Positions 1 to 64,000 of a DNA stretch of 64,000 nucleotides are shown here, piece after piece (within the stretch, counting starts at the first letter, position 1; each line of letters opens with the position of its first letter). The position numbers and the translations under genes are program-made. Source of the DNA: Amedibacillus dolichus DSM 3991 (lineage in GTDB: Bacteria; Bacillota_I; Bacilli_A; Erysipelotrichales; Erysipelotrichaceae); assembly GCF_000154285.1 (NCBI RefSeq), contig NZ_DS483470.1:1-64000 (forward strand), in the 5' to 3' direction. Under the pieces are notes generated by a model. The model had not been told where the DNA came from, did no database searches, and saw nothing but the letters and a program-made list of their open reading frames with translations.

Positions 1-1
1 C

Positions 2-496
2 ATCAACCTGTGGGGGGAATCATACCAAGTAGGTAAGTGTGCTATTCAATATATTAACGAAACTCTGCATGTAGATCTTCCAAAAGATGAAGCAACATCT
101 ATTGCTTTCCATTTGATTGTGGCGTCTCAAGAAAAAACAAATATTGAAACAAGAGAATTGCTCGAAGGCGTAAACAGTATTGTGAATATCACAATGAAAT
201 ATCTTGGAAATCAGATAGATGAAGATTCGTTAGCGTATTCAAGGTACATTATTCACCTGAAATTTTTCTTAAGCAGAATTGTCAGTCATCAAACTTCTAA
301 CGGTTCTATTGAAGTTACTAATATATTCGGTCAATTGGTCACGAAGTATGAAGGAGTTGACAGGTGTATTCATGAAATCAGTGAATTTATTAATGGAAAG
401 TTTAATTACAGATGTACTGATGAAGATTGTATTTATTTAATGATTCATATTGTAAGGCTGTATGAGTTACAAAGAAAGGACAATAATAATGGCTAA
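2..496 (+). CDS. BglG/LicT-family transcription antiterminator, 3' part only
   Basis: The frame is open at the left edge of the window, so only the C-terminal part of the protein is seen. It reads as the end of one PTS regulation domain (PRD) followed by a second, with the PRD-like stretch INLWGESYQVGKCAIQ near the start and helices with conserved His residues (FHLIVASQE, MIHIVRLYELQ). BglG/LicT proteins bind a ribonucleic antiterminator hairpin in the leader of beta-glucoside operons, and phosphorylation of PRD histidines by the PTS sets their activity. The stop overlaps the ATG of the following EIIBC gene by 8 nt, which fits a regulator controlling its own operon. The RNA-binding domain and the RNA target would lie left of the window. 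Arginine is encoded almost only by AGA/AGG, unlike the genes after the IS. Confidence 0.85.
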   Translation: MNLWGESYQVGKCAIQYINETLHVDLPKDEATSIAFHLIVASQEKTNIETRELLEGVNSIVNITMKYLGNQIDEDSLAYSRYIIHLKFFLSRIVSHQTSNGSIEVTNIFGQLVTKYEGVDRCIHEISEFINGKFNYRCTDEDCIYLMIHIVRLYELQRKDNNNG

Positions 497-1877
497 AATA
501 GATTATGATAATTTGACAAGGCAGATAGTGGAATATGTAGGTGGTGTCGAAAATATCAAAACAATTACACACTGCGTAACACGTTTAAGGCTATATTTGA
601 ATGACAGAAATAAAGCAGAGGATGAGAAAATAAAAAATCTACCTGGAGTATTAGGTGTGGTTTATGGAAATCAGCAGTACCAGATTATTCTTGGTGAACA
701 TTTATTCCCTGTATTTGATAATCTTGAAAAAAATTATTCAGTACAGACAGAAGCCCCAATTAATGAGAATCTTGATGAAAATCTTGTGTCCGGTAATGAG
801 AAGAAGAATTTCAAATATTATTTTGAAAAAGCAATTACATTTATGTCTCAGTCACTGACACCATTCATTACTGTAGTATATGGAGCAGGTATGCTGAAAG
901 TAATTCTCTCTTTACTGAGTTACTTCATCCCATCAGTAGCAAGTTCTACAGCATATACAATGCTTAACTTCATGTCCAGTGCACCATTCTACTTTATGCC
1001 TGTATTAGTGGCATATGGTACAAGTAAAGTTTTAAAATCCAATCCTGCTTTTTCAATGGCAATTGCACTGACATTGGTATATCCGGATTTTAATACTATT
1101 ATGACTGCCGGAGAAGCTACTACAATGTTTGGACTTCCTGTACATTTAGCTTCCTATGGTAGTACATTACTTCCAGGTATTTTTACAGCTATTCTATGTG
1201 CATATCTGGAAAGATTCTTCTACAGAGTAATTCCTGGATTATTCAGAAGTGTATTTGCTCCATTATGTGTATTCTTAATTGGTTTTCCAATCGTTGTATT
1301 AGCATTAGGTCCTATTGGTAATATTGTTGGTTCTTGGATTGTCGCAGGTATCATCTGGTTACAAGCACATGTAGGTGGATTTGCTCCGGGTATTATTGCC
1401 GCAGCTCAGCCATTCTTGGTTATGATGGGTGTAAATATGTTGCCTGTAGCTCCTATGATGGAATTGTTCTCTCGTACTGGGTATGATAACGTGTTCAGAC
1501 CTGGTTGGATTTTACATAACATTTCTGAATGTGGTTCCTGTTGTGCTGTTGCTTTAAAAACTAAAGATAAAGAATTTAGGGCAACTGCATTATCAGCTGG
1601 TATCGGTGCTATGCTTTCCGGTGTTTCTGAACCTGCATTATACGGTGTTAGTCTTCGCTTGAAAAAACCGATGATTAGTATTGTAGCTGGTGGTATTGCT
1701 GGTGGTGCTGTTGCCGGGTTTATGGGTGCTAAAGCTTTTGCAATGGGTTATTCTTCTATCCTTGGTGTAGTTATTTTTGAAAAAACTATGGGAGCAATTC
1801 TTGCGGGTGTTGCTGTTTCCTTCGTGGTCTCATTTCTATGCACTTATGTTTTATATGATGGAAAGGGCATCAAATAA
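489..1877 (+). CDS. PTS beta-glucoside-type transporter, EIIBC
   Basis: Membrane permease that takes up and phosphorylates a beta-glucoside. The IIB domain occupies roughly residues 1-85, with the phosphorylated Cys in THCVTRLR near residue 33. A linker of about 30 residues leads to a hydrophobic IIC domain with about ten membrane segments. The last residues end just after the final segment, so there is no fused IIA domain as in classical BglF; IIA is encoded by the next gene. The start chosen is the ATG inside the end of the antiterminator gene (MAKIDYDNL). A longer frame from 462 would add nine unlikely residues. The gene lies 2 nt before the EIIA gene in one operon with the GH1 enzyme. The exact sugar cannot be told from sequence. 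Confidence 0.93.
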   Translation: MAKIDYDNLTRQIVEYVGGVENIKTITHCVTRLRLYLNDRNKAEDEKIKNLPGVLGVVYGNQQYQIILGEHLFPVFDNLEKNYSVQTEAPINENLDENLVSGNEKKNFKYYFEKAITFMSQSLTPFITVVYGAGMLKVILSLLSYFIPSVASSTAYTMLNFMSSAPFYFMPVLVAYGTSKVLKSNPAFSMAIALTLVYPDFNTIMTAGEATTMFGLPVHLASYGSTLLPGIFTAILCAYLERFFYRVIPGLFRSVFAPLCVFLIGFPIVVLALGPIGNIVGSWIVAGIIWLQAHVGGFAPGIIAAAQPFLVMMGVNMLPVAPMMELFSRTGYDNVFRPGWILHNISECGSCCAVALKTKDKEFRATALSAGIGAMLSGVSEPALYGVSLRLKKPMISIVAGGIAGGAVAGFMGAKAFAMGYSSILGVVIFEKTMGAILAGVAVSFVVSFLCTYVLYDGKGIK

Positions 1878-1879
1878 GT

Positions 1880-3809
<1,930 letters not shown>

Positions 3810-3818
3810 AAAATAGAA

Positions 3819-3850
3819 AAGATGTTCGGAAATCATAGAACATCTTTTTT
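3819..3850 (+). terminator. Terminator of the beta-glucoside operon
   Basis: AAAAGATGTTC and GAACATCTTTTTT form an 11-bp stem around a 10-nt loop, ending in a T run. It lies 10 nt after the GH1 stop codon and before the SD of the HAD gene. Confidence 0.85.
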
Positions 3851-3866
3851 ATCAGGAGTTGTGAAT

Positions 3867-4685
3867 ATGGCAATATTGTTTTTAGATGTAGATGGGACAT
3901 TAATTAATTATAAAGCACAAATACCATCATCAGCAAAAGAGGCGGTTATCGCAGCAAGAAAAAATGGGCATTTTGTATTTTTGTGTACTGGATGTTCTAA
4001 ACAGGAAATACTGGAAAGACATTTTGATTTTGAATTGGATGGTTTTATTGGAGGAAATGGAAATTATATTGAAGTACAAGGCACAGAAATGTTTCATAAA
4101 CCATTAACTTATGTTCAATGTAAACATTTTACAGATTGGTGTATTTCAAGATCTCTTGCCTATAGATTTGAGTGTAACAGTGGCATATATATCAGTGATG
4201 ATTATATGGAAAAGTCAGTACAGGCTCGTATGAAATATGCATTTGGTAATAATAAATCAGCTGTAAATGCACCAATAAACCCAGCTTTTAGAAAAATGAC
4301 ATCAAAATATAGAGATGATGTAAACAAGACAGCATTTGTATTAAATAGTTATCAAGATTATCTGGATGCCGTGAAAGAGTTTAAGGATATGGTTGTGGGA
4401 ACCTGGGGTGGAAAAGGGCAACTTGCCCTTTATGGAGATACCAGTCCCGAAGGAATCAGTAAAGAATTTGCTATCAATAAGTTACTGGACTATTTACATA
4501 TGGATAAAAAAGAATCTATATGTTTTGGTGATTCTTCAAGTGATCTTCCTATGTTTAATGCCTGTAATATAAAGATTGCCATGAAAAATGGAAACGATGA
4601 AATAAAGCAAAAAGCAACCTATATTGCCGATGATGTAGATGATAATGGAGTATATAAAATGTTCAAACAACTACAAATCATTTAA
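3867..4685 (+). CDS. Cof-type HAD-superfamily phosphatase
   Basis: Predicted cytosolic sugar-phosphate or cofactor phosphatase of 272 residues. Motif I is LFLDVDGTLI with the catalytic aspartates near residues 6 and 8. The late motif CFGDSSSDLPMF carries the Mg-binding acidic residues, and between them lies the C2-type cap of Cof proteins. The start is the ATG preceded by caggagttgtgaat; a longer frame from 3822 would run through the terminator hairpin. It sits behind the terminator of the PTS operon and has no gene partner of its own before the IS. The gene is AT-rich and AGA-biased, like the PTS block. The substrate is unknown; dephosphorylation of excess sugar phosphate is a plausible role. 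Confidence 0.85.
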   Translation: MAILFLDVDGTLINYKAQIPSSAKEAVIAARKNGHFVFLCTGCSKQEILERHFDFELDGFIGGNGNYIEVQGTEMFHKPLTYVQCKHFTDWCISRSLAYRFECNSGIYISDDYMEKSVQARMKYAFGNNKSAVNAPINPAFRKMTSKYRDDVNKTAFVLNSYQDYLDAVKEFKDMVVGTWGGKGQLALYGDTSPEGISKEFAINKLLDYLHMDKKESICFGDSSSDLPMFNACNIKIAMKNGNDEIKQKATYIADDVDDNGVYKMFKQLQII

Positions 4686-4686
4686 T

Positions 4687-4800
4687 ATGATGCATATAAA
4701 AAACAATGTTAAATACATTTCAGAAGATTGTGAAATTTTGTGTATTCCTTTATGGCATGAATGGTTTTTAGATAGTATAGTACCTGACTTTAGAGGTTGA
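4687..4800 (+). pseudogene. Possible short coding remnant next to the IS
   Basis: An ATG directly after the HAD stop opens 37 codons with protein-like composition (for example SEDCEILCIPLWHEWFLDS). The last few codons and the stop lie inside the left end of the insertion sequence. It may be the 5' piece of a gene cut by the IS or by an older deletion. I do not recognise the family, no good SD is visible, and no matching 3' piece is seen beyond the IS. Confidence 0.25.
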
Positions 4801-4805
4801 ATAGT

Positions 4806-4855
4806 AAAAAATGGTGCAACACTCGATATTTGATTATCGAGTATGCATCATTTTT
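4806..4855 (-). terminator. Long hairpin at the 3' end of the transposase gene
   Basis: ACTCGATA and TATCGAGT form a perfect 8-bp core around TTTGAT. It is extended by GGTGC/GCATC and A/T tracts, so T runs follow on both strands. It overlaps the last codons and stop of the transposase. It can end transposase transcription and shield the element from outside read-through. Confidence 0.7.
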
Positions 4856-6522
4856 ATTTGTTTATCTGTTAGATAATAATTTGTTATTGGTTGATTTAAT
4901 TTTTTGGATAAATCTGTTACGAATTCTTTGCTGGTTAATAGATTTATGAATCTTGTTGAGTTGATTCTTACAACTCGGAATTTTCTCATGAAATCGTATA
5001 TTGTACTTGCTGAGTATTTATTTTCCAGAATCTTGAATTGAAGGATTCGTGATAATAACACGGCTGTGTAACAGATGAAGAAATGCCCTTTGATCCGATT
5101 TTCTTTTTGTAGATAGACCGGACGTGTATCAAGTTCGGACTTCATGATGCGGAAGGATTCTTCAATTTGCCAAAGCTGATGATAAGCATTGTATATGTCT
5201 TTTGATGACATATTGATTTCAGATGTTACGAGCATATTATATCCGGCTAGTTCTTTGTCTTTGGCTATAGCTTTTAGATTTAGCTGGGGTTTTATACTTT
5301 TTCCCTGATCATCTAGAAACTGCATATATTTTGATGATTCACCATATTCTTCTTTTTTGGCCTGGCATGCACGGTGTGCCTTGGCTTTTTCAATCATTCT
5401 ATTGATTTCCATCAGTTTCTTCTTCGCGAGACTGAAGTTATAGGTAACTGTTCTTTTTTCTTTTATATTACGAGTTATGACATTCCCGTAATCATCCTTG
5501 TATGAATAGGTAAACGTATCGATGCATTCCTTGATTTTATAAACGGGTTCTCCGTTCTGATTAAACACTGTTTCGAATCCGTCATCAAGAAGAACCCATT
5601 GTCCTTCTCTTTCAGGAAGGGTTTTTACAGATTTCGAAAACAGATAGCCATCTCCATTATCGATAGCTTCAATAATATTTTTAGCACAGTTAAGGCCTTT
5701 ATCAGCAATTTGGATGGTACGGCCCTTGATATTGTTTCTTGATTTCAAATCGTGGATTAGATCACGCATGACCGGCTTTTCAGATTCATTGCCTGGGAAT
5801 ATCTTCATGCCGACTGGTAACATCTGTGCGTCTAAAAGAAGGCCCATTCCCACAATAGGGTCCCTTCGATTTTCTTTGGAAGGACCTCTTTTTTGAAGAG
5901 TAGATTCCTTATCGATTTCAAAGTAATAGTTTGTACAATCAAAATAAGAACGGCTGGAATCCAGAATAAAATTGTCATCAGTCGCAACGGTTAGTATTTC
6001 AACCAGTTTCTCATATTCTTCGCCCATGAATTCCAAGCCCTCCAGGAGTTGATCATAACTGAAGTTTTTTTGAACATATAGCTTTGGAAGAATATCATGA
6101 AAAGTCTGATGTTTGGATAAAGGCGCAACAACACGAGCATATACAAGAGCGGAAAAGACATCATATACATCGAACTCGAACTTCCTTGAAGAACTTAAAT
6201 ACCCAAAATGTTCTTTTACATCCAGTATGTTCAAGATTTTCGCAATTGGCACATAACCCAGACACAGTTCTGGTGAAACGTCAGAAATCTGTTGAAAGTT
6301 GATGCGACACTTTTCTGTCTCCCGTTTAGAATTCAGTTCATTTACTTCTTTCTGAAAATGAGAGATTGGATCATCTATACCCTGTTCGATAAGAGCATCA
6401 ACGAACCCGATTTTACGAAAACTTTTATGTCGGGTGTTCTTGGTTTCTGGAGAATAAAAACTCTCATAGATGGAAAGATAAAGTCTGTCATTTCGTTTTG
6501 TTTTTTTAAGAAAATAGGCCAT
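4834..6522 (-). CDS. IS1634-family DDE transposase
   Basis: Intact 562-residue transposase on the minus strand. It begins MAYFLKKTKRNDRLYLSIYES, typical of the IS1634 group of the IS4 superfamily. Candidate catalytic residues are the Asp of YFDCTNYYFE near residue 195, the Asp of IADKGLNCAKN near residue 275, and the Glu of LWQIEESFRIMKSEL near residue 450. A SD-like aggacac lies just upstream of the start, and a TATAAT is visible about 40 nt upstream in the same orientation. There is no frameshift, so the element may still be active. Assignment to the exact IS name is not possible from the sequence alone. Confidence 0.88.
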   Translation of the reverse strand: MAYFLKKTKRNDRLYLSIYESFYSPETKNTRHKSFRKIGFVDALIEQGIDDPISHFQKEVNELNSKRETEKCRINFQQISDVSPELCLGYVPIAKILNILDVKEHFGYLSSSRKFEFDVYDVFSALVYARVVAPLSKHQTFHDILPKLYVQKNFSYDQLLEGLEFMGEEYEKLVEILTVATDDNFILDSSRSYFDCTNYYFEIDKESTLQKRGPSKENRRDPIVGMGLLLDAQMLPVGMKIFPGNESEKPVMRDLIHDLKSRNNIKGRTIQIADKGLNCAKNIIEAIDNGDGYLFSKSVKTLPEREGQWVLLDDGFETVFNQNGEPVYKIKECIDTFTYSYKDDYGNVITRNIKEKRTVTYNFSLAKKKLMEINRMIEKAKAHRACQAKKEEYGESSKYMQFLDDQGKSIKPQLNLKAIAKDKELAGYNMLVTSEINMSSKDIYNAYHQLWQIEESFRIMKSELDTRPVYLQKENRIKGHFFICYTAVLLSRILQFKILENKYSASTIYDFMRKFRVVRINSTRFINLLTSKEFVTDLSKKLNQPITNYYLTDKQIKMMHTR

Positions 6523-6662
6523 AGAAAGTGTCCTCCAAAGATTACACGTTTACACCATAATTATACCAAATAAATAAAAAAATAAAATAAATTTAAAGCA
6601 CAAAAAACAACGATAAATACTGGAGAATCTCAACTTTTTCTCAGAATAGCCTCTAAACATTC

Positions 6663-6842
6663 ATGGTGCAAACCTCTAAAGACGGGAATGGGAGGGAGAG
6701 CTTCCAAGTGTCATATTATCGTTATCCGATGGAACAACAAAGGGACACGTAAGGCTTTTGGTAAATTATCGCAATGCGACGCTTATCGAGACAATCTTAA
6801 AACGGTGTATGGATTGTTAAAAATACAAGAAAAGGATTGAAT
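6663..6842 (+). pseudogene. Coding-like remnant to the right of the IS
   Basis: An ATG-initiated frame from 6663 (TSKDGNGRESFQVSYYRY and so on) stops after about 29 codons. A neighbouring frame then reads RWNNKGTRKAFGKLSQ and AYRDNLKTVYGLLKIQ up to the stop just before the pyr promoter. The two together look like one frameshifted short protein or the tail of a disrupted gene. I cannot name the family. It may be debris from an earlier insertion, and it does not match the fragment left of the IS in any way I can see. Confidence 0.25.
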
Positions 6843-6864
6843 TTTTTTAAGAATATGTTACAAT
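6837..6864 (+). promoter_or_regulatory. Promoter of the pyr operon
   Basis: TTGAAT (6837-6842) and TACAAT (6859-6864) are 16 bp apart. They lie directly upstream of the attenuator leader, which places the transcript start near 6871. Confidence 0.7.
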
Positions 6865-6874
6865 TATCCACGAT

Positions 6875-6974
6875 AAAAGGTCCTTTAATATGATCCAGAG
6901 AGGTCATTAAGGCAACGTATGATTCTTTCTGTGTATAGAGAAGGCCCTTTTGTATGACAAAATGGTCTTTTTTT
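6875..6974 (+). promoter_or_regulatory. PyrR-binding attenuator in the pyr leader
   Basis: The loop ATCCAGAGAGG (6893-6903) matches the conserved PyrR-binding sequence of Bacillus pyr leaders. It is held by the stem CCTTTAAT (6882-6889) with ATTAAGG (6906-6912). Downstream, GGCCCTTTTGT (6943-6953) pairs with ACAAAATGGTC (about 6957-6967), followed by seven T, a good intrinsic terminator. By the known mechanism, PyrR with UMP would stabilise the binding hairpin and favour termination. No pyrR gene lies in this window, so the regulator must be encoded elsewhere. Confidence 0.85.
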
Positions 6975-6993
6975 GAATAAAAGGAGGATATTT

Positions 6994-7896
6994 ATGAATA
7001 CAAAGAGCTTGTTTAAAATCAGTGATTTAACAAAAGAAGAAATCTTTGAAATCCTCCATGATGCGAATGCGTTTTCATGTTCTCATAAAGATTGGCAATT
7101 ACCGGAACGTAAGCTGGTTGCTAATCTTTTTTTTGAACCGAGCACCAGAACGCATTTTTCCTTTGCCAGTGCGCAGCATCAGTTAGGCTGTTGCGTAGAA
7201 AATTTCAGTGCGCAGGGAAGCAGCGTGGAGAAGGGTGAAAGCCTGTATGATACGGTAAAAACTTTTGAAAGCATCGGATATGATGCGCTTGTGATTCGTC
7301 ATAAAAGCGATGAATATTTCAAGGAGCTGGAAAACATCAATATTCCGATTTTGAATGCCGGAGATGGCTGTGGCAATCACCCAACTCAATGCTTATTGGA
7401 TTTGTTGACGATTTACCAAGAGTTTAAGACCTTTGAAGGAATTAAGGTTGCGGTGATTGGTGATATCGTGCATTCACGTGTTGCTAACAGCATAAAAGAG
7501 GCAATGCAAATTTTGGGTGGTGAGGTCTGCTTTAGTGGACCGAAGGAATGGATTTCCGATTCGAGTTTATATAAAGATATTGATGAAGCAGTGGCTTGGG
7601 CCGATGCTGTTATGATGCTGCGTATTCAGCATGAACGTCATGCGGCAACAATGAATATGGGCAAGGAAGAATATTTGAAACGCTATGGACTTACAAAAAA
7701 GCGTGCAGAGCTGATGCAAAAGCATGCCATTATCATGCACCCTGCTCCGGTAAATCGCGGTGTGGAAATTGACAGCGATTTGGTAGAAGCTTCCAATAGC
7801 CGTATCTTTCAACAGATGAGCAATGGAGTGTTGGTGCGTAAGGCAGTTATGAAGCGCGCCTTCGGATATACGTTTTCAAAGGAGGAAGAAAAATGA
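6994..7896 (+). CDS. pyrB: Aspartate carbamoyltransferase, catalytic subunit
   Basis: First enzyme of the operon; it condenses carbamoyl phosphate with aspartate to form N-carbamoyl-aspartate. The 300-residue length is normal for the unregulated catalytic chain. The carbamoyl-phosphate loop FFEPSTRTHFSF is near residue 50, HPTQCLLD near residue 130, and MHPAPVNRGVEI near residue 250. The ATG at 6994 follows a perfect aaaggaggat SD; a longer frame from 6973 would read into the terminator T run. No pyrI regulatory chain follows, as in Bacillus. The next gene overlaps by 4 nt (ATGA). Confidence 0.96.
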   Translation: MNTKSLFKISDLTKEEIFEILHDANAFSCSHKDWQLPERKLVANLFFEPSTRTHFSFASAQHQLGCCVENFSAQGSSVEKGESLYDTVKTFESIGYDALVIRHKSDEYFKELENINIPILNAGDGCGNHPTQCLLDLLTIYQEFKTFEGIKVAVIGDIVHSRVANSIKEAMQILGGEVCFSGPKEWISDSSLYKDIDEAVAWADAVMMLRIQHERHAATMNMGKEEYLKRYGLTKKRAELMQKHAIIMHPAPVNRGVEIDSDLVEASNSRIFQQMSNGVLVRKAVMKRAFGYTFSKEEEK

Positions 7897-9167
7897 ACCT
7901 GATACATCAGGCACGATTGCTTGATCAAGAAACTTTATGCGATGTTCTCTTTGATGAAAACGGCATTCATAAAATTGCCGAGCATATCGAGGAGGAGGTC
8001 GATGAGGTCATTGAGGCAAAGGGACAGTATTTGTTGAGTGGTCTGATTGATGTGCATGTGCATTTGCGTGAGCCGGGTTTTTCACATAAAGAAACCATCA
8101 AAACCGGAACGCAGGCTGCGGCTCATGGCGGTTTTACTACGGTAATGGCGATGCCCAATGTTCTTCCTTATCCGGACTGTGCTGAGGTCATGAAGGAGTA
8201 TTTGCAGCTTATTGAAAAGGAAGCTGAGGTTCATGTAATACCTTATGCTTGTATTACCAAGGGAGAAAAAAGCGAAGAGCTTAGCGATATGGAACAGCTT
8301 TATAAGCTTGGAATCCATGCCTTCAGTGATGATGGAGTAGGTGTGAAGAGTGCGGAAATGATGGAAAAGGCGATGCAGAAAGCCAAGGCTCTCGATGCAA
8401 TGATCGTTGCTCATACCGAGGATATGAAGTATCGTACACCTACGGCTTGTATGCATGAGGGGATTCGAAATAAAGAATTGGGACTTGTCGGAATTCCGAG
8501 TGCCTGCGAGTATTCTCAAATAAAACGTGACTTAGAGTTGGCAAAGCAGACTGGTGCGAAATACCATATCTGTCATATAAGTGCTAAGGAAAGCGTAGAG
8601 CTCTTACGAACTTATAAAAAGCAGGGGGTGGATTGCAGTGGAGAGGTAACTGCTCATCATTTGCTGCTGAATGAAATGGACGTACAAAATCCTAATCATA
8701 AAATGAATCCGCCGTTGCGCAGTGAGGAAGATCGTCAGGCCTTGATTGCCGGTTTATTAGATGGTACGATTGATATGATTGCCAATGATCACGCCCCACA
8801 TAGTGAAGAAGAAAAAAAGCGCGGAATGGAAAAAGCACCTTTTGGAATCGTAGCGTTGGAAACAGCTTTCCCACTTCTTTATACACGTTTTGTGAAAGAA
8901 GAAAAATGCTTTAGCTTAGATCAACTTATGTACTTTATGAGTGAAGCACCGGCAAAGCGCTTTGGTATGGAGCGAAAGGGAAAGCTTGCCGTTGGATATG
9001 ATGCAGATATGTTTTTGTTGAATGTAGAGGCAACTGATGTTATTGATCCCGCAAGTTTTCTTTCCAAAGGGAAGAATACTCCCTTTGATGGGTGGAATTG
9101 TGCGTGTAGAATAGAGAAAACATTTGTAAATGGTAAAATAGCCTATGAGCGAAAGGAGACCTTATGA
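7893..9167 (+). CDS. pyrC: Dihydroorotase, class I
   Basis: Zinc amidohydrolase of 424 residues that cyclises carbamoyl-aspartate to dihydroorotate. Metal-site motifs are in order: DVHVHLREPG near residue 53, a His in AHTED near residue 170, the His of YHICHISAKE near residue 225, and ANDHAPHSEEEK near residue 293, which carries the catalytic Asp. It starts 4 nt inside pyrB and ends with a 4-nt overlap into carA, so translation is probably coupled. Length and order match Bacillus PyrC. Confidence 0.96.
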   Translation: MNLIHQARLLDQETLCDVLFDENGIHKIAEHIEEEVDEVIEAKGQYLLSGLIDVHVHLREPGFSHKETIKTGTQAAAHGGFTTVMAMPNVLPYPDCAEVMKEYLQLIEKEAEVHVIPYACITKGEKSEELSDMEQLYKLGIHAFSDDGVGVKSAEMMEKAMQKAKALDAMIVAHTEDMKYRTPTACMHEGIRNKELGLVGIPSACEYSQIKRDLELAKQTGAKYHICHISAKESVELLRTYKKQGVDCSGEVTAHHLLLNEMDVQNPNHKMNPPLRSEEDRQALIAGLLDGTIDMIANDHAPHSEEEKKRGMEKAPFGIVALETAFPLLYTRFVKEEKCFSLDQLMYFMSEAPAKRFGMERKGKLAVGYDADMFLLNVEATDVIDPASFLSKGKNTPFDGWNCACRIEKTFVNGKIAYERKETL

Positions 9168-10243
9168 AAAAACGACTTTTAATTCTTGAAGATGGAAGTG
9201 TATACGAAGGGAAAGCCTTCGGAAGCGATAACTATCGCATGGGAGAATTGATTTTCCAAAGCGGTATATCAGGATATCAGGAAATTATTTCCGATTCCTC
9301 TTACTATGGACAGATTGTGATGATGACCTATCCTGCAATCGGGAACTGCGGTATCAATCGTGATGATTTTGAAGGCTTATCTCCACAGCTGTTTGGACTT
9401 GTTGTTAAGGAATATTGTGAAGAGCCTAGCAATTGGAGAAGCGATGCAACGCTTGATGAATTTATGAAGCTGAAAAATATTGCCGGTATTGCGGATATTG
9501 ATACACGTGAGATTACTCGTAAAATACGTGATCATGGAGTGCTGAAGGCAATGATGGCTGATGAAGATGCCGATGTGGAAGCAATTGTGAAAATGATGAA
9601 GGAAACGGAGCTTTTAAGCGATGGAGTAGCCAAGGTATCTACGCAGAAGCCGTTTCCGATTCCAAGCCGTGGAAAGAAGGTCGTGCTTGTTGATATCGGA
9701 ACCAAATATGCCGTTATTCGTGAATTTAATATGCGAGGCTGTGATTTGATGGTCGTACCATACAACATGAGTGCCGAAGATATTTTGGCGATTCACCCAG
9801 ACGGTATCGTATATGCCGGTGGTCCCGGTTCTCCGTATGATATCGAAGAAACCATAACAAATGCAAAAGCATTGTTAGGAAAATGCCCGATTATGGCAAC
9901 CGGCTTAGGTCATGAGGTTCTTGCAGTTGCTTTAGGTGCTAGCGTTAAGAAAATGAAGGTCGGACATCATGGCAACAGTACGCCGGTACGCAATCTGAAA
10001 AAGAATAAGGTTGAATTTACAAGCCAAAATCATGGCTATGATATTGATGAAGCTTCTTTAGCAAATACGGGAATTACGGTTACACATACGGCATTGAATG
10101 ACAATTCCATTGAAGGTTTTGTGCATGAAAGCTATTCATTGATGTCCTTTGCCTTTGATCCGGCAGCGGCTCCGGGTGCTGATGATGTTGCGTATGTGTT
10201 TGATGAATTTTGTGAAATGATGAATGAAAGAGGTGCAAAATAA
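9164..10243 (+). CDS. carA: Carbamoyl-phosphate synthase small subunit with an inactivated glutaminase site
   Basis: 359-residue partner of CarB. In the normal enzyme its C-terminal class I amidotransferase domain releases ammonia from glutamine. The N-terminal interaction domain ([21 protein letters not shown]) and the fold of the amidotransferase half ([25 protein letters not shown]) are clear. However, the nucleophile motif GxCLGHQ reads ATGLGHE, with Gly at residue 247 where Cys is expected. The late HPE triad motif reads DPA, with Asp332 and Ala334. All three catalytic residues are therefore missing while the frame is intact. The subunit is likely structural or regulatory, with CarB using free ammonia. 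The gene overlaps pyrC by 4 nt and carB by 1 nt. Confidence 0.93.
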
Positions 10244-13200
10244 TGCCAAAGAGAACAGATATTAAAAAGATTTTAGTAATCGGTTCAGGACCGATCGTCA
10301 TTGGACAGGCAGCTGAGTTTGACTATGCCGGAACACAGGCCTGCACCTCCTTACGTGAGGAAGGTTATGAGGTTATTTTGATCAATTCCAATCCGGCAAC
10401 TATCATGACCGATTCGGTAATTGCGGATCGTGTGTATATCGAGCCATTAACCTTGGAATTTGCAAGTCGCATCATTTATAAGGAACGACCAGATGCGGTA
10501 CTTGGAAGTCTTGGTGGACAGACCGGCTTAAATTTGGTTGTAGAATTGGCAGAAAGCGGTATTCTAGATGAGTGTGGTGTAGAAATCTTAGGTACCGAGC
10601 TTGATGCTATTGAAAAGGCAGAAGATCGTGATAAATTCCGTGAGTTGATGTATGAACTTGGTGAACCGGTACCGGAAAGTGTTATTGTGCATTCCGTAGA
10701 GGAAGCAGTTGAATTTGCAAATACCAATGGATATCCGGTGGTTGTACGTCCGGCCTTTACTTTAGGTGGAACCGGTGGAGGCTTTGCGAATAATTTAGAA
10801 GAGCTAGAAGTTATTTGCGAAAATGGTTTAAAGTTATCTCCAGTTCATCAGTGCTTGATTGAACAAAGCATTGCCGGATATAAAGAAATCGAATATGAAG
10901 TTATGCGTGATAATGCAGATAATGCAATTGTTGTCTGCAATATGGAAAACGTCGATCCGGTTGGTATTCATACCGGAGATTCTATTGTTGTTGCACCAAC
11001 CCAGACGCTTACCGATCGTGAATGCGGTATGATGCGTGCTGCGGCATTAAAAATCATTCGTGCTTTAAAAATTTGCGGAGGCTGTAATGTGCAGCTGGCA
11101 CTTGATCCCAATTCCTTTAAATATTATGTAATTGAAGTAAACCCACGTGTATCAAGATCCAGTGCGCTAGCTTCTAAAGCAACCGGTTATCCGATTGCTA
11201 AGTTGGCTGCCAAGGTAGCTGTCGGTTTGACACTTGATGAAATCATGAATCCGGTTACGCAGACTAGCTATGCTTGTGCAGAGCCATGCATTGACTATGT
11301 TGTCGCAAAATTCCCACGTTTCGCCTTTGATAAGTTTCCAAAAGGAGATCGTACGCTTGGTACACAGATGAAGGCTACCGGAGAGGTAATGTCTATCGGA
11401 CGTACATTTGATGAAGCAATTCTAAAAGCTATTCGTTCACTTGAAATGAAGGTTGATCATTTAGAAAAAACAGAAATCAATACTATGAGCCTAGATGCAC
11501 TTTGGGATAAGCTGAAGCAAAACGATGATGAACGAATCTTTGTGATTACTGCTATGATTCGTAAGGGTGTGGATATTGAAGAGATTTTCCAAGAAACCAA
11601 AATGGATCGCTATTTCTTATATCGTTTCCGTTCCCTTGTGGCATTTGAAAAGGAAATCGCTGCACATAAGGGGGATCTCGAAGTCTTATTGGAAGCGAAA
11701 AAGCGAGGCTTTGCGGATAGCTATATCGCACGTGTGTGGTATATGAAAGAAAACGAAATCTATGATTTACGTAAAGAAAACGGTATTACACCGGTTTATA
11801 AGGTCGTAGATACTTGTGCCGGAGAATATGTATCTACAACTCCATATTTATATTCTACTTATGAGCATGAGAATGAAAGTATCGTAAGTGAGCGTGAAAA
11901 AATCATCATTCTTGGTTCCGGTCCAATCCGTATTGGACAGGGGGTAGAATTTGACTATGCTACTGTACACTGTGTAAAAACAATTCGTGAAATGGGCTAT
12001 GAGGCTATCGTTATCAATAACAATCCGGAAACCGTATCGACGGACTATTCGATTTCCGATAAGCTGTATTTTGAACCATTGACAATCGAAGATGTCATGC
12101 ATGTTATTGATTTGGAAAAACCACTCGGTGTTATCGTGCAATTCGGTGGTCAAACAGCAATTAACTTAGCAGATAAGCTGGTAGCTCGTGGAGTAAAGAT
12201 TTTAGGTACTTCGCTAGAAGCTATTGATCGTGCTGAGGATCGTCATGAGTTTGAACAGATGCTTCGCAAATTGGATATTCCACAGCCAACCGGAGATACT
12301 GCTTATGAAGTTGAAAAGGCTATTGAAATTGCGAATCGTATTACCTATCCGGTACTTGTTCGTCCAAGCTACGTTCTAGGTGGACGTGCGATGGAAATTG
12401 TGCATAATGATGAGGATTTACGTGTGTATATGGCGACTGCTGTTCAGGAAATCAGTCATGATGCTCCAATTCTAGTCGATAAATATGTTATCGGTAAGGA
12501 AATGGAAGTTGATGCAATCTGTGATGGTGAGCATGTGTTTATCCCTGGAATCATGGAGCATATCGAGCGTGCGGGCGTTCACTCAGGAGATTCTATTAGT
12601 GTGTATCCGGCACCGACAGCTTCTCAAAAGGTTAAGGATACGATTGTAGATTATGCGATTCGTATCGGAAAAGGATTCCACTTTGTTGGACTGTTCAATA
12701 TTCAGTTTATCGTCGATAAAGATGAAAAGGTATATGTATTGGAGGTAAATCCAAGATCTTCTCGTACCGTACCTTTCTTAAGTAAGATTACCGGTGTACC
12801 GATGTCTTATGTTGCAACACGTTGTGTAATGGGAGAAAGCTTGCAGCAGCAAGGCTATGAGGAAGGCGTTAAGCCGGAATTGAACCGTACTTTTGTCAAG
12901 GCTCCGGTATTCTCTTTTGCGAAGCTGCGTGCAGTTGATACAACCTTAGGTCCGGAAATGAAATCTACCGGAGAAGCATTGGGTGGCGATGTAACACTTG
13001 AAAAAGCATTATATAAAGCCTTGATTGCTAGTGGTGTACGTATTCCTAAACATGGAAACGTATTGCTTACAATCGCCGATAATGATAAGGCGGAAGGTTA
13101 TCGTTTAGCAAAACGCTTTGCGGATATTGGTTATGGTATTTATGCGACAAAGGGTACAGCAAAATATTTAAGCGAACGTGGTTTGTTTGTTCATGCGATT

Positions 13201-13440
13201 GCAAAGCTTGATGAGAATCACGAAAATAATGTTGTAGAATTGATCCGTAAGGGACATGTCAATTATGTTATCAATACGATGAGCATTGCGAAGTCGGTAA
13301 ATGCCGATGGATTTGAGATTCGCCGTGCTGCTGCGGAAAACAATATCAGCTGCTTCACATCACTTGATACTGCCAATGCAATCCTTGCGGTTTTAGAATC
13401 ACAAACCTTTACTACAATTTCCATGAATGAAATGGAGTAG
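10243..13440 (+). CDS. carB: Carbamoyl-phosphate synthase large subunit
   Basis: 1065-residue synthetase that makes carbamoyl phosphate from bicarbonate, ATP and ammonia for UMP (and perhaps arginine) synthesis. The two homologous halves are visible. Each opens with a nucleotide-binding GSGPIxIGQ motif (near residues 14 and 555) and contains an ATP-grasp domain ([16 protein letters not shown] in the first, [16 protein letters not shown] in the second). The last about 130 residues form the MGS-like allosteric domain. Full length with no missing blocks. It begins on the last base of the carA stop. Because CarA appears unable to hydrolyse glutamine, this subunit may run on ammonia. Confidence 0.97.
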
Positions 13441-13444
13441 GCAA

Positions 13445-15095
<1,651 letters not shown>

Positions 15096-15096
<1 letters not shown>

Positions 15097-15791
15097 TGAA
15101 TAAAACGATTGTTGCGCTTGATTTTTCAACACGTGAAGAAGTAATGGAATTTTTGAAAGGATTTCAGGAACCTATCTATGTGAAAATTGGAATGGAATTA
15201 ACCTATGCTTGCGGCTTGGACATTGTGAAAGATGTTCGCGCATTGGGACATCACATTTTCTTAGATTTAAAGCTTCATGATATTCCGAATACGGTAAAAG
15301 GCGGAATGAAGAATCTGGCAAAGCTTGATGTTGATATTGTCAATTTACATTGTGCAGGTGGTATTGAGATGATGAAAGCGGCTATCCAAGGATTAGAGGA
15401 AGGCGCTGTAAATGGAAAACGTCCGCTATGCATCGGTGTTACACAGCTTACCAGTACTTCAAAGGAAGCGATGAATGAAGAATTGGGTATTCCGGGTGAG
15501 GTATTGGATTGCGTTATTAAGTATGCTAAAAATGCGAAGGAAGCAGGACTTGATGGTGTCGTTTGCAGTGTGCATGAAGCGCGTGCCATTCATGAAGCTT
15601 GCGGAAAGGATTTCTTAACGGTTACACCGGGTATTCGGTTAAGTGATGATTCTAAAGATGATCAAAAGCGTGTTGCTACTCCGGCCTTTGCAAAGGAAGA
15701 AGGCTGTGATCATATTGTTGTAGGACGAAGCATTACAAAGAGTGCAAATCCGCAGCAGACATATTTCGATATTGAAGAAATGATGAAATAG
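15096..15791 (+). CDS. pyrF: Orotidine 5'-phosphate decarboxylase
   Basis: 231-residue (beta/alpha)8 enzyme making UMP from OMP. The catalytic Lys-Asp array is in FLDLKLHDIPNTVKG near residue 60, and the phosphate loop TPGIRLS and VVGRSIT lie near the C-terminus. Length and motifs match Bacillus PyrF. It starts on the last base of pyrD and is followed 9 nt later by pyrE with its own aggaggaa SD. Confidence 0.96.
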
Positions 15792-15800
15792 GAGGAAGTC

Positions 15801-16475
15801 ATGGAACAGTATAAACAAGAATTTATTGAATTCATGGTGGATAGCAAGGTTCTAAAGTTTGGTGAATTTACCTTGAAGAGTGGTCGAAAATCACCTTTCT
15901 TTATGAATGCCGGCGGCTATGTAACCGGATCACAGTTGCGTAAGTTAGGGGAATATTATGCAAAAGCCATTCATGATAACTATGGCTTGGATTTTGATGT
16001 ATTATTCGGTCCTGCCTATAAAGGAATCCCATTGGCAGTTGCGACAACGATGGCAATCTCTGAATTATATGGAGTTGATATTCGTTATTGTTCAAATCGC
16101 AAGGAAGAAAAGGATCACGGGGATACCGGCATTTTACTAGGCAGTAAGCTACAAGATGGCGATCGCGTGGTAATTATTGAAGATGTTACAACCTCCGGAA
16201 AATCTATTGAGGAAACTTTCCCAATTTTGAAGGCACAAGCCGATGTGGAAATCAAGGGACTGATAGTTTCTTTAAATCGTATGGAAAAAGGAAAAGGTGA
16301 AATCAGTGCATTAGATGAAATCAAAGAAAAATATGGCTTTGATACGAATGCGATCGTTTCCATGGCAGATGTTGTAGAGCATTTATACAATAAAGAGTAT
16401 AAGGGTGAAATCATTATTGATGATGAACTTAAGGCTGCGATTGATGCATATTATGCACAATACGGAACAAAATAA
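15801..16475 (+). CDS. pyrE: Orotate phosphoribosyltransferase
   Basis: 224-residue enzyme joining orotate and PRPP to form OMP. The PRPP-binding motif VVIIEDVTTSGKSIEE is near residue 120, and the loop GPAYKGIPLA near residue 70 binds phosphate. This is the last gene of the eight-gene operon, so the window holds the whole path from carbamoyl phosphate to UMP in one transcript. The stop is followed within about 10 nt by a hairpin. Confidence 0.95.
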   Translation: MEQYKQEFIEFMVDSKVLKFGEFTLKSGRKSPFFMNAGGYVTGSQLRKLGEYYAKAIHDNYGLDFDVLFGPAYKGIPLAVATTMAISELYGVDIRYCSNRKEEKDHGDTGILLGSKLQDGDRVVIIEDVTTSGKSIEETFPILKAQADVEIKGLIVSLNRMEKGKGEISALDEIKEKYGFDTNAIVSMADVVEHLYNKEYKGEIIIDDELKAAIDAYYAQYGTK

Positions 16476-16481
16476 TTAAGA

Positions 16482-16516
16482 TAAAGGCAGCTTTTATGAG
16501 AAGAAGCTGCCTTTAT
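16482..16516 (+). terminator. Hairpin after the pyr operon
   Basis: AAAGGCAGCTT and AAGCTGCCTTT form an 11-bp stem with a loop of about 10 nt. The T run is short, so termination may be partial. Confidence 0.65.
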
Positions 16517-16579
16517 GAATGATAAAAAGGCATAACAACGAAAAAAAGAAAAGAAATACGAAGAAAATACAAAAAACTA

Positions 16580-16608
16580 TTTACAAAGAATAGAAGTTAG
16601 GGTATAAT
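16580..16608 (+). promoter_or_regulatory. Promoter of tRNA-His
   Basis: TTTACA (16580-16585), a 17-bp spacer and a consensus TATAAT (16603-16608), about 20 bp before the tRNA. Confidence 0.75.
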
Positions 16609-16626
16609 AATACCTGCTTGATACAT

Positions 16627-16703
16627 GGCGAACGTGGTGAAGTGGTTAACACAGCGGGTTGTGGTCCCGTCATGCGAGGGTTCGATCCCCTTCGTTCGCC
16701 CCA
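16627..16703 (+). tRNA. tRNA-His (anticodon GTG)
   Basis: Full cloverleaf. The acceptor stem GCGAACG pairs with CGTTCGC, with an encoded extra G-1 opposite C73 (the His identity pair). The anticodon loop TTGTGGT has GTG at 16661-16663, the T loop reads GGTTCGATCC, and CCA is encoded. It is followed by its own terminator. Confidence 0.96.
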
Positions 16704-16714
16704 TTGAAATATAG

Positions 16715-16741
16715 AATCAAACTTACGGGTTTGATTTTTTT
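16715..16741 (+). terminator. Terminator of tRNA-His
   Basis: AATCAAAC and GTTTGATT form a stem followed by a run of T, 12 nt after the encoded CCA. The remaining bases up to 16867 show no gene. Confidence 0.8.
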
Positions 16742-16867
16742 ATTAAATAAACGAAATTATGTTTTGTGAGCATGGTGTAAATATTTGTTAATTATGCAGT
16801 TTTATAATAACCTATAGCAATCAAGTCGAAAAAGTATGACTGAATGGTTTTATAAGCTATCCTATAA

Positions 16868-16896
16868 TTGTATTTTAAAGAAAAACTTGTTATAAT
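16868..16896 (+). promoter_or_regulatory. Promoter of degV
   Basis: TTGTAT and TATAAT are separated by 17 bp, with the -10 about 20 bp before the start codon and an aagaaggtgat SD after it. Confidence 0.65.
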
Positions 16897-16916
16897 TTTT
16901 AAGAAGGTGATATCCA

Positions 16917-17756
16917 ATGAAGAAGATTGCGTTAATGTGCGATTCAAGTGCAGATATTTCAAAAAAACAGGCGGAAGAGCTTGATATTCATGTGGTACGA
17001 ATGCCAATCATTATTGATGGCAAAGAATATATTGAAGAAGAAACAATTGAAGAAAGTGAAATTATTAAGGCTTTGCGTGAAGGAGTCGTTGTTAAGACGG
17101 CACAGCCGATTATTGGTGATTTAACTAAGATGTGGGACGAATTGTTAAAAGAATACGATGAGGTTTTTTACATTCCTTTAACGTATTCCTTGTCCGGCAC
17201 CTGTCAGGTTGCCATACAGTTGGCAGAGGCTTATGAAGGACGAGTAACGGTATTGCATTCTGAATTTGTGTGCTATCCGACAGTAAAAATGCTTTTGACG
17301 GCAAGAGACATGTTTGACAAAGGTTATACTTGTGCACAGGTAAAGGAAATTTTCGAACGAGATGGCGAATTGCTTGCTATTTTGGTTCCGGAAACATTAA
17401 CTGCATTAAAAAACGGAGGACGTATTTCTCCGGCGGCTGCAGCTTTAGCCGGCTTATTGAAAATTCAACCGTTATTAAACGTGAAGCATGGAGCTATCGA
17501 TTTGGTAGATAAAGTACGAACCTTGAAAAAAGCATACAAGGAAGGTATTTCTTATGTGCTTGATGGTGTAGATCCAAAGGATTATGATTGGATGATCATT
17601 GATGCTGACAATCGGGCGGTAAGTGATGAACTTAAGGTATTGCTTGAAGAAGCAACAGGTCAGCCGGTTGAACAAAGAGAATTTAAAGCGGTTATCATGT
17701 CGCATACCGGTCCCGGTACTATTGGGTTTGGAAGAATTAAGAAGATTAAATATTAA
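16917..17756 (+). CDS. DegV-family fatty-acid-binding protein
   Basis: 279-residue cytosolic protein of the DegV/FakB family. Members bind a fatty acid and, in Gram-positives, present exogenous or recycled fatty acid to the FakA kinase for phospholipid synthesis. The family landmarks are the N-terminal MCDSSADIS (serine contacts the carboxylate), IPLTYSLSGTCQVA near residue 88, the C-terminal MSHTGPGTIGFG, and the intermediate KNGGRISPAAAALAGLL. It is a single gene between two tRNA genes, with its own promoter. No fakA is seen here. Confidence 0.9.
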   Translation: MKKIALMCDSSADISKKQAEELDIHVVRMPIIIDGKEYIEEETIEESEIIKALREGVVVKTAQPIIGDLTKMWDELLKEYDEVFYIPLTYSLSGTCQVAIQLAEAYEGRVTVLHSEFVCYPTVKMLLTARDMFDKGYTCAQVKEIFERDGELLAILVPETLTALKNGGRISPAAAALAGLLKIQPLLNVKHGAIDLVDKVRTLKKAYKEGISYVLDGVDPKDYDWMIIDADNRAVSDELKVLLEEATGQPVEQREFKAVIMSHTGPGTIGFGRIKKIKY

Positions 17757-17911
17757 ATCGGTTAGTGCTTTAGGGTTTTCTTTGTGTAAATCCATAGCTT
17801 GTCTTGGTTGTAAAGAGAGTAACGAAAAAAAGAAAGGCAATATTCTGTAAAAAAGTTATGTGAGGATATTGACTTTCTTGTTTTTATAAGTAAAATTATA
17901 TAAGTAACCTT

Positions 17912-17999
17912 GGAGAGTTGGCCGAGTGGTTTAAGGCACCATCTTGGAAAGGTGGCGTAGTGAAAGCTACCGTGAGTTCGAATCTCATGCTCTCCGCCA
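17912..17999 (+). tRNA. tRNA-Ser (anticodon GGA)
   Basis: 88 nt including the encoded CCA. The acceptor arm is GGAGAGT with GCTCTCC, the anticodon loop CTTGGAAAG has GGA at 17946-17948, a long variable arm is present, and the T loop reads AGTTCGAATCT. The gap from degV to here (17757-17911) contains no gene; a TTGACT near 17869 may belong to the tRNA promoter. Confidence 0.96.
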
Positions 18000-18009
18000 T
18001 GAGTATGAT

Positions 18010-18035
18010 ACGCCTATTGCTTAGGCGTTTTTTTT
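18010..18035 (+). terminator. Terminator of tRNA-Ser
   Basis: CGCCTA and TAGGCG pair around TTGCT, followed by eight T, shortly after the tRNA. Confidence 0.88.
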
Positions 18036-18179
18036 ATACATTAAAGCTAAAGATATGCTTTTGCGAATAGTATAACTTTTATTATCGGGTTTAAGCTTTT
18101 AGAAGAAGTATAAAGCCAATCGGTTTATTAAAAAAGTGAATCGTTCAATACTTTTATCTTATCTTTTCGTATAACCTAA

Positions 18180-18245
18180 TAGGAGGTGATTTTGTCCTTT
18201 CCTGTCGCTTCGGTTATAACCTTATGAGATTTTACATAAGGTTTG
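18180..18245 (+). promoter_or_regulatory. Leader with possible short peptide and hairpin
   Basis: An aggaggtgat SD is followed at good spacing by a TTG-initiated 11-codon frame that ends in TGA. Its end overlaps a perfect 9-bp stem, AACCTTATG with CATAAGGTT, placed just before the SD of the next gene. This could be a translated leader or simply a structured 5' UTR. The rest of 18036-18258 shows nothing else. Confidence 0.35.
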
Positions 18246-18258
18246 GTGAGGTGAGTGT

Positions 18259-18663
18259 ATGCAGAATAAAAAGATCATCATTTTATTTGCAGTGTTTTTT
18301 TCCGTGATTTTTTCACTTATTTATTACTTTTTGTTTACGGTAGCATTTGTTTCACCACAAGATAAAAAAATTGTTTTATATATGAACCAAGTAGGTTTAT
18401 ATGAACAAGCATCTGGTGTGGAAAGTATGATGAAACGTTTGCAGGAGGCTGGGCTGGAAGCGTATGCTTTTGAAAAGGACGGCTTGCAGGCGGTGGTAAG
18501 CGGAGTGAGCCGTAAGGAAAAGGAAACGCAGGCAAATGGAGATAAGCTTTCGCAGCTTCAACAAAACTACATAATGAAAAAGGTAACGATTGAGGATCCC
18601 GAATTGGTAGCTTTGATTGAAGAACATAAAATAGATGAGGTATTGGAAAGGCTAAATGAATGA
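18259..18663 (+). CDS. Membrane-anchored protein with SPOR-like tail
   Basis: 134 residues: one N-terminal membrane segment (about residues 5-30), then an extracytoplasmic part of about 100 residues. The part after the helix (KKIVLYMNQVGLYEQASG, MKRLQEAGLEAYAFEKDGL) reads like a SPOR or related beta-alpha-beta peptidoglycan-binding fold, with a charged helical end. It overlaps radC by 4 nt and sits at the head of the radC-mreCD-minCD group, so a role in cell shape or division is plausible. No enzyme motif is visible. SPOR assignment is by general pattern only. Confidence 0.6.
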   Translation: MQNKKIIILFAVFFSVIFSLIYYFLFTVAFVSPQDKKIVLYMNQVGLYEQASGVESMMKRLQEAGLEAYAFEKDGLQAVVSGVSRKEKETQANGDKLSQLQQNYIMKKVTIEDPELVALIEEHKIDEVLERLNE

Positions 18664-19343
18664 AGGTAAAAGAAATGCAGTTGCATCAACGTCCGCGCGA
18701 AAAGGCACTGATGCATGGAATTGAGGCATTAAGTAATCGAGAATTGATTGCTTTGCTACTACGTAACGGTACTCGCAGTCAATCGGTTTTGGAGTTAGCA
18801 GATGAGGTGTTGAACCGATATTCTTCACTTGGAAGCTTGGGACAAGCTTCTTTAACAGAATTGATGGAAATTGATGGAATCAAACAAGCCAAGGCGATTG
18901 AATTACAGGCAGCTTTTGCGCTAGGCAAGCGTATAGCTTTTGATGTTTTAAAGGAAAGTGAAGCTATTTCATCACCACAGAAATTGAGTGAATGGCTGAT
19001 GCAGCAAATCGGGTTTCAGCAGCAAGAGCATTTTTTGGTAGTATTTTTAAATCAGCGCAATCAAATTCTTGCTTATAAAACATTATTTGTCGGTACCTTA
19101 ACATCTGCTAATGTCCACCCACGAGAAATTTTTAAGGAAGCTATGCGTATTGGGTGTGCAAAAATTATTTGTGCGCATAACCACCCAAGCGGGAATCCTC
19201 AGGTAAGTGATGCGGATATTGCGATAACTCAACAGATTATGGAATGCGGACAGCTTGTTTCCATACCGCTTTTGGATCATATCGTTGTTGGAGGCAATCG
19301 TTATGTGAGTTTGAGGGAGGAGGGATATATGCGGGAAATATAA
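18660..19343 (+). CDS. radC: RadC/YsxA family JAB-domain protein
   Basis: 227 residues. The N-terminal half holds a helix-hairpin-helix region (LMEIDGIKQAKAIELQAA). The C-terminal half is a JAB/MPN metal domain with CAHNHPSGNPQVSDAD near residue 170, which supplies the His-x-His, Ser and Asp of the JAMM motif. The biochemical role of the RadC family is unsettled; the name dates from a DNA-repair phenotype. Its place directly before the mre and min genes is conserved in Firmicutes. Here mreB, which usually separates radC from mreC, is absent. Confidence 0.9.
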   Translation: MKVKEMQLHQRPREKALMHGIEALSNRELIALLLRNGTRSQSVLELADEVLNRYSSLGSLGQASLTELMEIDGIKQAKAIELQAAFALGKRIAFDVLKESEAISSPQKLSEWLMQQIGFQQQEHFLVVFLNQRNQILAYKTLFVGTLTSANVHPREIFKEAMRIGCAKIICAHNHPSGNPQVSDADIAITQQIMECGQLVSIPLLDHIVVGGNRYVSLREEGYMREI

Positions 19344-19402
19344 AGTCTTTCTTACAAAAATGCAGAAGTGATTGAACTATTGCGAGATACCCTTTATAAT
19401 AA

Positions 19403-20266
19403 ATGCGAAAGAAATCGGGTGATCAGGTGTCAAAATTTAATCGTTTGCAAAAAATTATCCTAGGTGTCATTATCACCTTTTTAACGTTAGGGATTATCTT
19501 GCGTGTCGTTAGCGGTTCTACAACCGGTAATTTTATTTATGATGGTATTAGTATGTTGAAGTATTCTATGATAGATTATCCTTTACAAACCATACGAGGC
19601 TTTACAACGGATTTTGCTAATTTGTGGCAGGTACATGAAGAAAATGATCAACTGCGTTATGAATTGAGTAAAAATCCGTCCTATAAAGCGAAATACGAAA
19701 ACGAGAAAGCGAAAAATGAGGAACTTAGCAAAGCACTTAAAATAAGTGATGAGGACGAACGTTTTTCTCACACATGGGCAAATGTTATTGATCGTGATGT
19801 TACTACATGGAATAATACCATTACAATTGATGTAGGAGAAAAAGATGGAATCCAAAAGGATCAGGCTGTTGTCAGCGTTGAGGGCTTGATTGGAAAGGTT
19901 GTCGAGGTTTCAAAATATACAAGCAAGGTAAAGCTTTTAACCTCTGAAGACAAATTAAATACTGTTTCGATTAAGGTGTTAGATGAAGATGGAAATGCCA
20001 GCATGGGGATTTTAGAGAGCTATGATGTAGGAAAGGGACGCTATGTCATTACTTTGTTTGATGAAGGTGCTGAAATAAAAAAAGGAATGACAGTCATGAC
20101 CTCCGGTAACGGTGGAGTATATCCAAGCGGTCTGTTGATTGGTGAGGTGGAAAGTGTGCAGGCATTGATCAGTCAAACAGGGCAGACGATTTATGCAAAG
20201 CCGATAAAAAACTTCCAATCCTTTGAATATGTTTCCGTTGTTGTACCAAAGGGTGATGCATCATGA
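19403..20266 (+). CDS. mreC: Rod shape-determining protein MreC
   Basis: 287 residues: a short cytoplasmic start, one membrane segment (about 18-38), a coiled coil (about 70-112, rich in Glu/Lys/Asn), then the extracytoplasmic beta domain containing VEGLIGKVVEVSKYTSKVKLLTSED and SGNGGVYPSGLLIGEVESV, both characteristic of MreC. It scaffolds the elongasome with MreD and the cell-wall synthases. Translation may start at the ATG given or at GTG 19427, which has a good gggtgatcag SD. It overlaps mreD by 4 nt. Confidence 0.92.
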   Translation: MRKKSGDQVSKFNRLQKIILGVIITFLTLGIILRVVSGSTTGNFIYDGISMLKYSMIDYPLQTIRGFTTDFANLWQVHEENDQLRYELSKNPSYKAKYENEKAKNEELSKALKISDEDERFSHTWANVIDRDVTTWNNTITIDVGEKDGIQKDQAVVSVEGLIGKVVEVSKYTSKVKLLTSEDKLNTVSIKVLDEDGNASMGILESYDVGKGRYVITLFDEGAEIKKGMTVMTSGNGGVYPSGLLIGEVESVQALISQTGQTIYAKPIKNFQSFEYVSVVVPKGDAS

Positions 20267-20820
20267 TGATACATGCACTGTTTGTTGGTTTTTGCTTTTT
20301 ATGTGATGAAATTCTGATGGTGTTATTTCCAAGTGATTTTCTAATGCAGGGACTTTTGTTTGTATCCAATATGGGTTTTTGTGCCATTATGCTGACGGTA
20401 CGTAAATTTGATTGGATCAATACCTGCCTGTTTGCTTTTGGGTTTGGCATGATTTATGACTTTCTATTTGCCAAAGACTTTTTAGTGTATGCAATCGTAT
20501 TTTTGATTGTGGCTGCTTTGTTACGAATTTGGACAAAGCATTTGACCGATACGCTGTTAGAGTGTCTTGTTCTCTGTATTGTTACAATTTTCGTCAAAGA
20601 CTATTTGGTATATTTATATCAGATCGTACAGCGAGCAACGACCTTAACCTTTTTTGAGTGGGCAGCAAGTTATGAATTGCTGACACTACTTGCCAATGCG
20701 ATTTTGGCGATGATCGTTATCTTTTTAATACGGATTAAAGATGATTATTTGGAGGTTAAGGCATTACGGGTACGCAAGGGGGAACGCGTAGAATGGTTCA
20801 GATTAAAATCAAAGCAGTAA
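20263..20820 (+). CDS. mreD: Rod shape-determining protein MreD
   Basis: 185-residue integral membrane protein with about five or six hydrophobic segments and a charged cytoplasmic tail, directly after mreC. Sequence conservation in MreD is low, so the call rests on size, topology and position. It works with MreC in the cell-elongation complex. Its 3' end overlaps the next gene by 28 nt. Confidence 0.82.
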   Translation: MMIHALFVGFCFLCDEILMVLFPSDFLMQGLLFVSNMGFCAIMLTVRKFDWINTCLFAFGFGMIYDFLFAKDFLVYAIVFLIVAALLRIWTKHLTDTLLECLVLCIVTIFVKDYLVYLYQIVQRATTLTFFEWAASYELLTLLANAILAMIVIFLIRIKDDYLEVKALRVRKGERVEWFRLKSKQ

Positions 20821-21401
20821 AGGGAAGCTATCATGTTTTTGCTGTTTATGACGATGCCGATTTATTTTTTGATGAATTAGCACAAAGACTCAAACAATGT
20901 TGTATAAGAACAGCTCGGTTTGAGGCTTTTTTTCATATAGAGAACCTAACACAGAAGGATCTTGTTCGTTTATTTAAGCTTTGTGAACAAATAAATCTTA
21001 AAATTTTAGGTTTTGATGAGATGCCTCAGCCATCAATAGGTATTCATGAGGGAAATCTGCGTTATGCACGCGAATACGAGTTTACAGAGCCGCTTATCCT
21101 ATTCGGTAATATTGAAAAATCGGTATCTGTTTGCGCAAAAGCAAATTTATATGTATTGGGACATGTACAAGGAGTATTGGATTTTTTATATGCCGATTGT
21201 GTATTATATGCTTCTTCTTTATGTGCAAATGTCCGAATCCACGATACAAGATTTCAAAATTTGACAATTTTTTCACCGTGTAAAGTATATTATGAAAAGC
21301 GAGAACTGAAGATTGAAATGGTGAAGGGGGAGAAATCATGGGAGAAGCAATTGCAATTACCTCTGGTAAAGGCGGCGTTGGAAAAAGCAGTGTCGCATTA
21401 A
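20793..21401 (+). CDS. minC: Septum site-determining protein MinC-like
   Basis: 202 residues. The N-terminal half has alternating helices like the FtsZ-inhibiting domain. The C-terminal half (from about residue 95, ILFGNIEKSVSVCAKANLYVLGHVQGVLDF) matches the right-handed beta-helix of MinC with the sequence feature VLGHVQG. It would block Z-ring formation near poles when recruited by MinD. It overlaps mreD by 28 nt, and its last 64 nt overlap the minD reading frame in another frame, an unusually long overlap. Confidence 0.82.
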   Translation: MVQIKIKAVKGSYHVFAVYDDADLFFDELAQRLKQCCIRTARFEAFFHIENLTQKDLVRLFKLCEQINLKILGFDEMPQPSIGIHEGNLRYAREYEFTEPLILFGNIEKSVSVCAKANLYVLGHVQGVLDFLYADCVLYASSLCANVRIHDTRFQNLTIFSPCKVYYEKRELKIEMVKGEKSWEKQLQLPLVKAALEKAVSH

Positions 21402-22132
21402 ATATCGGAATGGTACTCGCGCAGCTTGGCAAGCGTGTTTGCTTGATTGATGTTGATTTAGGACTGCGTAATTTAGATGTTATGATGGGGTTGGAAAATC
21501 GTATCATTTATGATTTGGGTGATGTGATGGCAGGTAGATGTATTTTGTCGCAAGCAATGCTGCAAGATAAGACGGAGAAGGATCTATATTTACTTCCGGC
21601 ATGCAAAAATTTACATATTGATCGTTTTCAGATAGAGGATCTAAAGGCTGTTACCAATCAACTTATACAGAGCTTTGATTATGTATTATTAGATGCACCG
21701 GCAGGAATCGAAAAGGGATTTCAGGCTTGTTTGGCATGTGCCGCTCGTGCAATTATAGTAACGACCTTAGATGTAACCTCCTTGCAAGATGCTGATCGTA
21801 TTATCGGCTGTATGATGCAAAAGCAGCTTGTTTCAATTAGCTTTGTTGTTAATCGTTACAGCATGCGTAGTGTGGAAAAAGGAATCAGTGTATCTTTGGA
21901 GGACGCCAAGCGGTGGTTAGGAATTGATTTTTTGGGCTATGTGTTTGAAGATGAATTGATGCAAAAGGCGAATAATCGAGGACTTCCTGTTACTTTGCAT
22001 CGGGAACAGCGTTTATATGCCTGTTTTATGAGCATTGCCAAACGAATGATGGGCGAGACTGTTCCATTACCAAGATGTACGAAGCATACGTTGCTATCTA
22101 AGCTCTTTGGTGAGCAGACTGGTTTTTTTTGA
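21338..22132 (+). CDS. minD: Septum site-determining ATPase MinD
   Basis: 264-residue deviant-Walker ATPase. The P loop TSGKGGVGKSSVALNIG starts at residue 8, LIDVDLGLRNLDVMMGLE follows, and DAPAGIEKGF is the Walker B region. The C-terminus TLLSKLFGEQTGFF is a short amphipathic stretch, as used for ATP-dependent membrane binding. It recruits MinC to the membrane. The SD and start lie inside the 3' end of minC. No minE or divIVA is seen nearby. Confidence 0.94.
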   Translation: MGEAIAITSGKGGVGKSSVALNIGMVLAQLGKRVCLIDVDLGLRNLDVMMGLENRIIYDLGDVMAGRCILSQAMLQDKTEKDLYLLPACKNLHIDRFQIEDLKAVTNQLIQSFDYVLLDAPAGIEKGFQACLACAARAIIVTTLDVTSLQDADRIIGCMMQKQLVSISFVVNRYSMRSVEKGISVSLEDAKRWLGIDFLGYVFEDELMQKANNRGLPVTLHREQRLYACFMSIAKRMMGETVPLPRCTKHTLLSKLFGEQTGFF

Positions 22133-22184
22133 TAATACGTGCTAAAATAACACATGTTAAACACGTATGAAGAAGGTGATGGGC

Positions 22185-23273
22185 ATGCTAAAACAGTTTT
22201 TTAAGAAATTAGATGAGAAGTGTACCATTCAAAAGCTTGTGAAGGTCATTGCAGTTTTGCTTATTTTATATTTGTTGTTAGCGACACAGGCATATTGGGG
22301 AAGTTGGGTAGCGATAGTCTTATCAATTATAAAGCCATTCCTCATTGGCTTGGTGATTGCTTATGTCATGTATCCGATGGTTCGTTTTTTACAGCAAAAG
22401 GGTTTGTCAAAAAATGTGTCTATTGTTTTGTTATGGGGAGTTGCAATTGCTTTTTTGGCAATTCTCTTGATTGTGCTTATGCCCTTGCTTTATGATAAAA
22501 TCAGTGGCTTTATTGTGTCCATGACAGAGGGTGTGCTTTGGATCAGTGATAAGATCAAAGAAATCGGGCAGTTTGAAAATTTCTCATTGATTGACAACTT
22601 GACGAAAAATATTATCAATATGATTTCAGCTTATGAGGGTTGGCTGCCTCAGTTTGTAGCAACCTTGCCAAACATTATGAGCGTACTTGTAGACAGTGTA
22701 ACAACGATTGGATTTTCTATTATTATTGCAATTTATATGTTGGCAGATTTCAAAACGATCCGTCATAATATAAAGAGTACATTTGTAGCTCTGTTTCCTT
22801 CCAGTGAGAAATATTTGTATGAAATTGATGAAAATGTAACGGTATATTTGAAGTCCATGATTGTAATTATGCTTATTAAGCTATTTGAATATTGGGCATT
22901 TTACTATTTGATCGGACATCCGGATTGGGTAATTATTGGTATTTTATCAAGTCTTGGTTCATTGATTCCTTATTTGGGTGGAACGATTGCCAATAGTATT
23001 GGTATTATTACGGCATTAACGCTTTCACCACTGCGGATCCTGTTGTTGCTGCTAGGTATTTTTGTATTATCGCACATGGACGCTTATGTTATTTCTCCGC
23101 TTGTTCATGAAAAACGTTCTGCGGTTGGACCATTGGTAACTTTATTTGTAATTTTTGCTGGCGGAGTGATCATGGGCTGGGTTGGCATTATGCTGGCGAT
23201 GCCGGTTGCCATCATCATTAAAACGATCATTGAGGTTAAAAAAGAAGAAAATAACAACGAAGGTAGCGCATAA
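22185..23273 (+). CDS. AI-2E family transporter
   Basis: 362-residue polytopic membrane protein of the AI-2E/PerM family. About eight hydrophobic segments surround an extracytoplasmic region (about 110-150), and the family signatures SLIPYLGGTIAN and HEKRSAVGPLVTLFVIFAGGVIMGWVGIML are present. Family members export small molecules or act as ion antiporters; the substrate here is unknown. The start at 22185 follows gaaggtgatgggc; the upstream ATG at 22167 has no SD. The gap from minD contains an imperfect palindrome (ATACGTG and CACGTAT). Confidence 0.88.
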   Translation: MLKQFFKKLDEKCTIQKLVKVIAVLLILYLLLATQAYWGSWVAIVLSIIKPFLIGLVIAYVMYPMVRFLQQKGLSKNVSIVLLWGVAIAFLAILLIVLMPLLYDKISGFIVSMTEGVLWISDKIKEIGQFENFSLIDNLTKNIINMISAYEGWLPQFVATLPNIMSVLVDSVTTIGFSIIIAIYMLADFKTIRHNIKSTFVALFPSSEKYLYEIDENVTVYLKSMIVIMLIKLFEYWAFYYLIGHPDWVIIGILSSLGSLIPYLGGTIANSIGIITALTLSPLRILLLLLGIFVLSHMDAYVISPLVHEKRSAVGPLVTLFVIFAGGVIMGWVGIMLAMPVAIIIKTIIEVKKEENNNEGSA

Positions 23274-23290
23274 AGCTATCTTTTTTTAAT
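23260..23290 (+). terminator. Terminator after the AI-2E gene
   Basis: GGTAGC and GCTATC pair (one G-U) across the stop codon, followed by seven T. The gap to 23503 holds a TATAAT at 23474-23479, 25 bp before the next start. Confidence 0.7.
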
Positions 23291-23503
23291 GAATAGTTAT
23301 GTAATGCAATCGCTTGTTGTTCAAGTAACTGACGAAATTAAAAAAATAAACTACATATTAAAACGCTGTGGTGTTTTCTTCAAAACTATAAATACTCAAA
23401 AATATATATAGGAGAATACGCTTCTTTTATGCTGGCTTTTTCAATTTCTTTCTTTTTTTTTGATGTAAGGGTGTATAATGAAAAAAAAGAAAGAAGTGAT
23501 GAT

Positions 23504-23854
23504 ATGCAGTTGTTGATTTTAATTTTAAAAGATATTGATAAAGTAGAGGAGCTTTTAAAGCAGCTTGCAGAGCAGGGGATTAAGGGTGCTACGACATTAG
23601 ATGGTCATGGAATGGGAGAAGCATTAGCGGATATGGACGATATGCCGATGTTCGGTGCTTTGCGAACACTCATGGCTACCAATCATAAGCAGCCTAGCAA
23701 GGTGCTGTTAATGGTAGTAAAAGAGGAGCAGCTTGCTTTAATCAGTAAGATTATCAAGCAGGTTATCGGAGATTTATCAAAGCCGAATACCGGCATTATG
23801 TTAAGTTTACCGGTGCAGCATTGTGAAGGATTGGTTGATGACACATGCAAGTAA
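23504..23854 (+). CDS. PII-like (GlnB-fold) regulatory protein
   Basis: 116 residues with the ferredoxin-like beta-alpha-beta pattern of the PII superfamily. MQLLILILKDIDKVEELLKQL matches the first strand and helix, GIKGATTLDGHGMGEAL the T-loop side, and KVLLMVVKEEQLALISKIIKQV the second half. The uridylylated Tyr and the GKK motif of GlnB are absent, so it is a PII-like sensor rather than a nitrogen PII. It overlaps by 10 nt the antiporter gene, which implies it senses a nucleotide or ion and controls that transporter. The start at 23504 has the SD gaaagaagtgat. Confidence 0.72.
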   Translation: MQLLILILKDIDKVEELLKQLAEQGIKGATTLDGHGMGEALADMDDMPMFGALRTLMATNHKQPSKVLLMVVKEEQLALISKIIKQVIGDLSKPNTGIMLSLPVQHCEGLVDDTCK

Positions 23855-25014
23855 ATATATTTGTTATCTTAGCACTATGTATTTTGTTATCCTTACTTGC
23901 CGGACGCATCGTTAAGCTGGCAAAGCTACCCAATGTAACCGGCTATTTGCTAATGGGGTTGCTTGTAGGACCGTATTGTCTTGGAATCATACCAGCGGAT
24001 ATGGTGGAGCAATTATCGCTGATTCCAGAGGTCGCTTTAGGCTTCATAGCTTTATCTATCGGTGCGGAATTTAAGTTATCGTATTTAAAAAAAGTCGGAA
24101 AGGCTCCAATCGTTATTGCGATATTGGAAGGTGTTGGTGCGGTACTGGTAGTGGATCTTGTCTTGATTTTGAGCGGGCATGATGTTGCGTTTTCATTGTG
24201 TCTGGGAGCAATAGCGGCTGCTACTGCCCCTGCGGCAACCTTGATGGTCGTTAAGCAATATAAGGCAGAGGGTCCTTTAACAAGAACGCTGCTTCCGGTT
24301 GTGGCGATTGATGATGCGGTTGCTTTGATTGGCTTCGGTATCAGTGTGGCAATTGCCAAAGCTATCCAGGATCCAAGCGGCAGTTCGCTTATCTTAGCGT
24401 TGGGAAAGCCATTGCTTGAAATTGGCGGTGCATTTCTTTTAGGAGGAATCCTTGGAATCCTTTTTGCGCTTTTAACAAAGCATTTTAAATCTCGTAACAA
24501 TCGTTTAAGCGTTGCTGTAGCAATGGTATTTGTTACACTTGGCTTATGTGATATGTTGGGCTTGTCCAATTTGTTATGCTGTATGATGATGTCAGCGGTT
24601 TATGTGAATATCAGTGATGTGTATGAACAGGTGTTTGAGCTAACCGATCGCATTAGTGCTCCGATCTTTATGTTATTTTTCTTTTTAAGCGGTGCAGATT
24701 TAAATGTCGGTATCATTGCTGGGGTTGGTATGATTGGTGTACTTTATGTTATTTTTCGTGTTGTCGGTAAGGTGCTTGGAGCGTATCTTGGCGGTGTGAT
24801 CTGTCATGTTGAGCCAACGGTTAAAAAATATCTCGGCTATACCTTGATACCTCAAGCCGGAGTAGCGATTGGCTTGGCTTCTACTGCCATGAGCGTAGTA
24901 CCGGAGTATGGTGCTATGATTCAAACAATTATTTTGTGTGGTACGGTTATTTATGAGTTGATCGGACCGATAGCGACCAAGCTGGCTCTTAGTAAAGCAA
25001 AGGAAATCCAATAG
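23845..25014 (+). CDS. CPA2/Kef-type cation:proton antiporter
   Basis: 389-residue membrane protein with about twelve hydrophobic segments. The paired repeat of the CPA2 family is visible: GRIVKLAKLPNVTGYLLMGLLVGP near residue 20, the ion-binding region VVAIDDAVALIGFGISVA near residue 150 with the conserved acidic pair, and TLIPQAGVAIGLA near residue 338. No C-terminal RCK/KTN nucleotide-binding domain is present, so control may come from the PII-like protein encoded immediately upstream. It probably exchanges K+ or Na+ for protons. Confidence 0.87.
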   Translation: MQVNIFVILALCILLSLLAGRIVKLAKLPNVTGYLLMGLLVGPYCLGIIPADMVEQLSLIPEVALGFIALSIGAEFKLSYLKKVGKAPIVIAILEGVGAVLVVDLVLILSGHDVAFSLCLGAIAAATAPAATLMVVKQYKAEGPLTRTLLPVVAIDDAVALIGFGISVAIAKAIQDPSGSSLILALGKPLLEIGGAFLLGGILGILFALLTKHFKSRNNRLSVAVAMVFVTLGLCDMLGLSNLLCCMMMSAVYVNISDVYEQVFELTDRISAPIFMLFFFLSGADLNVGIIAGVGMIGVLYVIFRVVGKVLGAYLGGVICHVEPTVKKYLGYTLIPQAGVAIGLASTAMSVVPEYGAMIQTIILCGTVIYELIGPIATKLALSKAKEIQ

Positions 25015-25031
25015 CGGATTTCTTTTTTTGT
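25001..25031 (+). terminator. Terminator overlapping the antiporter stop
   Basis: GGAAATCC and GGATTTC pair across the stop codon, followed by a run of seven T. Confidence 0.78.
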
Positions 25032-25079
25032 TCTATGCTTGTGAGGCTGTCATATACTGTAGCATAAAGGAGGGAAGCT

Positions 25080-25637
25080 ATGAACGATATCGATGCGTTG
25101 CATAGACGCATTCGTCAGCGACGAACCAAAGAAAAGCCAAGAGAACATAGGCTCGCACGCTTGCTATATCATATCGTTATGCTTGTGATGGGTATGTGTG
25201 TACTTACCTTGGCATTGCTATTGAATCAAAAATTAGAGCTTGTTTCATTACCGGCTGCCGTAGGTGATTTTCGTTTACAAGACTTAGGGAGCTGGCTGCC
25301 CTTTGAAAACTGGTTTTCGTTACAAGAAGAGGCTGTCAGTGCAACTCCGTCTTATGCATTGTTAAAGGATAATCAATATTCCAATGGCTCGAATATGGTT
25401 TATAATTTACAGCATGGTGTAGTGCTGCATGTAGAAAAGAGTAAGGCCAAAAGCAGTATTACGATTCGGCAGGATAACGGCGTGGTAGTTACTTATGGCA
25501 ATATGGTAGAGGTTCATTTGAAAAAAGATGAGCGGGTCTTAAAGGATAAGGTGTTAGGTACGTATGAGGGTTATCTTACCATACAGCCGGTGAAGGATCA
25601 TAAAAATGTAAGCTTACATGAAGCACTTGAAGTATAA
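25080..25637 (+). CDS. SpoIVFA-like membrane protein with degenerate M23 domain
   Basis: 185 residues: a charged N-terminus (about 40 residues), one membrane segment, then an extracytoplasmic part. Its last about 80 residues (GVVLHVEKSKAKSSITIRQDNG, TYGNMVEVHLKKDERV) follow the LytM/M23 beta fold, but the zinc ligands of active M23 enzymes are not present. This is the architecture of SpoIVFA, which holds the SpoIVFB protease inactive during sporulation. The gene overlaps the M50 protease gene by 20 nt, and the pair follows minCD as in Bacillus. Whether this organism sporulates is unknown. Confidence 0.7.
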   Translation: MNDIDALHRRIRQRRTKEKPREHRLARLLYHIVMLVMGMCVLTLALLLNQKLELVSLPAAVGDFRLQDLGSWLPFENWFSLQEEAVSATPSYALLKDNQYSNGSNMVYNLQHGVVLHVEKSKAKSSITIRQDNGVVVTYGNMVEVHLKKDERVLKDKVLGTYEGYLTIQPVKDHKNVSLHEALEV

Positions 25638-26382
25638 GCTATGTATTTCTAAGCTTTGGCTAGTGGCACTTCCGCTTTTTATCTACCTTCATCTTACCAA
25701 ATATATGTGTTTTATTTTTCTGATTTTATCCTTTCACGAATGTGCACATATTCTTGTCGCATGGCTTATGGGATATGAGTTTGAAAAAATCGTAATCTAT
25801 CCCTTTGGTTTATCCGCAAGCATTCGAAATATCGGTCATGGAAAATTGATTAAGGAAATTGTTATCATTATTGCCGGTCCGCTCAGTCAACTTGTTTTTG
25901 TGGTATTGTTTCCGCATTGGGCAAGCATCGGTCTTATTTCCGATGGGTTTGCGAAGTATTTAAAAATGATCAATGCCAATATTATGGTCTTTAATTTACT
26001 GCCTATTTATCCACTTGACGGCGGTAGGCTTTTACAAAGCTTTTTTCATAGCTTTTTAACGTATCAAAAAGCACAGAAGTGGACGCTTGCGACCTCTATG
26101 GCGATATTGCTTGGGATTGTCGTATCATCTTTGTTGAAAGGGTGGAGTGCGCTTGTTATTGAGCTTTTTTTAGCTGTTCAGTTAATCATGACATGGCTTC
26201 AGTTACCTTATGATCGCTTGGCATTTTATTGTTATCGCTATGTGCATGCGAGCAATGAATTGCCACTGCTTCATCACCAAAGTGATTTATATCGCGGACG
26301 TTACAATATCATTGAAAAAAACGGGCATTGGATAGATGAGAAGGCATGGCTGCGGCGTATGTTTGGAAGCTTTAAACCCTAG
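25618..26382 (+). CDS. M50 intramembrane metalloprotease, SpoIVFB-like
   Basis: 254 residues, with several membrane segments. The zinc site is clear: HECAH near residue 41 (HExxH) and NLLPIYPLDGGRLLQ near residue 128, which gives the third ligand Asp. The family cleaves membrane-bound substrates; SpoIVFB processes pro-sigma-K in the mother cell. The SpoIVFA-like partner upstream and the position after minCD make this the SpoIVFB branch rather than RseP, since it has no PDZ domain. The C-terminal 60 residues are hydrophilic, and SpoIVFB has a CBS domain there. The substrate cannot be told from this window. Confidence 0.82.
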   Translation: MKHLKYKLCISKLWLVALPLFIYLHLTKYMCFIFLILSFHECAHILVAWLMGYEFEKIVIYPFGLSASIRNIGHGKLIKEIVIIIAGPLSQLVFVVLFPHWASIGLISDGFAKYLKMINANIMVFNLLPIYPLDGGRLLQSFFHSFLTYQKAQKWTLATSMAILLGIVVSSLLKGWSALVIELFLAVQLIMTWLQLPYDRLAFYCYRYVHASNELPLLHHQSDLYRGRYNIIEKNGHWIDEKAWLRRMFGSFKP

Positions 26383-26437
26383 TCGGATACATATCTTTGT
26401 GGTATAATCTAAAACAAAGATAGGAGGCTGGTGCTTG

Positions 26438-27388
26438 ATGAAATGGAAAGCCGTGCTTTCATGTCTGCTGGCACTTTTGGTGGTAAGCGGGTGTGAGGAT
26501 AAGAAGCCTAGTGTTGCGACAACTGTTTATCCGGTACAATATTTGGCACAGCGTATCGGCGGTGCTTATGTAGAGGTAAATATGATATCCGAAGATGGTC
26601 TAATTCAAAGAGCCTCTATAAAAAACAATTATAAAAAGCTTTTGAAAAACAGTGATATATTGTTTTATATTGGTGAATTAGAGCCGTATATGGAGCTATA
26701 TACAGAGGAAATTCACGATAGCGGTGTTGCCTTGTTTAATTTGGCAACCAAGAGTGCAATTTATCCTTTCAAGCGTTATACACCGATTAAGGTAAATGGA
26801 GAAACGACCGTTGTAGAAAGTGAGTACTACGAGGGGACTGTCTTTTCGGGTATAGATAAATATCAGGAGGATCCGATTTTATGGATGGATCCGGTTGCCA
26901 TGACGAGTATGGCAAGTGATATCCGTGATTGCTTGGTAGAGCTGTATCCGGAATATAAAGCTATTTTTGATGAAAACTATGATGTGTTGGAATTGGATTT
27001 GGCACGTTTAGATGCGGATTTTCAAGAGGTTGCGACAAAAAAAGAAAATCTGCGTTTTGTAGCTATGACACCAAGCTTTGGAAATTGGCAGAAATCTTAT
27101 AATATTCAGGTATATCCGATTTCCTTATCCAAATATGGAGTGTTGCCGAATAAGGAACAGTTGGCTGCCATTAAAAAACGTATCTCGCAAGATCAGGTGC
27201 GCTATATTGCCATTGAGGAGAATTTAGCGCAGGATATGTTGGAACTGCAAAATCAGCTGATTGATGAGTTGGGGCTGGTTCCGGTTACACTGCATAATTT
27301 GTCAAGTATTTCCGATGCGGATAAGGAAGCCGGGAAGGATTATTTATCGCTTATGTATGAGAATTTAAAAACATTGGAAGGAATGTAA
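26438..27388 (+). CDS. ZnuA/TroA-like substrate-binding lipoprotein lacking the metal ligands
   Basis: 316-residue lipoprotein: signal peptide with lipobox VVSGC near residue 20, then the two-lobed A-1 cluster fold of zinc and manganese binding proteins (ATTVYPVQYLAQRIGG, DILFYIGELEPYME, DPILWMDPVAM). The usual metal ligands are replaced. The first His position reads Gln in GLIQRAS, DPHxWLDP reads DPILWMDP, and the HDAFGY motif reads TPSFGN. The last Asp appears as Asn in LHNLSS. The His-rich loop of zinc binders is also absent. No ABC permease or ATPase gene is adjacent. The ligand, if any, is unlikely to be a classical His-bound metal. Confidence 0.78.
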   Translation: MKWKAVLSCLLALLVVSGCEDKKPSVATTVYPVQYLAQRIGGAYVEVNMISEDGLIQRASIKNNYKKLLKNSDILFYIGELEPYMELYTEEIHDSGVALFNLATKSAIYPFKRYTPIKVNGETTVVESEYYEGTVFSGIDKYQEDPILWMDPVAMTSMASDIRDCLVELYPEYKAIFDENYDVLELDLARLDADFQEVATKKENLRFVAMTPSFGNWQKSYNIQVYPISLSKYGVLPNKEQLAAIKKRISQDQVRYIAIEENLAQDMLELQNQLIDELGLVPVTLHNLSSISDADKEAGKDYLSLMYENLKTLEGM

Positions 27389-27390
27389 AC

Positions 27391-27416
27391 AAAAGGTCGT
27401 AAGGCCTTTTCTTTTT
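27391..27416 (+). terminator. Terminator after the ZnuA-like gene
   Basis: AAAAGG and CCTTTT pair around TCGTAAGG, followed by CTTTTT, directly after the stop codon. Confidence 0.65.
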
Positions 27417-27489
27417 AGAAAAGCAAAAAGACTGGGTTCAGCTTGGAATATGTGGTAAAATAAAAACAGACTTTGGAGGAAAATACGAT

Positions 27490-30075
27490 ATGGAAAAACT
27501 GCTTTTAATTGATGGAAATTCGATGCTTTTTCGTGCCTACTACGCAACGCTTTACGGACGTATGATGACAACGAGCAATGGGATTCCAACCAATGCAGTC
27601 TATGGTTTTATCACCATGGTAAATAAGGCTTTGGATATGATTGACCCCGATTATGTGTTTGTTGCTTGGGACGCCGGTAAGCCGACTTTTCGACATACAA
27701 CCTATAAAGAATACAAGGGAACACGAAAGGAATTGGATAAGGAGCTGATCGTGCAATTTCCGATTGTACGTGAATATTTAGATGCGGCAGGTATCAAGCG
27801 CTATGAATGTGAAGGGATTGAGGCAGATGATATCATCGGTTCGATTGCGAAGCAGCACCCAGAATTAGCTATTCATATTTTATCGAGTGATAGGGATTTA
27901 TTGCAGCTGATCGATCCAACGACTGATGTATATTTGATGAAAAAAGGAATCAGTGAAATCGAAGTCATGGACGAGGCACAGCTGATGGAGACTTATACGC
28001 TTTGTCCGCAGCAGATTATTGATTTAAAGGCTTTGATGGGTGATAGTGCCGATAATATTCCCGGTGTTAAGGGAATCGGTGAAAAGACAGCGATTAAGCT
28101 ATTAAAGGAATATCAAAGTGTTGATAATGTATATGAGCATATTGCGGAAATAAAAGGAAAACTGAAGGAAAAATTGGAAAACGGTAAGGAAAGTGCCTTT
28201 CTTTCTAAGTTTCTAGCAACTATTAAAACCGATGCGAAGATTCCGGTGGATATGAAAACCTGCAAGCGAGTAGAACCGAGTACAACTTTGCATGACTTTT
28301 TTGTGAAATATGAAATGAACAGTTTTGCAAAAGCAAGTGCGAAAAAGGAAGAGGTAAAACGGGAAGGAAAACGTAATGTCGTTCCATGCGTTTCCAAAGA
28401 GCTTTTGGTCGATGGAAGTGTATTGTATGCTAATCTTGATGCTGAAAATTATTATGATGCAACCTTGTATGGATTTGCGATTGCTCATGGAAACAATTGT
28501 GAATATATTTCATTGGAAGATGCAAAAAACGATACTGCTTTATTGGAGTATATTCATACCGACAACGGGAAAATCGTATATGATGCGAAAAATGTTTATC
28601 ATGCATGGCATCGCAACCATATTGCCTTTGTACCTGTACATCGCGATGTAATGTTGGAGGCATTTTTACTAGATGGAATGATATCTGATTATGATAAGCT
28701 GGCGGAAAAGTATGCCTTTGACTGCACACTTAGCAAGGAAGATGTTTTCGGAAAGAAGGGAAAACCGAAATTGGTGGTTGAGGAAGATGCGGCTGCCTAT
28801 GCGATGCAATGTGCTGAAAACCTTGCCAACATTGAACAGCAGCTCTTTGATGAGCTGGAGCAAAAGGATATGAAGGAATTGTATGATACCATCGAAATGC
28901 CGGTGGTTGAGGTGTTGTACGCTATGGAAAAGGAAGGGGTGCACACCAGTGTCGAAACCTTACAGGAAATTGCGGAAGCAACGGGGAAAAAGATTGAAGC
29001 ACTTAACGCGCAGATTTATGAATATGCCGGTATGGAATTTAATATCAATTCACCTAAACAGTTAGCTGTTGTACTTTATGATGAGCTAGGCCTTCCTTGT
29101 GGAAAGAAGCGCAGTACAGGTGCCGATGTTTTAGAAAAGCTGAAGCCGGTGCACCCAATCATTTCGCTTTTGTTGGAACAGCGAAAATATCAAAAGATTT
29201 ACAGCACATACGCCGTCGGCTTGAGCAAGCATATTTTAAAGGACGGAAAGATTCATACTATTTTCAATCAGATTCAGACGCAAACCGGACGCTTGTCCTC
29301 CAGTGAACCGAATTTACAAAATATTTCGGTACGTGATGAGGAAGGAAAGGTTATCCGTAAGGCTTTTGTTGCTAGTCCTCAGCATACGCTGATGTCTGCC
29401 GATTATTCTCAGATCGAGCTTAGAATGCTGGCACACATGGCCAATGAAAAGACGATGATTCAAGCCTTTAATCAAGGCATTGATATTCATAACCAAACAG
29501 CTATGCAAATCTTTGATGTCGATCATGATCATGTCGATAGCAATATGCGGCGCAGTGCCAAGACCGTGAATTTCGGTATTGTATATGGACAAAGTGATTT
29601 CGGTTTAAGTGAACAGTTGGGAATAACAATGAAGGAAGCAAAGCGCTTTATTGATAAATATTTTGCCTCCTATCCTAATATTAAAACCTTTATGGACGAT
29701 ACCATTGCGTTCTGTGAGGAAAACGGTTATGTTAAGACGATGTTTGGACGACGTCGTTATATCAAAGAAATCAACGATAAAAATTATATGATGCGTGAAT
29801 TTGGAAAGCGTGCGGCGATGAACGCACCGATTCAGGGAAGTGCTGCGGATTTGATTAAATTAGCGATGGTGCATATTTATCAGACGATGAAAGAAAAAAA
29901 GGTAAAATCAAGAATGATTTTACAAATCCACGATGAGCTTATTTTTGACGTTTGCGATGATGAACTGGATACGATGAAAGATATTGTTGAGCAGGGTATG
30001 CAGCAGGCGATGCAACTGCGGGTACCTTTGATTGCAGAAGCTAGCTTTGGCAAAACATGGTATGATGCAAAGTAG
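27490..30075 (+). CDS. polA: DNA polymerase I
   Basis: 861 residues. The 5'-3' exonuclease domain occupies about 1-290 (LLIDGNSMLFRAYYA, GIEADDIIG, GDSADNIPGVKGIGEKTA). A 3'-5' exonuclease-like domain (about 310-470) lacks the acidic metal ligands, as in Bacillus Pol I, so it should not proofread. The polymerase domain shows motif A (SADYSQIELRMLAH), motif B (RRSAKTVNFGIVYG) and motif C (QIHDELIFDV). It fills gaps in Okazaki-fragment processing and repair. It heads a polA-mutM-coaE-dnaB-dnaI block of the order conserved in Bacilli, although nrdR is not present here. Confidence 0.97.
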   Translation: MEKLLLIDGNSMLFRAYYATLYGRMMTTSNGIPTNAVYGFITMVNKALDMIDPDYVFVAWDAGKPTFRHTTYKEYKGTRKELDKELIVQFPIVREYLDAAGIKRYECEGIEADDIIGSIAKQHPELAIHILSSDRDLLQLIDPTTDVYLMKKGISEIEVMDEAQLMETYTLCPQQIIDLKALMGDSADNIPGVKGIGEKTAIKLLKEYQSVDNVYEHIAEIKGKLKEKLENGKESAFLSKFLATIKTDAKIPVDMKTCKRVEPSTTLHDFFVKYEMNSFAKASAKKEEVKREGKRNVVPCVSKELLVDGSVLYANLDAENYYDATLYGFAIAHGNNCEYISLEDAKNDTALLEYIHTDNGKIVYDAKNVYHAWHRNHIAFVPVHRDVMLEAFLLDGMISDYDKLAEKYAFDCTLSKEDVFGKKGKPKLVVEEDAAAYAMQCAENLANIEQQLFDELEQKDMKELYDTIEMPVVEVLYAMEKEGVHTSVETLQEIAEATGKKIEALNAQIYEYAGMEFNINSPKQLAVVLYDELGLPCGKKRSTGADVLEKLKPVHPIISLLLEQRKYQKIYSTYAVGLSKHILKDGKIHTIFNQIQTQTGRLSSSEPNLQNISVRDEEGKVIRKAFVASPQHTLMSADYSQIELRMLAHMANEKTMIQAFNQGIDIHNQTAMQIFDVDHDHVDSNMRRSAKTVNFGIVYGQSDFGLSEQLGITMKEAKRFIDKYFASYPNIKTFMDDTIAFCEENGYVKTMFGRRRYIKEINDKNYMMREFGKRAAMNAPIQGSAADLIKLAMVHIYQTMKEKKVKSRMILQIHDELIFDVCDDELDTMKDIVEQGMQQAMQLRVPLIAEASFGKTWYDAK

Positions 30076-30083
30076 GTGAAACG

Positions 30084-30911
30084 ATGCCGGAATTACCAGA
30101 AGTAGAAACCGTAGTGCGCACTTTGGAGCATCAATTACAACAGATTGAAATCATGGATTGTCGCGTACTGTGGGATAATATTATTGCTATGGATACACAA
30201 GCCTTTATCGAAACGATAAGGCATAAAAAGATTCAAGGCTATCATCGTCATGGAAAATATTTGATGTTTGATCTAGGAAGTTATGATTTTATCGTTCATT
30301 TGCGAATGGAAGGAAAGTTTTATGTGCAAGCTCCACAAGAGCCATACGATAAGCATACACATGTTATCTTTTCGTTATCTGATGGACGTGAATTGCGCTA
30401 TCATGATACACGAAAGTTTGGCAAAATGGTGCTTTATCCTAAATTGGAGAACTATCAGGAATACCCGTGCTTTGCACATATCGGTCCCGATGCCTTCGAT
30501 GAAGAACTTTGTGCGGATTCTTTATACCGTATGCTGCATAAGAAAAAGACCTACTTAAAGGCAGTCCTGTTGGATCAAAGCGTGATGGCGGGAATTGGCA
30601 ATATTTATGCAGATGAAATTTGTTATGCGATGCGCATGCACCCGGAAACAAAGATATCGCATCTGCGTAAGAAAGATTTTGCTGTTTTGATAACAGAAAC
30701 CAGAAGAATACTCAGCGGAGCGATACGTGCCGGAGGAACAACGATTCGCTCGTACACATCGAGCTTGGGGGTAGATGGACGCTTTCAGCTGAAACTGAAG
30801 GTGCATGCAAGGAAAGGAGAGGCATGTCCAAACTGTCAAGGAGAGATTAAAAAGATTACCGTGGCAGGAAGAGGAACGTATTATTGTCCGACATGTCAGA
30901 AAAAGCGATGA
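30084..30911 (+). CDS. mutM: Formamidopyrimidine-DNA glycosylase
   Basis: 275-residue Fpg enzyme that removes 8-oxoguanine and formamidopyrimidines. The N-terminal catalytic PELPEVETVVR has Pro2 and Glu3. GNIYADEICYAMRMHP is the helix-two-turn-helix region, and the C-terminal zinc finger has CPNCQGEI and YYCPTCQ. It lies 8 nt after polA and overlaps coaE by 4 nt (ATGA). Confidence 0.96.
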   Translation: MPELPEVETVVRTLEHQLQQIEIMDCRVLWDNIIAMDTQAFIETIRHKKIQGYHRHGKYLMFDLGSYDFIVHLRMEGKFYVQAPQEPYDKHTHVIFSLSDGRELRYHDTRKFGKMVLYPKLENYQEYPCFAHIGPDAFDEELCADSLYRMLHKKKTYLKAVLLDQSVMAGIGNIYADEICYAMRMHPETKISHLRKKDFAVLITETRRILSGAIRAGGTTIRSYTSSLGVDGRFQLKLKVHARKGEACPNCQGEIKKITVAGRGTYYCPTCQKKR

Positions 30912-31498
30912 AAAAAATCGGAATTACCGGTGTCATGGGAGCAGGAAAATCCAGTGTGATCGAGATGTTGAAAAATGCAGGTTATCACGTCTTGGATTGC
31001 GATCGTATCAACGACGAATTGTTAATGAAGGGACATGCGGGATATCAAGCCTTGATAGCGGAATTTAAAGATACGATATGCGATGCACAGGGTGATGTCG
31101 ATCGTATGAAAATGAGTGTCTTGATGTTTCAAGAGGCGGGAAATAAAGAAAAAATCGAGGCTATTTTACACCCCTTGATTCAAGCAAGGCTTCAACAGGA
31201 ATTGGAACAGCTACAGCAAGAAACGCTTGTTTTTGTCGAGGTTCCTCTTTTGTATGAGGTTGGCTGGGAAAGCTGTTTTGATGAAGTTTGGGTAGTGGCA
31301 GCCGATGAGGAGCTGTTGTTAAAGCGATTGCAACAGCATCGCCATGTAGCAAAGGCAGAGGCAAAGGCACGCTTGCGTAAGCAGCTTCCACAAGCTGTCA
31401 AGGTAGAAAAAGCCGATCGTGTTTTATGGAATAATGGCGATAAAGAAGAGTTGCAAAGCAATATTTATGCTATACTAAAAGAAGCAGAAGGGTTTTGA
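30908..31498 (+). CDS. coaE: Dephospho-CoA kinase
   Basis: 196-residue kinase for the last step of coenzyme A synthesis. The P loop GITGVMGAGKSSV is at the N-terminus, LDCDRINDELL contains the catalytic Asp, and EVPLLYEVGWESCFDEVWVV is the conserved core. The start chosen overlaps the mutM stop as ATGA; the longer frame from 30884 would overlap further. The usual partner nrdR, next to coaE in many Bacilli, is missing. Confidence 0.95.
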   Translation: MKKIGITGVMGAGKSSVIEMLKNAGYHVLDCDRINDELLMKGHAGYQALIAEFKDTICDAQGDVDRMKMSVLMFQEAGNKEKIEAILHPLIQARLQQELEQLQQETLVFVEVPLLYEVGWESCFDEVWVVAADEELLLKRLQQHRHVAKAEAKARLRKQLPQAVKVEKADRVLWNNGDKEELQSNIYAILKEAEGF

Positions 31499-31502
31499 TG
31501 AA

Positions 31503-32693
31503 ATGGATAAAGAGCTAGCCTGTAAAATAGAGGTACAGGGTATTTGGACAAGTGAAGGTTATTCGGCTTTTCAAATGTTGTATGTACCACTGATCGGTAA
31601 TGAGGCGGCAATTTTGTATCATACATTGTTAAGCATTGCGCTTCGTCCGAAAAAGATCAAAAATCATCGTTTGATTTGCGAAATCAGCGGACTGAGCATG
31701 GAAGCGATTGAAAAGCATCGCGTTGTATTGGAACAATACTTGTTACTAAAGACTTTTTATGATGCGGATAAGAACTGTTATTTGTATGAAGTATTTATGC
31801 CGAAGTTGGGAAATGATTTTTTACGTCATGAGGTATTTGGACGGCTGTATATGAAAAAAATGGGAGAAAAGGTCTACCAGTTCAATAAGCTGTGCTTTGC
31901 GAAAGATTATGAAGATAAAAGCGGTTATCAGGATATTACGATTCCTTTTGTAAATGTACTAAAAGGACAATGGGCGGAAAAGGAAGAAGAAAGCTTTCGC
32001 AATATGAAGCCAAAACAGCATGAGCTTTATCAAAACGATATTCCGTTGAGCTTTAATTTTGATCGCTTTTTGGCTGGAATTACCAAAACCATTTTCCCGG
32101 AATCACAGCGCAGTGAACAAAACTTACGTTTGATTGGTGAATTGGCAACGATTCATGGCATTGATGAACAGGATATGATCGCAATCGTAAATAAAGCCGT
32201 TGATGTAAAAAGCGGGAAGCTGCGCATCGAGCTTTTAAAAAAGCTGGCAAGAGCATCGAAAAGTAAATTCGAGGTATTGGAAAATCAAGATCCATATCGC
32301 CTTCCTCCGGTTGTCTTTTTACAAAATAAGCAGCATGGTGTGGAGGTTTCCCGTTCCGATAAATTCCTAATAGAGACTCTGATTCGAGATTATCGCATGC
32401 AGCCGGAGGTTGTGAATGTTTTAATTGAATATGTATTGGATACGAAAAATCAGCAATTTCCTAAGGCTTATGTCGAAAAGGTTGCCGGTACGTGGGTACG
32501 TCTTGGAATTGATACTGCAGAGAAAGCACGCAAACAAATTCAAGAGGAACAGGCAAATCGAAAGAGCTTTAAGGCAAATAAGGAAAAGAAGCTTCCAAGC
32601 TGGTATCATGATCAATCCGACATACCGAATGATACAGAAGATTTTAATGAGGAAGAAATGCTGGAGCTACAAAAGCGATTGCGGGGTGAATAG
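31503..32693 (+). CDS. dnaB: Replication initiation/membrane attachment protein DnaB
   Basis: 396 residues. The N-terminal winged-helix half (about 1-110) and the C-terminal DnaD-like (DDBH2) region around 290-350 (LIETLIRDYRMQPEVVNVLIEYVL, YVEKVAGTWVRLGIDTAEKA) identify the Firmicutes DnaB, not the helicase. With DnaD and DnaI it loads the replicative helicase at oriC and at restart sites. It is somewhat shorter than the about 470-residue Bacillus protein. It ends directly before dnaI, with no gap. Confidence 0.9.
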   Translation: MDKELACKIEVQGIWTSEGYSAFQMLYVPLIGNEAAILYHTLLSIALRPKKIKNHRLICEISGLSMEAIEKHRVVLEQYLLLKTFYDADKNCYLYEVFMPKLGNDFLRHEVFGRLYMKKMGEKVYQFNKLCFAKDYEDKSGYQDITIPFVNVLKGQWAEKEEESFRNMKPKQHELYQNDIPLSFNFDRFLAGITKTIFPESQRSEQNLRLIGELATIHGIDEQDMIAIVNKAVDVKSGKLRIELLKKLARASKSKFEVLENQDPYRLPPVVFLQNKQHGVEVSRSDKFLIETLIRDYRMQPEVVNVLIEYVLDTKNQQFPKAYVEKVAGTWVRLGIDTAEKARKQIQEEQANRKSFKANKEKKLPSWYHDQSDIPNDTEDFNEEEMLELQKRLRGE

Positions 32694-33611
32694 ATGGAAC
32701 GAGTGCAATTTAACTATACATTATCTTCAGAAGCACAGCAGGAAAAACAGCGATTGGTTCAGCATTTGATGAAAAATGCTGATATTCGCGACTTGATGAA
32801 GCGTTATCCGCAAATAGATGAAGCTTTTATTTACGCACATAGCGGACGTTTGCAGGATTATGTGCATACGATGGAAAAATGTAAAAACTGCAAGGGACTT
32901 GATTTTTGTACGCAGGCAACTAAGGGACATCGCTTAGGATTGAAATATGATGGATTTTTGATGAATGAGCAGTGTCGCTGTGCTTATCAAGAAAAAAAGG
33001 AACAGTTTTTACGGTTGAAGAAACGATACGTAGAGGCAGATTTGGCAGATGCGTATTTTCACATTGATATAAGTGCAATTGATGTTCGTAAAGAAAGTGA
33101 TGAATATAAGTCGGCATATACAAAGATATTGCGTATGATCAGTGAAGCACAACCGGAAAAGGGAGTGTATCTTTCCGGTAAGCCGGGTGCCGGGAAAACG
33201 TATTTGGCAGCGGGAGTCGCAAATTATTATGTGAAGGAAGGCAAGCGTGTGGCTTTTGTCAGTGTTCCAAAACTGATTGCTGATTTAAAAATGCTGTTTC
33301 ATGACGCATTAGCTTTTGAACAGCGCTTAGGAAGAATCAAGCGAGCCGATGTTTTGGTATTAGATGATATCGGCGGTGAAAATCTTAGCGCTTGGAGCCG
33401 TGATGATATTCTTTTGCCACTGCTTGATGCACGTATGGAACAGCATCGTCTGACGCTGTTTACCAGCAACTATTCTATGGTAGAATTAAAGGAGCGTTTA
33501 GAGACGACAAGCAGGGGAGTAAGAGAGCCGGTCGCTGCGGAAAGATTATTCGAACGATTGAAAACGCTATCCTCTGAAATATTTATAAAAGGTGATAGTA
33601 GAAGAAAATAA
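32694..33611 (+). CDS. dnaI: Primosomal protein DnaI, helicase loader
   Basis: 305-residue AAA+ ATPase. The N-terminal domain has the Cys-rich zinc site CKNCKGLDFC and EQCRCAYQ (about residues 63-105). The Walker A GKPGAGKTYLAA lies near residue 162, and Walker B LVLDDIGGEN near residue 220. It loads the hexameric helicase with DnaB and DnaD. It follows dnaB without spacing, as in Bacillus, and is the end of the replication block. Confidence 0.94.
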   Translation: MERVQFNYTLSSEAQQEKQRLVQHLMKNADIRDLMKRYPQIDEAFIYAHSGRLQDYVHTMEKCKNCKGLDFCTQATKGHRLGLKYDGFLMNEQCRCAYQEKKEQFLRLKKRYVEADLADAYFHIDISAIDVRKESDEYKSAYTKILRMISEAQPEKGVYLSGKPGAGKTYLAAGVANYYVKEGKRVAFVSVPKLIADLKMLFHDALAFEQRLGRIKRADVLVLDDIGGENLSAWSRDDILLPLLDARMEQHRLTLFTSNYSMVELKERLETTSRGVREPVAAERLFERLKTLSSEIFIKGDSRRK

Positions 33612-33668
33612 TTCTAGTAAAAGACGGAAGAAAATGTTATCATAATAAGCGTGAATGGAGGAATTCTT

Positions 33669-34631
33669 ATGGTAAAACGTATTGGTGTTTTAACATCTGG
33701 TGGCGATGCACCGGGTATGAATGCTGCAATTCGTGCCGTAACAAGAGTCGCACTTAACAGTGGTATTGAAGTGTTCGGTATCTATAACGGATATAAAGGC
33801 ATGGTAGAGGGTGATATCGAGCCTTTGACCAAAGCCAGTGTCGGTGAAATTATTGATCGCGGAGGAACAATTTTAGGTTCTGCGCGTTTGCCGGAGTTTA
33901 AAGATCTGGAGGTGCGCACGAAGGCGGTTGCTCAGTTACAGAAAAGAGGAATTGAAGCGATTGTCGTGATTGGTGGAGATGGTTCCTATCGTGGTGCGCT
34001 TGCACTTACGGAAATGGGAATCAACTGCATCGGTTTACCGGGAACGATTGACAACGACATCACCTGTACCGATTTTACCATTGGGTTTGATACTGCCTTA
34101 AATACGATTGTTGAGGCAGTGGATAAGCTTCGTGATACATCAAGCTCTCATCATCGCTGCTCGATTGTCGAGGTCATGGGAAATCGCTGTGGTGATTTAG
34201 CCATTTATTCCGGTATTGCCTGCGGTGCGGAAATTATTGTAACTTCACAGACAGGCTTTGAGGAAAGCGAAGTGTTGGAGCGTTTACGTGATTTGGATCT
34301 TATTAAGAAAAAAAGACAGGCAATTGTGATCATTTCGGAAAAAATTACCGATGTTCATCAATTTGCGAAAAAGGTAAGTCTGCATACCGGATTTTCCGGG
34401 AGAGCAACGGTATTAGGACATGTTCAGCGCGGTGGTTCACCTACTCCTAATGATCGTGTATTGGCAAGTCGAATGGGAGAAAAGGCAGTTGATTTGTTGA
34501 TGCAGGGAATCGGAGGACAGTGTGTCAGTATTCGCAATAACGAAATTATTTCGGTTCCGATCGAAGAAGCATTGAACATGCCAAGGGATTCACGTAAGAA
34601 ATTGCATAACCTGTTCGATCGCTTGGTATAA
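33669..34631 (+). CDS. pfkA: 6-phosphofructokinase, ATP-dependent
   Basis: 320-residue glycolytic enzyme. The ATP/substrate loop is GVLTSGGDAPGMNAAIRA, GGDGSYRGA is near residue 105, the catalytic Asp is in LPGTIDNDI, and GHVQRGGSPTPNDR is near residue 250. All are diagnostic of the bacterial ATP-PFK. The ATG at 33669 follows tggaggaattctt; the longer frame from 33651 lacks a separate SD. It forms a glycolytic pair with pyk, which begins 52 nt later. Confidence 0.96.
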   Translation: MVKRIGVLTSGGDAPGMNAAIRAVTRVALNSGIEVFGIYNGYKGMVEGDIEPLTKASVGEIIDRGGTILGSARLPEFKDLEVRTKAVAQLQKRGIEAIVVIGGDGSYRGALALTEMGINCIGLPGTIDNDITCTDFTIGFDTALNTIVEAVDKLRDTSSSHHRCSIVEVMGNRCGDLAIYSGIACGAEIIVTSQTGFEESEVLERLRDLDLIKKKRQAIVIISEKITDVHQFAKKVSLHTGFSGRATVLGHVQRGGSPTPNDRVLASRMGEKAVDLLMQGIGGQCVSIRNNEIISVPIEEALNMPRDSRKKLHNLFDRLV

Positions 34632-34683
34632 AGCTGGAAAAAATGGGAATGTAGTAGGTAAAGAGAAAGGAATTTTGATTGAT

Positions 34684-36105
34684 ATGTTAGAGGTTAAGAA
34701 AACTAAAATTATTTGTACGATAGGGCCTGCTTCGGAATCTAAAGAAATGATGCATAAGCTGGTAGATGCTGGTATGAATATCATTCGTTTGAATTTTTCT
34801 CACGGAGATTTCGAAGAACATGGAAACCGTATTAAAAATATTCGCGAAGTGGTAGAGGAAACCGGAAAGAGCATCTCTATCTTATTGGATACAAAGGGAC
34901 CGGAAGTTCGTTTAGGTGATTTTGCGAATGGAAGTGAAGCTTTTGAAGCCGGTGATGTTGTTACAATCGTTCGTGAAAAGGTTTTAGGAACACATGAAAA
35001 ATTTCATATTCAATGTCCGGAAATTTTCGATGATGTAGATGTGAATGGAACGATTCTTATTGATGATGGAAAATGTCGCTTGACTGTGCTTGAAAAGCGT
35101 GAGGGTGAATTGGTTTGCCGTGTAGAAAATCCACATGTGTTAAAGAGCAGAAAGGGCTGCAATTTGCCGGGAGTTAAGCTGACAATGCCGTTTATTTCTC
35201 CTAAAGACGAGGCGGATATCCGTTTCGGCTGCCAAATGGGAATTGATTATATTGCGGCATCTTTTACAAGAAGAAAAGATGATGTATTGGCAATTCGTCA
35301 GATCTTAAAGGAAGAAGGCAGAGAAGATATCCAGATTATTCCGAAGATTGAAAACCAAGAAGGTTTTGATAATTTAGAGGAAATTCTAGAGGTTGCTGAC
35401 GGTGTTATGGTTGCACGCGGTGATTTAGGTGTAGATGTTTCTTTGGAATTGGTACCGATTTATCAAAAGAAGATCATTAAGGTTGCCAATGAGCTTGGAA
35501 AACCGGTTATTACGGCTACTCACATGTTGGAAAGTATGCAGGGGAATCCACGTCCGACTCGTGCAGAGGCAAGTGATGTGGCAAATGCTATTCTTGATGG
35601 AACCGATGCGATTATGTTAAGCGGTGAGTCAGCAGCCGGTGATTATCCGGTAGAAGCTGTTCAGACAATGGTAAAAATTGCGAAAGCAATGGAACCTACA
35701 CTTCCATACCATGATCGTTTGAAGCGTTCTATCAAAACTTGTCAGCGTACAAAGAATGATGCGATTGCAATTTCCGTTGCTGATACTGCAATGGCGCTTG
35801 ATATTGCAGCTATTATTGCATTTACGCAAAGTGGAACAACTGCTCGTCGTATTTCCAAATTCCGTCCGGAAGCACCGATTGTTGCGGTTACCTTTGATAA
35901 GAAAACACAGCGTTCCCTAGCATTAAATTGGGGCGTAAATACATATTTCTCCGAAACTAAAAATGAAGAAAGCACCGATGTGGAAATGGCAAGAGAAATT
36001 GCTAAGAAAATGGGTGTTGAGGTTGGCAAGACCATTATCGTCGTTGCCGGTTATCCGGTAGGCTGTGGTGCTACCAACGTTATGAAAATTATAGAGGTTA
36101 AATAA
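34684..36105 (+). CDS. pyk: Pyruvate kinase
   Basis: 473 residues, the short form without the extra C-terminal PEP-utiliser-like domain of some Bacilli. Motifs: TKIICTIGPAS at the N-terminus, LNFSHGDFEEHG, LLDTKGPEVRLG, the catalytic IPKIENQEGFDNLEEI, MVARGDLGV, and TRAEASDVANAILDGTDAIMLSGE. It converts phosphoenolpyruvate and ADP to pyruvate and ATP. The start at ATG 34684 is preferred. A TTG at 34675 would add three residues and sits closer to the aaagga SD. Confidence 0.95.
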   Translation: MLEVKKTKIICTIGPASESKEMMHKLVDAGMNIIRLNFSHGDFEEHGNRIKNIREVVEETGKSISILLDTKGPEVRLGDFANGSEAFEAGDVVTIVREKVLGTHEKFHIQCPEIFDDVDVNGTILIDDGKCRLTVLEKREGELVCRVENPHVLKSRKGCNLPGVKLTMPFISPKDEADIRFGCQMGIDYIAASFTRRKDDVLAIRQILKEEGREDIQIIPKIENQEGFDNLEEILEVADGVMVARGDLGVDVSLELVPIYQKKIIKVANELGKPVITATHMLESMQGNPRPTRAEASDVANAILDGTDAIMLSGESAAGDYPVEAVQTMVKIAKAMEPTLPYHDRLKRSIKTCQRTKNDAIAISVADTAMALDIAAIIAFTQSGTTARRISKFRPEAPIVAVTFDKKTQRSLALNWGVNTYFSETKNEESTDVEMAREIAKKMGVEVGKTIIVVAGYPVGCGATNVMKIIEVK

Positions 36106-36106
36106 T

Positions 36107-36165
36107 TAAAAAAAGCTGTGATGCGGATTGCTCGTTCAATCATTATATGCATTCAGCTTTTTTTG
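36107..36165 (+). terminator. Terminator after pyk
   Basis: AAAAAAAGCTG pairs with CAGCTTTTTTT across a loop that contains a second small stem (ATGC with GCAT). A T run follows. Confidence 0.7.
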
Positions 36166-36283
36166 TTGCTTGATAGTTTAAAATGCAAGCTTTTTGCAAG
36201 TAATTTGCGTGAGCACCGCCATTCTTTTTATGATATGATGATATCGTGATAAAGATAGCGAAAATAACTAGGGGGGCGAAACG

Positions 36284-37294
36284 ATGAAACGACTTTCGGT
36301 AGTATTATGTATGATGTGTTTATTAGCCGCATGTGCAAAGGACAATTTTCAAGTGGAGGAATCCTATACCGTAGAATTGGGTTCTAAGGTATCTACGGAA
36401 GCAAAAGCTTATTTAGCCAAGGATACAGACAAGGAAGTATTAAAGGACACTGTTATTACCTTTAAGAAGGATAAAGCATACAGTGTTGATAAGAAAAGCA
36501 GAAGCTTAAAGCCAACAAAAGGAAAATATCTTCCGGTTGGTAAGTATCATGCAACAGCAGTTTATGATGATGAAAAGGAAAGCTTTGTTGTAGAAGTAAA
36601 GGATACCAAAGCACCTACCTTTGTAGATTTAAAAGAGGAAATCATCATCGAAGCCAATGTCGAGAACGTAGATCTAACCAAATACTTTAACGCAGAAGAT
36701 TTATCGGAAACAAAGATTTCCGTAGATAAAGCAAAGCTTGATCTAACCAAGGAAGGAACTTATGGCATTACCGTTACAGCCACAGATACTTATAAGAATG
36801 CAAAAGCGGAAAAAGTAGTAGTGAAGGTCGTAAGCTTAGAGGTAGCGGAAAAGAACGGTGTAACAGCGATGAGTGATGGCACAAAGCCACAATCCAAAGC
36901 ATTAAAAGAAAAGACAGCAAAAGATACAGATAAGCAGGAAACACAGCAAGGACAAGGAAATGCAAATGCCGGAGCAAACACGAATACCTATGCACCTCCT
37001 GTCAGCAACAATAACAGACCATCTGGAAATAACGGAAATGGAACAACCAATAATTCAGTAATACCACCTGCCCAAAATACCTGTGTCTTTGATGGAACAT
37101 ATCAAGATTTAGGAAATTCCGGTTTGGTATTTGATACGAAGGAAGAAGTGGATACTTATGCAAATGAGTGGCTATATTCTGTTGAAAATGAAAACGGACA
37201 TGATTATTCTGGTTATATAGCATGGACAGTTCGTGATAATTGCGGAGCAGAAACGCAGAAATGGACCATTAACTGGGAAGGGGCTAGAAAATAA
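36284..37294 (+). CDS. Surface lipoprotein with immunoglobulin-like repeats
   Basis: 336-residue lipoprotein: signal peptide with lipobox LLAAC (Cys near residue 17). Two beta-rich segments follow, resembling bacterial Ig-like or HYR folds: FVVEVKDTKAPTFVDLKEE is the typical boundary, and KEGTYGITVTATDTYKN its end. Then come a low-complexity Asn/Gly/Thr/Gln linker (about 210-265) and a C-terminal domain with two cysteines (TCVFDGTYQDLGN and RDNCGAETQKWTI) ending close to Trp residues. No enzyme motif is seen. It is closed by its own terminator, so it is a separate unit from the adhesin downstream. Confidence 0.7.
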   Translation: MKRLSVVLCMMCLLAACAKDNFQVEESYTVELGSKVSTEAKAYLAKDTDKEVLKDTVITFKKDKAYSVDKKSRSLKPTKGKYLPVGKYHATAVYDDEKESFVVEVKDTKAPTFVDLKEEIIIEANVENVDLTKYFNAEDLSETKISVDKAKLDLTKEGTYGITVTATDTYKNAKAEKVVVKVVSLEVAEKNGVTAMSDGTKPQSKALKEKTAKDTDKQETQQGQGNANAGANTNTYAPPVSNNNRPSGNNGNGTTNNSVIPPAQNTCVFDGTYQDLGNSGLVFDTKEEVDTYANEWLYSVENENGHDYSGYIAWTVRDNCGAETQKWTINWEGARK

Positions 37295-37301
37295 TTGCAA
37301 T

Positions 37302-37326
37302 TAAGGTGAGAAATCACCTTTTTTAT
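37302..37326 (+). terminator. Terminator after the Ig-like lipoprotein
   Basis: AAGGTGA and TCACCTT pair around GAAA, followed by a T run. Confidence 0.85.
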
Positions 37327-37577
37327 ATTAAGTAGAAGAAAATAGATTTGTAAACATTAGAAAAGAGAGGTGGTTTGTTTGAATACTTGAATACCAATAC
37401 ATGATAGCAGATAGGAAAGAAACAGATTTTGATATGTTCTTTATGTAAAGGAGGTGATAGCTTTGATGTAGCTGTATTATTTATTAAGTAGATTTTCTTA
37501 TGGGATAGGAAGATTCCTATGTTCAATGAAGCAGTCGAATGACTGTTTTTTTATGTTTGCTTTGAAAGGAGGATATT
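37327..37577 (+). promoter_or_regulatory. Hairpin-rich leader before the adhesin gene
   Basis: About 250 nt without a convincing gene. It holds an aaaggaggtgat SD-like box near 37447-37458 not followed by a long frame. A perfect stem ATAGGAA/TTCCTAT lies near 37504-37520. GCAGTC/GACTG with seven T follows immediately upstream of the true SD aaaggaggatatt at about 37564. The last hairpin looks like an intrinsic terminator within the leader, so the adhesin may be attenuated. The regulator is unknown. Confidence 0.45.
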
Positions 37578-40500
37578 ATGAAATCAAAGCTAAAAAAGTT
37601 AGTTATTGCTTTGGTCGCAATGCTAACTGCATTTACCGCTATGCATATTTCAACGAATATTTATGCAGCCGATCAACCCGCAACAATAACTCTTGGTGCA
37701 TATACTGGCTACAGCTCAACTAGTTATAATGCTGATGGTGTGCATTATATCTTTAATGAAAATATGCAACAAATTCTAATTGACGGAGAGATTGGTTTTT
37801 GTGTTGAACCTGGTATTTTATTACAACCGGGAAGCGGGTTTGTTCCAACAGCTTATGATAGAAGAGAAATAGCGATCATCGCTTATGAAGGGTGGGAAAA
37901 ATCAGCAAAAACAGCTGCGGATTATGTTGCAACTCAATTTATGATTTGGGAAGCAGTTGGCGGTCGAATAACAAGAACGAATTTTTCTGATTATGGCGCA
38001 TATAAAGCGAATATTCAAAATCGAATTCATCATCATTTCGATAAACCGTCATTCGATAATCAAGAAGTTACTTTAAAGGTTGGCGAGAGTATTACGCTTA
38101 CCGATACAAAGGGAATATTTAAGGATTTCCATTTAGTTGATACAGGTGGACTTCAAGTTAAAAAGAACGGTAATCATCTGACTATTACCGCAACTGCAAG
38201 CGCTCCTGAAAAGACGACAGTTCAGTATCAAAAAATACCATCTAAATACGTGGGAACTTCTATTGCATACAAAAAAGCAGGCTCACAAATACCGGTTAAA
38301 TTCAAAGTGAAGGATCCACAAAACATAAAAATAAGAGTAAATGTACAAAAATATGGGTCTTTAAAGCTTGCAAAACAAGATGATGAAGGCAATTTTGTTC
38401 CGAACACCAGCTTTCAATTATCTTATAACGCCGATATGAGTAAGCCAATCGGTACATATAAAACCGGAGCTGATGGTACGGTAACGATCCATCAGCTATT
38501 GCCACAAACAGTATATGTGCAGGAGGTTGATGTTCCCGATCACCTAGTGCTTAACAGTACAGTTAAATCCATAAAGATAGAGCCAAATAAGGTTTCTGCC
38601 TTTACGCAGATAAATCATTGGAAGAAAGGAAAGTTTCAATTCGTAAAAAAAGATGCAGATACCGGAAAGGTAATCCAATTGGCAAATACTACCTTGGAGG
38701 TTTATGATACTTCCGGTAATAAAATCAAGACCGTAAAGACTGACAAAACGGGTAGTGTAACAAGTGAAGATTTAAAGTACGGGGATTATGTTTTTAAGGA
38801 GGTTGCTGCACCTCATGGCTATCTATTGAATGGGGAAAGCTTTAAAGGATCGATTCGTGAAGATGGAGCTGTTGTAACCGTAGAAATCAAGGATAAGCGT
38901 GTGAAGGGAAAGGTGCAGATAACCAAAGTCGATAGTGAAACAGGGAATGCTGCACAGGGTGATGCGAGCTTAAATGGGGCGATATATGGCTTATACGCAA
39001 GAGAAAACATTGTAGATCCATCAAATGATGGTGTTGTGTTGCATAAAAAAGATACCTTGGTTGAACAAATTACGTTACAAGGTGTAGAAGGAAGCTTTTC
39101 AGAGCAGGATTTAGGGAAGTATTATGTGAAGGAGATTCAAGCACCACAAGGGTATCAGCTGTCCAAAAAGGAATATGATGTAGCATTAAGCTATGAGGGA
39201 CAAAATGTTCCTGTAGTGCTTCGTGAGGTTGCTGCTAAGGATAAAGTCATTACAGGTAATGTTGAAATTCATAAGTATTGTGCGGATAGCGATAGTGCAG
39301 AGGTATTAAAGCCAGAACAGGGTGCTGAGTTTACGGTGATACTAAAAAGTCTTGTAGATAAGTATAAAAGCTTTGAGGAAGCTTTGAAGCACACCGATGA
39401 ATTAAGTAAAAGAGAGTATGATGTGTTGGTTAGTGATAAAAACGGTTATGCAAAGTCAAAGGATTTGGCTTATGGAGAATATGTTATGAAGCAAACCAAA
39501 ACATCAGATGCGGATATTTTGCCATTAAAGGAAGAAATTACTTTTACGATTCATAAACAAAATGAGCAATTTTCATACAGCATAAAGAATGCTTTGACAG
39601 AAAGCTATGTAAAGATCATGAAGTACGATAAAGCAACTCAAAAGGAAATTACGTTAAGCAATATGAGTTTCAAGGTGTGGGACGTCAAGCATCATAAATA
39701 TGTATCACAAAAGGTAGGTAATAAGCGTATAGATACGTTTACAACCGATGAAAAAGGGCAAAGTACATTGCCGCTGCCATTAAAAAGTGGAGCGTATGAG
39801 CTGCATGAAGTGAAAGCACCAAATGGATATTTGATTCATCAAGCTCCAATTCCATTTGAAGTAAAAAAGGCAGTATTTGAGGCTGATGAAGATGGTGATC
39901 CGATAACGGTTGTAAAGGTGTATGATGATATGCCGACAGGAAGAATCGTATTGAAAAAGAGTTTTGAAGCAGCAAAAGATGAAGTAATCAAAGGAGCTGT
40001 TTTCCAACTAACGGCAAATAGCGAAATTATCAATCCGAGAAACGGAAGCGTTATTTATCATAAGGGCGATAAGGTAAATGTAGGTCAGGCTGAAAACGGG
40101 CGCTATGAGATAAATGAAGATGGTATTTTGGACATTGCCGGACTTCCGTTAGGAATCGGAAAAGCAAGCTATGCATTACAGGAAATCGAAACGGCTGACG
40201 GATACGTGCTGAGTGATAAAAAAATCGTATTTGATTTTGAAATGAAGGACGATACGACAAAGGAATATGTGCTGAAGGATAGCATAGAAAATAAGCAAAC
40301 GATTGTTGAAATCACGAAAGAGGATACCAAAGGGAAGGCGATCGCAGGAGCTGAGATACAGGTATTTGATGAAAAGGATACGCTTGTTAGCGAATGGAAA
40401 ACAAGCCAAGCACCGCATACGATAAAAGGCTTAGCGGTAGGCAAAAAGTATCGCTTACATGAAAAGGAAGCACCACTTGGTTATGCGCAAGCAAAGGACG

Positions 40501-41231
40501 TGTATTTTACAATAGAAAATACGGAAAAAGTACAAAGTGTCGCGATGAGAGATATACAGGTAAAGGTAAGAAAGGTTGATGAAGCAGGAAAAGCATTGGC
40601 AAATGCAAGATTTATAGTAACCGATACAAAGACAAAGCAGATTGTCGATCGCTTTACCAGTGATACAAAGGGGAATGTAGTTAAGCATTTGATTGAAGGA
40701 CATAGCTATATTCTACAAGAGGTCGAGGCTCCGAATGGCTATGTACCAGCAGATCCTGTAGAGTTTACACTAAAGGATAAGGATATAACAATTACGGTAG
40801 AAAATAAGCCTTTAAAGATTGAGCTTCAGTTGGTAAAAATAGATAGCGATACGAAAAAGCCAATTGTATCGAAGCAATTTGTATTTCAAGCCTTTGCAGA
40901 CAAAGAGTGCCGCCATAAGCTTGCAGATGCTGTCATTGATACCAAGAAAGGAACAGCAGCCTTTACATTCCGTTATGGAAAGTATTGGGTCAAGGAAATT
41001 CAAGCACCGAGCGGATATCAAGTGCGAGATGATGCGATTGAAGTTACAGTTAATGAAAAGGGTGTTTTTGTAAACGGAGAAGCACTACGTAAAACGGAGC
41101 AGGGATATTACTTCCATTTTGAAAATACAAAACTTCCTGCAACTTCGGATCACACCAACCTACCGCTATTTTTCGCAAGTCTTATCATCAGTTTGTTTGC
41201 CTTTGTGCTTATTATCAGAGTGAAGCGATAA
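37578..41231 (+). CDS. LPxTG-like surface adhesin with thioester domain and Cna-B repeats
   Basis: 1217 residues. A signal peptide runs to about residue 31. A thioester (TQXA) domain follows, with Cys75 in GFCVEPG and Gln120 in ATQFMIWEA, the pair that forms an internal thioester able to bond covalently to a host surface. Residues about 250-1180 hold about nine Cna-B/SpaA-type repeats. Most carry the lysine-bearing first strand (for example VQITKVDSETG) and the E-box ExxAPxGY (KEVAAPHGY, KEIQAPQGY, HEVKAPNGY). In one repeat near residue 630 the Glu position is Gln (YVMKQTKTS), so that repeat probably has no isopeptide bond. The C-terminus has LPATS at residue 1186, a hydrophobic segment and a positive tail (RVKR), a sortase signal with Ser instead of Gly. 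No sortase gene is visible in the window. Confidence 0.9.
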   Translation: MKSKLKKLVIALVAMLTAFTAMHISTNIYAADQPATITLGAYTGYSSTSYNADGVHYIFNENMQQILIDGEIGFCVEPGILLQPGSGFVPTAYDRREIAIIAYEGWEKSAKTAADYVATQFMIWEAVGGRITRTNFSDYGAYKANIQNRIHHHFDKPSFDNQEVTLKVGESITLTDTKGIFKDFHLVDTGGLQVKKNGNHLTITATASAPEKTTVQYQKIPSKYVGTSIAYKKAGSQIPVKFKVKDPQNIKIRVNVQKYGSLKLAKQDDEGNFVPNTSFQLSYNADMSKPIGTYKTGADGTVTIHQLLPQTVYVQEVDVPDHLVLNSTVKSIKIEPNKVSAFTQINHWKKGKFQFVKKDADTGKVIQLANTTLEVYDTSGNKIKTVKTDKTGSVTSEDLKYGDYVFKEVAAPHGYLLNGESFKGSIREDGAVVTVEIKDKRVKGKVQITKVDSETGNAAQGDASLNGAIYGLYARENIVDPSNDGVVLHKKDTLVEQITLQGVEGSFSEQDLGKYYVKEIQAPQGYQLSKKEYDVALSYEGQNVPVVLREVAAKDKVITGNVEIHKYCADSDSAEVLKPEQGAEFTVILKSLVDKYKSFEEALKHTDELSKREYDVLVSDKNGYAKSKDLAYGEYVMKQTKTSDADILPLKEEITFTIHKQNEQFSYSIKNALTESYVKIMKYDKATQKEITLSNMSFKVWDVKHHKYVSQKVGNKRIDTFTTDEKGQSTLPLPLKSGAYELHEVKAPNGYLIHQAPIPFEVKKAVFEADEDGDPITVVKVYDDMPTGRIVLKKSFEAAKDEVIKGAVFQLTANSEIINPRNGSVIYHKGDKVNVGQAENGRYEINEDGILDIAGLPLGIGKASYALQEIETADGYVLSDKKIVFDFEMKDDTTKEYVLKDSIENKQTIVEITKEDTKGKAIAGAEIQVFDEKDTLVSEWKTSQAPHTIKGLAVGKKYRLHEKEAPLGYAQAKDVYFTIENTEKVQSVAMRDIQVKVRKVDEAGKALANARFIVTDTKTKQIVDRFTSDTKGNVVKHLIEGHSYILQEVEAPNGYVPADPVEFTLKDKDITITVENKPLKIELQLVKIDSDTKKPIVSKQFVFQAFADKECRHKLADAVIDTKKGTAAFTFRYGKYWVKEIQAPSGYQVRDDAIEVTVNEKGVFVNGEALRKTEQGYYFHFENTKLPATSDHTNLPLFFASLIISLFAFVLIIRVKR

Positions 41232-41356
41232 CACATAATCATTGCAATACAATAAGAGCTACAAGAAGAAAATGACCAAAATGCTGAAAATGCTTTCATA
41301 AGAAACAAAATAATCAAGAATATGATAAAATAAAGACATCTGTAAAGGAGGACGCT

Positions 41357-42259
41357 ATGAAAGCATATATTGGTGTTGATTTAGGTGGTACAAATGTACG
41401 TGTTGCTAAGGTTGACGAGAACGGAACGATTTTACAAATGGTAAAGGAAGCTACAGAGATTGAACAAGGTGTCGAGCATGTTGTGGCAAAAATAATTTCT
41501 ATGATTGAAAGAATCGATCGTTATGCGGATTGTGAAGGAATCGGAATGGGAGTTCCCGGACCGGTAGATACGGTTCAGGGGAAAATGGTTTTAGCAACAA
41601 ATTTACCGGGCTTTGAAGGATATCCGATTGCTCAAAAAATAGGAGATCACTTCCATCTTCCGACATTTGTTGATAATGATGTAAATGTTGCCGGAATGGG
41701 AGAAGCGATTTTAGGAGCCGGTAAAGATGAAGAAATTGTTTATTATGTTACGATTTCAACCGGTATTGGCGGAGCACTAGTCGTTGATAAGAAGGTGGTT
41801 GCCGGAAAGAACGGGCATGCCGGTGAGATTGCCAATATCATCATTGATCGCAATCGCGAAAAGGTGAATTATTTAAATATCGGGGCAGTAGAAAATGAAG
41901 CAAGCGGAACGGCGCTTACAAGAAAGGGCAGAAGGCTTTTCGGTGAGGATATGATAGCACATGCAGGTGATGTTTTTGCTTTGGCACGCCAAGGAAACAG
42001 TGAGGCGCTTGCACTCTGCGATGAAATGGCTTATGATATTGCTGTTATGTTTTCGATCATTGCACATGTTGTTGATCCGGCGGTGTTTGTTATCGGTGGT
42101 GGAGTCATGAAAGGAAAGGACGTTTTCTTTGAAAAGATGGAGCGCGATTTCCGTTCAATGATTCATAAGGGCATGCAGACAGTGAAGTTTAAAGAAGCTC
42201 AGTTAGAGGAGCCGGGAATTATCGGTGCGGCGATGCTTCCGAAAGCATATTTGAAATAG
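41357..42259 (+). CDS. ROK-family sugar kinase, probable glucokinase
   Basis: 300-residue cytosolic kinase. The phosphate-1 motif IGVDLGGTNVRVAKV is at the N-terminus, GMGVPGPVD near residue 66, VDNDVNVAGMGEA with the catalytic Asp near residue 107, and ISTGIGGALVVD near residue 138. The usual ROK zinc motif CxCGxxGC is absent: the stretch after GHAGEI reads IIIDRNREKVNYLNIGAVENEASG with no cysteines. It phosphorylates glucose or a related hexose. It precedes an aminopeptidase by 14 nt; they share a transcript but no obvious pathway. Confidence 0.88.
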   Translation: MKAYIGVDLGGTNVRVAKVDENGTILQMVKEATEIEQGVEHVVAKIISMIERIDRYADCEGIGMGVPGPVDTVQGKMVLATNLPGFEGYPIAQKIGDHFHLPTFVDNDVNVAGMGEAILGAGKDEEIVYYVTISTGIGGALVVDKKVVAGKNGHAGEIANIIIDRNREKVNYLNIGAVENEASGTALTRKGRRLFGEDMIAHAGDVFALARQGNSEALALCDEMAYDIAVMFSIIAHVVDPAVFVIGGGVMKGKDVFFEKMERDFRSMIHKGMQTVKFKEAQLEEPGIIGAAMLPKAYLK

Positions 42260-42273
42260 AAAGGAATAAGTCA

Positions 42274-43512
42274 ATGAATAGAGAAATCATACAAACATAC
42301 GCAAAGCTGGTCATTGTCAAAGGCGTAAATGTACAAAAAGGACAGACATTATTGATCAATGCGGATATTGATACGGTAGATATGGCGAGAGCTTGTGTAG
42401 AGGAGGCCTATAAGGCAGGAGCAAAAGAGGTTGTTGTTACATATCGTGATGAAACAATCGATCGTTTCCATTATCAATATCAAGATCTTGATACGCTGAC
42501 TACTGTACGTGATTTTCAAATTGCCAGTAAGCTGGAATATTTTGAAGAAGGAGCCTGCATATTGAATCTTATCTCACGCATTCCCGGTATTTTAAATGGC
42601 TTAGATGTGGAGAAGGTAAATAAGCATTTGCATGCATTCGCATTAAAAAGCAAAAAGGTACGCGAGTATACGATGCTAAGCAAGACACAGTGGTGTATTG
42701 CTGCTGTACCTAATAAGCAATGGGCCATGCAAGTGTTTCCAAACTGTAAAGATGAAGAGGAAGCAGTGGAGCTTTTGTGGAAACATATTTTAGCTGCTGT
42801 CTATGTTGATGGAGAAAAGGATCCAATCGAATTGTGGACGAAGCGTGATGCTGTTTTTGCAAAGCGCTGTCAAATTTTAAACGATTTTCGTTTTCAATCA
42901 CTTCACTTTACCAATAGTATGGGAACGGATTTGCGTATTGGTTTGGTAGAAGGGCATTTATGGGCAGGTGGCAGCGAAAAGACGCCGCAAGGAATTTCTT
43001 TTAATGCAAATATGCCAACGGAAGAAATCTTTAGTGTTCCTGATTTCCATGTCGCAGAAGGAATCGTATATGCCAGTAAGCCATTGCTTTACAATGGTTC
43101 TTTAATTGAGGATTTTTGGCTTTCTTTCGAGGCAGGAAAAGTAGTTGATTTTGATGCGAAAAAAGGAAAAGAGGCACTTTCGCAGTTAGTCAATTTTGAT
43201 GCGGGAAGCTGCCGTTTAGGAGAAGTTGCTTTAGTACCGCACAATTCTCCGATTTCACAAAGCGGAGTTCTGTTTTTAAATACGTTGTTTGATGAAAATG
43301 CAAGCTGCCATTTGGCTTTGGGCAATGCTTATCCGACATGTGTAGAAAATAATGATACGTTAAGCGAGGAAGATTTTGCTCGTTTAGGTGTTAATGTTTC
43401 ATTGGTACATGAGGATTTTATGTTTGGAACTGCCGATATGAAGGTTGTCGGAACTTTGCATGATGGAAAGAAAGTTACTATTTTTGAAAACGGAAATTTT
43501 GTAATCGAATAA
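42274..43512 (+). CDS. M29-family aminopeptidase
   Basis: 412-residue cytosolic metallopeptidase of the AmpS/PepS/thermophilic aminopeptidase family. Family signatures are NMPTEEIFSVPDF near residue 245, GEVALVPHNSPIS near residue 315, HLALGNAYP near residue 348 and VHEDFMFGTADMKVVG near residue 375, which together supply the Glu, His and Asp metal ligands. It removes N-terminal residues from peptides. The stop is followed by a clear terminator, so the unit ends here before the thrS leader. Confidence 0.9.
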   Translation: MNREIIQTYAKLVIVKGVNVQKGQTLLINADIDTVDMARACVEEAYKAGAKEVVVTYRDETIDRFHYQYQDLDTLTTVRDFQIASKLEYFEEGACILNLISRIPGILNGLDVEKVNKHLHAFALKSKKVREYTMLSKTQWCIAAVPNKQWAMQVFPNCKDEEEAVELLWKHILAAVYVDGEKDPIELWTKRDAVFAKRCQILNDFRFQSLHFTNSMGTDLRIGLVEGHLWAGGSEKTPQGISFNANMPTEEIFSVPDFHVAEGIVYASKPLLYNGSLIEDFWLSFEAGKVVDFDAKKGKEALSQLVNFDAGSCRLGEVALVPHNSPISQSGVLFLNTLFDENASCHLALGNAYPTCVENNDTLSEEDFARLGVNVSLVHEDFMFGTADMKVVGTLHDGKKVTIFENGNFVIE

Positions 43513-43524
43513 ATGAAGAAAGAG

Positions 43525-43552
43525 AAGCAGATCTTAGCACTGCTTCTTTTTG
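43525..43552 (+). terminator. Terminator after the aminopeptidase
   Basis: AGAAGCAG and CTGCTTCT pair around ATCTTAGCA, followed by TTTTT. From here to 43733 no gene is visible; a minus-strand open frame there is low-complexity and not supported. Confidence 0.85.
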
Positions 43553-43733
43553 GTTACAAGCAAGGATATAGACTAAAGCTGAAAAGTGAATATCTATGGT
43601 TGATTTCGATTTGAAAATTTGAAGTAAGATAAATAAATAGCGGATATAGTTTTTATCTTGACTATACACTTTAGATAAAATGAGAAAAAAGAAACCGCCA
43701 ATAATCGAAAAAAAGCATTTTGCAGCAAACAGA

Positions 43734-43762
43734 TTGACATTCAAGATAGAATGTTGTATAAA
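43734..43762 (+). promoter_or_regulatory. Promoter of the thrS T-box transcript
   Basis: A consensus TTGACA (43734-43739), a 17-bp spacer and TATAAA (43757-43762), just upstream of the T-box leader. Confidence 0.85.
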
Positions 43763-43769
43763 GTATACA

Positions 43770-43988
43770 TAAAAAGACGAAGAAAAGGATATGGATCTTT
43801 TGGATTGATGTAGAGAGAAAAGCGGTTGGTGAAAGCTTTTTGAAAAGAAAATGGATCTACTCCCTTGGAGTTGCTCCCGAAAGGGATAGCCGTTTTGCCT
43901 ACGTTACAGGTTTGAGGGCATGCGTGAAGCATGAACAAAGGTGGTACCGCGTGGAAGACTGACGTCCTTTGATGTCAGTCTTTTTTTT
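43770..43988 (+). promoter_or_regulatory. T-box riboswitch for thrS
   Basis: Leader of about 220 nt with the T-box GGTGGTACCGCG near 43940-43951 and the conserved AGAGA and GGTGAAAGC elements of stem I (43812-43835). An intrinsic terminator follows: AAGACTGAC pairs with GTCAGTCTT, with eight T. A candidate specifier ACT lies near 43859-43861 (threonine); I could not draw the loop with certainty. Uncharged tRNA-Thr would stabilise the antiterminator and allow thrS and the overlapping downstream genes to be made. Confidence 0.88.
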
Positions 43989-44039
43989 AATGGAAGAAGA
44001 ATACATTTAAAAAGCAAGAAAAAAGAGGAGGAAAAGAAA

Positions 44040-45773
44040 ATGATCGATATTAAAGAGCATGAGCAGTTAAGTGTAATGAATCATTCCTGTGCGCACATGA
44101 TGGCACAGGCAGTAAAAAGATTGTATCCGCAGGCTAAGTTTTGGGTAGGGCCTGTGGTAAGTGAGGGCTTTTATTATGATATTGATTTAGGAGATCAGGT
44201 TATTAAAGATGAAGATCTAGCAAAAATCGAAAAAGAAATGAAGAAGATTGCCAAAGACGGAAAGCGCATCGTACGTAAAGAAATCTCTAAGGACGAAGCT
44301 TTGGAAATGTTTGGTGATGATCCTTATAAGGTGGACTTGATTCAAGATTTAGAAGATGGGAATATCACTTGTTATCAGCAGGGAGAATTTATTGATTTAT
44401 GCCGTGGGCCACATGTAGAAAGTGTAAAACAATTGAAAAACTTTAAGCTGTTAAAGCATTCCGGTGCTTATTGGAAAGGTGATGCCAATAATAAGGTGTT
44501 GCAGCGTATTTACGGAGTTTGCTTTCCAACTGCTGAAGAACTGGAAGAACATTTGCATTTATTGGAGGAAGCAAAAAAACGCGATCACAAGAAGCTAGGG
44601 CGTGAGCTTGGTATCTTCATGATGAGCGAGTATGCTCCGGGCATGCCGTTTTTCTTACCAAATGGTATGATTTTGCGTAATATTTTGGAGAACTTTTGGT
44701 ATGAGGAGCATACCAAAGAGCATTATCAGTTTATCAAAACGCCTATTATGATGAGCAAGGAGCTTTGGGAAACAAGCGGACATTGGGATAATTATAAAGA
44801 AAATATGTATATTTCTATGGTAGATGATCGAGAATTCGCAATCAAACCAATGAATTGTCCGGGTGCATTGCTTGCTTATAAGGCAGGACTACATTCCTAT
44901 AAGGATTTCCCACTACGTATGGGAGAATTAGGACAGGTACATCGCCATGAAGCAAGCGGTGCTTTGAATGGCTTGTTCCGTGTGCGTACCTTCACACAAG
45001 ATGATGCACATATCTTTATGCGTCCGGATCAAATCGAAAGCGAAGTTATGAGCTTAATTAGCTTTATCGATCGTATTTATGCTTCCTTAGGATTAAGCTA
45101 TCGCATTGAATTATCGACTCGTCCGGAAGAAAAATATATCGGTGATTTAGCTATTTGGGAAGCAAGTGAAGCAGCTTTGGCAGCAGCTTGTAAACATGCA
45201 GGTAAAGATTATAAGGTCAATCCGGGTGATGGAGCCTTCTATGGTCCAAAGCTTGATTTCCATATCAAAGATTCCCTAGGCAGAGAATGGCAATGCGGAA
45301 CTATTCAGTTGGATATGAATTTACCGGAGCGCTTTGATTTGACCTATGTAGAAAGTGATGGTTCTAAAGCACGTCCGGTAATGTTGCATCGTGTTATTTT
45401 CGGATCTATTGAGCGTTTCATCGGGATTTTGATTGAGCATTTTGCAGGACATTTCCCAACTTGGTTGGCACCTCAGCAGATAATGGTCGTACCGGTTCAC
45501 TATGAGAAGCATCTTTCATACGCAGAAAAGGTAAACGAAATGCTTGTACAAAACGGATTTAGAAGCAAATTAGATGCAAGAAACGAAAAATTGGGGTATC
45601 GTATTCGTGAAGCTCAGCTTGCGAAAATACCATATCAGATTGTGCTTGGAGATGGCGAAGAAGAAAACGGTACAGTAACGATTCGTCGAGCACAAGGGAA
45701 GGATTCGACTACACTTCCTCTGGACGCATTTATCGCAATGCTGAAAGAAGAAGTGGAGGAAAAACGTTTATGA
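44040..45773 (+). CDS. thrS: Threonyl-tRNA synthetase without TGS domain
   Basis: 577 residues. The editing domain starts almost at once (NHSCAHMMAQAVKRLYP, GFYYDID, CRGPHVES). The class II core follows (FIKTPIMMS, NCPGALLAYK, FRVRTFTQDDAHIF, WQCGTIQLDM), then the anticodon-binding domain (QIMVVPVHYEKH). The N-terminal TGS domain of about 60 residues, present in most bacterial ThrRS, is absent. It cannot hide upstream because the T-box terminator lies there. The ATG at 44040 follows aaagaggaggaaaag, a strong SD; an in-frame GTG at 43941 sits inside the T-box. The end overlaps the next gene by 4 nt. Confidence 0.95.
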   Translation: MIDIKEHEQLSVMNHSCAHMMAQAVKRLYPQAKFWVGPVVSEGFYYDIDLGDQVIKDEDLAKIEKEMKKIAKDGKRIVRKEISKDEALEMFGDDPYKVDLIQDLEDGNITCYQQGEFIDLCRGPHVESVKQLKNFKLLKHSGAYWKGDANNKVLQRIYGVCFPTAEELEEHLHLLEEAKKRDHKKLGRELGIFMMSEYAPGMPFFLPNGMILRNILENFWYEEHTKEHYQFIKTPIMMSKELWETSGHWDNYKENMYISMVDDREFAIKPMNCPGALLAYKAGLHSYKDFPLRMGELGQVHRHEASGALNGLFRVRTFTQDDAHIFMRPDQIESEVMSLISFIDRIYASLGLSYRIELSTRPEEKYIGDLAIWEASEAALAAACKHAGKDYKVNPGDGAFYGPKLDFHIKDSLGREWQCGTIQLDMNLPERFDLTYVESDGSKARPVMLHRVIFGSIERFIGILIEHFAGHFPTWLAPQQIMVVPVHYEKHLSYAEKVNEMLVQNGFRSKLDARNEKLGYRIREAQLAKIPYQIVLGDGEEENGTVTIRRAQGKDSTTLPLDAFIAMLKEEVEEKRL

Positions 45774-46684
45774 AATTTTTAAAAGCTCTTTTTGTCGGTA
45801 TTCTATCTTTTACACTTGTTGCTTGTGCCACGAATCAGGAAAGTGAAGCAATCACCGTTATGACTCCGATGGGAGCAACGGCTCTTTCTATGCTAGGCTT
45901 ATACGATGATGAAAAGGTAACGATTGATACAGTAGATGGAAGTGATGCATTATCTGCACAGCTGCATAAAAAAGATGGTTATGATGTTATCGTAGCACCA
46001 ATCAATTTAGGAGCGAAGCTGATTTCCACCGGAAAAACAGAATATGTTTTACATTCTATTGTAACTTGGGGAAATCTCTATATTGTAGGAACTGATGAAG
46101 CAGCACTTACGCAGGAAGGTAATTTTGCTGCCTTTGGTGAAGGAGCGGTTCCGCAAAAGGTTTTAACATCGGCATTCGACATGGAAAACATGGTGCCTAC
46201 AATTACTTATTATAATTCCGTAAATGATGTGCAGGCACAGCTATTAACCGGAAAAGCCAAGATCGGTATGTTGGCAGAACCTGCAGCTACGGCAACCATT
46301 GCGAAAGCAAAAGAGAAAAATATAGAATTGAAGGTACTTAAGGACTTGCAAAAGGAATATAGCGGTAAGCTGAACCTAGAAAGCGAAGGATATCCGCAGG
46401 CAGCGGTATTTGTTCGTAAGGATTCTTTAGAAAAAAGCGAAGCTTATTTAGAAAAAGCAGCTACCTTTGTGAATGAAACAGCTGTAAAGAAAGAAGAGGC
46501 AATCAACACGGCAGTAGAAGCGGCAACAACAGAAAAGCTAGGTGTTCCCAGCTCTGAAATTGCCGTAAAAACATGGAAACGACAAAATATTCATTTTGTA
46601 AAAGCGAATACTGTAAAAAAGGATATTGACACTTTCTTAGAACAGTTTAAAATTACTTTAGATAGCGCATATTATGCGAAATAG
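45770..46684 (+). CDS. NMT1/SsuA-like substrate-binding lipoprotein
   Basis: 304-residue lipoprotein with signal peptide and lipobox LVACA (Cys near residue 19). The fold resembles the NMT1/THI5 and SsuA type of ABC binding protein: MTPMGATALSMLG at the start, VIVAPINLGAKLI near residue 77, and LTGKAKIGMLAEPAAT near residue 160. No permease or ATPase is adjacent. It overlaps thrS by 4 nt and so is under the T-box, which is an odd place for a thiamine-precursor or sulfonate binding protein. The ligand is unknown. Confidence 0.78.
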   Translation: MKFLKALFVGILSFTLVACATNQESEAITVMTPMGATALSMLGLYDDEKVTIDTVDGSDALSAQLHKKDGYDVIVAPINLGAKLISTGKTEYVLHSIVTWGNLYIVGTDEAALTQEGNFAAFGEGAVPQKVLTSAFDMENMVPTITYYNSVNDVQAQLLTGKAKIGMLAEPAATATIAKAKEKNIELKVLKDLQKEYSGKLNLESEGYPQAAVFVRKDSLEKSEAYLEKAATFVNETAVKKEEAINTAVEAATTEKLGVPSSEIAVKTWKRQNIHFVKANTVKKDIDTFLEQFKITLDSAYYAK

Positions 46685-46693
46685 GAGGATTTT

Positions 46694-47098
46694 ATGAGAT
46701 ACGCAATTACTTATGAAAATAATATGGTTTTTCAACATTTTGGTAAAACTCCACAGTTTTTAATGGTTGATTTGGAAGATGGAAAGCTTACACAAGAACT
46801 TGTTTCTACCGATGGTAAGGGACATGGTGCATTGGCGGGCTTTTTGAAGGAACATCATGTTGATACGCTTATTTGCGGTGGTATCGGACAGGGTGCCAGA
46901 GATGCTTTGGCTGCTGCTAATATCGGCTTGATCTCTGGAGCAAAAGGAAGTATAGAAGATGTACTTTCCGCACTGACTGCCGGCACTTTAAAAGATGATC
47001 CTAGCGGAATGTGTAACCATCATCATGAGGGGGAAGGACATTCCTGCTCACATGAAGAAAAGGAGCATTCCTGTACTTCTCATAGCTGCACACATTAA
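46694..47098 (+). CDS. NifX/NifB-type dinitrogenase Fe-Mo cofactor protein with metal-rich tail
   Basis: 134 residues. The first about 105 form the small alpha/beta domain of the DUF/Fe-Mo-cofactor-binding family (RYAITYENNMVFQHFGKTPQF, DTLICGGIGQGARDAL). The last 28 residues are His/Cys/Glu-rich, with three consecutive His, then SCSHEEKEHSCTSHSCTH, a good candidate metal-binding tail. In non-diazotrophs such proteins are thought to bind or carry an iron-sulfur or metal cofactor. It lies 9 nt after the substrate-binding lipoprotein and is likely co-transcribed. A terminator follows. Confidence 0.82.
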   Translation: MRYAITYENNMVFQHFGKTPQFLMVDLEDGKLTQELVSTDGKGHGALAGFLKEHHVDTLICGGIGQGARDALAAANIGLISGAKGSIEDVLSALTAGTLKDDPSGMCNHHHEGEGHSCSHEEKEHSCTSHSCTH

Positions 47099-47112
47099 AT
47101 ATAATCGAAGAT

Positions 47113-47147
47113 TATGGTGATGTCTTTTCATGAAGGCATCATTTTTT
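47113..47147 (+). terminator. Terminator after the NifX-like gene
   Basis: TGATGTCTT and AAGGCATCA pair around TTCATG (one G-U), followed by a run of T. Confidence 0.72.
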
Positions 47148-47222
47148 TATTGTAAAAATTATTTTTTTCTAGCATTCTCACAGCATTTGAGATACAATAC
47201 TCTTACATGTTTTTTGGAGGTA

Positions 47223-48278
47223 ATGATGAGATTTTATGATGAATTGCAGCTTAATCAAGCTGGCTCAAAGGAATTGATTAGAAAAAGTGAAGATAGAAAA
47301 GCGAAGCTTTATCATATCTTTGTTTATTTATTTAAGATTGCCATTACGGTTGGCTTTTGTTTCCTGTTTGTAACTTCATTCAGCATGGCATTCGGTAGTG
47401 ATAACAGCATCGTGGGTGTTGTTGTTTTATTGTATTTGTTAGTTTTCCGCAATTCGCATTTTACAGTTAAAACGAATCAATCCATTTTGCTGATTTGGTT
47501 ATTTTATTTCCTAATGGCATTTATGCCAAGACTAGCAAACATAAGCAATCCGATCGTTGGATTATTTATCAATACGGCTTCCATTGCGATATTGGTTATT
47601 TTAGGCTGTCATGATCCAAGGCTATACAATCAATCCACCTTAGTTTTAAGCTATTTGCTGATTTATGGTTATGATGTATCAGGCTCTATGTATCAAAAGC
47701 GCTTGTTTGCTTTATTTATAGGAGCTATTTTAATTAGTTTGGTGTTTTATTTTAAACATTCTACAAAGGATTATAAAGCAACGATTGCATCGGTTATCCG
47801 ATCATTTGATTTAGCATCGGATACAACTCGTTGGCAAGTATGTCAAATTCTATGTGTTCCACTTGTTGTATGTATTGTTGAACTTTGCGGAGTGCATCGC
47901 TCCATGTGGGCAGGGATTGCGGCAATGTCAGTTATTTTACCTTTTATGGCGGATACCAAAAAGCGTGTAAGCGGGCGAATAATCGGCAATATCTGTGGAG
48001 TTATCGTCTTTGTGATTTTGTACTTTGTATTGCCTAGTTCCATTTATGCATTTATCGGAATCATCGGAGGTATTGGTGTTGGCTTATCAGCTCATTACAA
48101 TTTTCAAGCAATTTTTAATACCTTTGGAGCTTTGGCTATCGCAAGTGAATTGTATGGTTTCAAGGAAGCTTTGTTTTTAAGAATCGGAACCAATGTATTC
48201 GGTGTAGTGTTTGCTTTGCTATTTTGTGTTTTAGCGTATAAATTTCTTTCTAAATTTCAGTTTGCATATAAAGGATAA
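47223..48278 (+). CDS. FUSC-family membrane protein
   Basis: 351-residue polytopic membrane protein: two blocks of about four to five hydrophobic segments around a cytoplasmic stretch (about 205-215). The second block MWAGIAAMSVILPF, NICGVIVFVILYF and the loop DTKKRVSGRIIGN resemble the FUSC/YccS and aromatic-acid-exporter proteins. These are thought to export aromatic or weak acids. The start ATG at 47223 follows ttttttggaggta; the open frame from 47130 has a poor context. A single-gene unit; no regulator is adjacent. Confidence 0.72.
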   Translation: MMRFYDELQLNQAGSKELIRKSEDRKAKLYHIFVYLFKIAITVGFCFLFVTSFSMAFGSDNSIVGVVVLLYLLVFRNSHFTVKTNQSILLIWLFYFLMAFMPRLANISNPIVGLFINTASIAILVILGCHDPRLYNQSTLVLSYLLIYGYDVSGSMYQKRLFALFIGAILISLVFYFKHSTKDYKATIASVIRSFDLASDTTRWQVCQILCVPLVVCIVELCGVHRSMWAGIAAMSVILPFMADTKKRVSGRIIGNICGVIVFVILYFVLPSSIYAFIGIIGGIGVGLSAHYNFQAIFNTFGALAIASELYGFKEALFLRIGTNVFGVVFALLFCVLAYKFLSKFQFAYKG

Positions 48279-48454
48279 ACGCTAACGAAGTATTTAAGCC
48301 AACATAGCGCTCAAAACATATAAACAAAGAAATTATGAGAATCGTAGAGAATAAAGAGAAATGCGAGTGCTGAAAAGCAGGATACATAGTATTTGAATAG
48401 ATAAGCTTTCTAAACAGTTTGGAGTTGCATAGGTTAATCAAGCAAAGAAAGCGG

Positions 48455-48490
48455 ACATAAAAAATAAGTCCGTAGTGGGCTTACTTTTTA
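48455..48490 (-). terminator. Terminator of the peroxidase gene
   Basis: On the minus strand AAAAAGTAAG pairs with CTTATTTTTT (one G-U), with T run, right at the stop. The rest of the gap 48279-48454 holds no visible gene. Confidence 0.65.
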
Positions 48491-48949
48491 TGAATTTGCC
48501 AAGAAGGCTAAAATATCGGTTGCGTTGTTTGTTGGATTTGCTTTCTCAAAGGTTTTTATGATAATACCGTTTTCATCAATGATATAGGTTGAACGGGTAA
48601 CTCCCATATAGGTTTTTCCATAAAGCTTTTTTTCTTTCCAAACATCATAGGCTTGGATAACCTCGACTTCCTGATCCGAAAGCAGTAAGAAAGGCAGTTC
48701 GTATTTTTCCTTGAATCGTTTATGAGAAGCGCTGGAATCCTTGCTGATGCCGATTACAACGATATCTTGGCTTTTGAAATCGTCATAGTTTTCCTTAAAA
48801 GCACACGCTTGCTTTGTGCAGCCTGGTGTATTATCCTTTGGATAAAAATATAAAACAACTTTTTTTCCTATAAAATCATGTAGAGAATGCATCGTTCCGT
48901 TTTCGTCCGGTAATGTAAAATCAATTGCTTTTGTATTTATTTCTAACAT
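48488..48949 (-). CDS. bcp: Thioredoxin-dependent thiol peroxidase, Bcp/PrxQ type
   Basis: 153-residue peroxiredoxin that reduces peroxides. The peroxidatic and resolving cysteines are in PKDNTPGCTKQACAFKE, the spacing of five residues typical of the PrxQ subfamily. DEVIGKKVVLYFYPKD precedes it. It is one of only three minus-strand genes and lies convergent to the FUSC gene and divergent from the HAD gene. Regulation by peroxide sensors is not visible. Confidence 0.93.
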   Translation of the reverse strand: MLEINTKAIDFTLPDENGTMHSLHDFIGKKVVLYFYPKDNTPGCTKQACAFKENYDDFKSQDIVVIGISKDSSASHKRFKEKYELPFLLLSDQEVEVIQAYDVWKEKKLYGKTYMGVTRSTYIIDENGIIIKTFEKANPTNNATDILAFLANS

Positions 48950-49035
48950 TTTATCACTTCCTTTGTGTAATATTTTAACAAAATTTTTGCTAGGAATAAA
49001 GTGATATGAATGGTAAAATAAGTAAGGAAAGCTAA

Positions 49036-49929
49036 ATGATAAAACAAATTATTTCTGATTTAGATGGAACGCTATTAAACGGACAGCATATATTGGACGA
49101 AAGTGATAGCCGCTTGTTAGAAGAATTGCAAAGAAAGGGAATTGCTTTTGCGGTTGCAAGCGGAAGAAGCTATGACAGTGCCAAAGGTATCGTCGGAAGA
49201 TATGGTTTGCAATGTGATTACATTATTTTAAACGGAGCGGCAGTATGTAGTGATGCAGGAGAGTTATTAGATGAAGTACCGTTTTCAAAGGAACAATTGC
49301 AAGCGATTGTTGAAATTTTATTAGAGTGCAAGCAATGCTTTTTTATGTATGGAAGCAATGGTACATCTTCTTTTGATGGCAAAGGCATTTGTGAGCAGTG
49401 CTTAAAAATGCTCGTTCATCATGGTTTATCTGAAAATGCCGCAAAACAGCTGATCGAAGAAGGGCAATTTCATCATATTGATGTGGAATATGAACGTATG
49501 GAGGATTTGTTGGAGGAAAAAGCACGTATTTATAAGATCGAACTTTTTATTAACGGTCATGAAAGAGAAGCCTTGCAAGAGCTTTTAAAAGATATGGAGG
49601 GGATTTCAATAACAACCTCCGGTTATGATAATATTGAGATTACTTCTAATCGTGCACAGAAAGGAATTACTTTAGAAAGGTATTGTGAAAAGCGTGGGCT
49701 TAGCAAGGAGGAGGTACTTATTTTTGGTGATAGCTTGAACGATTGTTCCATGTTTGAGCGTTTTCCTTTTGCTATTGCCATGGCGAATGCTTGTGATGAA
49801 ATCAAAGCAATCGCATCATATAGTACAGCTTCCAATACAGAGCATGGGGTTGCAAAGGTATTGCAGGCATTAAATGAGGCGCAGGGAAGTAGCGATGTAT
49901 TAAAAAGCTTTCAAAATTTTAAAAAATAA
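49036..49929 (+). CDS. Cof-type HAD-superfamily phosphatase
   Basis: 297 residues. Motif I IISDLDGTLLNGQ with the two catalytic Asp is at the N-terminus. TSGYDNIEITSNRAQKG is near the end of the cap, and motif IV is LIFGDSLNDCSMF. Between motifs I and II lies a large C2 cap. It differs from the HAD protein at 3867 and is AT-average. It lies upstream of a LacI-type gene by 41 nt, possibly as one transcript. The substrate is unknown. Confidence 0.86.
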   Translation: MIKQIISDLDGTLLNGQHILDESDSRLLEELQRKGIAFAVASGRSYDSAKGIVGRYGLQCDYIILNGAAVCSDAGELLDEVPFSKEQLQAIVEILLECKQCFFMYGSNGTSSFDGKGICEQCLKMLVHHGLSENAAKQLIEEGQFHHIDVEYERMEDLLEEKARIYKIELFINGHEREALQELLKDMEGISITTSGYDNIEITSNRAQKGITLERYCEKRGLSKEEVLIFGDSLNDCSMFERFPFAIAMANACDEIKAIASYSTASNTEHGVAKVLQALNEAQGSSDVLKSFQNFKK

Positions 49930-49970
49930 GGTATCATTACAATATTAGGAAGTAAGTGAGGAGTAAGGGT

Positions 49971-50978
49971 ATGGAAAAAATAACAATGGCGGAATTAGCT
50001 AAAAAAGCCGGAGTTTCTACTGCAACATTACGTAAGTTTTTAAAGCATGAACGGGTACGTAACGATTTGGCAGAAAAAATCGAAATGGCCATTCGGGAAA
50101 CCGGATATATACTTGAAGAACATAAGGAAAAAGAAGTGATAGAAAAAGGGTTTGAAGAATCAAAATCCATACAGGAGGATTTCGCTGGTAAAAGCCAGCA
50201 GCATTGCTTGGCTTTTGTAGCTAAAGAAATTACACAATTAAATACACAAACGTTATTTCTTGCTTGTGAACGTTTAATAGCTGCTTCACAGTATTTGTTA
50301 CTGGCTTGTGAAACGAAGGGTGATGCGGAAAGAGAAAAAGCGTATTTGTCCATGTTGGCAAATGCACAGGTAAAGGGAGTGATTCTTGAAAGCTGTTTAG
50401 CGGCTGATGAGGTTACGGCAATACTTGGAAATATCCCGTATGTTAGTTTACAACAAGGTACTAATACAGGTATCGGTTGTGTAAATACATTGCAAGGTGG
50501 AGAGCTTTTAGGAGAGTATTTGTTACAAAAGCATCACATGATCATTCGTTATTTAGGCATGGAAGAAGCCGGCACTATTGCATATTGTGAAGGTATAAAG
50601 GACAGCTATCATAAGCGTAAGCAGCCGCTTGATTTTACGGTTAAGCTATGCGATGGAAGTTTGATGGATATGTATGCTAAGCTAAAAGAAATTTTGTCGG
50701 AAAAAATTGATGTGCTGATTCTTGAATGTGATGAAATGATGATTCCTTTACAGCGGTATTTGAAGGAGTATCATATCTCTGTGCCACAGAATATGTCGGT
50801 TATAAGTATCGGAGGTCATGCAATTACAAAAATGGCATCTCCTAAGCTTACTACACTACGCTTTGATTATGATGCTTATGCTACAAGTATCATGAAAAAG
50901 CTATTGCAAACATCGTTTGAAAAAGAAAACGAAGCAAAGAGCTTCTTTTGTATAGAAGAGGGAGAGTCCGTTCGTTAA
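49971..50978 (+). CDS. LacI-family transcription regulator
   Basis: 335 residues. The N-terminal HTH matches the LacI family in outline ([41 protein letters not shown]), although the motif normally reading VSxxTVSRVLN is altered to VSTATLRKFLK. The periplasmic-binding-protein-like core follows (LANAQVKGVILES, LIQxSVPQNMSVISIGGHAI, LTTLRFDY). The ATG at 49971 follows gtgaggagtaagg. It may regulate the upstream HAD gene. The effector is unknown. Confidence 0.75.
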   Translation: MEKITMAELAKKAGVSTATLRKFLKHERVRNDLAEKIEMAIRETGYILEEHKEKEVIEKGFEESKSIQEDFAGKSQQHCLAFVAKEITQLNTQTLFLACERLIAASQYLLLACETKGDAEREKAYLSMLANAQVKGVILESCLAADEVTAILGNIPYVSLQQGTNTGIGCVNTLQGGELLGEYLLQKHHMIIRYLGMEEAGTIAYCEGIKDSYHKRKQPLDFTVKLCDGSLMDMYAKLKEILSEKIDVLILECDEMMIPLQRYLKEYHISVPQNMSVISIGGHAITKMASPKLTTLRFDYDAYATSIMKKLLQTSFEKENEAKSFFCIEEGESVR

Positions 50979-50989
50979 AGACTTAGAGG

Positions 50990-51017
50990 AAAGAGCTGTA
51001 TATAACAGCTTTTTTCA
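50990..51017 (+). terminator. Terminator after the LacI gene
   Basis: AAGAGCTGT and ACAGCTTTTTT pair, with a short ATAT loop, followed by T. Confidence 0.8.
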
Positions 51018-51078
51018 TGGATAAAGCATTTGCAAATCCACTACTTTGAAGTATAATAAACTAGAAATGGAGGGAATT

Positions 51079-51456
51079 ATGAATAAAGCTGATAAAATAT
51101 GTATATTGCTTGTCGTTGTTTGTTCGCTTTTTCTTTATGTACCTCTATATTGGATACGAATGCAGGAAGCTGATAAGGTGAAAGAAGTTGTAGTCAGCTT
51201 TAAGAATGAGGAAGTTTTACGTGTTCCGTTAAATAAAGATGAAACCTATTATGTTTCCGGTACACTTGGAAATGTAGCCGTTGAGGTAAAAAACGATGCG
51301 GTGCGTGTTGAAAAAGAAACAAGTCCGATGCATTTATGTTCGATACAAGGTTGGGTGGAACAAAGCAATCACCCTATTGTGTGTTTACCTAATAACATTG
51401 TAGTTTCCATTGAGGCAAGCGATGGAGATGAGGAAGTCGATACGGTGATACAATGA
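51079..51456 (+). CDS. NusG domain II-type membrane protein
   Basis: 125 residues: one membrane segment (about 7-27), then a small beta domain resembling NusG domain II (VVVSFKNEEVLRVPLNKDETYYV, GWVEQSNHPIVCLPNNIVV). These small proteins are commonly placed with Gx transporters, as here: the next gene overlaps by 4 nt. The function is unknown; the name is purely structural. The start follows ctagaaatggagggaatt. Confidence 0.78.
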   Translation: MNKADKICILLVVVCSLFLYVPLYWIRMQEADKVKEVVVSFKNEEVLRVPLNKDETYYVSGTLGNVAVEVKNDAVRVEKETSPMHLCSIQGWVEQSNHPIVCLPNNIVVSIEASDGDEEVDTVIQ

Positions 51457-51953
51457 TGAGTAAGACAAAACGAATGACGACAATCACCATGTTGATTGCT
51501 TTAAGTATTATTTTTCATATGGTAGAATCAATGATTCCGGTACCACTGCCGGTTCCTGGTTTTCGTTTAGGTTTAGCGAATATCGTTGGACTTGTGGCTT
51601 TTTACTTATTCAATTCACGAGTTTTTATCGGAGTGAATTTTATGCGTGTATTGCTTGCTAGCTTATTGAGGGGAACCTTATTTGGTACCGGATTTTGGCT
51701 GTCGTTATGTGGAGTGAGTTTTAGCTGCTTGGCATGTATAGTTGCAAGAAAGCAAACAAGCATGACGATATATGGAGTTAGCGTAATCGGCAGTGTATTT
51801 CATTGTATAGGACAGGTTGTAGCCGTTACATTTATTTATGAACAGTTTTTTATGCAAGCAATCCTACCACTTTTGACCTTACTTGCCATACCGACAGGAT
51901 TGTTTGTAGCATTAGTAGCTAAGCAGGTCATTTCACGAATTAAAACAAGATAG
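51453..51953 (+). CDS. Gx transporter-family membrane protein
   Basis: 166 residues, with five or six hydrophobic segments and the family start TITMLIALSIIFHMVESMIPVPLPVPGFRLGLANI, in which GxRLGLAN is typical of the Gx (HepPP synthase component I) family. Despite an older name it resembles ECF-type S components, which bind a small substrate. It is coupled to the NusG-II gene. The substrate is unknown. Confidence 0.75.
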   Translation: MMSKTKRMTTITMLIALSIIFHMVESMIPVPLPVPGFRLGLANIVGLVAFYLFNSRVFIGVNFMRVLLASLLRGTLFGTGFWLSLCGVSFSCLACIVARKQTSMTIYGVSVIGSVFHCIGQVVAVTFIYEQFFMQAILPLLTLLAIPTGLFVALVAKQVISRIKTR

Positions 51954-51970
51954 GAAGGAGACGATTCAGA

Positions 51971-52231
51971 ATGACAACATTTGTATATAAACCAAAGGGT
52001 GTATGCTCACAGGAAATGCGTTTTGAAATGGACGGTAATATTATCCGTGATGTAACAATTATCGGTGGCTGTGCCGGTAATCTATTGGGAATTTCTAGAA
52101 TTATCAAAGATAAAACGATTGATGAGGTCAGAGAAGCTTTTCGTGGTGTAGAGTGCGGCTTGAAAAAGACCTCTTGTCCGGATCAGATTTCTATGGCATT
52201 AGATGCTTATGAAAAGGAATATTTAAAATAG
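51971..52231 (+). CDS. TSCPD domain protein (TIGR03905-like)
   Basis: 86 residues, with ITIIGGCAGNLLGISRII and KKTSCPDQISMAL, which match the TSCPD domain found in class II ribonucleotide reductases and in stand-alone proteins. Its role alone is not established; zinc or cofactor binding by its cysteines has been proposed. It has its own SD (aggaaggagacgattcag) and is followed by a terminator. Confidence 0.82.
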   Translation: MTTFVYKPKGVCSQEMRFEMDGNIIRDVTIIGGCAGNLLGISRIIKDKTIDEVREAFRGVECGLKKTSCPDQISMALDAYEKEYLK

Positions 52232-52240
52232 AATGGTAAG

Positions 52241-52270
52241 AAAACGCTGCAAAAAAGCAGCGTTTGTGTT
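52241..52270 (+). terminator. Terminator after the TSCPD gene
   Basis: AAACGCTGC and GCAGCGTTT pair around AAAAAA, followed by a short G/T stretch. The tail TGTTAAAAT doubles as a candidate extended -10 of the next gene. Confidence 0.75.
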
Positions 52271-52300
52271 AAAATGAAACAAGAAAGTCAGGTGATCCAA

Positions 52301-52810
52301 GTGGAAAAAGTAGCAAAATTTTATAAGGTCAGCTTTCATCAGTTTTTAAAGGATTGGAAAGCGTGTTTTCCAAATAGTACAAGTGTGCAAATTCAAAATA
52401 TTTATGATGAAATAAAGCTTCCCAAACGTGCAACCAAAGGAAGCGCCGGTTATGACTTTTATACACCGATAACATTTGTGTTACCACCTCAGCATACGAT
52501 CAAGCTTCCAACCGGTATTCGTGTGGAAATTCAAGAAGGGTGGGTGCTGACACTGTATCCGAGAAGCTCGTTAGGCTTTAAATATCGCTTGCAGCTAGAT
52601 AATAGTGTAGGTATAATTGATAGCGATTATTTTTCTTCCAATAATGAAGGACACCTATTTGTGAAGCTGACCAATGATACAAACGAAGGAAAAACGGTTA
52701 ATTTACGAGCAGGAGATGCTATGTTACAAGGAATTTTTCTGCCATTTGGGATATGTGAAGATGATGCTTGCCAGGGAGTCCGCAATGGAGGCTTTGGCAG
52801 TACCAACTAG
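52301..52810 (+). CDS. dut: dUTPase
   Basis: Trimeric dUTP diphosphatase that keeps uracil out of DNA and supplies dUMP. Motifs: KRATKGSAGYDFYTP, PRSSLGFKYRLQLDNSVGIIDSDYF, GDAMLQGIFLPFG, and C-terminal NGGFGSTN. The upstream region TGTTAAAAT looks like a -10, so the ATG at 52274 would be too close to the transcript start. A GTG at 52301 with caggtgatcca SD is preferred, giving 169 residues. The longer form adds nine residues. Confidence 0.9.
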   Translation: MEKVAKFYKVSFHQFLKDWKACFPNSTSVQIQNIYDEIKLPKRATKGSAGYDFYTPITFVLPPQHTIKLPTGIRVEIQEGWVLTLYPRSSLGFKYRLQLDNSVGIIDSDYFSSNNEGHLFVKLTNDTNEGKTVNLRAGDAMLQGIFLPFGICEDDACQGVRNGGFGSTN

Positions 52811-52839
52811 CAAAGTCTGAATATTACGGAGAAATAGCT

Positions 52840-53064
52840 ATGCTGAAGCTTTGGCAAAAGAAAGTAGTCATCACAGGAAAGTCGGCAATACTTTTAGGAA
52901 CGATCATGATGGAGGCAATTGGTATTCTTTTGCTGTATTGTGCCATCAATCCACCGGAATGCTTTGACTTTCTAAAAGAGAATATCAATCGCTTGATATA
53001 TGGTATATTCGGATCTCTTTTGATATGGAAAGGTATCAAAAATGCTTTTTTACAAAGAAAATAA
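52840..53064 (+). CDS. Small membrane protein, unknown
   Basis: 74 residues with two hydrophobic segments (about 14-35 and 54-66) separated by a charged loop. The ATG is preceded by acggagaaatagct, a moderate SD. No family recognised. It lies 29 nt after dut and may be co-transcribed. A longer frame from 52768 overlaps the end of dut and is less likely. Confidence 0.5.
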   Translation: MLKLWQKKVVITGKSAILLGTIMMEAIGILLLYCAINPPECFDFLKENINRLIYGIFGSLLIWKGIKNAFLQRK

Positions 53065-53096
53065 ATGAGTAGTTTCATGAAAGAGATTTATATTCG

Positions 53097-53390
53097 ATGT
53101 TGATTCTGGTGATTATTTTAATCGTTACAGCAATATACTTTCTCTATCTAAAGTATAGGGTTGTTGTTACCGGTGAAAAATGCAAAGATAAGGTCATTGG
53201 TCTTGCAAGTCTGAATGCCGGTTATGTAATAGGCGGGGTTGCTGTCAAAAAGAATGCTTATATATTGAAAATCGGTCATAAAAAATATCAGACTGCTTAT
53301 GGTTGCATCTTTTCATCGTTGGAAAAAAGGAACATTGGAAAAGAAATGCTGTTTTTTAAGAATGAAGGGTATGGTAGAGAGGTTTTCTAA
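53097..53390 (+). CDS. Small protein with N-terminal membrane segment, unknown
   Basis: 97 residues. The first about 20 are strongly hydrophobic, followed by a basic, beta-rich region (RVVVTGEKCKDKVIGLA, GGVAVKKNAYILKIGHKK). It could be a membrane-anchored small domain. There is no good SD before the ATG (aagagatttatattcg). I do not recognise the family. Confidence 0.45.
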   Translation: MLILVIILIVTAIYFLYLKYRVVVTGEKCKDKVIGLASLNAGYVIGGVAVKKNAYILKIGHKKYQTAYGCIFSSLEKRNIGKEMLFFKNEGYGREVF

Positions 53391-53565
53391 CACTTTGATT
53401 GGCGTATTGAAACCATTGCTCTTTTGATATTTTTATTAGCTTTCTTTCTGATTTCGGGAAGCTTGCGATAGATAAAAAAAGCTTCCTATTCTTGCAAGTA
53501 TGTAGTTGATCTTTGAATCGACTGCTTTTTATATCAATGAATCCTGAGTGTTATTTATATGTGAA

Positions 53566-53618
53566 AAAAGGAATCTTATTACTTATTTACGTAAGTGATA
53601 GGATTCCTTTTGATATTT
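53566..53618. terminator. Bidirectional terminator between convergent units
   Basis: A 20-bp stem pairs AAAAGGAATC with GGATTCCTTTT, with TTATTACTTA/TAAGTGATA inside and two G-U pairs. T runs follow on both sides, placed between the + strand small genes and the minus-strand aldolase. A smaller GGAAGCTT/AAGCTTCC stem lies at 53458-53491. The rest of 53391-53652 shows nothing else. Confidence 0.82.
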
Positions 53619-53652
53619 TTGGATAAGTAAAGAATAAAGCTTAAATCAGTAA

Positions 53653-54291
53653 TTACTTTTCGTTGCGAAAATTGGTAATAATTTCGTGGATTTGTTTTGC
53701 GTTATTTGCGATTTGCTGTGTGGTTCCTTTCGTTAAAAGACCACCGAACCCACATATATCGGCACCACAATCTAACCATTCCCGCAAATTGTCTAAGTTA
53801 ATTCCACCACTTGCTAAAATAGGCATATCTGGAATCGGTGTTTTAAAAACCTTGCAAAGCTTTGGACCATAGAAGTCGGAAATAGGAAAGGCTTTTATAA
53901 AAGCCGCCCCTATAGTTAAACCACGAACTGCTTCACTTAAAGAAGTACAGCCGGGTGCATAAGGAATTTGATAACGATTGCAGATTTTTGCAACTCCTTC
54001 GTCAAAGGTTGGCGCGATGATAAACTCTGCACCATTCAAAACAGCATGACGGGCAGTTTCACTATCAAGTACCGTACCGGCACCGACAATGAGTGTATCT
54101 CCATACCTTTCCTTCAAACCTTTAATGACATCACCGGCTGTATTTAACGTATAGCTCATTTCCATGACAGGTACTTCACCCATAATCAATCCATCGGCAA
54201 TCTCACAAGCTCTTTCTAAATCTGCACGAACAATTGCCAATGCACCTGCATCTACCATTTTTTTTGTTGTGTTCATTTTTTTCATGTTCAT
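53653..54291 (-). CDS. KDPG/KHG-aldolase-like protein
   Basis: 212-residue class I aldolase of the Eda family that splits a 2-keto-3-deoxy-6-phospho-sugar acid or related compound into pyruvate and an aldehyde. AIVRADLERACEIAD is at the start, EMSYTLNTAGDVI supplies the catalytic Glu, GAGTVLD is near residue 73, and AAFIKAFPISDFYGP holds the Schiff-base Lys near residue 134. It lies divergent from the PTS cluster with a 292-nt shared regulatory region. It probably handles the sugar acid from that system. The longest frame is used; ATG at M3 or M6 is also possible. Confidence 0.88.
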   Translation of the reverse strand: MNMKKMNTTKKMVDAGALAIVRADLERACEIADGLIMGEVPVMEMSYTLNTAGDVIKGLKERYGDTLIVGAGTVLDSETARHAVLNGAEFIIAPTFDEGVAKICNRYQIPYAPGCTSLSEAVRGLTIGAAFIKAFPISDFYGPKLCKVFKTPIPDMPILASGGINLDNLREWLDCGADICGFGGLLTKGTTQQIANNAKQIHEIITNFRNEK

Positions 54292-54583
54292 TTGTATGAC
54301 CTCACTCTCTCTTTATAACTTGATTGTATGTGAAAGCAAGTACTTATTCAATGGACGAATAGCACAAAGATATTCTTGAAATATGGTCAAGTGAACAAGA
54401 GGAGAGGGACGCTTATTTATTAAGTATATAGTGTCTTTTATAATATATAGAATCCCAAAATAGGTAAGGTTTTTTCTGTTTGTATGAATGAACGAAAAAT
54501 AGTAAAAAGCTTTGGTTTGTTCGACCATATCAAAATGATAGCGATTACAGTAATATAGTTGGTGTAAAGAGGAGGTCATACAA
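54292..54583 (+). promoter_or_regulatory. Divergent intergenic region between aldolase and PTS operon
   Basis: No gene is seen in these 292 bp. A TATAAT at 54439-54444 with a weak TTTATT 17 bp upstream could drive the PTS operon with a long 5' UTR. A second possible -10 lies nearer the start. The SD aagaggaggtcat precedes the IIB gene. It contains no consensus sigma-54 -24/-12 box that I can recognise, unlike many mannose-class PTS operons. Confidence 0.4.
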
Positions 54584-55066
54584 ATGAGTATCGAATTAGT
54601 AAGAGTTGATTTTAGACTTATTCATGGGCAGGTGATTACGCGATGGCTTACACAATGTCAAATCAATGAAATCGTAACAATTGACAATGAGCTTAACAAG
54701 GATCCGTTTATGCAAGAGGTATTTAAAATGGCAGCACCGAAGGGTGTGAAAATTACCATTGTAGATGATGCTACAGCAGTTGCAAAACAGCAAGGAGGAG
54801 AATTTGATAAGAAGCGTGTCATGTTGTTGTTTAAAGGGGTCGAACAATTAAACGTAGCAGTGGAGGCAGGATTGCAATTGGATAAGGTTCAGATTGGTGG
54901 TCTGGGTGGAGGACCGGGAAGAAAGGCGGTCAATAATGCTATTACTTTGGATCGCAAAGATGCGGATACACTGCTTGCACTTGAAAAGCAAGGAATTGAA
55001 ATTTATTTTCAAACGACACCGGACTATCCGTCTGAAACTTTACAAAAGGCAGTAGCTAAATTATAG
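54584..55066 (+). CDS. PTS mannose-class EIIB, first copy
   Basis: 160 residues. The active-site histidine is in VDFRLIHGQVITRW near residue 15, and the glycine-rich IGGLGGGPGRKAVNNA follows near residue 104. Both are diagnostic of the mannose/fructose/sorbose IIB family. It phosphorylates the incoming sugar (or sugar derivative) and obtains phosphate from the IIA encoded at 58343. It is the first gene of the forward operon, 26 nt before IIC. The strong SD is agaggaggtcat. Confidence 0.93.
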   Translation: MSIELVRVDFRLIHGQVITRWLTQCQINEIVTIDNELNKDPFMQEVFKMAAPKGVKITIVDDATAVAKQQGGEFDKKRVMLLFKGVEQLNVAVEAGLQLDKVQIGGLGGGPGRKAVNNAITLDRKDADTLLALEKQGIEIYFQTTPDYPSETLQKAVAKL

Positions 55067-55092
55067 GACAATTTTGAAAGGAGAGAAAAGAT

Positions 55093-55836
55093 ATGGTTAT
55101 TCAAGCAGTTCTAGTTGGCTTAGTGTATTGGTTATCAATGGGGCGTGCATGTTATTTTATTTCATTTGCCATTCGAAAACCGGTTGTTCTAGGAGTTATT
55201 ATCGGATTGATTTACGGTGATGTAGAAGCCGGCTTGATGTATGGTGCAGCGATTCAGCTGATGTATATGGGAGGTATAGAAGCCGGAGGAAATATTCCAT
55301 CGGATCAAGGATTAGCATCTTGTATTGCTATTCCGGCTGCTTTAACTACCGGGTTAAACCCTGCGGCTGCCGTTGCTTTAGCAGTTCCCTTTGGCGTATT
55401 AGGTGTATTGATCAATAATGTTCGCCGTACAATCAATGCTTTCTATAATGCTAAAGCAGATAAATTCGTAGAAGAAGAAAAATATGACGCATTAAATATT
55501 TTTTCCTTCTTACTTCCTTGGCTAACAAATGGAGTATTGTATTTTACTCCGGTATTTGTCGCAACATTATTTGGTGCTGATGTTGTTCAGGCATTTATCA
55601 ATGTAGTTCCGGAATGGGTAATGAACGGCTTGAACAATGCAGGTAACATGCTTCCTGCCCTTGGATTTGCATTGACACTTGTGGTTATGGGAAAACAAAA
55701 ATACTTGCCATTCTTTGTGTTGGGATTCTTCCTATATTCTATTTTAGGATTCTCAATGCTTACCGGTGCGGTTATCGCACTATGTTTGGCACTAATTGTA
55801 TCATTATTCAAGCAGACAGATGAGGAGGTAGCATGA
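55093..55836 (+). CDS. PTS mannose-class EIIC
   Basis: 247-residue membrane protein of the ManY/IIC-sorbose family, with about six hydrophobic segments and the family loops GLIYGDVEAGLMYGAAIQLMYMGG and DQGLASCIAIPAALT near residue 80. It forms the transport channel with IID. The aaggagagaaaag SD precedes the ATG. It overlaps the IID gene by 4 nt (ATGA). Confidence 0.93.
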   Translation: MVIQAVLVGLVYWLSMGRACYFISFAIRKPVVLGVIIGLIYGDVEAGLMYGAAIQLMYMGGIEAGGNIPSDQGLASCIAIPAALTTGLNPAAAVALAVPFGVLGVLINNVRRTINAFYNAKADKFVEEEKYDALNIFSFLLPWLTNGVLYFTPVFVATLFGADVVQAFINVVPEWVMNGLNNAGNMLPALGFALTLVVMGKQKYLPFFVLGFFLYSILGFSMLTGAVIALCLALIVSLFKQTDEEVA

Positions 55837-56699
55837 TGAGTGAACAAACGACAACTATACAGGTTCGTGAAGAAAAAGAAACACTTATTACCAAGCACGA
55901 TTTAGTAAAGGCTTGGTGGCGTTGGACAACTGCTGTTGAGGTTCCGGTAAGCTTTGACCGTATGCAGGCATTGGCATTTGGTTACTCTATGAATCCCGTG
56001 ATGCGCAAGATCTATAAAGATAAACCGGAAGAATTAAAAGAAGCAATGCAGCGACATACTTCTATGTTTAATACAAACTGTGATTGGGGAAGCATTATTC
56101 ATGGAATTACAATTTCTTTAGAGGAACAGCGTGCTTTAGGACATGAAGGTGAAATTACGCCTAGTATGATTCAATCTTTAAAGCTAGGCTTAATGGGACC
56201 TTTAGCAGGAATTGGTGATAGTGTCGATCAAGGAATTGTTGCTACGATTCCCTTAGCAATCTTTGTGCCGATGGCACAGGAGGGATCAATCATAGCTGCC
56301 TTCATTCCCGGATTGATTTATATTGCCTGGTCGTATCTATGGTCATGGACACTTTTCAAAAAAGGTTATACATTAGGGAAAAACTCAGTATTGGAAATTT
56401 TACATTCCGGTGCAATCAAAAAGGTTATAGATATTGCAAGTATTGTCGGTTTGTTTATGATTGGGTGTTTATCAGCATCTTATGTAAAGGTTTCGACAAT
56501 TCTTGAATTCACAAGTGGTGCTGATGGAGCGGTTACGACAGTACAATCGATTTTAGATGGTATTTTGCCGAATATGCTTCCGTTTGCAGTGGTTATGGGA
56601 ATGTATTTATATATTACCAAGCGAGGACCAAAATTTATTCGTTTAATGGTCTATACGATGGTAATAGCCATTGTATTAACCTTCTTCCATATTATTTAA
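55833..56699 (+). CDS. PTS mannose-class EIID
   Basis: 288 residues. ManZ-type landmarks: TKHDLVKAWWRWTTAVEVPVSFDRMQALAFGYSM near the start, NTNCDWGSIIHGITISLEEQRALG near residue 70, and MGPLAGIGDSVDQGIVATIPL near residue 122. Several membrane segments fill the C-terminal half. It completes the permease IIC-IID. Two ATGs in tandem (55833, 55836) are equally good starts. Confidence 0.93.
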   Translation: MMSEQTTTIQVREEKETLITKHDLVKAWWRWTTAVEVPVSFDRMQALAFGYSMNPVMRKIYKDKPEELKEAMQRHTSMFNTNCDWGSIIHGITISLEEQRALGHEGEITPSMIQSLKLGLMGPLAGIGDSVDQGIVATIPLAIFVPMAQEGSIIAAFIPGLIYIAWSYLWSWTLFKKGYTLGKNSVLEILHSGAIKKVIDIASIVGLFMIGCLSASYVKVSTILEFTSGADGAVTTVQSILDGILPNMLPFAVVMGMYLYITKRGPKFIRLMVYTMVIAIVLTFFHII

Positions 56700-56782
56700 T
56701 GCAATACAAAAGGATAGAGAAGGGAAGCAATGCCCTTCTCTATCATTGATTGAAAGCTAGAATTAGAAAGGGGACGATTTTG

Positions 56783-57715
56783 ATGAAGGTTTTAATTACA
56801 CCAAGAGGGTTTGCTAAATATGGTCAAAAAGAGATAGAAAGAATGCGCAATGCTGGATTAGAGGTACACTATAACGATACAGGCTTGGCATATACCCATG
56901 AAGAATTTAAAAAATTAGGCAAAGATGCTGATGCAATTATTGTAGGGGTTGATTGCCTAGATGCAAAAATGATGTCTGACTGTCCGAATTTGAAGGTAGT
57001 ATGTAAATTCGGTGTAGGAACGGATAATATTAATTTGGATTATGCAAAGGCACACAATATTTATATTGGACGTTGTGTGGGAGGAAATTCTCGTTCAGTT
57101 GCTGAACATGTAGTCGCTTTGATGTTTGCAGAGGCAAAAAATTTATATTATGCAATAAATGAAGTAAAGGATCATAAATGGACAAAGCCAACCGGTTTGG
57201 AAATTTACGGAAAAAGATTAGGGATTATCGGCTTTGGCATGATTGGTAAATATTTGGCAGATTATGCTAATGGTATGGGAATGGATATTTATGCGTATGA
57301 TGCTTTTCCTATTTCCAAGGAAGAAGCGCAAAAGCATCATGTGAAGGTTGCATCGCTAGATGAAATTTATGCGGAGTGTGATTATATATCTTTGCATGTT
57401 CCCTTGTTAGATTCAACCAAAAATATGATTTCTACCAAAGAATTCAAAAGTATGAAGAACTCGGCATGTATAATCAATGCGGCAAGAGGTGGTGTCGTAG
57501 ATGAGGAAGCCTTGTATGAAGCATTAACAACTGGTGAAATTCGTTCAGCATGCTTTGACGTTTATAGCAGTGAACCTCCGAAAGAAAATGATAAGCTGCT
57601 AGCATTAGAAAACTTTTATTTAACACCACATACAGCAGCAAGAACACAGGAAGCGGAAACACGTACTTGCGAAATATCAGCAAATATCGTGATGGAGCAG
57701 CTATTAGGAAAGTAG
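56783..57715 (+). CDS. D-2-hydroxyacid dehydrogenase
   Basis: 310-residue NAD(H)-dependent enzyme of the SerA/D-isomer-specific family. The Rossmann motif GFGMIGKYLADYA is near residue 156, ASLDEIYAECDYISLHVPLLDSTKN has the expected acidic residue, and INAARGGVVDEEAL precedes the catalytic region with DVYSSEPP and HTAARTQEA (His). It could oxidise or reduce a D-2-hydroxy sugar acid in this pathway; a role in serine synthesis is unlikely from its context. The ATG at 56783 follows gaaaggggacgatttt. Confidence 0.86.
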   Translation: MKVLITPRGFAKYGQKEIERMRNAGLEVHYNDTGLAYTHEEFKKLGKDADAIIVGVDCLDAKMMSDCPNLKVVCKFGVGTDNINLDYAKAHNIYIGRCVGGNSRSVAEHVVALMFAEAKNLYYAINEVKDHKWTKPTGLEIYGKRLGIIGFGMIGKYLADYANGMGMDIYAYDAFPISKEEAQKHHVKVASLDEIYAECDYISLHVPLLDSTKNMISTKEFKSMKNSACIINAARGGVVDEEALYEALTTGEIRSACFDVYSSEPPKENDKLLALENFYLTPHTAARTQEAETRTCEISANIVMEQLLGK

Positions 57716-57722
57716 GATAGAA

Positions 57723-58325
57723 ATGGAAGAAATCGGAAAGCAGTTTCTCAGAAACATTCAAAATGAAATGGATAGCTATATTGAAAATGTAGATTTAACG
57801 GCTGTTGAGAAAGCGGCAAATATCATTCTCGATGCAGAAGCTAAAGGAAAACGTGTACATGTAACCGGAATCGGAAAACCGGGGCATGTGGCCGGCTATA
57901 TAGCAAGCCTATTATCTTCAACAGGCACTCCATCATATGAATTGCATGGAACTGAAGCTGTACATGGATCAAGCGGACAAGTGCTGACAGGTGATGTTGT
58001 AATTGCGATTAGTAACAGTGGAGAAACTTCGGAGTTAAAAGCGACAGTGGATACGCTTTTAAAAAATGGTGCACGCATCATCAGCTGTACTGGGAATGAG
58101 CACTCTAGCTTAGCACAAAGCAGTGAGGTATGTCTTAAAGCACAGGTAGGACGAGAAGGAGATTCGTTGAATAAGCCTCCTCGTGCATCTATTCTTGCGG
58201 AAATCATTGTTTTACAGCTGTTGAGTGATCTTTTACAAGAACATAAGCATTTGAATTTAGAACAATATGTAAAATGGCACCCGGGTGGAAGCTTAGGAAA
58301 AAGTATTCGAGAAATGGAAAAATAG
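57723..58325 (+). CDS. SIS-domain sugar-phosphate isomerase, KpsF/GutQ-like
   Basis: 200 residues. It has a single SIS domain (VTGIGKPGHVAGYIASLLSSTGTPSYELHGTEAVHG, ISNSGETSEL) and the C-terminal HPGGSLGK motif of the arabinose-5-phosphate isomerases, but lacks their CBS domains. It probably isomerises an aldose/ketose phosphate produced by this pathway; it could alternatively be a deaminase/isomerase-type SIS enzyme. It lies 7 nt after the dehydrogenase and 17 nt before the IIA gene. Confidence 0.83.
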   Translation: MEEIGKQFLRNIQNEMDSYIENVDLTAVEKAANIILDAEAKGKRVHVTGIGKPGHVAGYIASLLSSTGTPSYELHGTEAVHGSSGQVLTGDVVIAISNSGETSELKATVDTLLKNGARIISCTGNEHSSLAQSSEVCLKAQVGREGDSLNKPPRASILAEIIVLQLLSDLLQEHKHLNLEQYVKWHPGGSLGKSIREMEK

Positions 58326-58342
58326 AAAGAGGAAATTTACGT

Positions 58343-58762
58343 ATGGAAAAATTTAATATTGTTATCGGTACGCATGGTCGTTTCGGTGAAGAACTTGTAA
58401 AATCAGCAGCTATGATTGCCGGAAATATGGGACGTGTGAAAGCTTGTTCCTTATTGCCAGAGTATTCTTTTGAAGATTATATGAGGCTGGTTGATAAAAC
58501 ATTATCTGAATTAGACGATGGTTTTACAATTGTATTAGTGGACTTGTATGGTGGTACACCTTGTAATACTTTTACTGTTTTATCGCAAAAATACCATTAT
58601 GATGTTTTAACAGGTTTAAACTTACCAATGCTGATTGATTTATATTTGAAGCTGTCAAATGCATCGGAAATTGAGGCGAAAAAGCTTGTTACGGAAACCA
58701 TCAATACGTATATGCAGGCATGTGTTCATACCAATCAGCAATTGTATGGAAATCAGGAATAA
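58343..58762 (+). CDS. PTS mannose-class EIIA
   Basis: 139 residues with the phosphorylated His in NIVIGTHGRFGEELVKSA near residue 9 and the DLYGGTPCNTF loop near residue 72, characteristic of the IIA-Man family. It receives phosphate from HPr and gives it to the IIB proteins. The ATG at 58343 follows agaaagaggaaatttacgt. A longer frame from 58274 overlaps the SIS gene and is less likely. Here IIA is placed after the catabolic enzymes, an uncommon order. Confidence 0.92.
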   Translation: MEKFNIVIGTHGRFGEELVKSAAMIAGNMGRVKACSLLPEYSFEDYMRLVDKTLSELDDGFTIVLVDLYGGTPCNTFTVLSQKYHYDVLTGLNLPMLIDLYLKLSNASEIEAKKLVTETINTYMQACVHTNQQLYGNQE

Positions 58763-58837
58763 AAAATATCTAAATCATTAGTATTTACACCAAAAAAATG
58801 ATATTCTTTATCCATAAAATATTTCGAGGTGAACGAA

Positions 58838-59920
58838 ATGCTAATAGGAGAAATTTTTGACGAGTTTATTCATGTTATACATGAAAATCAAAAATATACA
58901 ATCGGTTTAATCAACGAAAATAAAGAGGTTGCTTTGTGCAGTGATACAAAGATGATTTCAAAAACTGTTGATTATAATTATCCGAATAAAAACAATGTTT
59001 TTTTTGAAATTGTCGTAAAAGGACAGGAGTTTGGTTATTTATGGGTGCATGGAGAAGATGATAGCTTACAAATGATTGCGAATCTTCTTCATGAATCTTT
59101 AACGATTCGTTTGATGTATGAGATTAACCAAACGAATTTAAAACGTAAAGTTACCAAGGACGATGAATTGGTAAAATGTTTATTAGATGAAAAAACATTT
59201 GATATGAATAAGGTTGTAGATTTATTGAGTGATCTCGGCATTCATGCAAATAAATCACATGTGGCTATTTATATGGTGTCGGATTATAAGGATATCAATA
59301 CGCAAGATGTTGTGCGATTGAAAATGAATCCGGATAGCAGAGATATTATTTACTCTTTGCTAAATGAACGCTGCTTATTGATTTTTAAAGATATTCCAGA
59401 AAATATAAAGGAAAATGAAGAAATACGTGAATATATTTTAAAATATATCAAAAAACTAAAAGAGATGGACTTTGATGATTGCTATTATTTTGTAGGAACC
59501 TTACAGCATAAGATGCGGCAATATGTGAATTCCTATAAAAGTTGCTTATGGTTGAAAAATCATACGAAATATGAAAAGAATGTACCGGTTTTCTTTATGG
59601 ATTATTTGACAGAATACTTTTTTTCAAAAATATCTGTAAAAGATATTGAAAACGTTTATAATTATTATATAGAAACTGGTAAGAAAATCGATGTCGAAGA
59701 ATTAGAAGAAATATCCAAAGCTTTATTGATGAATGATTTTAATTTAACACAGGCTGCGGAGGAATTGTTTTTACATAAAAACACGTTAATCTACAAATTG
59801 AAAAAATATGAAGAGGTATTTCAAATAGACATAAGGGGTAGTTTTCAAGGGAAGATTCTTTTGATATTGATTTCATATATGTTAAGGGAGCAAAATCATA
59901 AGGTACAAGTGGGTGAGTAG
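58838..59920 (+). CDS. CdaR/PucR-family transcription regulator
   Basis: 360 residues. The C-terminal HTH LTQAAEELFLHKNTLIYKLKKYEEVF near residue 312 is the HTH_30 motif of CdaR/PucR proteins. The first half resembles the sugar-diacid recognition region of CdaR in outline only. CdaR proteins usually activate glucarate or galactarate genes, so one inside a mannose-class PTS operon is unusual. It sits between IIA and a second IIB gene and overlaps the latter's region by a few nt. The ATG at 58838 has the SD gaggtgaacgaa; GTG 58829 would add three residues. Confidence 0.82.
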   Translation: MLIGEIFDEFIHVIHENQKYTIGLINENKEVALCSDTKMISKTVDYNYPNKNNVFFEIVVKGQEFGYLWVHGEDDSLQMIANLLHESLTIRLMYEINQTNLKRKVTKDDELVKCLLDEKTFDMNKVVDLLSDLGIHANKSHVAIYMVSDYKDINTQDVVRLKMNPDSRDIIYSLLNERCLLIFKDIPENIKENEEIREYILKYIKKLKEMDFDDCYYFVGTLQHKMRQYVNSYKSCLWLKNHTKYEKNVPVFFMDYLTEYFFSKISVKDIENVYNYYIETGKKIDVEELEEISKALLMNDFNLTQAAEELFLHKNTLIYKLKKYEEVFQIDIRGSFQGKILLILISYMLREQNHKVQVGE

Positions 59921-59921
59921 T

Positions 59922-60392
59922 ATGATAGGGATAAATATTAAACTTGTTCGTGTGGATTCTCGATTGCTGCATGCAACCGTACAATTAAATTGGAATCAAT
60001 TTATAAACGCAGATCAGGTGTGGGTAGTAAGTCCGCATTATGTGGAAGATCCGTTCATTGCCAATGTGATGCAGCTTTGCTTACCGAAAACAATGAAGGT
60101 AAATTTTTATTCGGTAGAACAGCTAATGGAACAGCTGCAAATGAAAGCAAATACTAAAGTTATGATTATTTTTCCGAATTTAGAGATTGTAGAGAAGGCT
60201 GTTCGTTTAGGATTTTATACAAAAGAAATTCAACTTCCTTATCCAGCCAGTCGCGTGATGTTGAAGTCATTAACAGAATATTTTTCGCAGGAAGATATTA
60301 AAAGGATTCGTTATATTCAAGAGCAAAATATTAAATTGTTTTTTCAGACAACACCTTATGATAATAAAGACTATACGATATTTACAAAGTAA
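59922..60392 (+). CDS. PTS mannose-class EIIB, second and divergent copy
   Basis: 156 residues. The active-site histidine is kept in VDSRLLHATVQLNW, but the usual HGQV reads HATV, and the glycine-rich motif of the first IIB (GGLGGGPGRK) is replaced by a stretch without glycines (IQLPYPASRVMLKSL). Overall fold elements remain (FFQTTPYD at the end). It may be a specialised or regulatory IIB that signals phosphorylation state to the adjacent CdaR-like regulator. The start follows gtgggtgagt, overlapping the regulator end. Confidence 0.8.
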   Translation: MIGINIKLVRVDSRLLHATVQLNWNQFINADQVWVVSPHYVEDPFIANVMQLCLPKTMKVNFYSVEQLMEQLQMKANTKVMIIFPNLEIVEKAVRLGFYTKEIQLPYPASRVMLKSLTEYFSQEDIKRIRYIQEQNIKLFFQTTPYDNKDYTIFTK

Positions 60393-60404
60393 AGGAGAAT
60401 ATTT

Positions 60405-61295
60405 ATGTTTGAAGGAATTATTACACCAATCGTAACCCCGTTTCATCGTGATGCACAGGAAAGCATCAACTATGAAGCAACTAAGCAGCTAATCGATCAT
60501 TTGATTGAGCATGGCGTTAAGGGGATTTTCATCCTCGGCAGCAATGGCGAATTTCATGTCATTGATGAAGAAGAAAAGCTTGCCTTTGCGAAAAGGGTTA
60601 TCGAAATTGTTAATAAGCGAGTACCGGTGTTTGTCGGAACCGGTTGCTGCTCCACAAGAGAAACGATTCGCTTATCGAAGAAAATGGAGGAACTAGGAGC
60701 CGATGCGCTAAGTGTGATCACACCATATTTCTTAAAGCCAACCAATGCCAATTTGTATGCGCATTATAAGGCGGTGGCAGAAAGTGTGAACCTACCAATT
60801 GTTTTATATAACATACCCAAAGCAACCGGTTGTCCGTTAGATCCAGAACTTGTAAATGAGCTGGCAGATATTGAAAATATCAAGGCAATCAAAGACAGCA
60901 GCGGAGAAGAAGAACGCATACAGGCGTATGCAAAGATTGCGAAAGAAAAGGATTTCAAGCTGTTGATAGGCAGTGATTCAAAAATATCCTACGCTTATGA
61001 ATTAGGCGCAAGCGGCGCGGTAGCAGGAACCAGTAATGTTATCACAGATACATTGGTGGCATTGGATCGTGCATTGAGAAATAAGGAACAAGAGAGTGCA
61101 GAGAAGTTGCAAAAGGATATTGATGTATTGCGAGGAGTTTTAAAGCTAGGAACGGTACCGAGTGCGATGAAGCGAGCAGTGGAGCTAGCCGGTATTGCCG
61201 AGGTAGGACCTGCTCGTATGCCTGTAGAGGAACTAAGCAAGGAAGATGATGAAAAAATCATCGAAATGTTAAGATATTATGGTTTAGCTAAATAA
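60405..61295 (+). CDS. DapA/NanA-family aldolase
   Basis: 296-residue class I aldolase or lyase. ITPIVTPFHRD is at the start, LGSNGEFHV near residue 46, catalytic Tyr in IVLYNIPKAT near residue 135, and the Schiff-base Lys in IKAIKDSSGEE near residue 165. This is the family of DHDPS, sialate lyase and 2-keto-3-deoxy-sugar-acid aldolases. The operon points to a sugar-acid aldolase, giving pyruvate and an aldehyde, rather than lysine synthesis. It ends the PTS operon. The SD is aaaggagaat. Confidence 0.88.
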   Translation: MFEGIITPIVTPFHRDAQESINYEATKQLIDHLIEHGVKGIFILGSNGEFHVIDEEEKLAFAKRVIEIVNKRVPVFVGTGCCSTRETIRLSKKMEELGADALSVITPYFLKPTNANLYAHYKAVAESVNLPIVLYNIPKATGCPLDPELVNELADIENIKAIKDSSGEEERIQAYAKIAKEKDFKLLIGSDSKISYAYELGASGAVAGTSNVITDTLVALDRALRNKEQESAEKLQKDIDVLRGVLKLGTVPSAMKRAVELAGIAEVGPARMPVEELSKEDDEKIIEMLRYYGLAK

Positions 61296-61366
61296 TAATA
61301 TAAAAAGGGATAGAATAAAAAAGTAACAGTTTTATAGAAAATAATAAGTGTTTTTAAGGTTATAAA

Positions 61367-61404
61367 GAAACGAGAGGGTCGATAGGATAAGGTCTTTTCG
61401 TTTC
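61367..61404 (+). terminator. Hairpin after the DapA-like gene
   Basis: GAAACGA and TCGTTTC pair around a loop that itself may pair (GGGTC with GGTCT). It is followed by an A/T-rich stretch, a possible weak terminator. Confidence 0.45.
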
Positions 61405-61528
61405 ATTTATTTACAGAGATGCAAATCGAATTTTTAAGGAAGCCTACACAATTAATGCATTTTTTAAAATGCGAGTATGATTGAAATGAACTGTTTATTG
61501 AAAGATAACAAATGAAAAAAATAATATT

Positions 61529-61553
61529 AAAATCGCCATTGGCGATTTTTTTT
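61529..61553 (+). terminator. Strong terminator before lspA
   Basis: AATCGCC and GGCGATT pair around ATT, followed by eight T. The gap 61296-61610 holds no gene; a TATAAT-like box lies at 61556-61561 just after the hairpin, probably the lspA promoter. Confidence 0.85.
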
Positions 61554-61610
61554 GATATAATAAGGCGTGAATTTAACACAGTGATAGAATAAATAGGCGA
61601 GGTGGGCATT

Positions 61611-62087
61611 ATGAAATATAGAAACAGCATGATTGGTGTATTGATTATTGTATTGGATCAGCTTTCAAAATATTGGATCAATGCAACGATGGCATTGGGA
61701 GAAAGTATCGAAATTATACCGAATTTTTTTCGTTTAACCAATGTTCATAATACCGGAGCGGCATGGAGCATCTTTGAAGGAAAAATGATATTTTTCTACT
61801 TAATTACGATTGTATTTTTAATTGCGATGGTTTATTTTTATCGAACGAGTGAAGATGCGGATACATTTACGAAATTAGGCATGATATTGATGATGGCTGG
61901 GGCAGTAGGTAATTTTATTGATCGTCTGGCATTACAGTATGTTCGTGATTTTTTTGATTTTCTTTTATTGGGATATAATTTTCCGGTTTTCAATATTGCG
62001 GATATTTCTTTGTGTATTGGAGTGGCACTTATTATATTATCGGTTTTCCTTGAAAGTTATGGAGGTTTTTTTAAATGCGAGAAATAG
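61611..62087 (+). CDS. lspA: Lipoprotein signal peptidase
   Basis: 158-residue membrane aspartic protease that cleaves the signal peptide of prolipoproteins, including the four or more lipoproteins in this window. Four hydrophobic segments are present. The catalytic aspartates are in GNFIDRLALQYVRDFFDF and FNIADISLCIG; NTGAAWSI near residue 52 is conserved. The ATG at 61611 follows gcgaggtgggcatt. It overlaps rluD by 13 nt. Confidence 0.96.
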   Translation: MKYRNSMIGVLIIVLDQLSKYWINATMALGESIEIIPNFFRLTNVHNTGAAWSIFEGKMIFFYLITIVFLIAMVYFYRTSEDADTFTKLGMILMMAGAVGNFIDRLALQYVRDFFDFLLLGYNFPVFNIADISLCIGVALIILSVFLESYGGFFKCEK

Positions 62088-62986
62088 ATATTTGGGTAGC
62101 AGAAGATGCGGATAGTCAGCGAATTGATAAATATTTGAGTATGGTTGTTGAGGATCTTTCACGCAGTCGCATTGCTTCCTTGATTGAAGAAGGCAGTATT
62201 TTGGTTAACGGTGAAGTAATACGTGCAAAATATAAAGTAAAACCGGCAGACCACATTACCGCAGCATTTGAAGATGAAATGGCATTAGAGGCAGCACCGG
62301 AAAAGATGGAGCTTGATATTCGTTATGAGGATCATGATGTAATTGTTATCAATAAGCCGAAAGGAATCGTTGTGCATCCGGCAAATGGAAACCAAAGCGG
62401 TACATTGGTAAATGGTTTGTTGTATCATTGCAAGGATCTTTCCGGCATTAACGGAGTTTTGCGTCCGGGAATTGTGCATCGTATTGATAAGGATACGACT
62501 GGTCTTTTGATTGTGGCGAAAAATGATAAGGCACATGCTTCCTTGTCCAAACAGCTGCAAAATAAAAGTGTTAATCGCTTATATTATGCACTTGTGCATG
62601 GTGTAATTGAACATGAATTCGGAACGATTGATGCACCGATTGGAAGAGATCCAAAGGATCGTCAAAAAATGGCAGTCATCGCAACCAATTCTAAGCCGGC
62701 ACGCACTCATTTTCGCGTGGTAGAGCGTTTTGCGAAATATACCTTGGTTGAATGTCGTTTGGAAACCGGACGTACACATCAGATTCGTGTGCACATGCAA
62801 TATATCGGACACCCGGTCGTTGGTGATGAAAAGTATAGCTATCGTAAGACAATGAAAACGAATGGACAGCTTTTGCATGCGCATCAGCTAACCTTTCTAC
62901 ACCCGACAACCAACGAAAGAATTACAGTGGAGGCTCCATTACCGAAACAGTTTGCGGATATTTTAGAAGAATTACGAAATGCTTAG
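62075..62986 (+). CDS. rluD: 23S rRNA pseudouridine synthase, RluD type
   Basis: 303 residues. An S4-type RNA-binding region (RIDKYLSMVVEDLSRSRIASLIEEGSILVNG) comes first, then the pseudouridine synthase core with the catalytic Asp in HRIDKDTTGLL near residue 138. DVIVINKPKGIVVHPA and ETGRTHQIRVHMQ complete the family. It modifies uridines in 23S rRNA. lspA-rluD is a conserved Firmicutes neighbour pair; pyrR, which often follows, is not here. Confidence 0.95.
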   Translation: MREIDIWVAEDADSQRIDKYLSMVVEDLSRSRIASLIEEGSILVNGEVIRAKYKVKPADHITAAFEDEMALEAAPEKMELDIRYEDHDVIVINKPKGIVVHPANGNQSGTLVNGLLYHCKDLSGINGVLRPGIVHRIDKDTTGLLIVAKNDKAHASLSKQLQNKSVNRLYYALVHGVIEHEFGTIDAPIGRDPKDRQKMAVIATNSKPARTHFRVVERFAKYTLVECRLETGRTHQIRVHMQYIGHPVVGDEKYSYRKTMKTNGQLLHAHQLTFLHPTTNERITVEAPLPKQFADILEELRNA

Positions 62987-63001
62987 AAAGCAGGTGCATA
63001 A

Positions 63002-64000
63002 ATGGAATTCAATAAATATGATTTGTTTGCTTATCAGATAATGGAGTATTTGATAAGTGAGCGAAACTATCAAATTGTCAGGGTCATGCAGCATAAAAAT
63101 GATATTTGGCTTATCAATCCCCAAGCAGAGAATTTTCCGGTAGTACGTATTGCATCTAGCCATGAGCAAATGCTTAATGTAGAATATCTACGCAATGTTC
63201 ATGTTGCTTTGTTGGATATGATTCATCGTGAGGGCAGGTTGGTTGTTTTTCAAACCGATCCTCAAGCGGAACCGATTCACAATGAAGAAATTATCGAGGT
63301 GTATTGTGAACCGCACAAAATTAGTAATCCTATGATTTTAACGACTTTTCAGCAGTTGCCGCATATCATACGAGAAAGCAATGATATCAGTGGTGATATT
63401 GTACGTATCATGCGTACGATTGAGGAGGCTCAACAACGAAATTATGAGCGTGCAATGAAAAGATGGAAGGAGCGAATCCGCCCGAAGGCAACCTTGATAG
63501 CACTTGGTATTTTTGTTACCCTAAGTTTTTTTAGCTTACTGATACGATCCTTATGTAGCGATCAAACAGCAGCACTCATATTATCCGGATCTTTTTATAA
63601 AATCAATATTTTAGCAGCGCATGAATATTGGCGATTATTTACGAGTGTCTTTGTATCCGACAGTTTACTAAGTTTGATTTTGCAGGGAATCGCATTTTAT
63701 TACATCGCAAAATCCTGTGAACCGTATTATCAGAAAAAGCACTTTGTAGCAATTATATTGATTTCGATTTTCACAGGCAATCTATTTTTATTAGCCACCG
63801 GAACGAATGCCATTGCTATCGGTCTTGCACCCGCACTTTTCGGATTAAGCGGAGCTTTTCTTATACGTACGATAACTCAACGCTTGTATCGAAGCATTGT
63901 AATCAGTGCACAATGGGTTCGAAATGGAATTTTATTATGTCTGTTATTTGTGCTTCCGTATTCCTCGGCTTTGGCAATGCTTGGAGGATTTGTATGTGGA
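63002..64000 (+). CDS. Rhomboid-family membrane protein, 5' part, catalytic His apparently missing
   Basis: The frame is open at the right edge, so only the first 333 codons are seen. A soluble N-terminal part of about 170 residues with a coiled region precedes membrane segments, similar to the YqgP/GluP type. LFGLSGAFLIR holds the expected rhomboid Ser at residue 283 (GxSGA). The later motif normally reading AHxGG reads AMLGG, with Met326 where the catalytic His is expected. The ATG is preceded by aaagcaggtgcata. It could be an inactive rhomboid (iRhom-like in principle). Confidence 0.78.
   Translation, partial: MEFNKYDLFAYQIMEYLISERNYQIVRVMQHKNDIWLINPQAENFPVVRIASSHEQMLNVEYLRNVHVALLDMIHREGRLVVFQTDPQAEPIHNEEIIEVYCEPHKISNPMILTTFQQLPHIIRESNDISGDIVRIMRTIEEAQQRNYERAMKRWKERIRPKATLIALGIFVTLSFFSLLIRSLCSDQTAALILSGSFYKINILAAHEYWRLFTSVFVSDSLLSLILQGIAFYYIAKSCEPYYQKKHFVAIILISIFTGNLFLLATGTNAIAIGLAPALFGLSGAFLIRTITQRLYRSIVISAQWVRNGILLCLLFVLPYSSALAMLGGFVCG

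Follow-up and report, generated by a model that had tools for sequence, protein, structure and literature searches.

The D-glucosaminate (Dga) and glucoselysine (Gfr) operons combine a mannose-class PTS transporter (EIIABCD) with dedicated catabolic enzymes, their contents including an ammonia lyase, a DgaF-type aldolase and an FrlB-type deglycase. KDO (3-deoxy-D-manno-octulosonate, C8) is a sugar acid of LPS in the bacterial outer membrane and of the pectin RG-II in plants. A KDO aldolase (EC 4.1.2.23) is known from old biochemistry and, to our knowledge, has no gene assigned to it; the literature searched on KDO aldolase or KDO catabolism with PTS or API yielded passing mentions only. Arabinose-5-phosphate isomerases (APIs) of the SIS fold comprise KdsD, GutQ and KpsF, a protein of a CFT073 island, which is a stand-alone form lacking CBS domains, and the API of C. 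tetani (Cech 2017, as cited in PMC11301363). In the CFT073 island cluster (L042), the SIS gene is accompanied by genes for a PTS EIIC, a PRD regulator, a MalY-like protein and a dehydrogenase.

The locus described here lies within a stretch of 64,000 nucleotides (the window) from a gut bacterium. Profile searches with the window proteins against Pfam and NCBIfam confirmed all ten families of the original prediction at 53653–61295: an Eda-type aldolase, EIIB, EIIC, EIID, a dehydrogenase, an SIS isomerase, EIIA, a regulator, a second EIIB and a DapA-type aldolase. Due to the short intergenic gaps on the + strand (−4 to 83 nt) the cluster looks like one operon, from which the Eda gene diverges. 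As in the Dga and Gfr operons, a complete mannose-class transporter is combined with catabolic enzymes, but the ammonia lyase, DgaF-type aldolase and FrlB-type deglycase families are not found among the ten proteins. Since KduI/D is likewise missing among them, an assignment to the Dga, hyaluronan or Gfr systems was rejected. PTS, SIS and D-2-hydroxyacid dehydrogenase are common to the window and the CFT073 island cluster; the EIIC of the latter is, however, unrelated to that of the window by the search run, and the island contains a MalY-like gene and neither DapA nor Eda. A second mannose-class PTS cluster of the same genome (L066) shares the transporter class, the dehydrogenase (34% identical) and an Eda-type aldolase (30%), but encodes mannitol-1-phosphate-dehydrogenase-like proteins and an FSA-like protein and has no SIS or DapA.

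The same ten families are found contiguously in Merdibacter massiliensis (L003), a Clostridiales MAG (L004), Erysipelothrix tonsillarum (L011), Clostridium intestinale (L040) and genome G345 (L054), and a truncated set, from EIID onward only, is present in Holdemanella biformis (L002). Identities between the cluster proteins and their counterparts in these six genomes range from 42 to 93%. This contiguous recurrence indicates that the grouping did not arise by chance; absence of co-occurrence in related genomes had been named beforehand as the result that would speak against the original prediction, and five full sets and one truncated set were found instead. No description of such a cluster was found in the open literature searched. 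The view that the PTS and the pyruvate-type aldolases form a conserved sugar-acid cluster, one that seems not to have been described before, is supported. The conserved core consists of the SIS isomerase and the DapA-type aldolase, usually together with Eda, and adjoins a PTS of the unrelated ascorbate/galactitol (AG) class in about 22 further loci; these and the following locus counts cover close relatives of one query, thus one SIS clade, in which related loci are not independent. Plasmid-borne clusters occur in C. difficile and Enterococcus, and clusters are also found in Paenibacillaceae. The PTS colonisation island of E. faecium was rejected as the same system, the plasmid EIID matches being only 36–42% identical, and carriage of the cluster by phages was rejected since only distant KdsD-like matches were obtained.

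The transporter genes, all on the + strand, encode EIIB (54584–55066; PF03830, 147 bits), EIIC (55093–55836; PF03609, 255 bits), EIID (55833–56699; PF03613, 291 bits) and, further downstream, EIIA (58346–58762; PF03610; the listed ORF starts earlier, at 58274). The phosphosite histidines are retained in EIIB (RLIHGQV, conserved in six of six loci) and EIIA (IGTHG, seven of seven), and the presence of all four components with these histidines places the transporter in the mannose class.

The SIS isomerase (57723–58325, + strand) possesses a KpsF/GutQ-type SIS domain and, like the CFT073 protein (39% identity), lacks CBS domains. The characterised proteins most closely related to it are APIs, with 5uqi and E. 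coli KdsD (2xhz) as the closest solved structures. Alignments revealed the segments TGIGKPGH, HGTEAVHG, SNSGET and HPGGSLG; the corresponding motifs GxGKxG, HGxEAxHG, SNSGE and HPGGxLG, which are shared with the known APIs and which we take to be their active-site motifs, are retained in nearly all orthologs. The match to TIGR00393 covers the SIS half of that model and reaches 117 bits, whereas the cut-off for full-length proteins is 204 bits; such a shortfall is to be expected when the CBS domains are missing. From these features, interconversion of arabinose-5-phosphate and ribulose-5-phosphate is predicted, which would make arabinose-5-phosphate an intermediate of the pathway. In contrast to the known APIs, the window SIS is tied to a PTS and a pyruvate-type aldolase. 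Moreover, the KDO synthase KdsA was not found above cut-off in the genome, which argues against a role of an API here in KDO synthesis. A pyruvate-type aldolase is adjacent in 28 of 29 PTS-linked SIS loci, the exception ending at a contig edge, and in none of the 12 ribokinase-linked ones; where DapA is absent (L007, L055), an HpaI-type aldolase is present. The ribokinase-linked genes belong to a separate SIS clade (12 of 14 entries beside ribokinase, some with RbsD and ABC genes), which fits a pentose-5-phosphate substrate for the window isomerase. Transketolase genes are located near SIS in L002, L006, L026, L029 and L030, and both Rpe and transketolase were found in the source genome. Neither the API-like nature of the SIS protein nor the occurrence of the core with an unrelated PTS class had been noticed in the original prediction.

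The DapA-type protein (60405–61295, + strand; PF00701, 242 bits), a class I aldolase of the DapA/NAL superfamily, passes the cut-off of the HTPA synthase model TIGR00674 (225 versus 206 bits), and public records carry the name dapA for members of its aldolase group. However, the equivalents of Thr45 and Arg138 of HTPA synthase are missing (GSNGEF and YNIPKATG), whereas two paralogs in the same genome, L063 and L065, keep both (GTTGE and YNVPxR). A function as lysine gene was therefore rejected, and the dapA annotation of the window copy is doubtful. The protein is instead predicted to be a 2-keto-3-deoxy-acid-phosphate aldolase, the phosphorylated substrate being implied by the PTS context, and this is consistent with the phosphorylated deoxy-keto acid proposed earlier as an intermediate. 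The best fold match of the structure model (pLDDT 92) is YagE, although fold matches do not separate substrates; YagE-type KDG aldolases and N-acetylneuraminate lyases (NAL) are likewise TIM-barrel class I pyruvate aldolases, but share only about 34% identity with the window protein.

The second aldolase, a class I enzyme of the Eda/KHG type (53653–54291, − strand; PF01081, 111 bits), has the PF01081 fold with the Schiff-base lysine; this residue (in KAFP) and the glutamate in EMSYT are conserved. Its best NCBIfam match, PRK06552, reaches 200 bits (cut-off 238), and the protein stays under all NCBIfam cut-offs. The original prediction called it divergent; in sequence it is no outlier, being 69–81% identical to the orthologs of the mannose-class loci and 73% identical to its counterpart in the plasmid-borne cluster of C. 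difficile. The D-2-hydroxyacid dehydrogenase (56783–57715, + strand; PF02826/PF00389) is phosphoglycerate-dehydrogenase-like and of the NAD type, but remains below the curated PGDH cut-off; ATG at 56783 is the best start, while the ORF list gives TTG at 56750. It is found in seven of seven mannose-class loci and in none of 22 AG-class loci.

A pyruvate aldolase and an API are directly linked if the aldolase cleaves a phosphorylated 3-deoxy-2-keto acid of eight carbons. The cluster is accordingly read, tentatively and at a probability somewhat below even, as an operon that breaks down a 3-deoxy-2-keto sugar acid, for which KDO is the likeliest candidate. EIIABCD would import KDO and phosphorylate its terminal hydroxyl group, the DapA-type aldolase would cleave KDO-8-P into pyruvate and D-arabinose-5-phosphate, and the SIS protein would convert the latter to ribulose-5-phosphate, which could enter the pentose-phosphate route via Rpe and transketolase. 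In favour of this scheme, NAL, which belongs to the DapA superfamily, condenses D-arabinose with pyruvate to give KDO (PMC4016182). KDO uptake and KDO(-8-P) aldolase activity are our best guess from the pairing of API and aldolase only; none of the clusters contained a gene recognisable as releasing KDO or as specific for it. Eda probably acts on a second, shorter compound brought in by this transporter; KDG, for instance, would arrive as KDPG and be split into pyruvate and glyceraldehyde-3-phosphate. The dehydrogenase may be an add-on specific to the mannose-class version, reducing for instance a 2-keto acid product. The KDO scheme itself does not need these two enzymes, though Eda, absent from several loci, is kept in most.

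Alternatively, a C6 sugar acid of the gluconate, 2-ketogluconate or deoxy-hexonate type could be taken up as 6-phospho acid, with the dehydrogenase acting at C2, Eda and/or DapA cutting a 2-keto-3-deoxy-6-phospho acid into pyruvate and glyceraldehyde-3-phosphate, and SIS isomerising something else. KDPG is the classical substrate of Eda-type enzymes, mannose-class PTS, D-2-hydroxyacid dehydrogenase and Eda recur together in L066, and L034 contains an enolase-superfamily sugar-acid dehydratase, a hint at an aldonate substrate in at least one relative. Yet an IlvD/Edd dehydratase was found neither in the genome nor in the cluster, the dehydrogenase is missing from the AG-class loci and Eda from several, and the API-like SIS is left unexplained, so that a C6 acid appears unlikely. 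A transporter serving two unrelated substrates, D-arabinose, which as arabinose-5-phosphate would need no enzyme but SIS, and an independent keto-deoxy acid for the aldolases, would agree with the ribokinase-linked SIS, which needs no aldolase, and with L029, where PTS, FSA-like protein, SIS and transketolase occur with no pyruvate aldolase nearby; it is distinctly improbable, as it does not explain why the aldolase almost always accompanies the PTS-linked SIS and never the ribokinase-linked one. The FSA-like genes, one beside SIS in L029 and another elsewhere in the source genome, also bear on glycolaldehyde assimilation, in which aldolase cleavage of a pentonate-derived keto-deoxy acid releases glycolaldehyde, FSA condenses the latter with glyceraldehyde-3-phosphate to arabinose-5-phosphate, and SIS forms ribulose-5-phosphate. 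This is enzymatically possible, and an engineered FsaA–KdsD route uses the same enzymes (PMC9947464), but the SIS–DapA clusters showed no FSA-like gene and phosphoglycolaldehyde, not glycolaldehyde, would be expected after PTS phosphorylation, which makes such a route very improbable.

The regulator (58829–59920, + strand) bears on a further possibility, a glucarate- or galactarate-like diacid pathway sensed by a CdaR protein, as the original prediction had suggested. Its C-terminal HTH is of the PucR/CdaR type (HTH_30, PF13556, 41 versus 27 bits), and the CdaR equivalog of NCBIfam gives a weak match (18.9 bits, cut-off 612). However, the diacid recognition domain PF05651 was not detected in three regulator orthologs scanned up to E=10, and the structure model (pLDDT 80) displays a GAF-like N-terminus, a degenerate GGDEF-like middle part and a PucR HTH, matching Rv2242, BAD_0249 and DhaR(N). 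Furthermore, diacids lack the primary hydroxyl group for PTS phosphorylation and the cluster holds no diacid dehydratase. The protein is thus better described as PucR-type than as CdaR-like, and a diacid substrate is hardly to be expected. Directly 3' of the regulator gene in all related clusters compared lies the gene for the second mannose-class EIIB (59931–60392, or start 59913, + strand; PF03830, 94 bits), which is 25% identical to the first and retains the phosphorylatable histidine (RLLHATV). In the KDO reading, the regulator probably reads PTS phosphorylation via this dedicated EIIB.

A broader and more speculative proposal is a dedicated bacterial KDO catabolism, with PTS uptake as KDO-8-P, retro-aldol cleavage and a catabolic API. 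Here the enzyme core would have stayed constant while transporters from no fewer than two unrelated PTS superfamilies, Man and AG, replaced one another, and a PucR-type regulator read out via its own EIIB would control the Man version. If true, KDO would be used by gut Gram-positives, by hosts of the plasmid-borne C. difficile and Enterococcus clusters and by Paenibacillaceae, API genes in organisms making no KDO would gain a purpose, and candidate genes would be suggested for EC 4.1.2.23.

In the gap between the transporter genes and the enzyme genes, a stem-loop is predicted at 56713–56744 (+ strand; z = −4.3). Other mannose-class loci harbor a hairpin of unrelated sequence in the same gap; across the six gaps scored, excluding the 395-nt gap of L004, z ranges from −2.3 to −5.5.

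The components that the original prediction listed at 53653-61295, for an undescribed sugar-acid pathway, were all confirmed by ORF calling and family scans. Given intergenic gaps of only -4 to 83 nt in the window, the nine plus-strand genes fit a single operon. The Eda-type gene is divergent here and in Merdibacter massiliensis (L003), and runs in the direction of the operon in L004, L011, L040 and L054. As assigned by eye from the ORFs, the neighbours outside the cluster resemble ordinary housekeeping genes, dUTPase-like upstream and lspA- and rluD-like downstream. A single search of the SIS protein against 84,980 species genomes yielded 40 loci, to which others were added from plasmids, whole-genome searches and CFT073; this sample represents one SIS clade with non-independent rows. 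A gene-neighbourhood check for the co-occurring families recovered the complete ten-family set in five other loci (L003, L004, L011, L040 and L054). In Holdemanella biformis (L002) the cluster is intact from IID onward. There, a serine recombinase-like gene (L002:5464-7062) lies directly upstream of IID, at the expected place of IIB1, IIC and Eda, and DapA is followed by DeoC and split transketolase genes. Few genomes of the class carry a close SIS homolog: 7 out of 395, counting the window genome. The cluster is real and conserved, a variant of a known PTS sugar-acid catabolic type, and apparently without earlier description.

In 22 further loci SIS adjoins a PTS of the ascorbate/galactitol class (EIIC-GAT), accompanied by DapA in 19, Eda in 16 and an HpaI-type aldolase in 6. 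The SIS tree places the mannose-class rows in one supported group (99/92), which includes one ascorbate/galactitol-class row (L006), and the ribokinase-linked rows in a separate group (100/99). This grouping, together with the presence of the same SIS beside both PTS classes, indicates that the importer appears to have been swapped and the isomerase and aldolases retained. The PGDH-like dehydrogenase is restricted to mannose-class loci (7/7 versus 0/22). Plasmids carry the ascorbate/galactitol-class PTS with SIS, DapA and Eda, namely a 163-kb C. difficile, an E. faecium conjugative and a 919-kb E. gilvus plasmid (L050, L051, L052). In a Streptococcaceae MAG (L034:7735-10481), a talarate/galactarate-dehydratase-like enzyme, SIS and DapA accompany a seemingly glucose-class PTS.

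The solved structures nearest to the window SIS are KdsD and 5uqi, deposited as phosphosugar isomerase, which we take to be the arabinose-5-phosphate isomerase (API) of CFT073. The window protein shares 39% identity with that of CFT073 and retains the API motifs in the alignment. An API has reportedly been found in Gram-positive C. tetani, a finding cited in PMC11301363. The API reaction interconverts arabinose-5-P and ribulose-5-P (PMC11591822). KdsA gave only sub-threshold matches in the window genome (122 and 107 bits, cut-off 314), and the isomerase therefore seems not to be there for making KDO.

The DapA-type protein clears the general dapA model and carries Asn and Ala at the positions of Thr45 and Arg138, residues with established roles in DHDPS, whose equivalents are kept by both other DapA family members of the genome. 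Its predicted structure (pLDDT 92) matches YagE best. In the Eda-type protein, Lys and Glu are conserved in the alignment. A search of the window genome for Edd/IlvD found none, and KDPG would therefore need to come via import or another route. The same genome holds a second mannose-class PTS cluster (L066, G000:C5 119000-131000) with a D-2-hydroxyacid dehydrogenase, an Eda-type aldolase, two mannitol-1-P-dehydrogenase-like proteins and an FSA-like transaldolase.

Of 29 PTS-linked loci, 28 have a pyruvate-type aldolase next to SIS, and the remaining one stops at a contig edge; none of the twelve loci pairing SIS with ribokinase has one, Eda, DapA and HpaI-type aldolases being absent there within 5.5 kb. 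One would expect such a distribution if it is the aldolase that makes the isomerase substrate from the PTS product. The ribokinase-linked loci (L015, L019, L021, L033, L035 and others, from Ruminiclostridium and relatives) possibly represent a D-arabinose route via arabinose-5-P; RbsD-like and ABC genes accompany some of them. For the PTS-linked cluster, KDO would be the simplest substrate, since pyruvate plus arabinose-5-P makes KDO-8-P; NAL, of the superfamily of the DapA-type protein, forms KDO in vitro from D-arabinose plus pyruvate (PMC4016182). The aldolase would cleave imported KDO-8-P to pyruvate and arabinose-5-P, SIS would convert the latter to ribulose-5-P, and Rpe and transketolase, both present in the genome, would consume it. 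From gene content, motifs and co-occurrence, KDO is a tentative prediction, held at somewhat less than even confidence. Its weak points are that Eda and the dehydrogenase are left unexplained and that the sugar-acid dehydratase of L034 counts against it.

The regulator, originally called CdaR/PucR-type, a label linked there to sugar-diacid sensing, does possess a PucR HTH, but a diacid domain was undetectable in domain scans. Residues 107-355 of its model (pLDDT 80, pTM 0.58) align with both BAD_0249 and Rv2242. The N-terminus of DhaR is the match for residues 1-108, at Z 9.2 and an rmsd of 2.6 across 108 residues; as GAF-like folds are common, this match is only suggestive of a GAF-like N-terminus. 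A second EIIB with its His kept directly follows the regulator in 7/7 mannose-class loci, in which the position of DapA relative to this pair differs. The regulator may read PTS phosphorylation via this EIIB. Likewise in 7/7 of these loci, the gap separating IID from the dehydrogenase gene holds a strong stem-loop, unrelated in sequence from locus to locus (the 395-nt gap of L004 was left out of scoring). The window copy, at 56713-56744, is not followed by a U-tract; the element perhaps sets unequal expression of transporter and enzymes.
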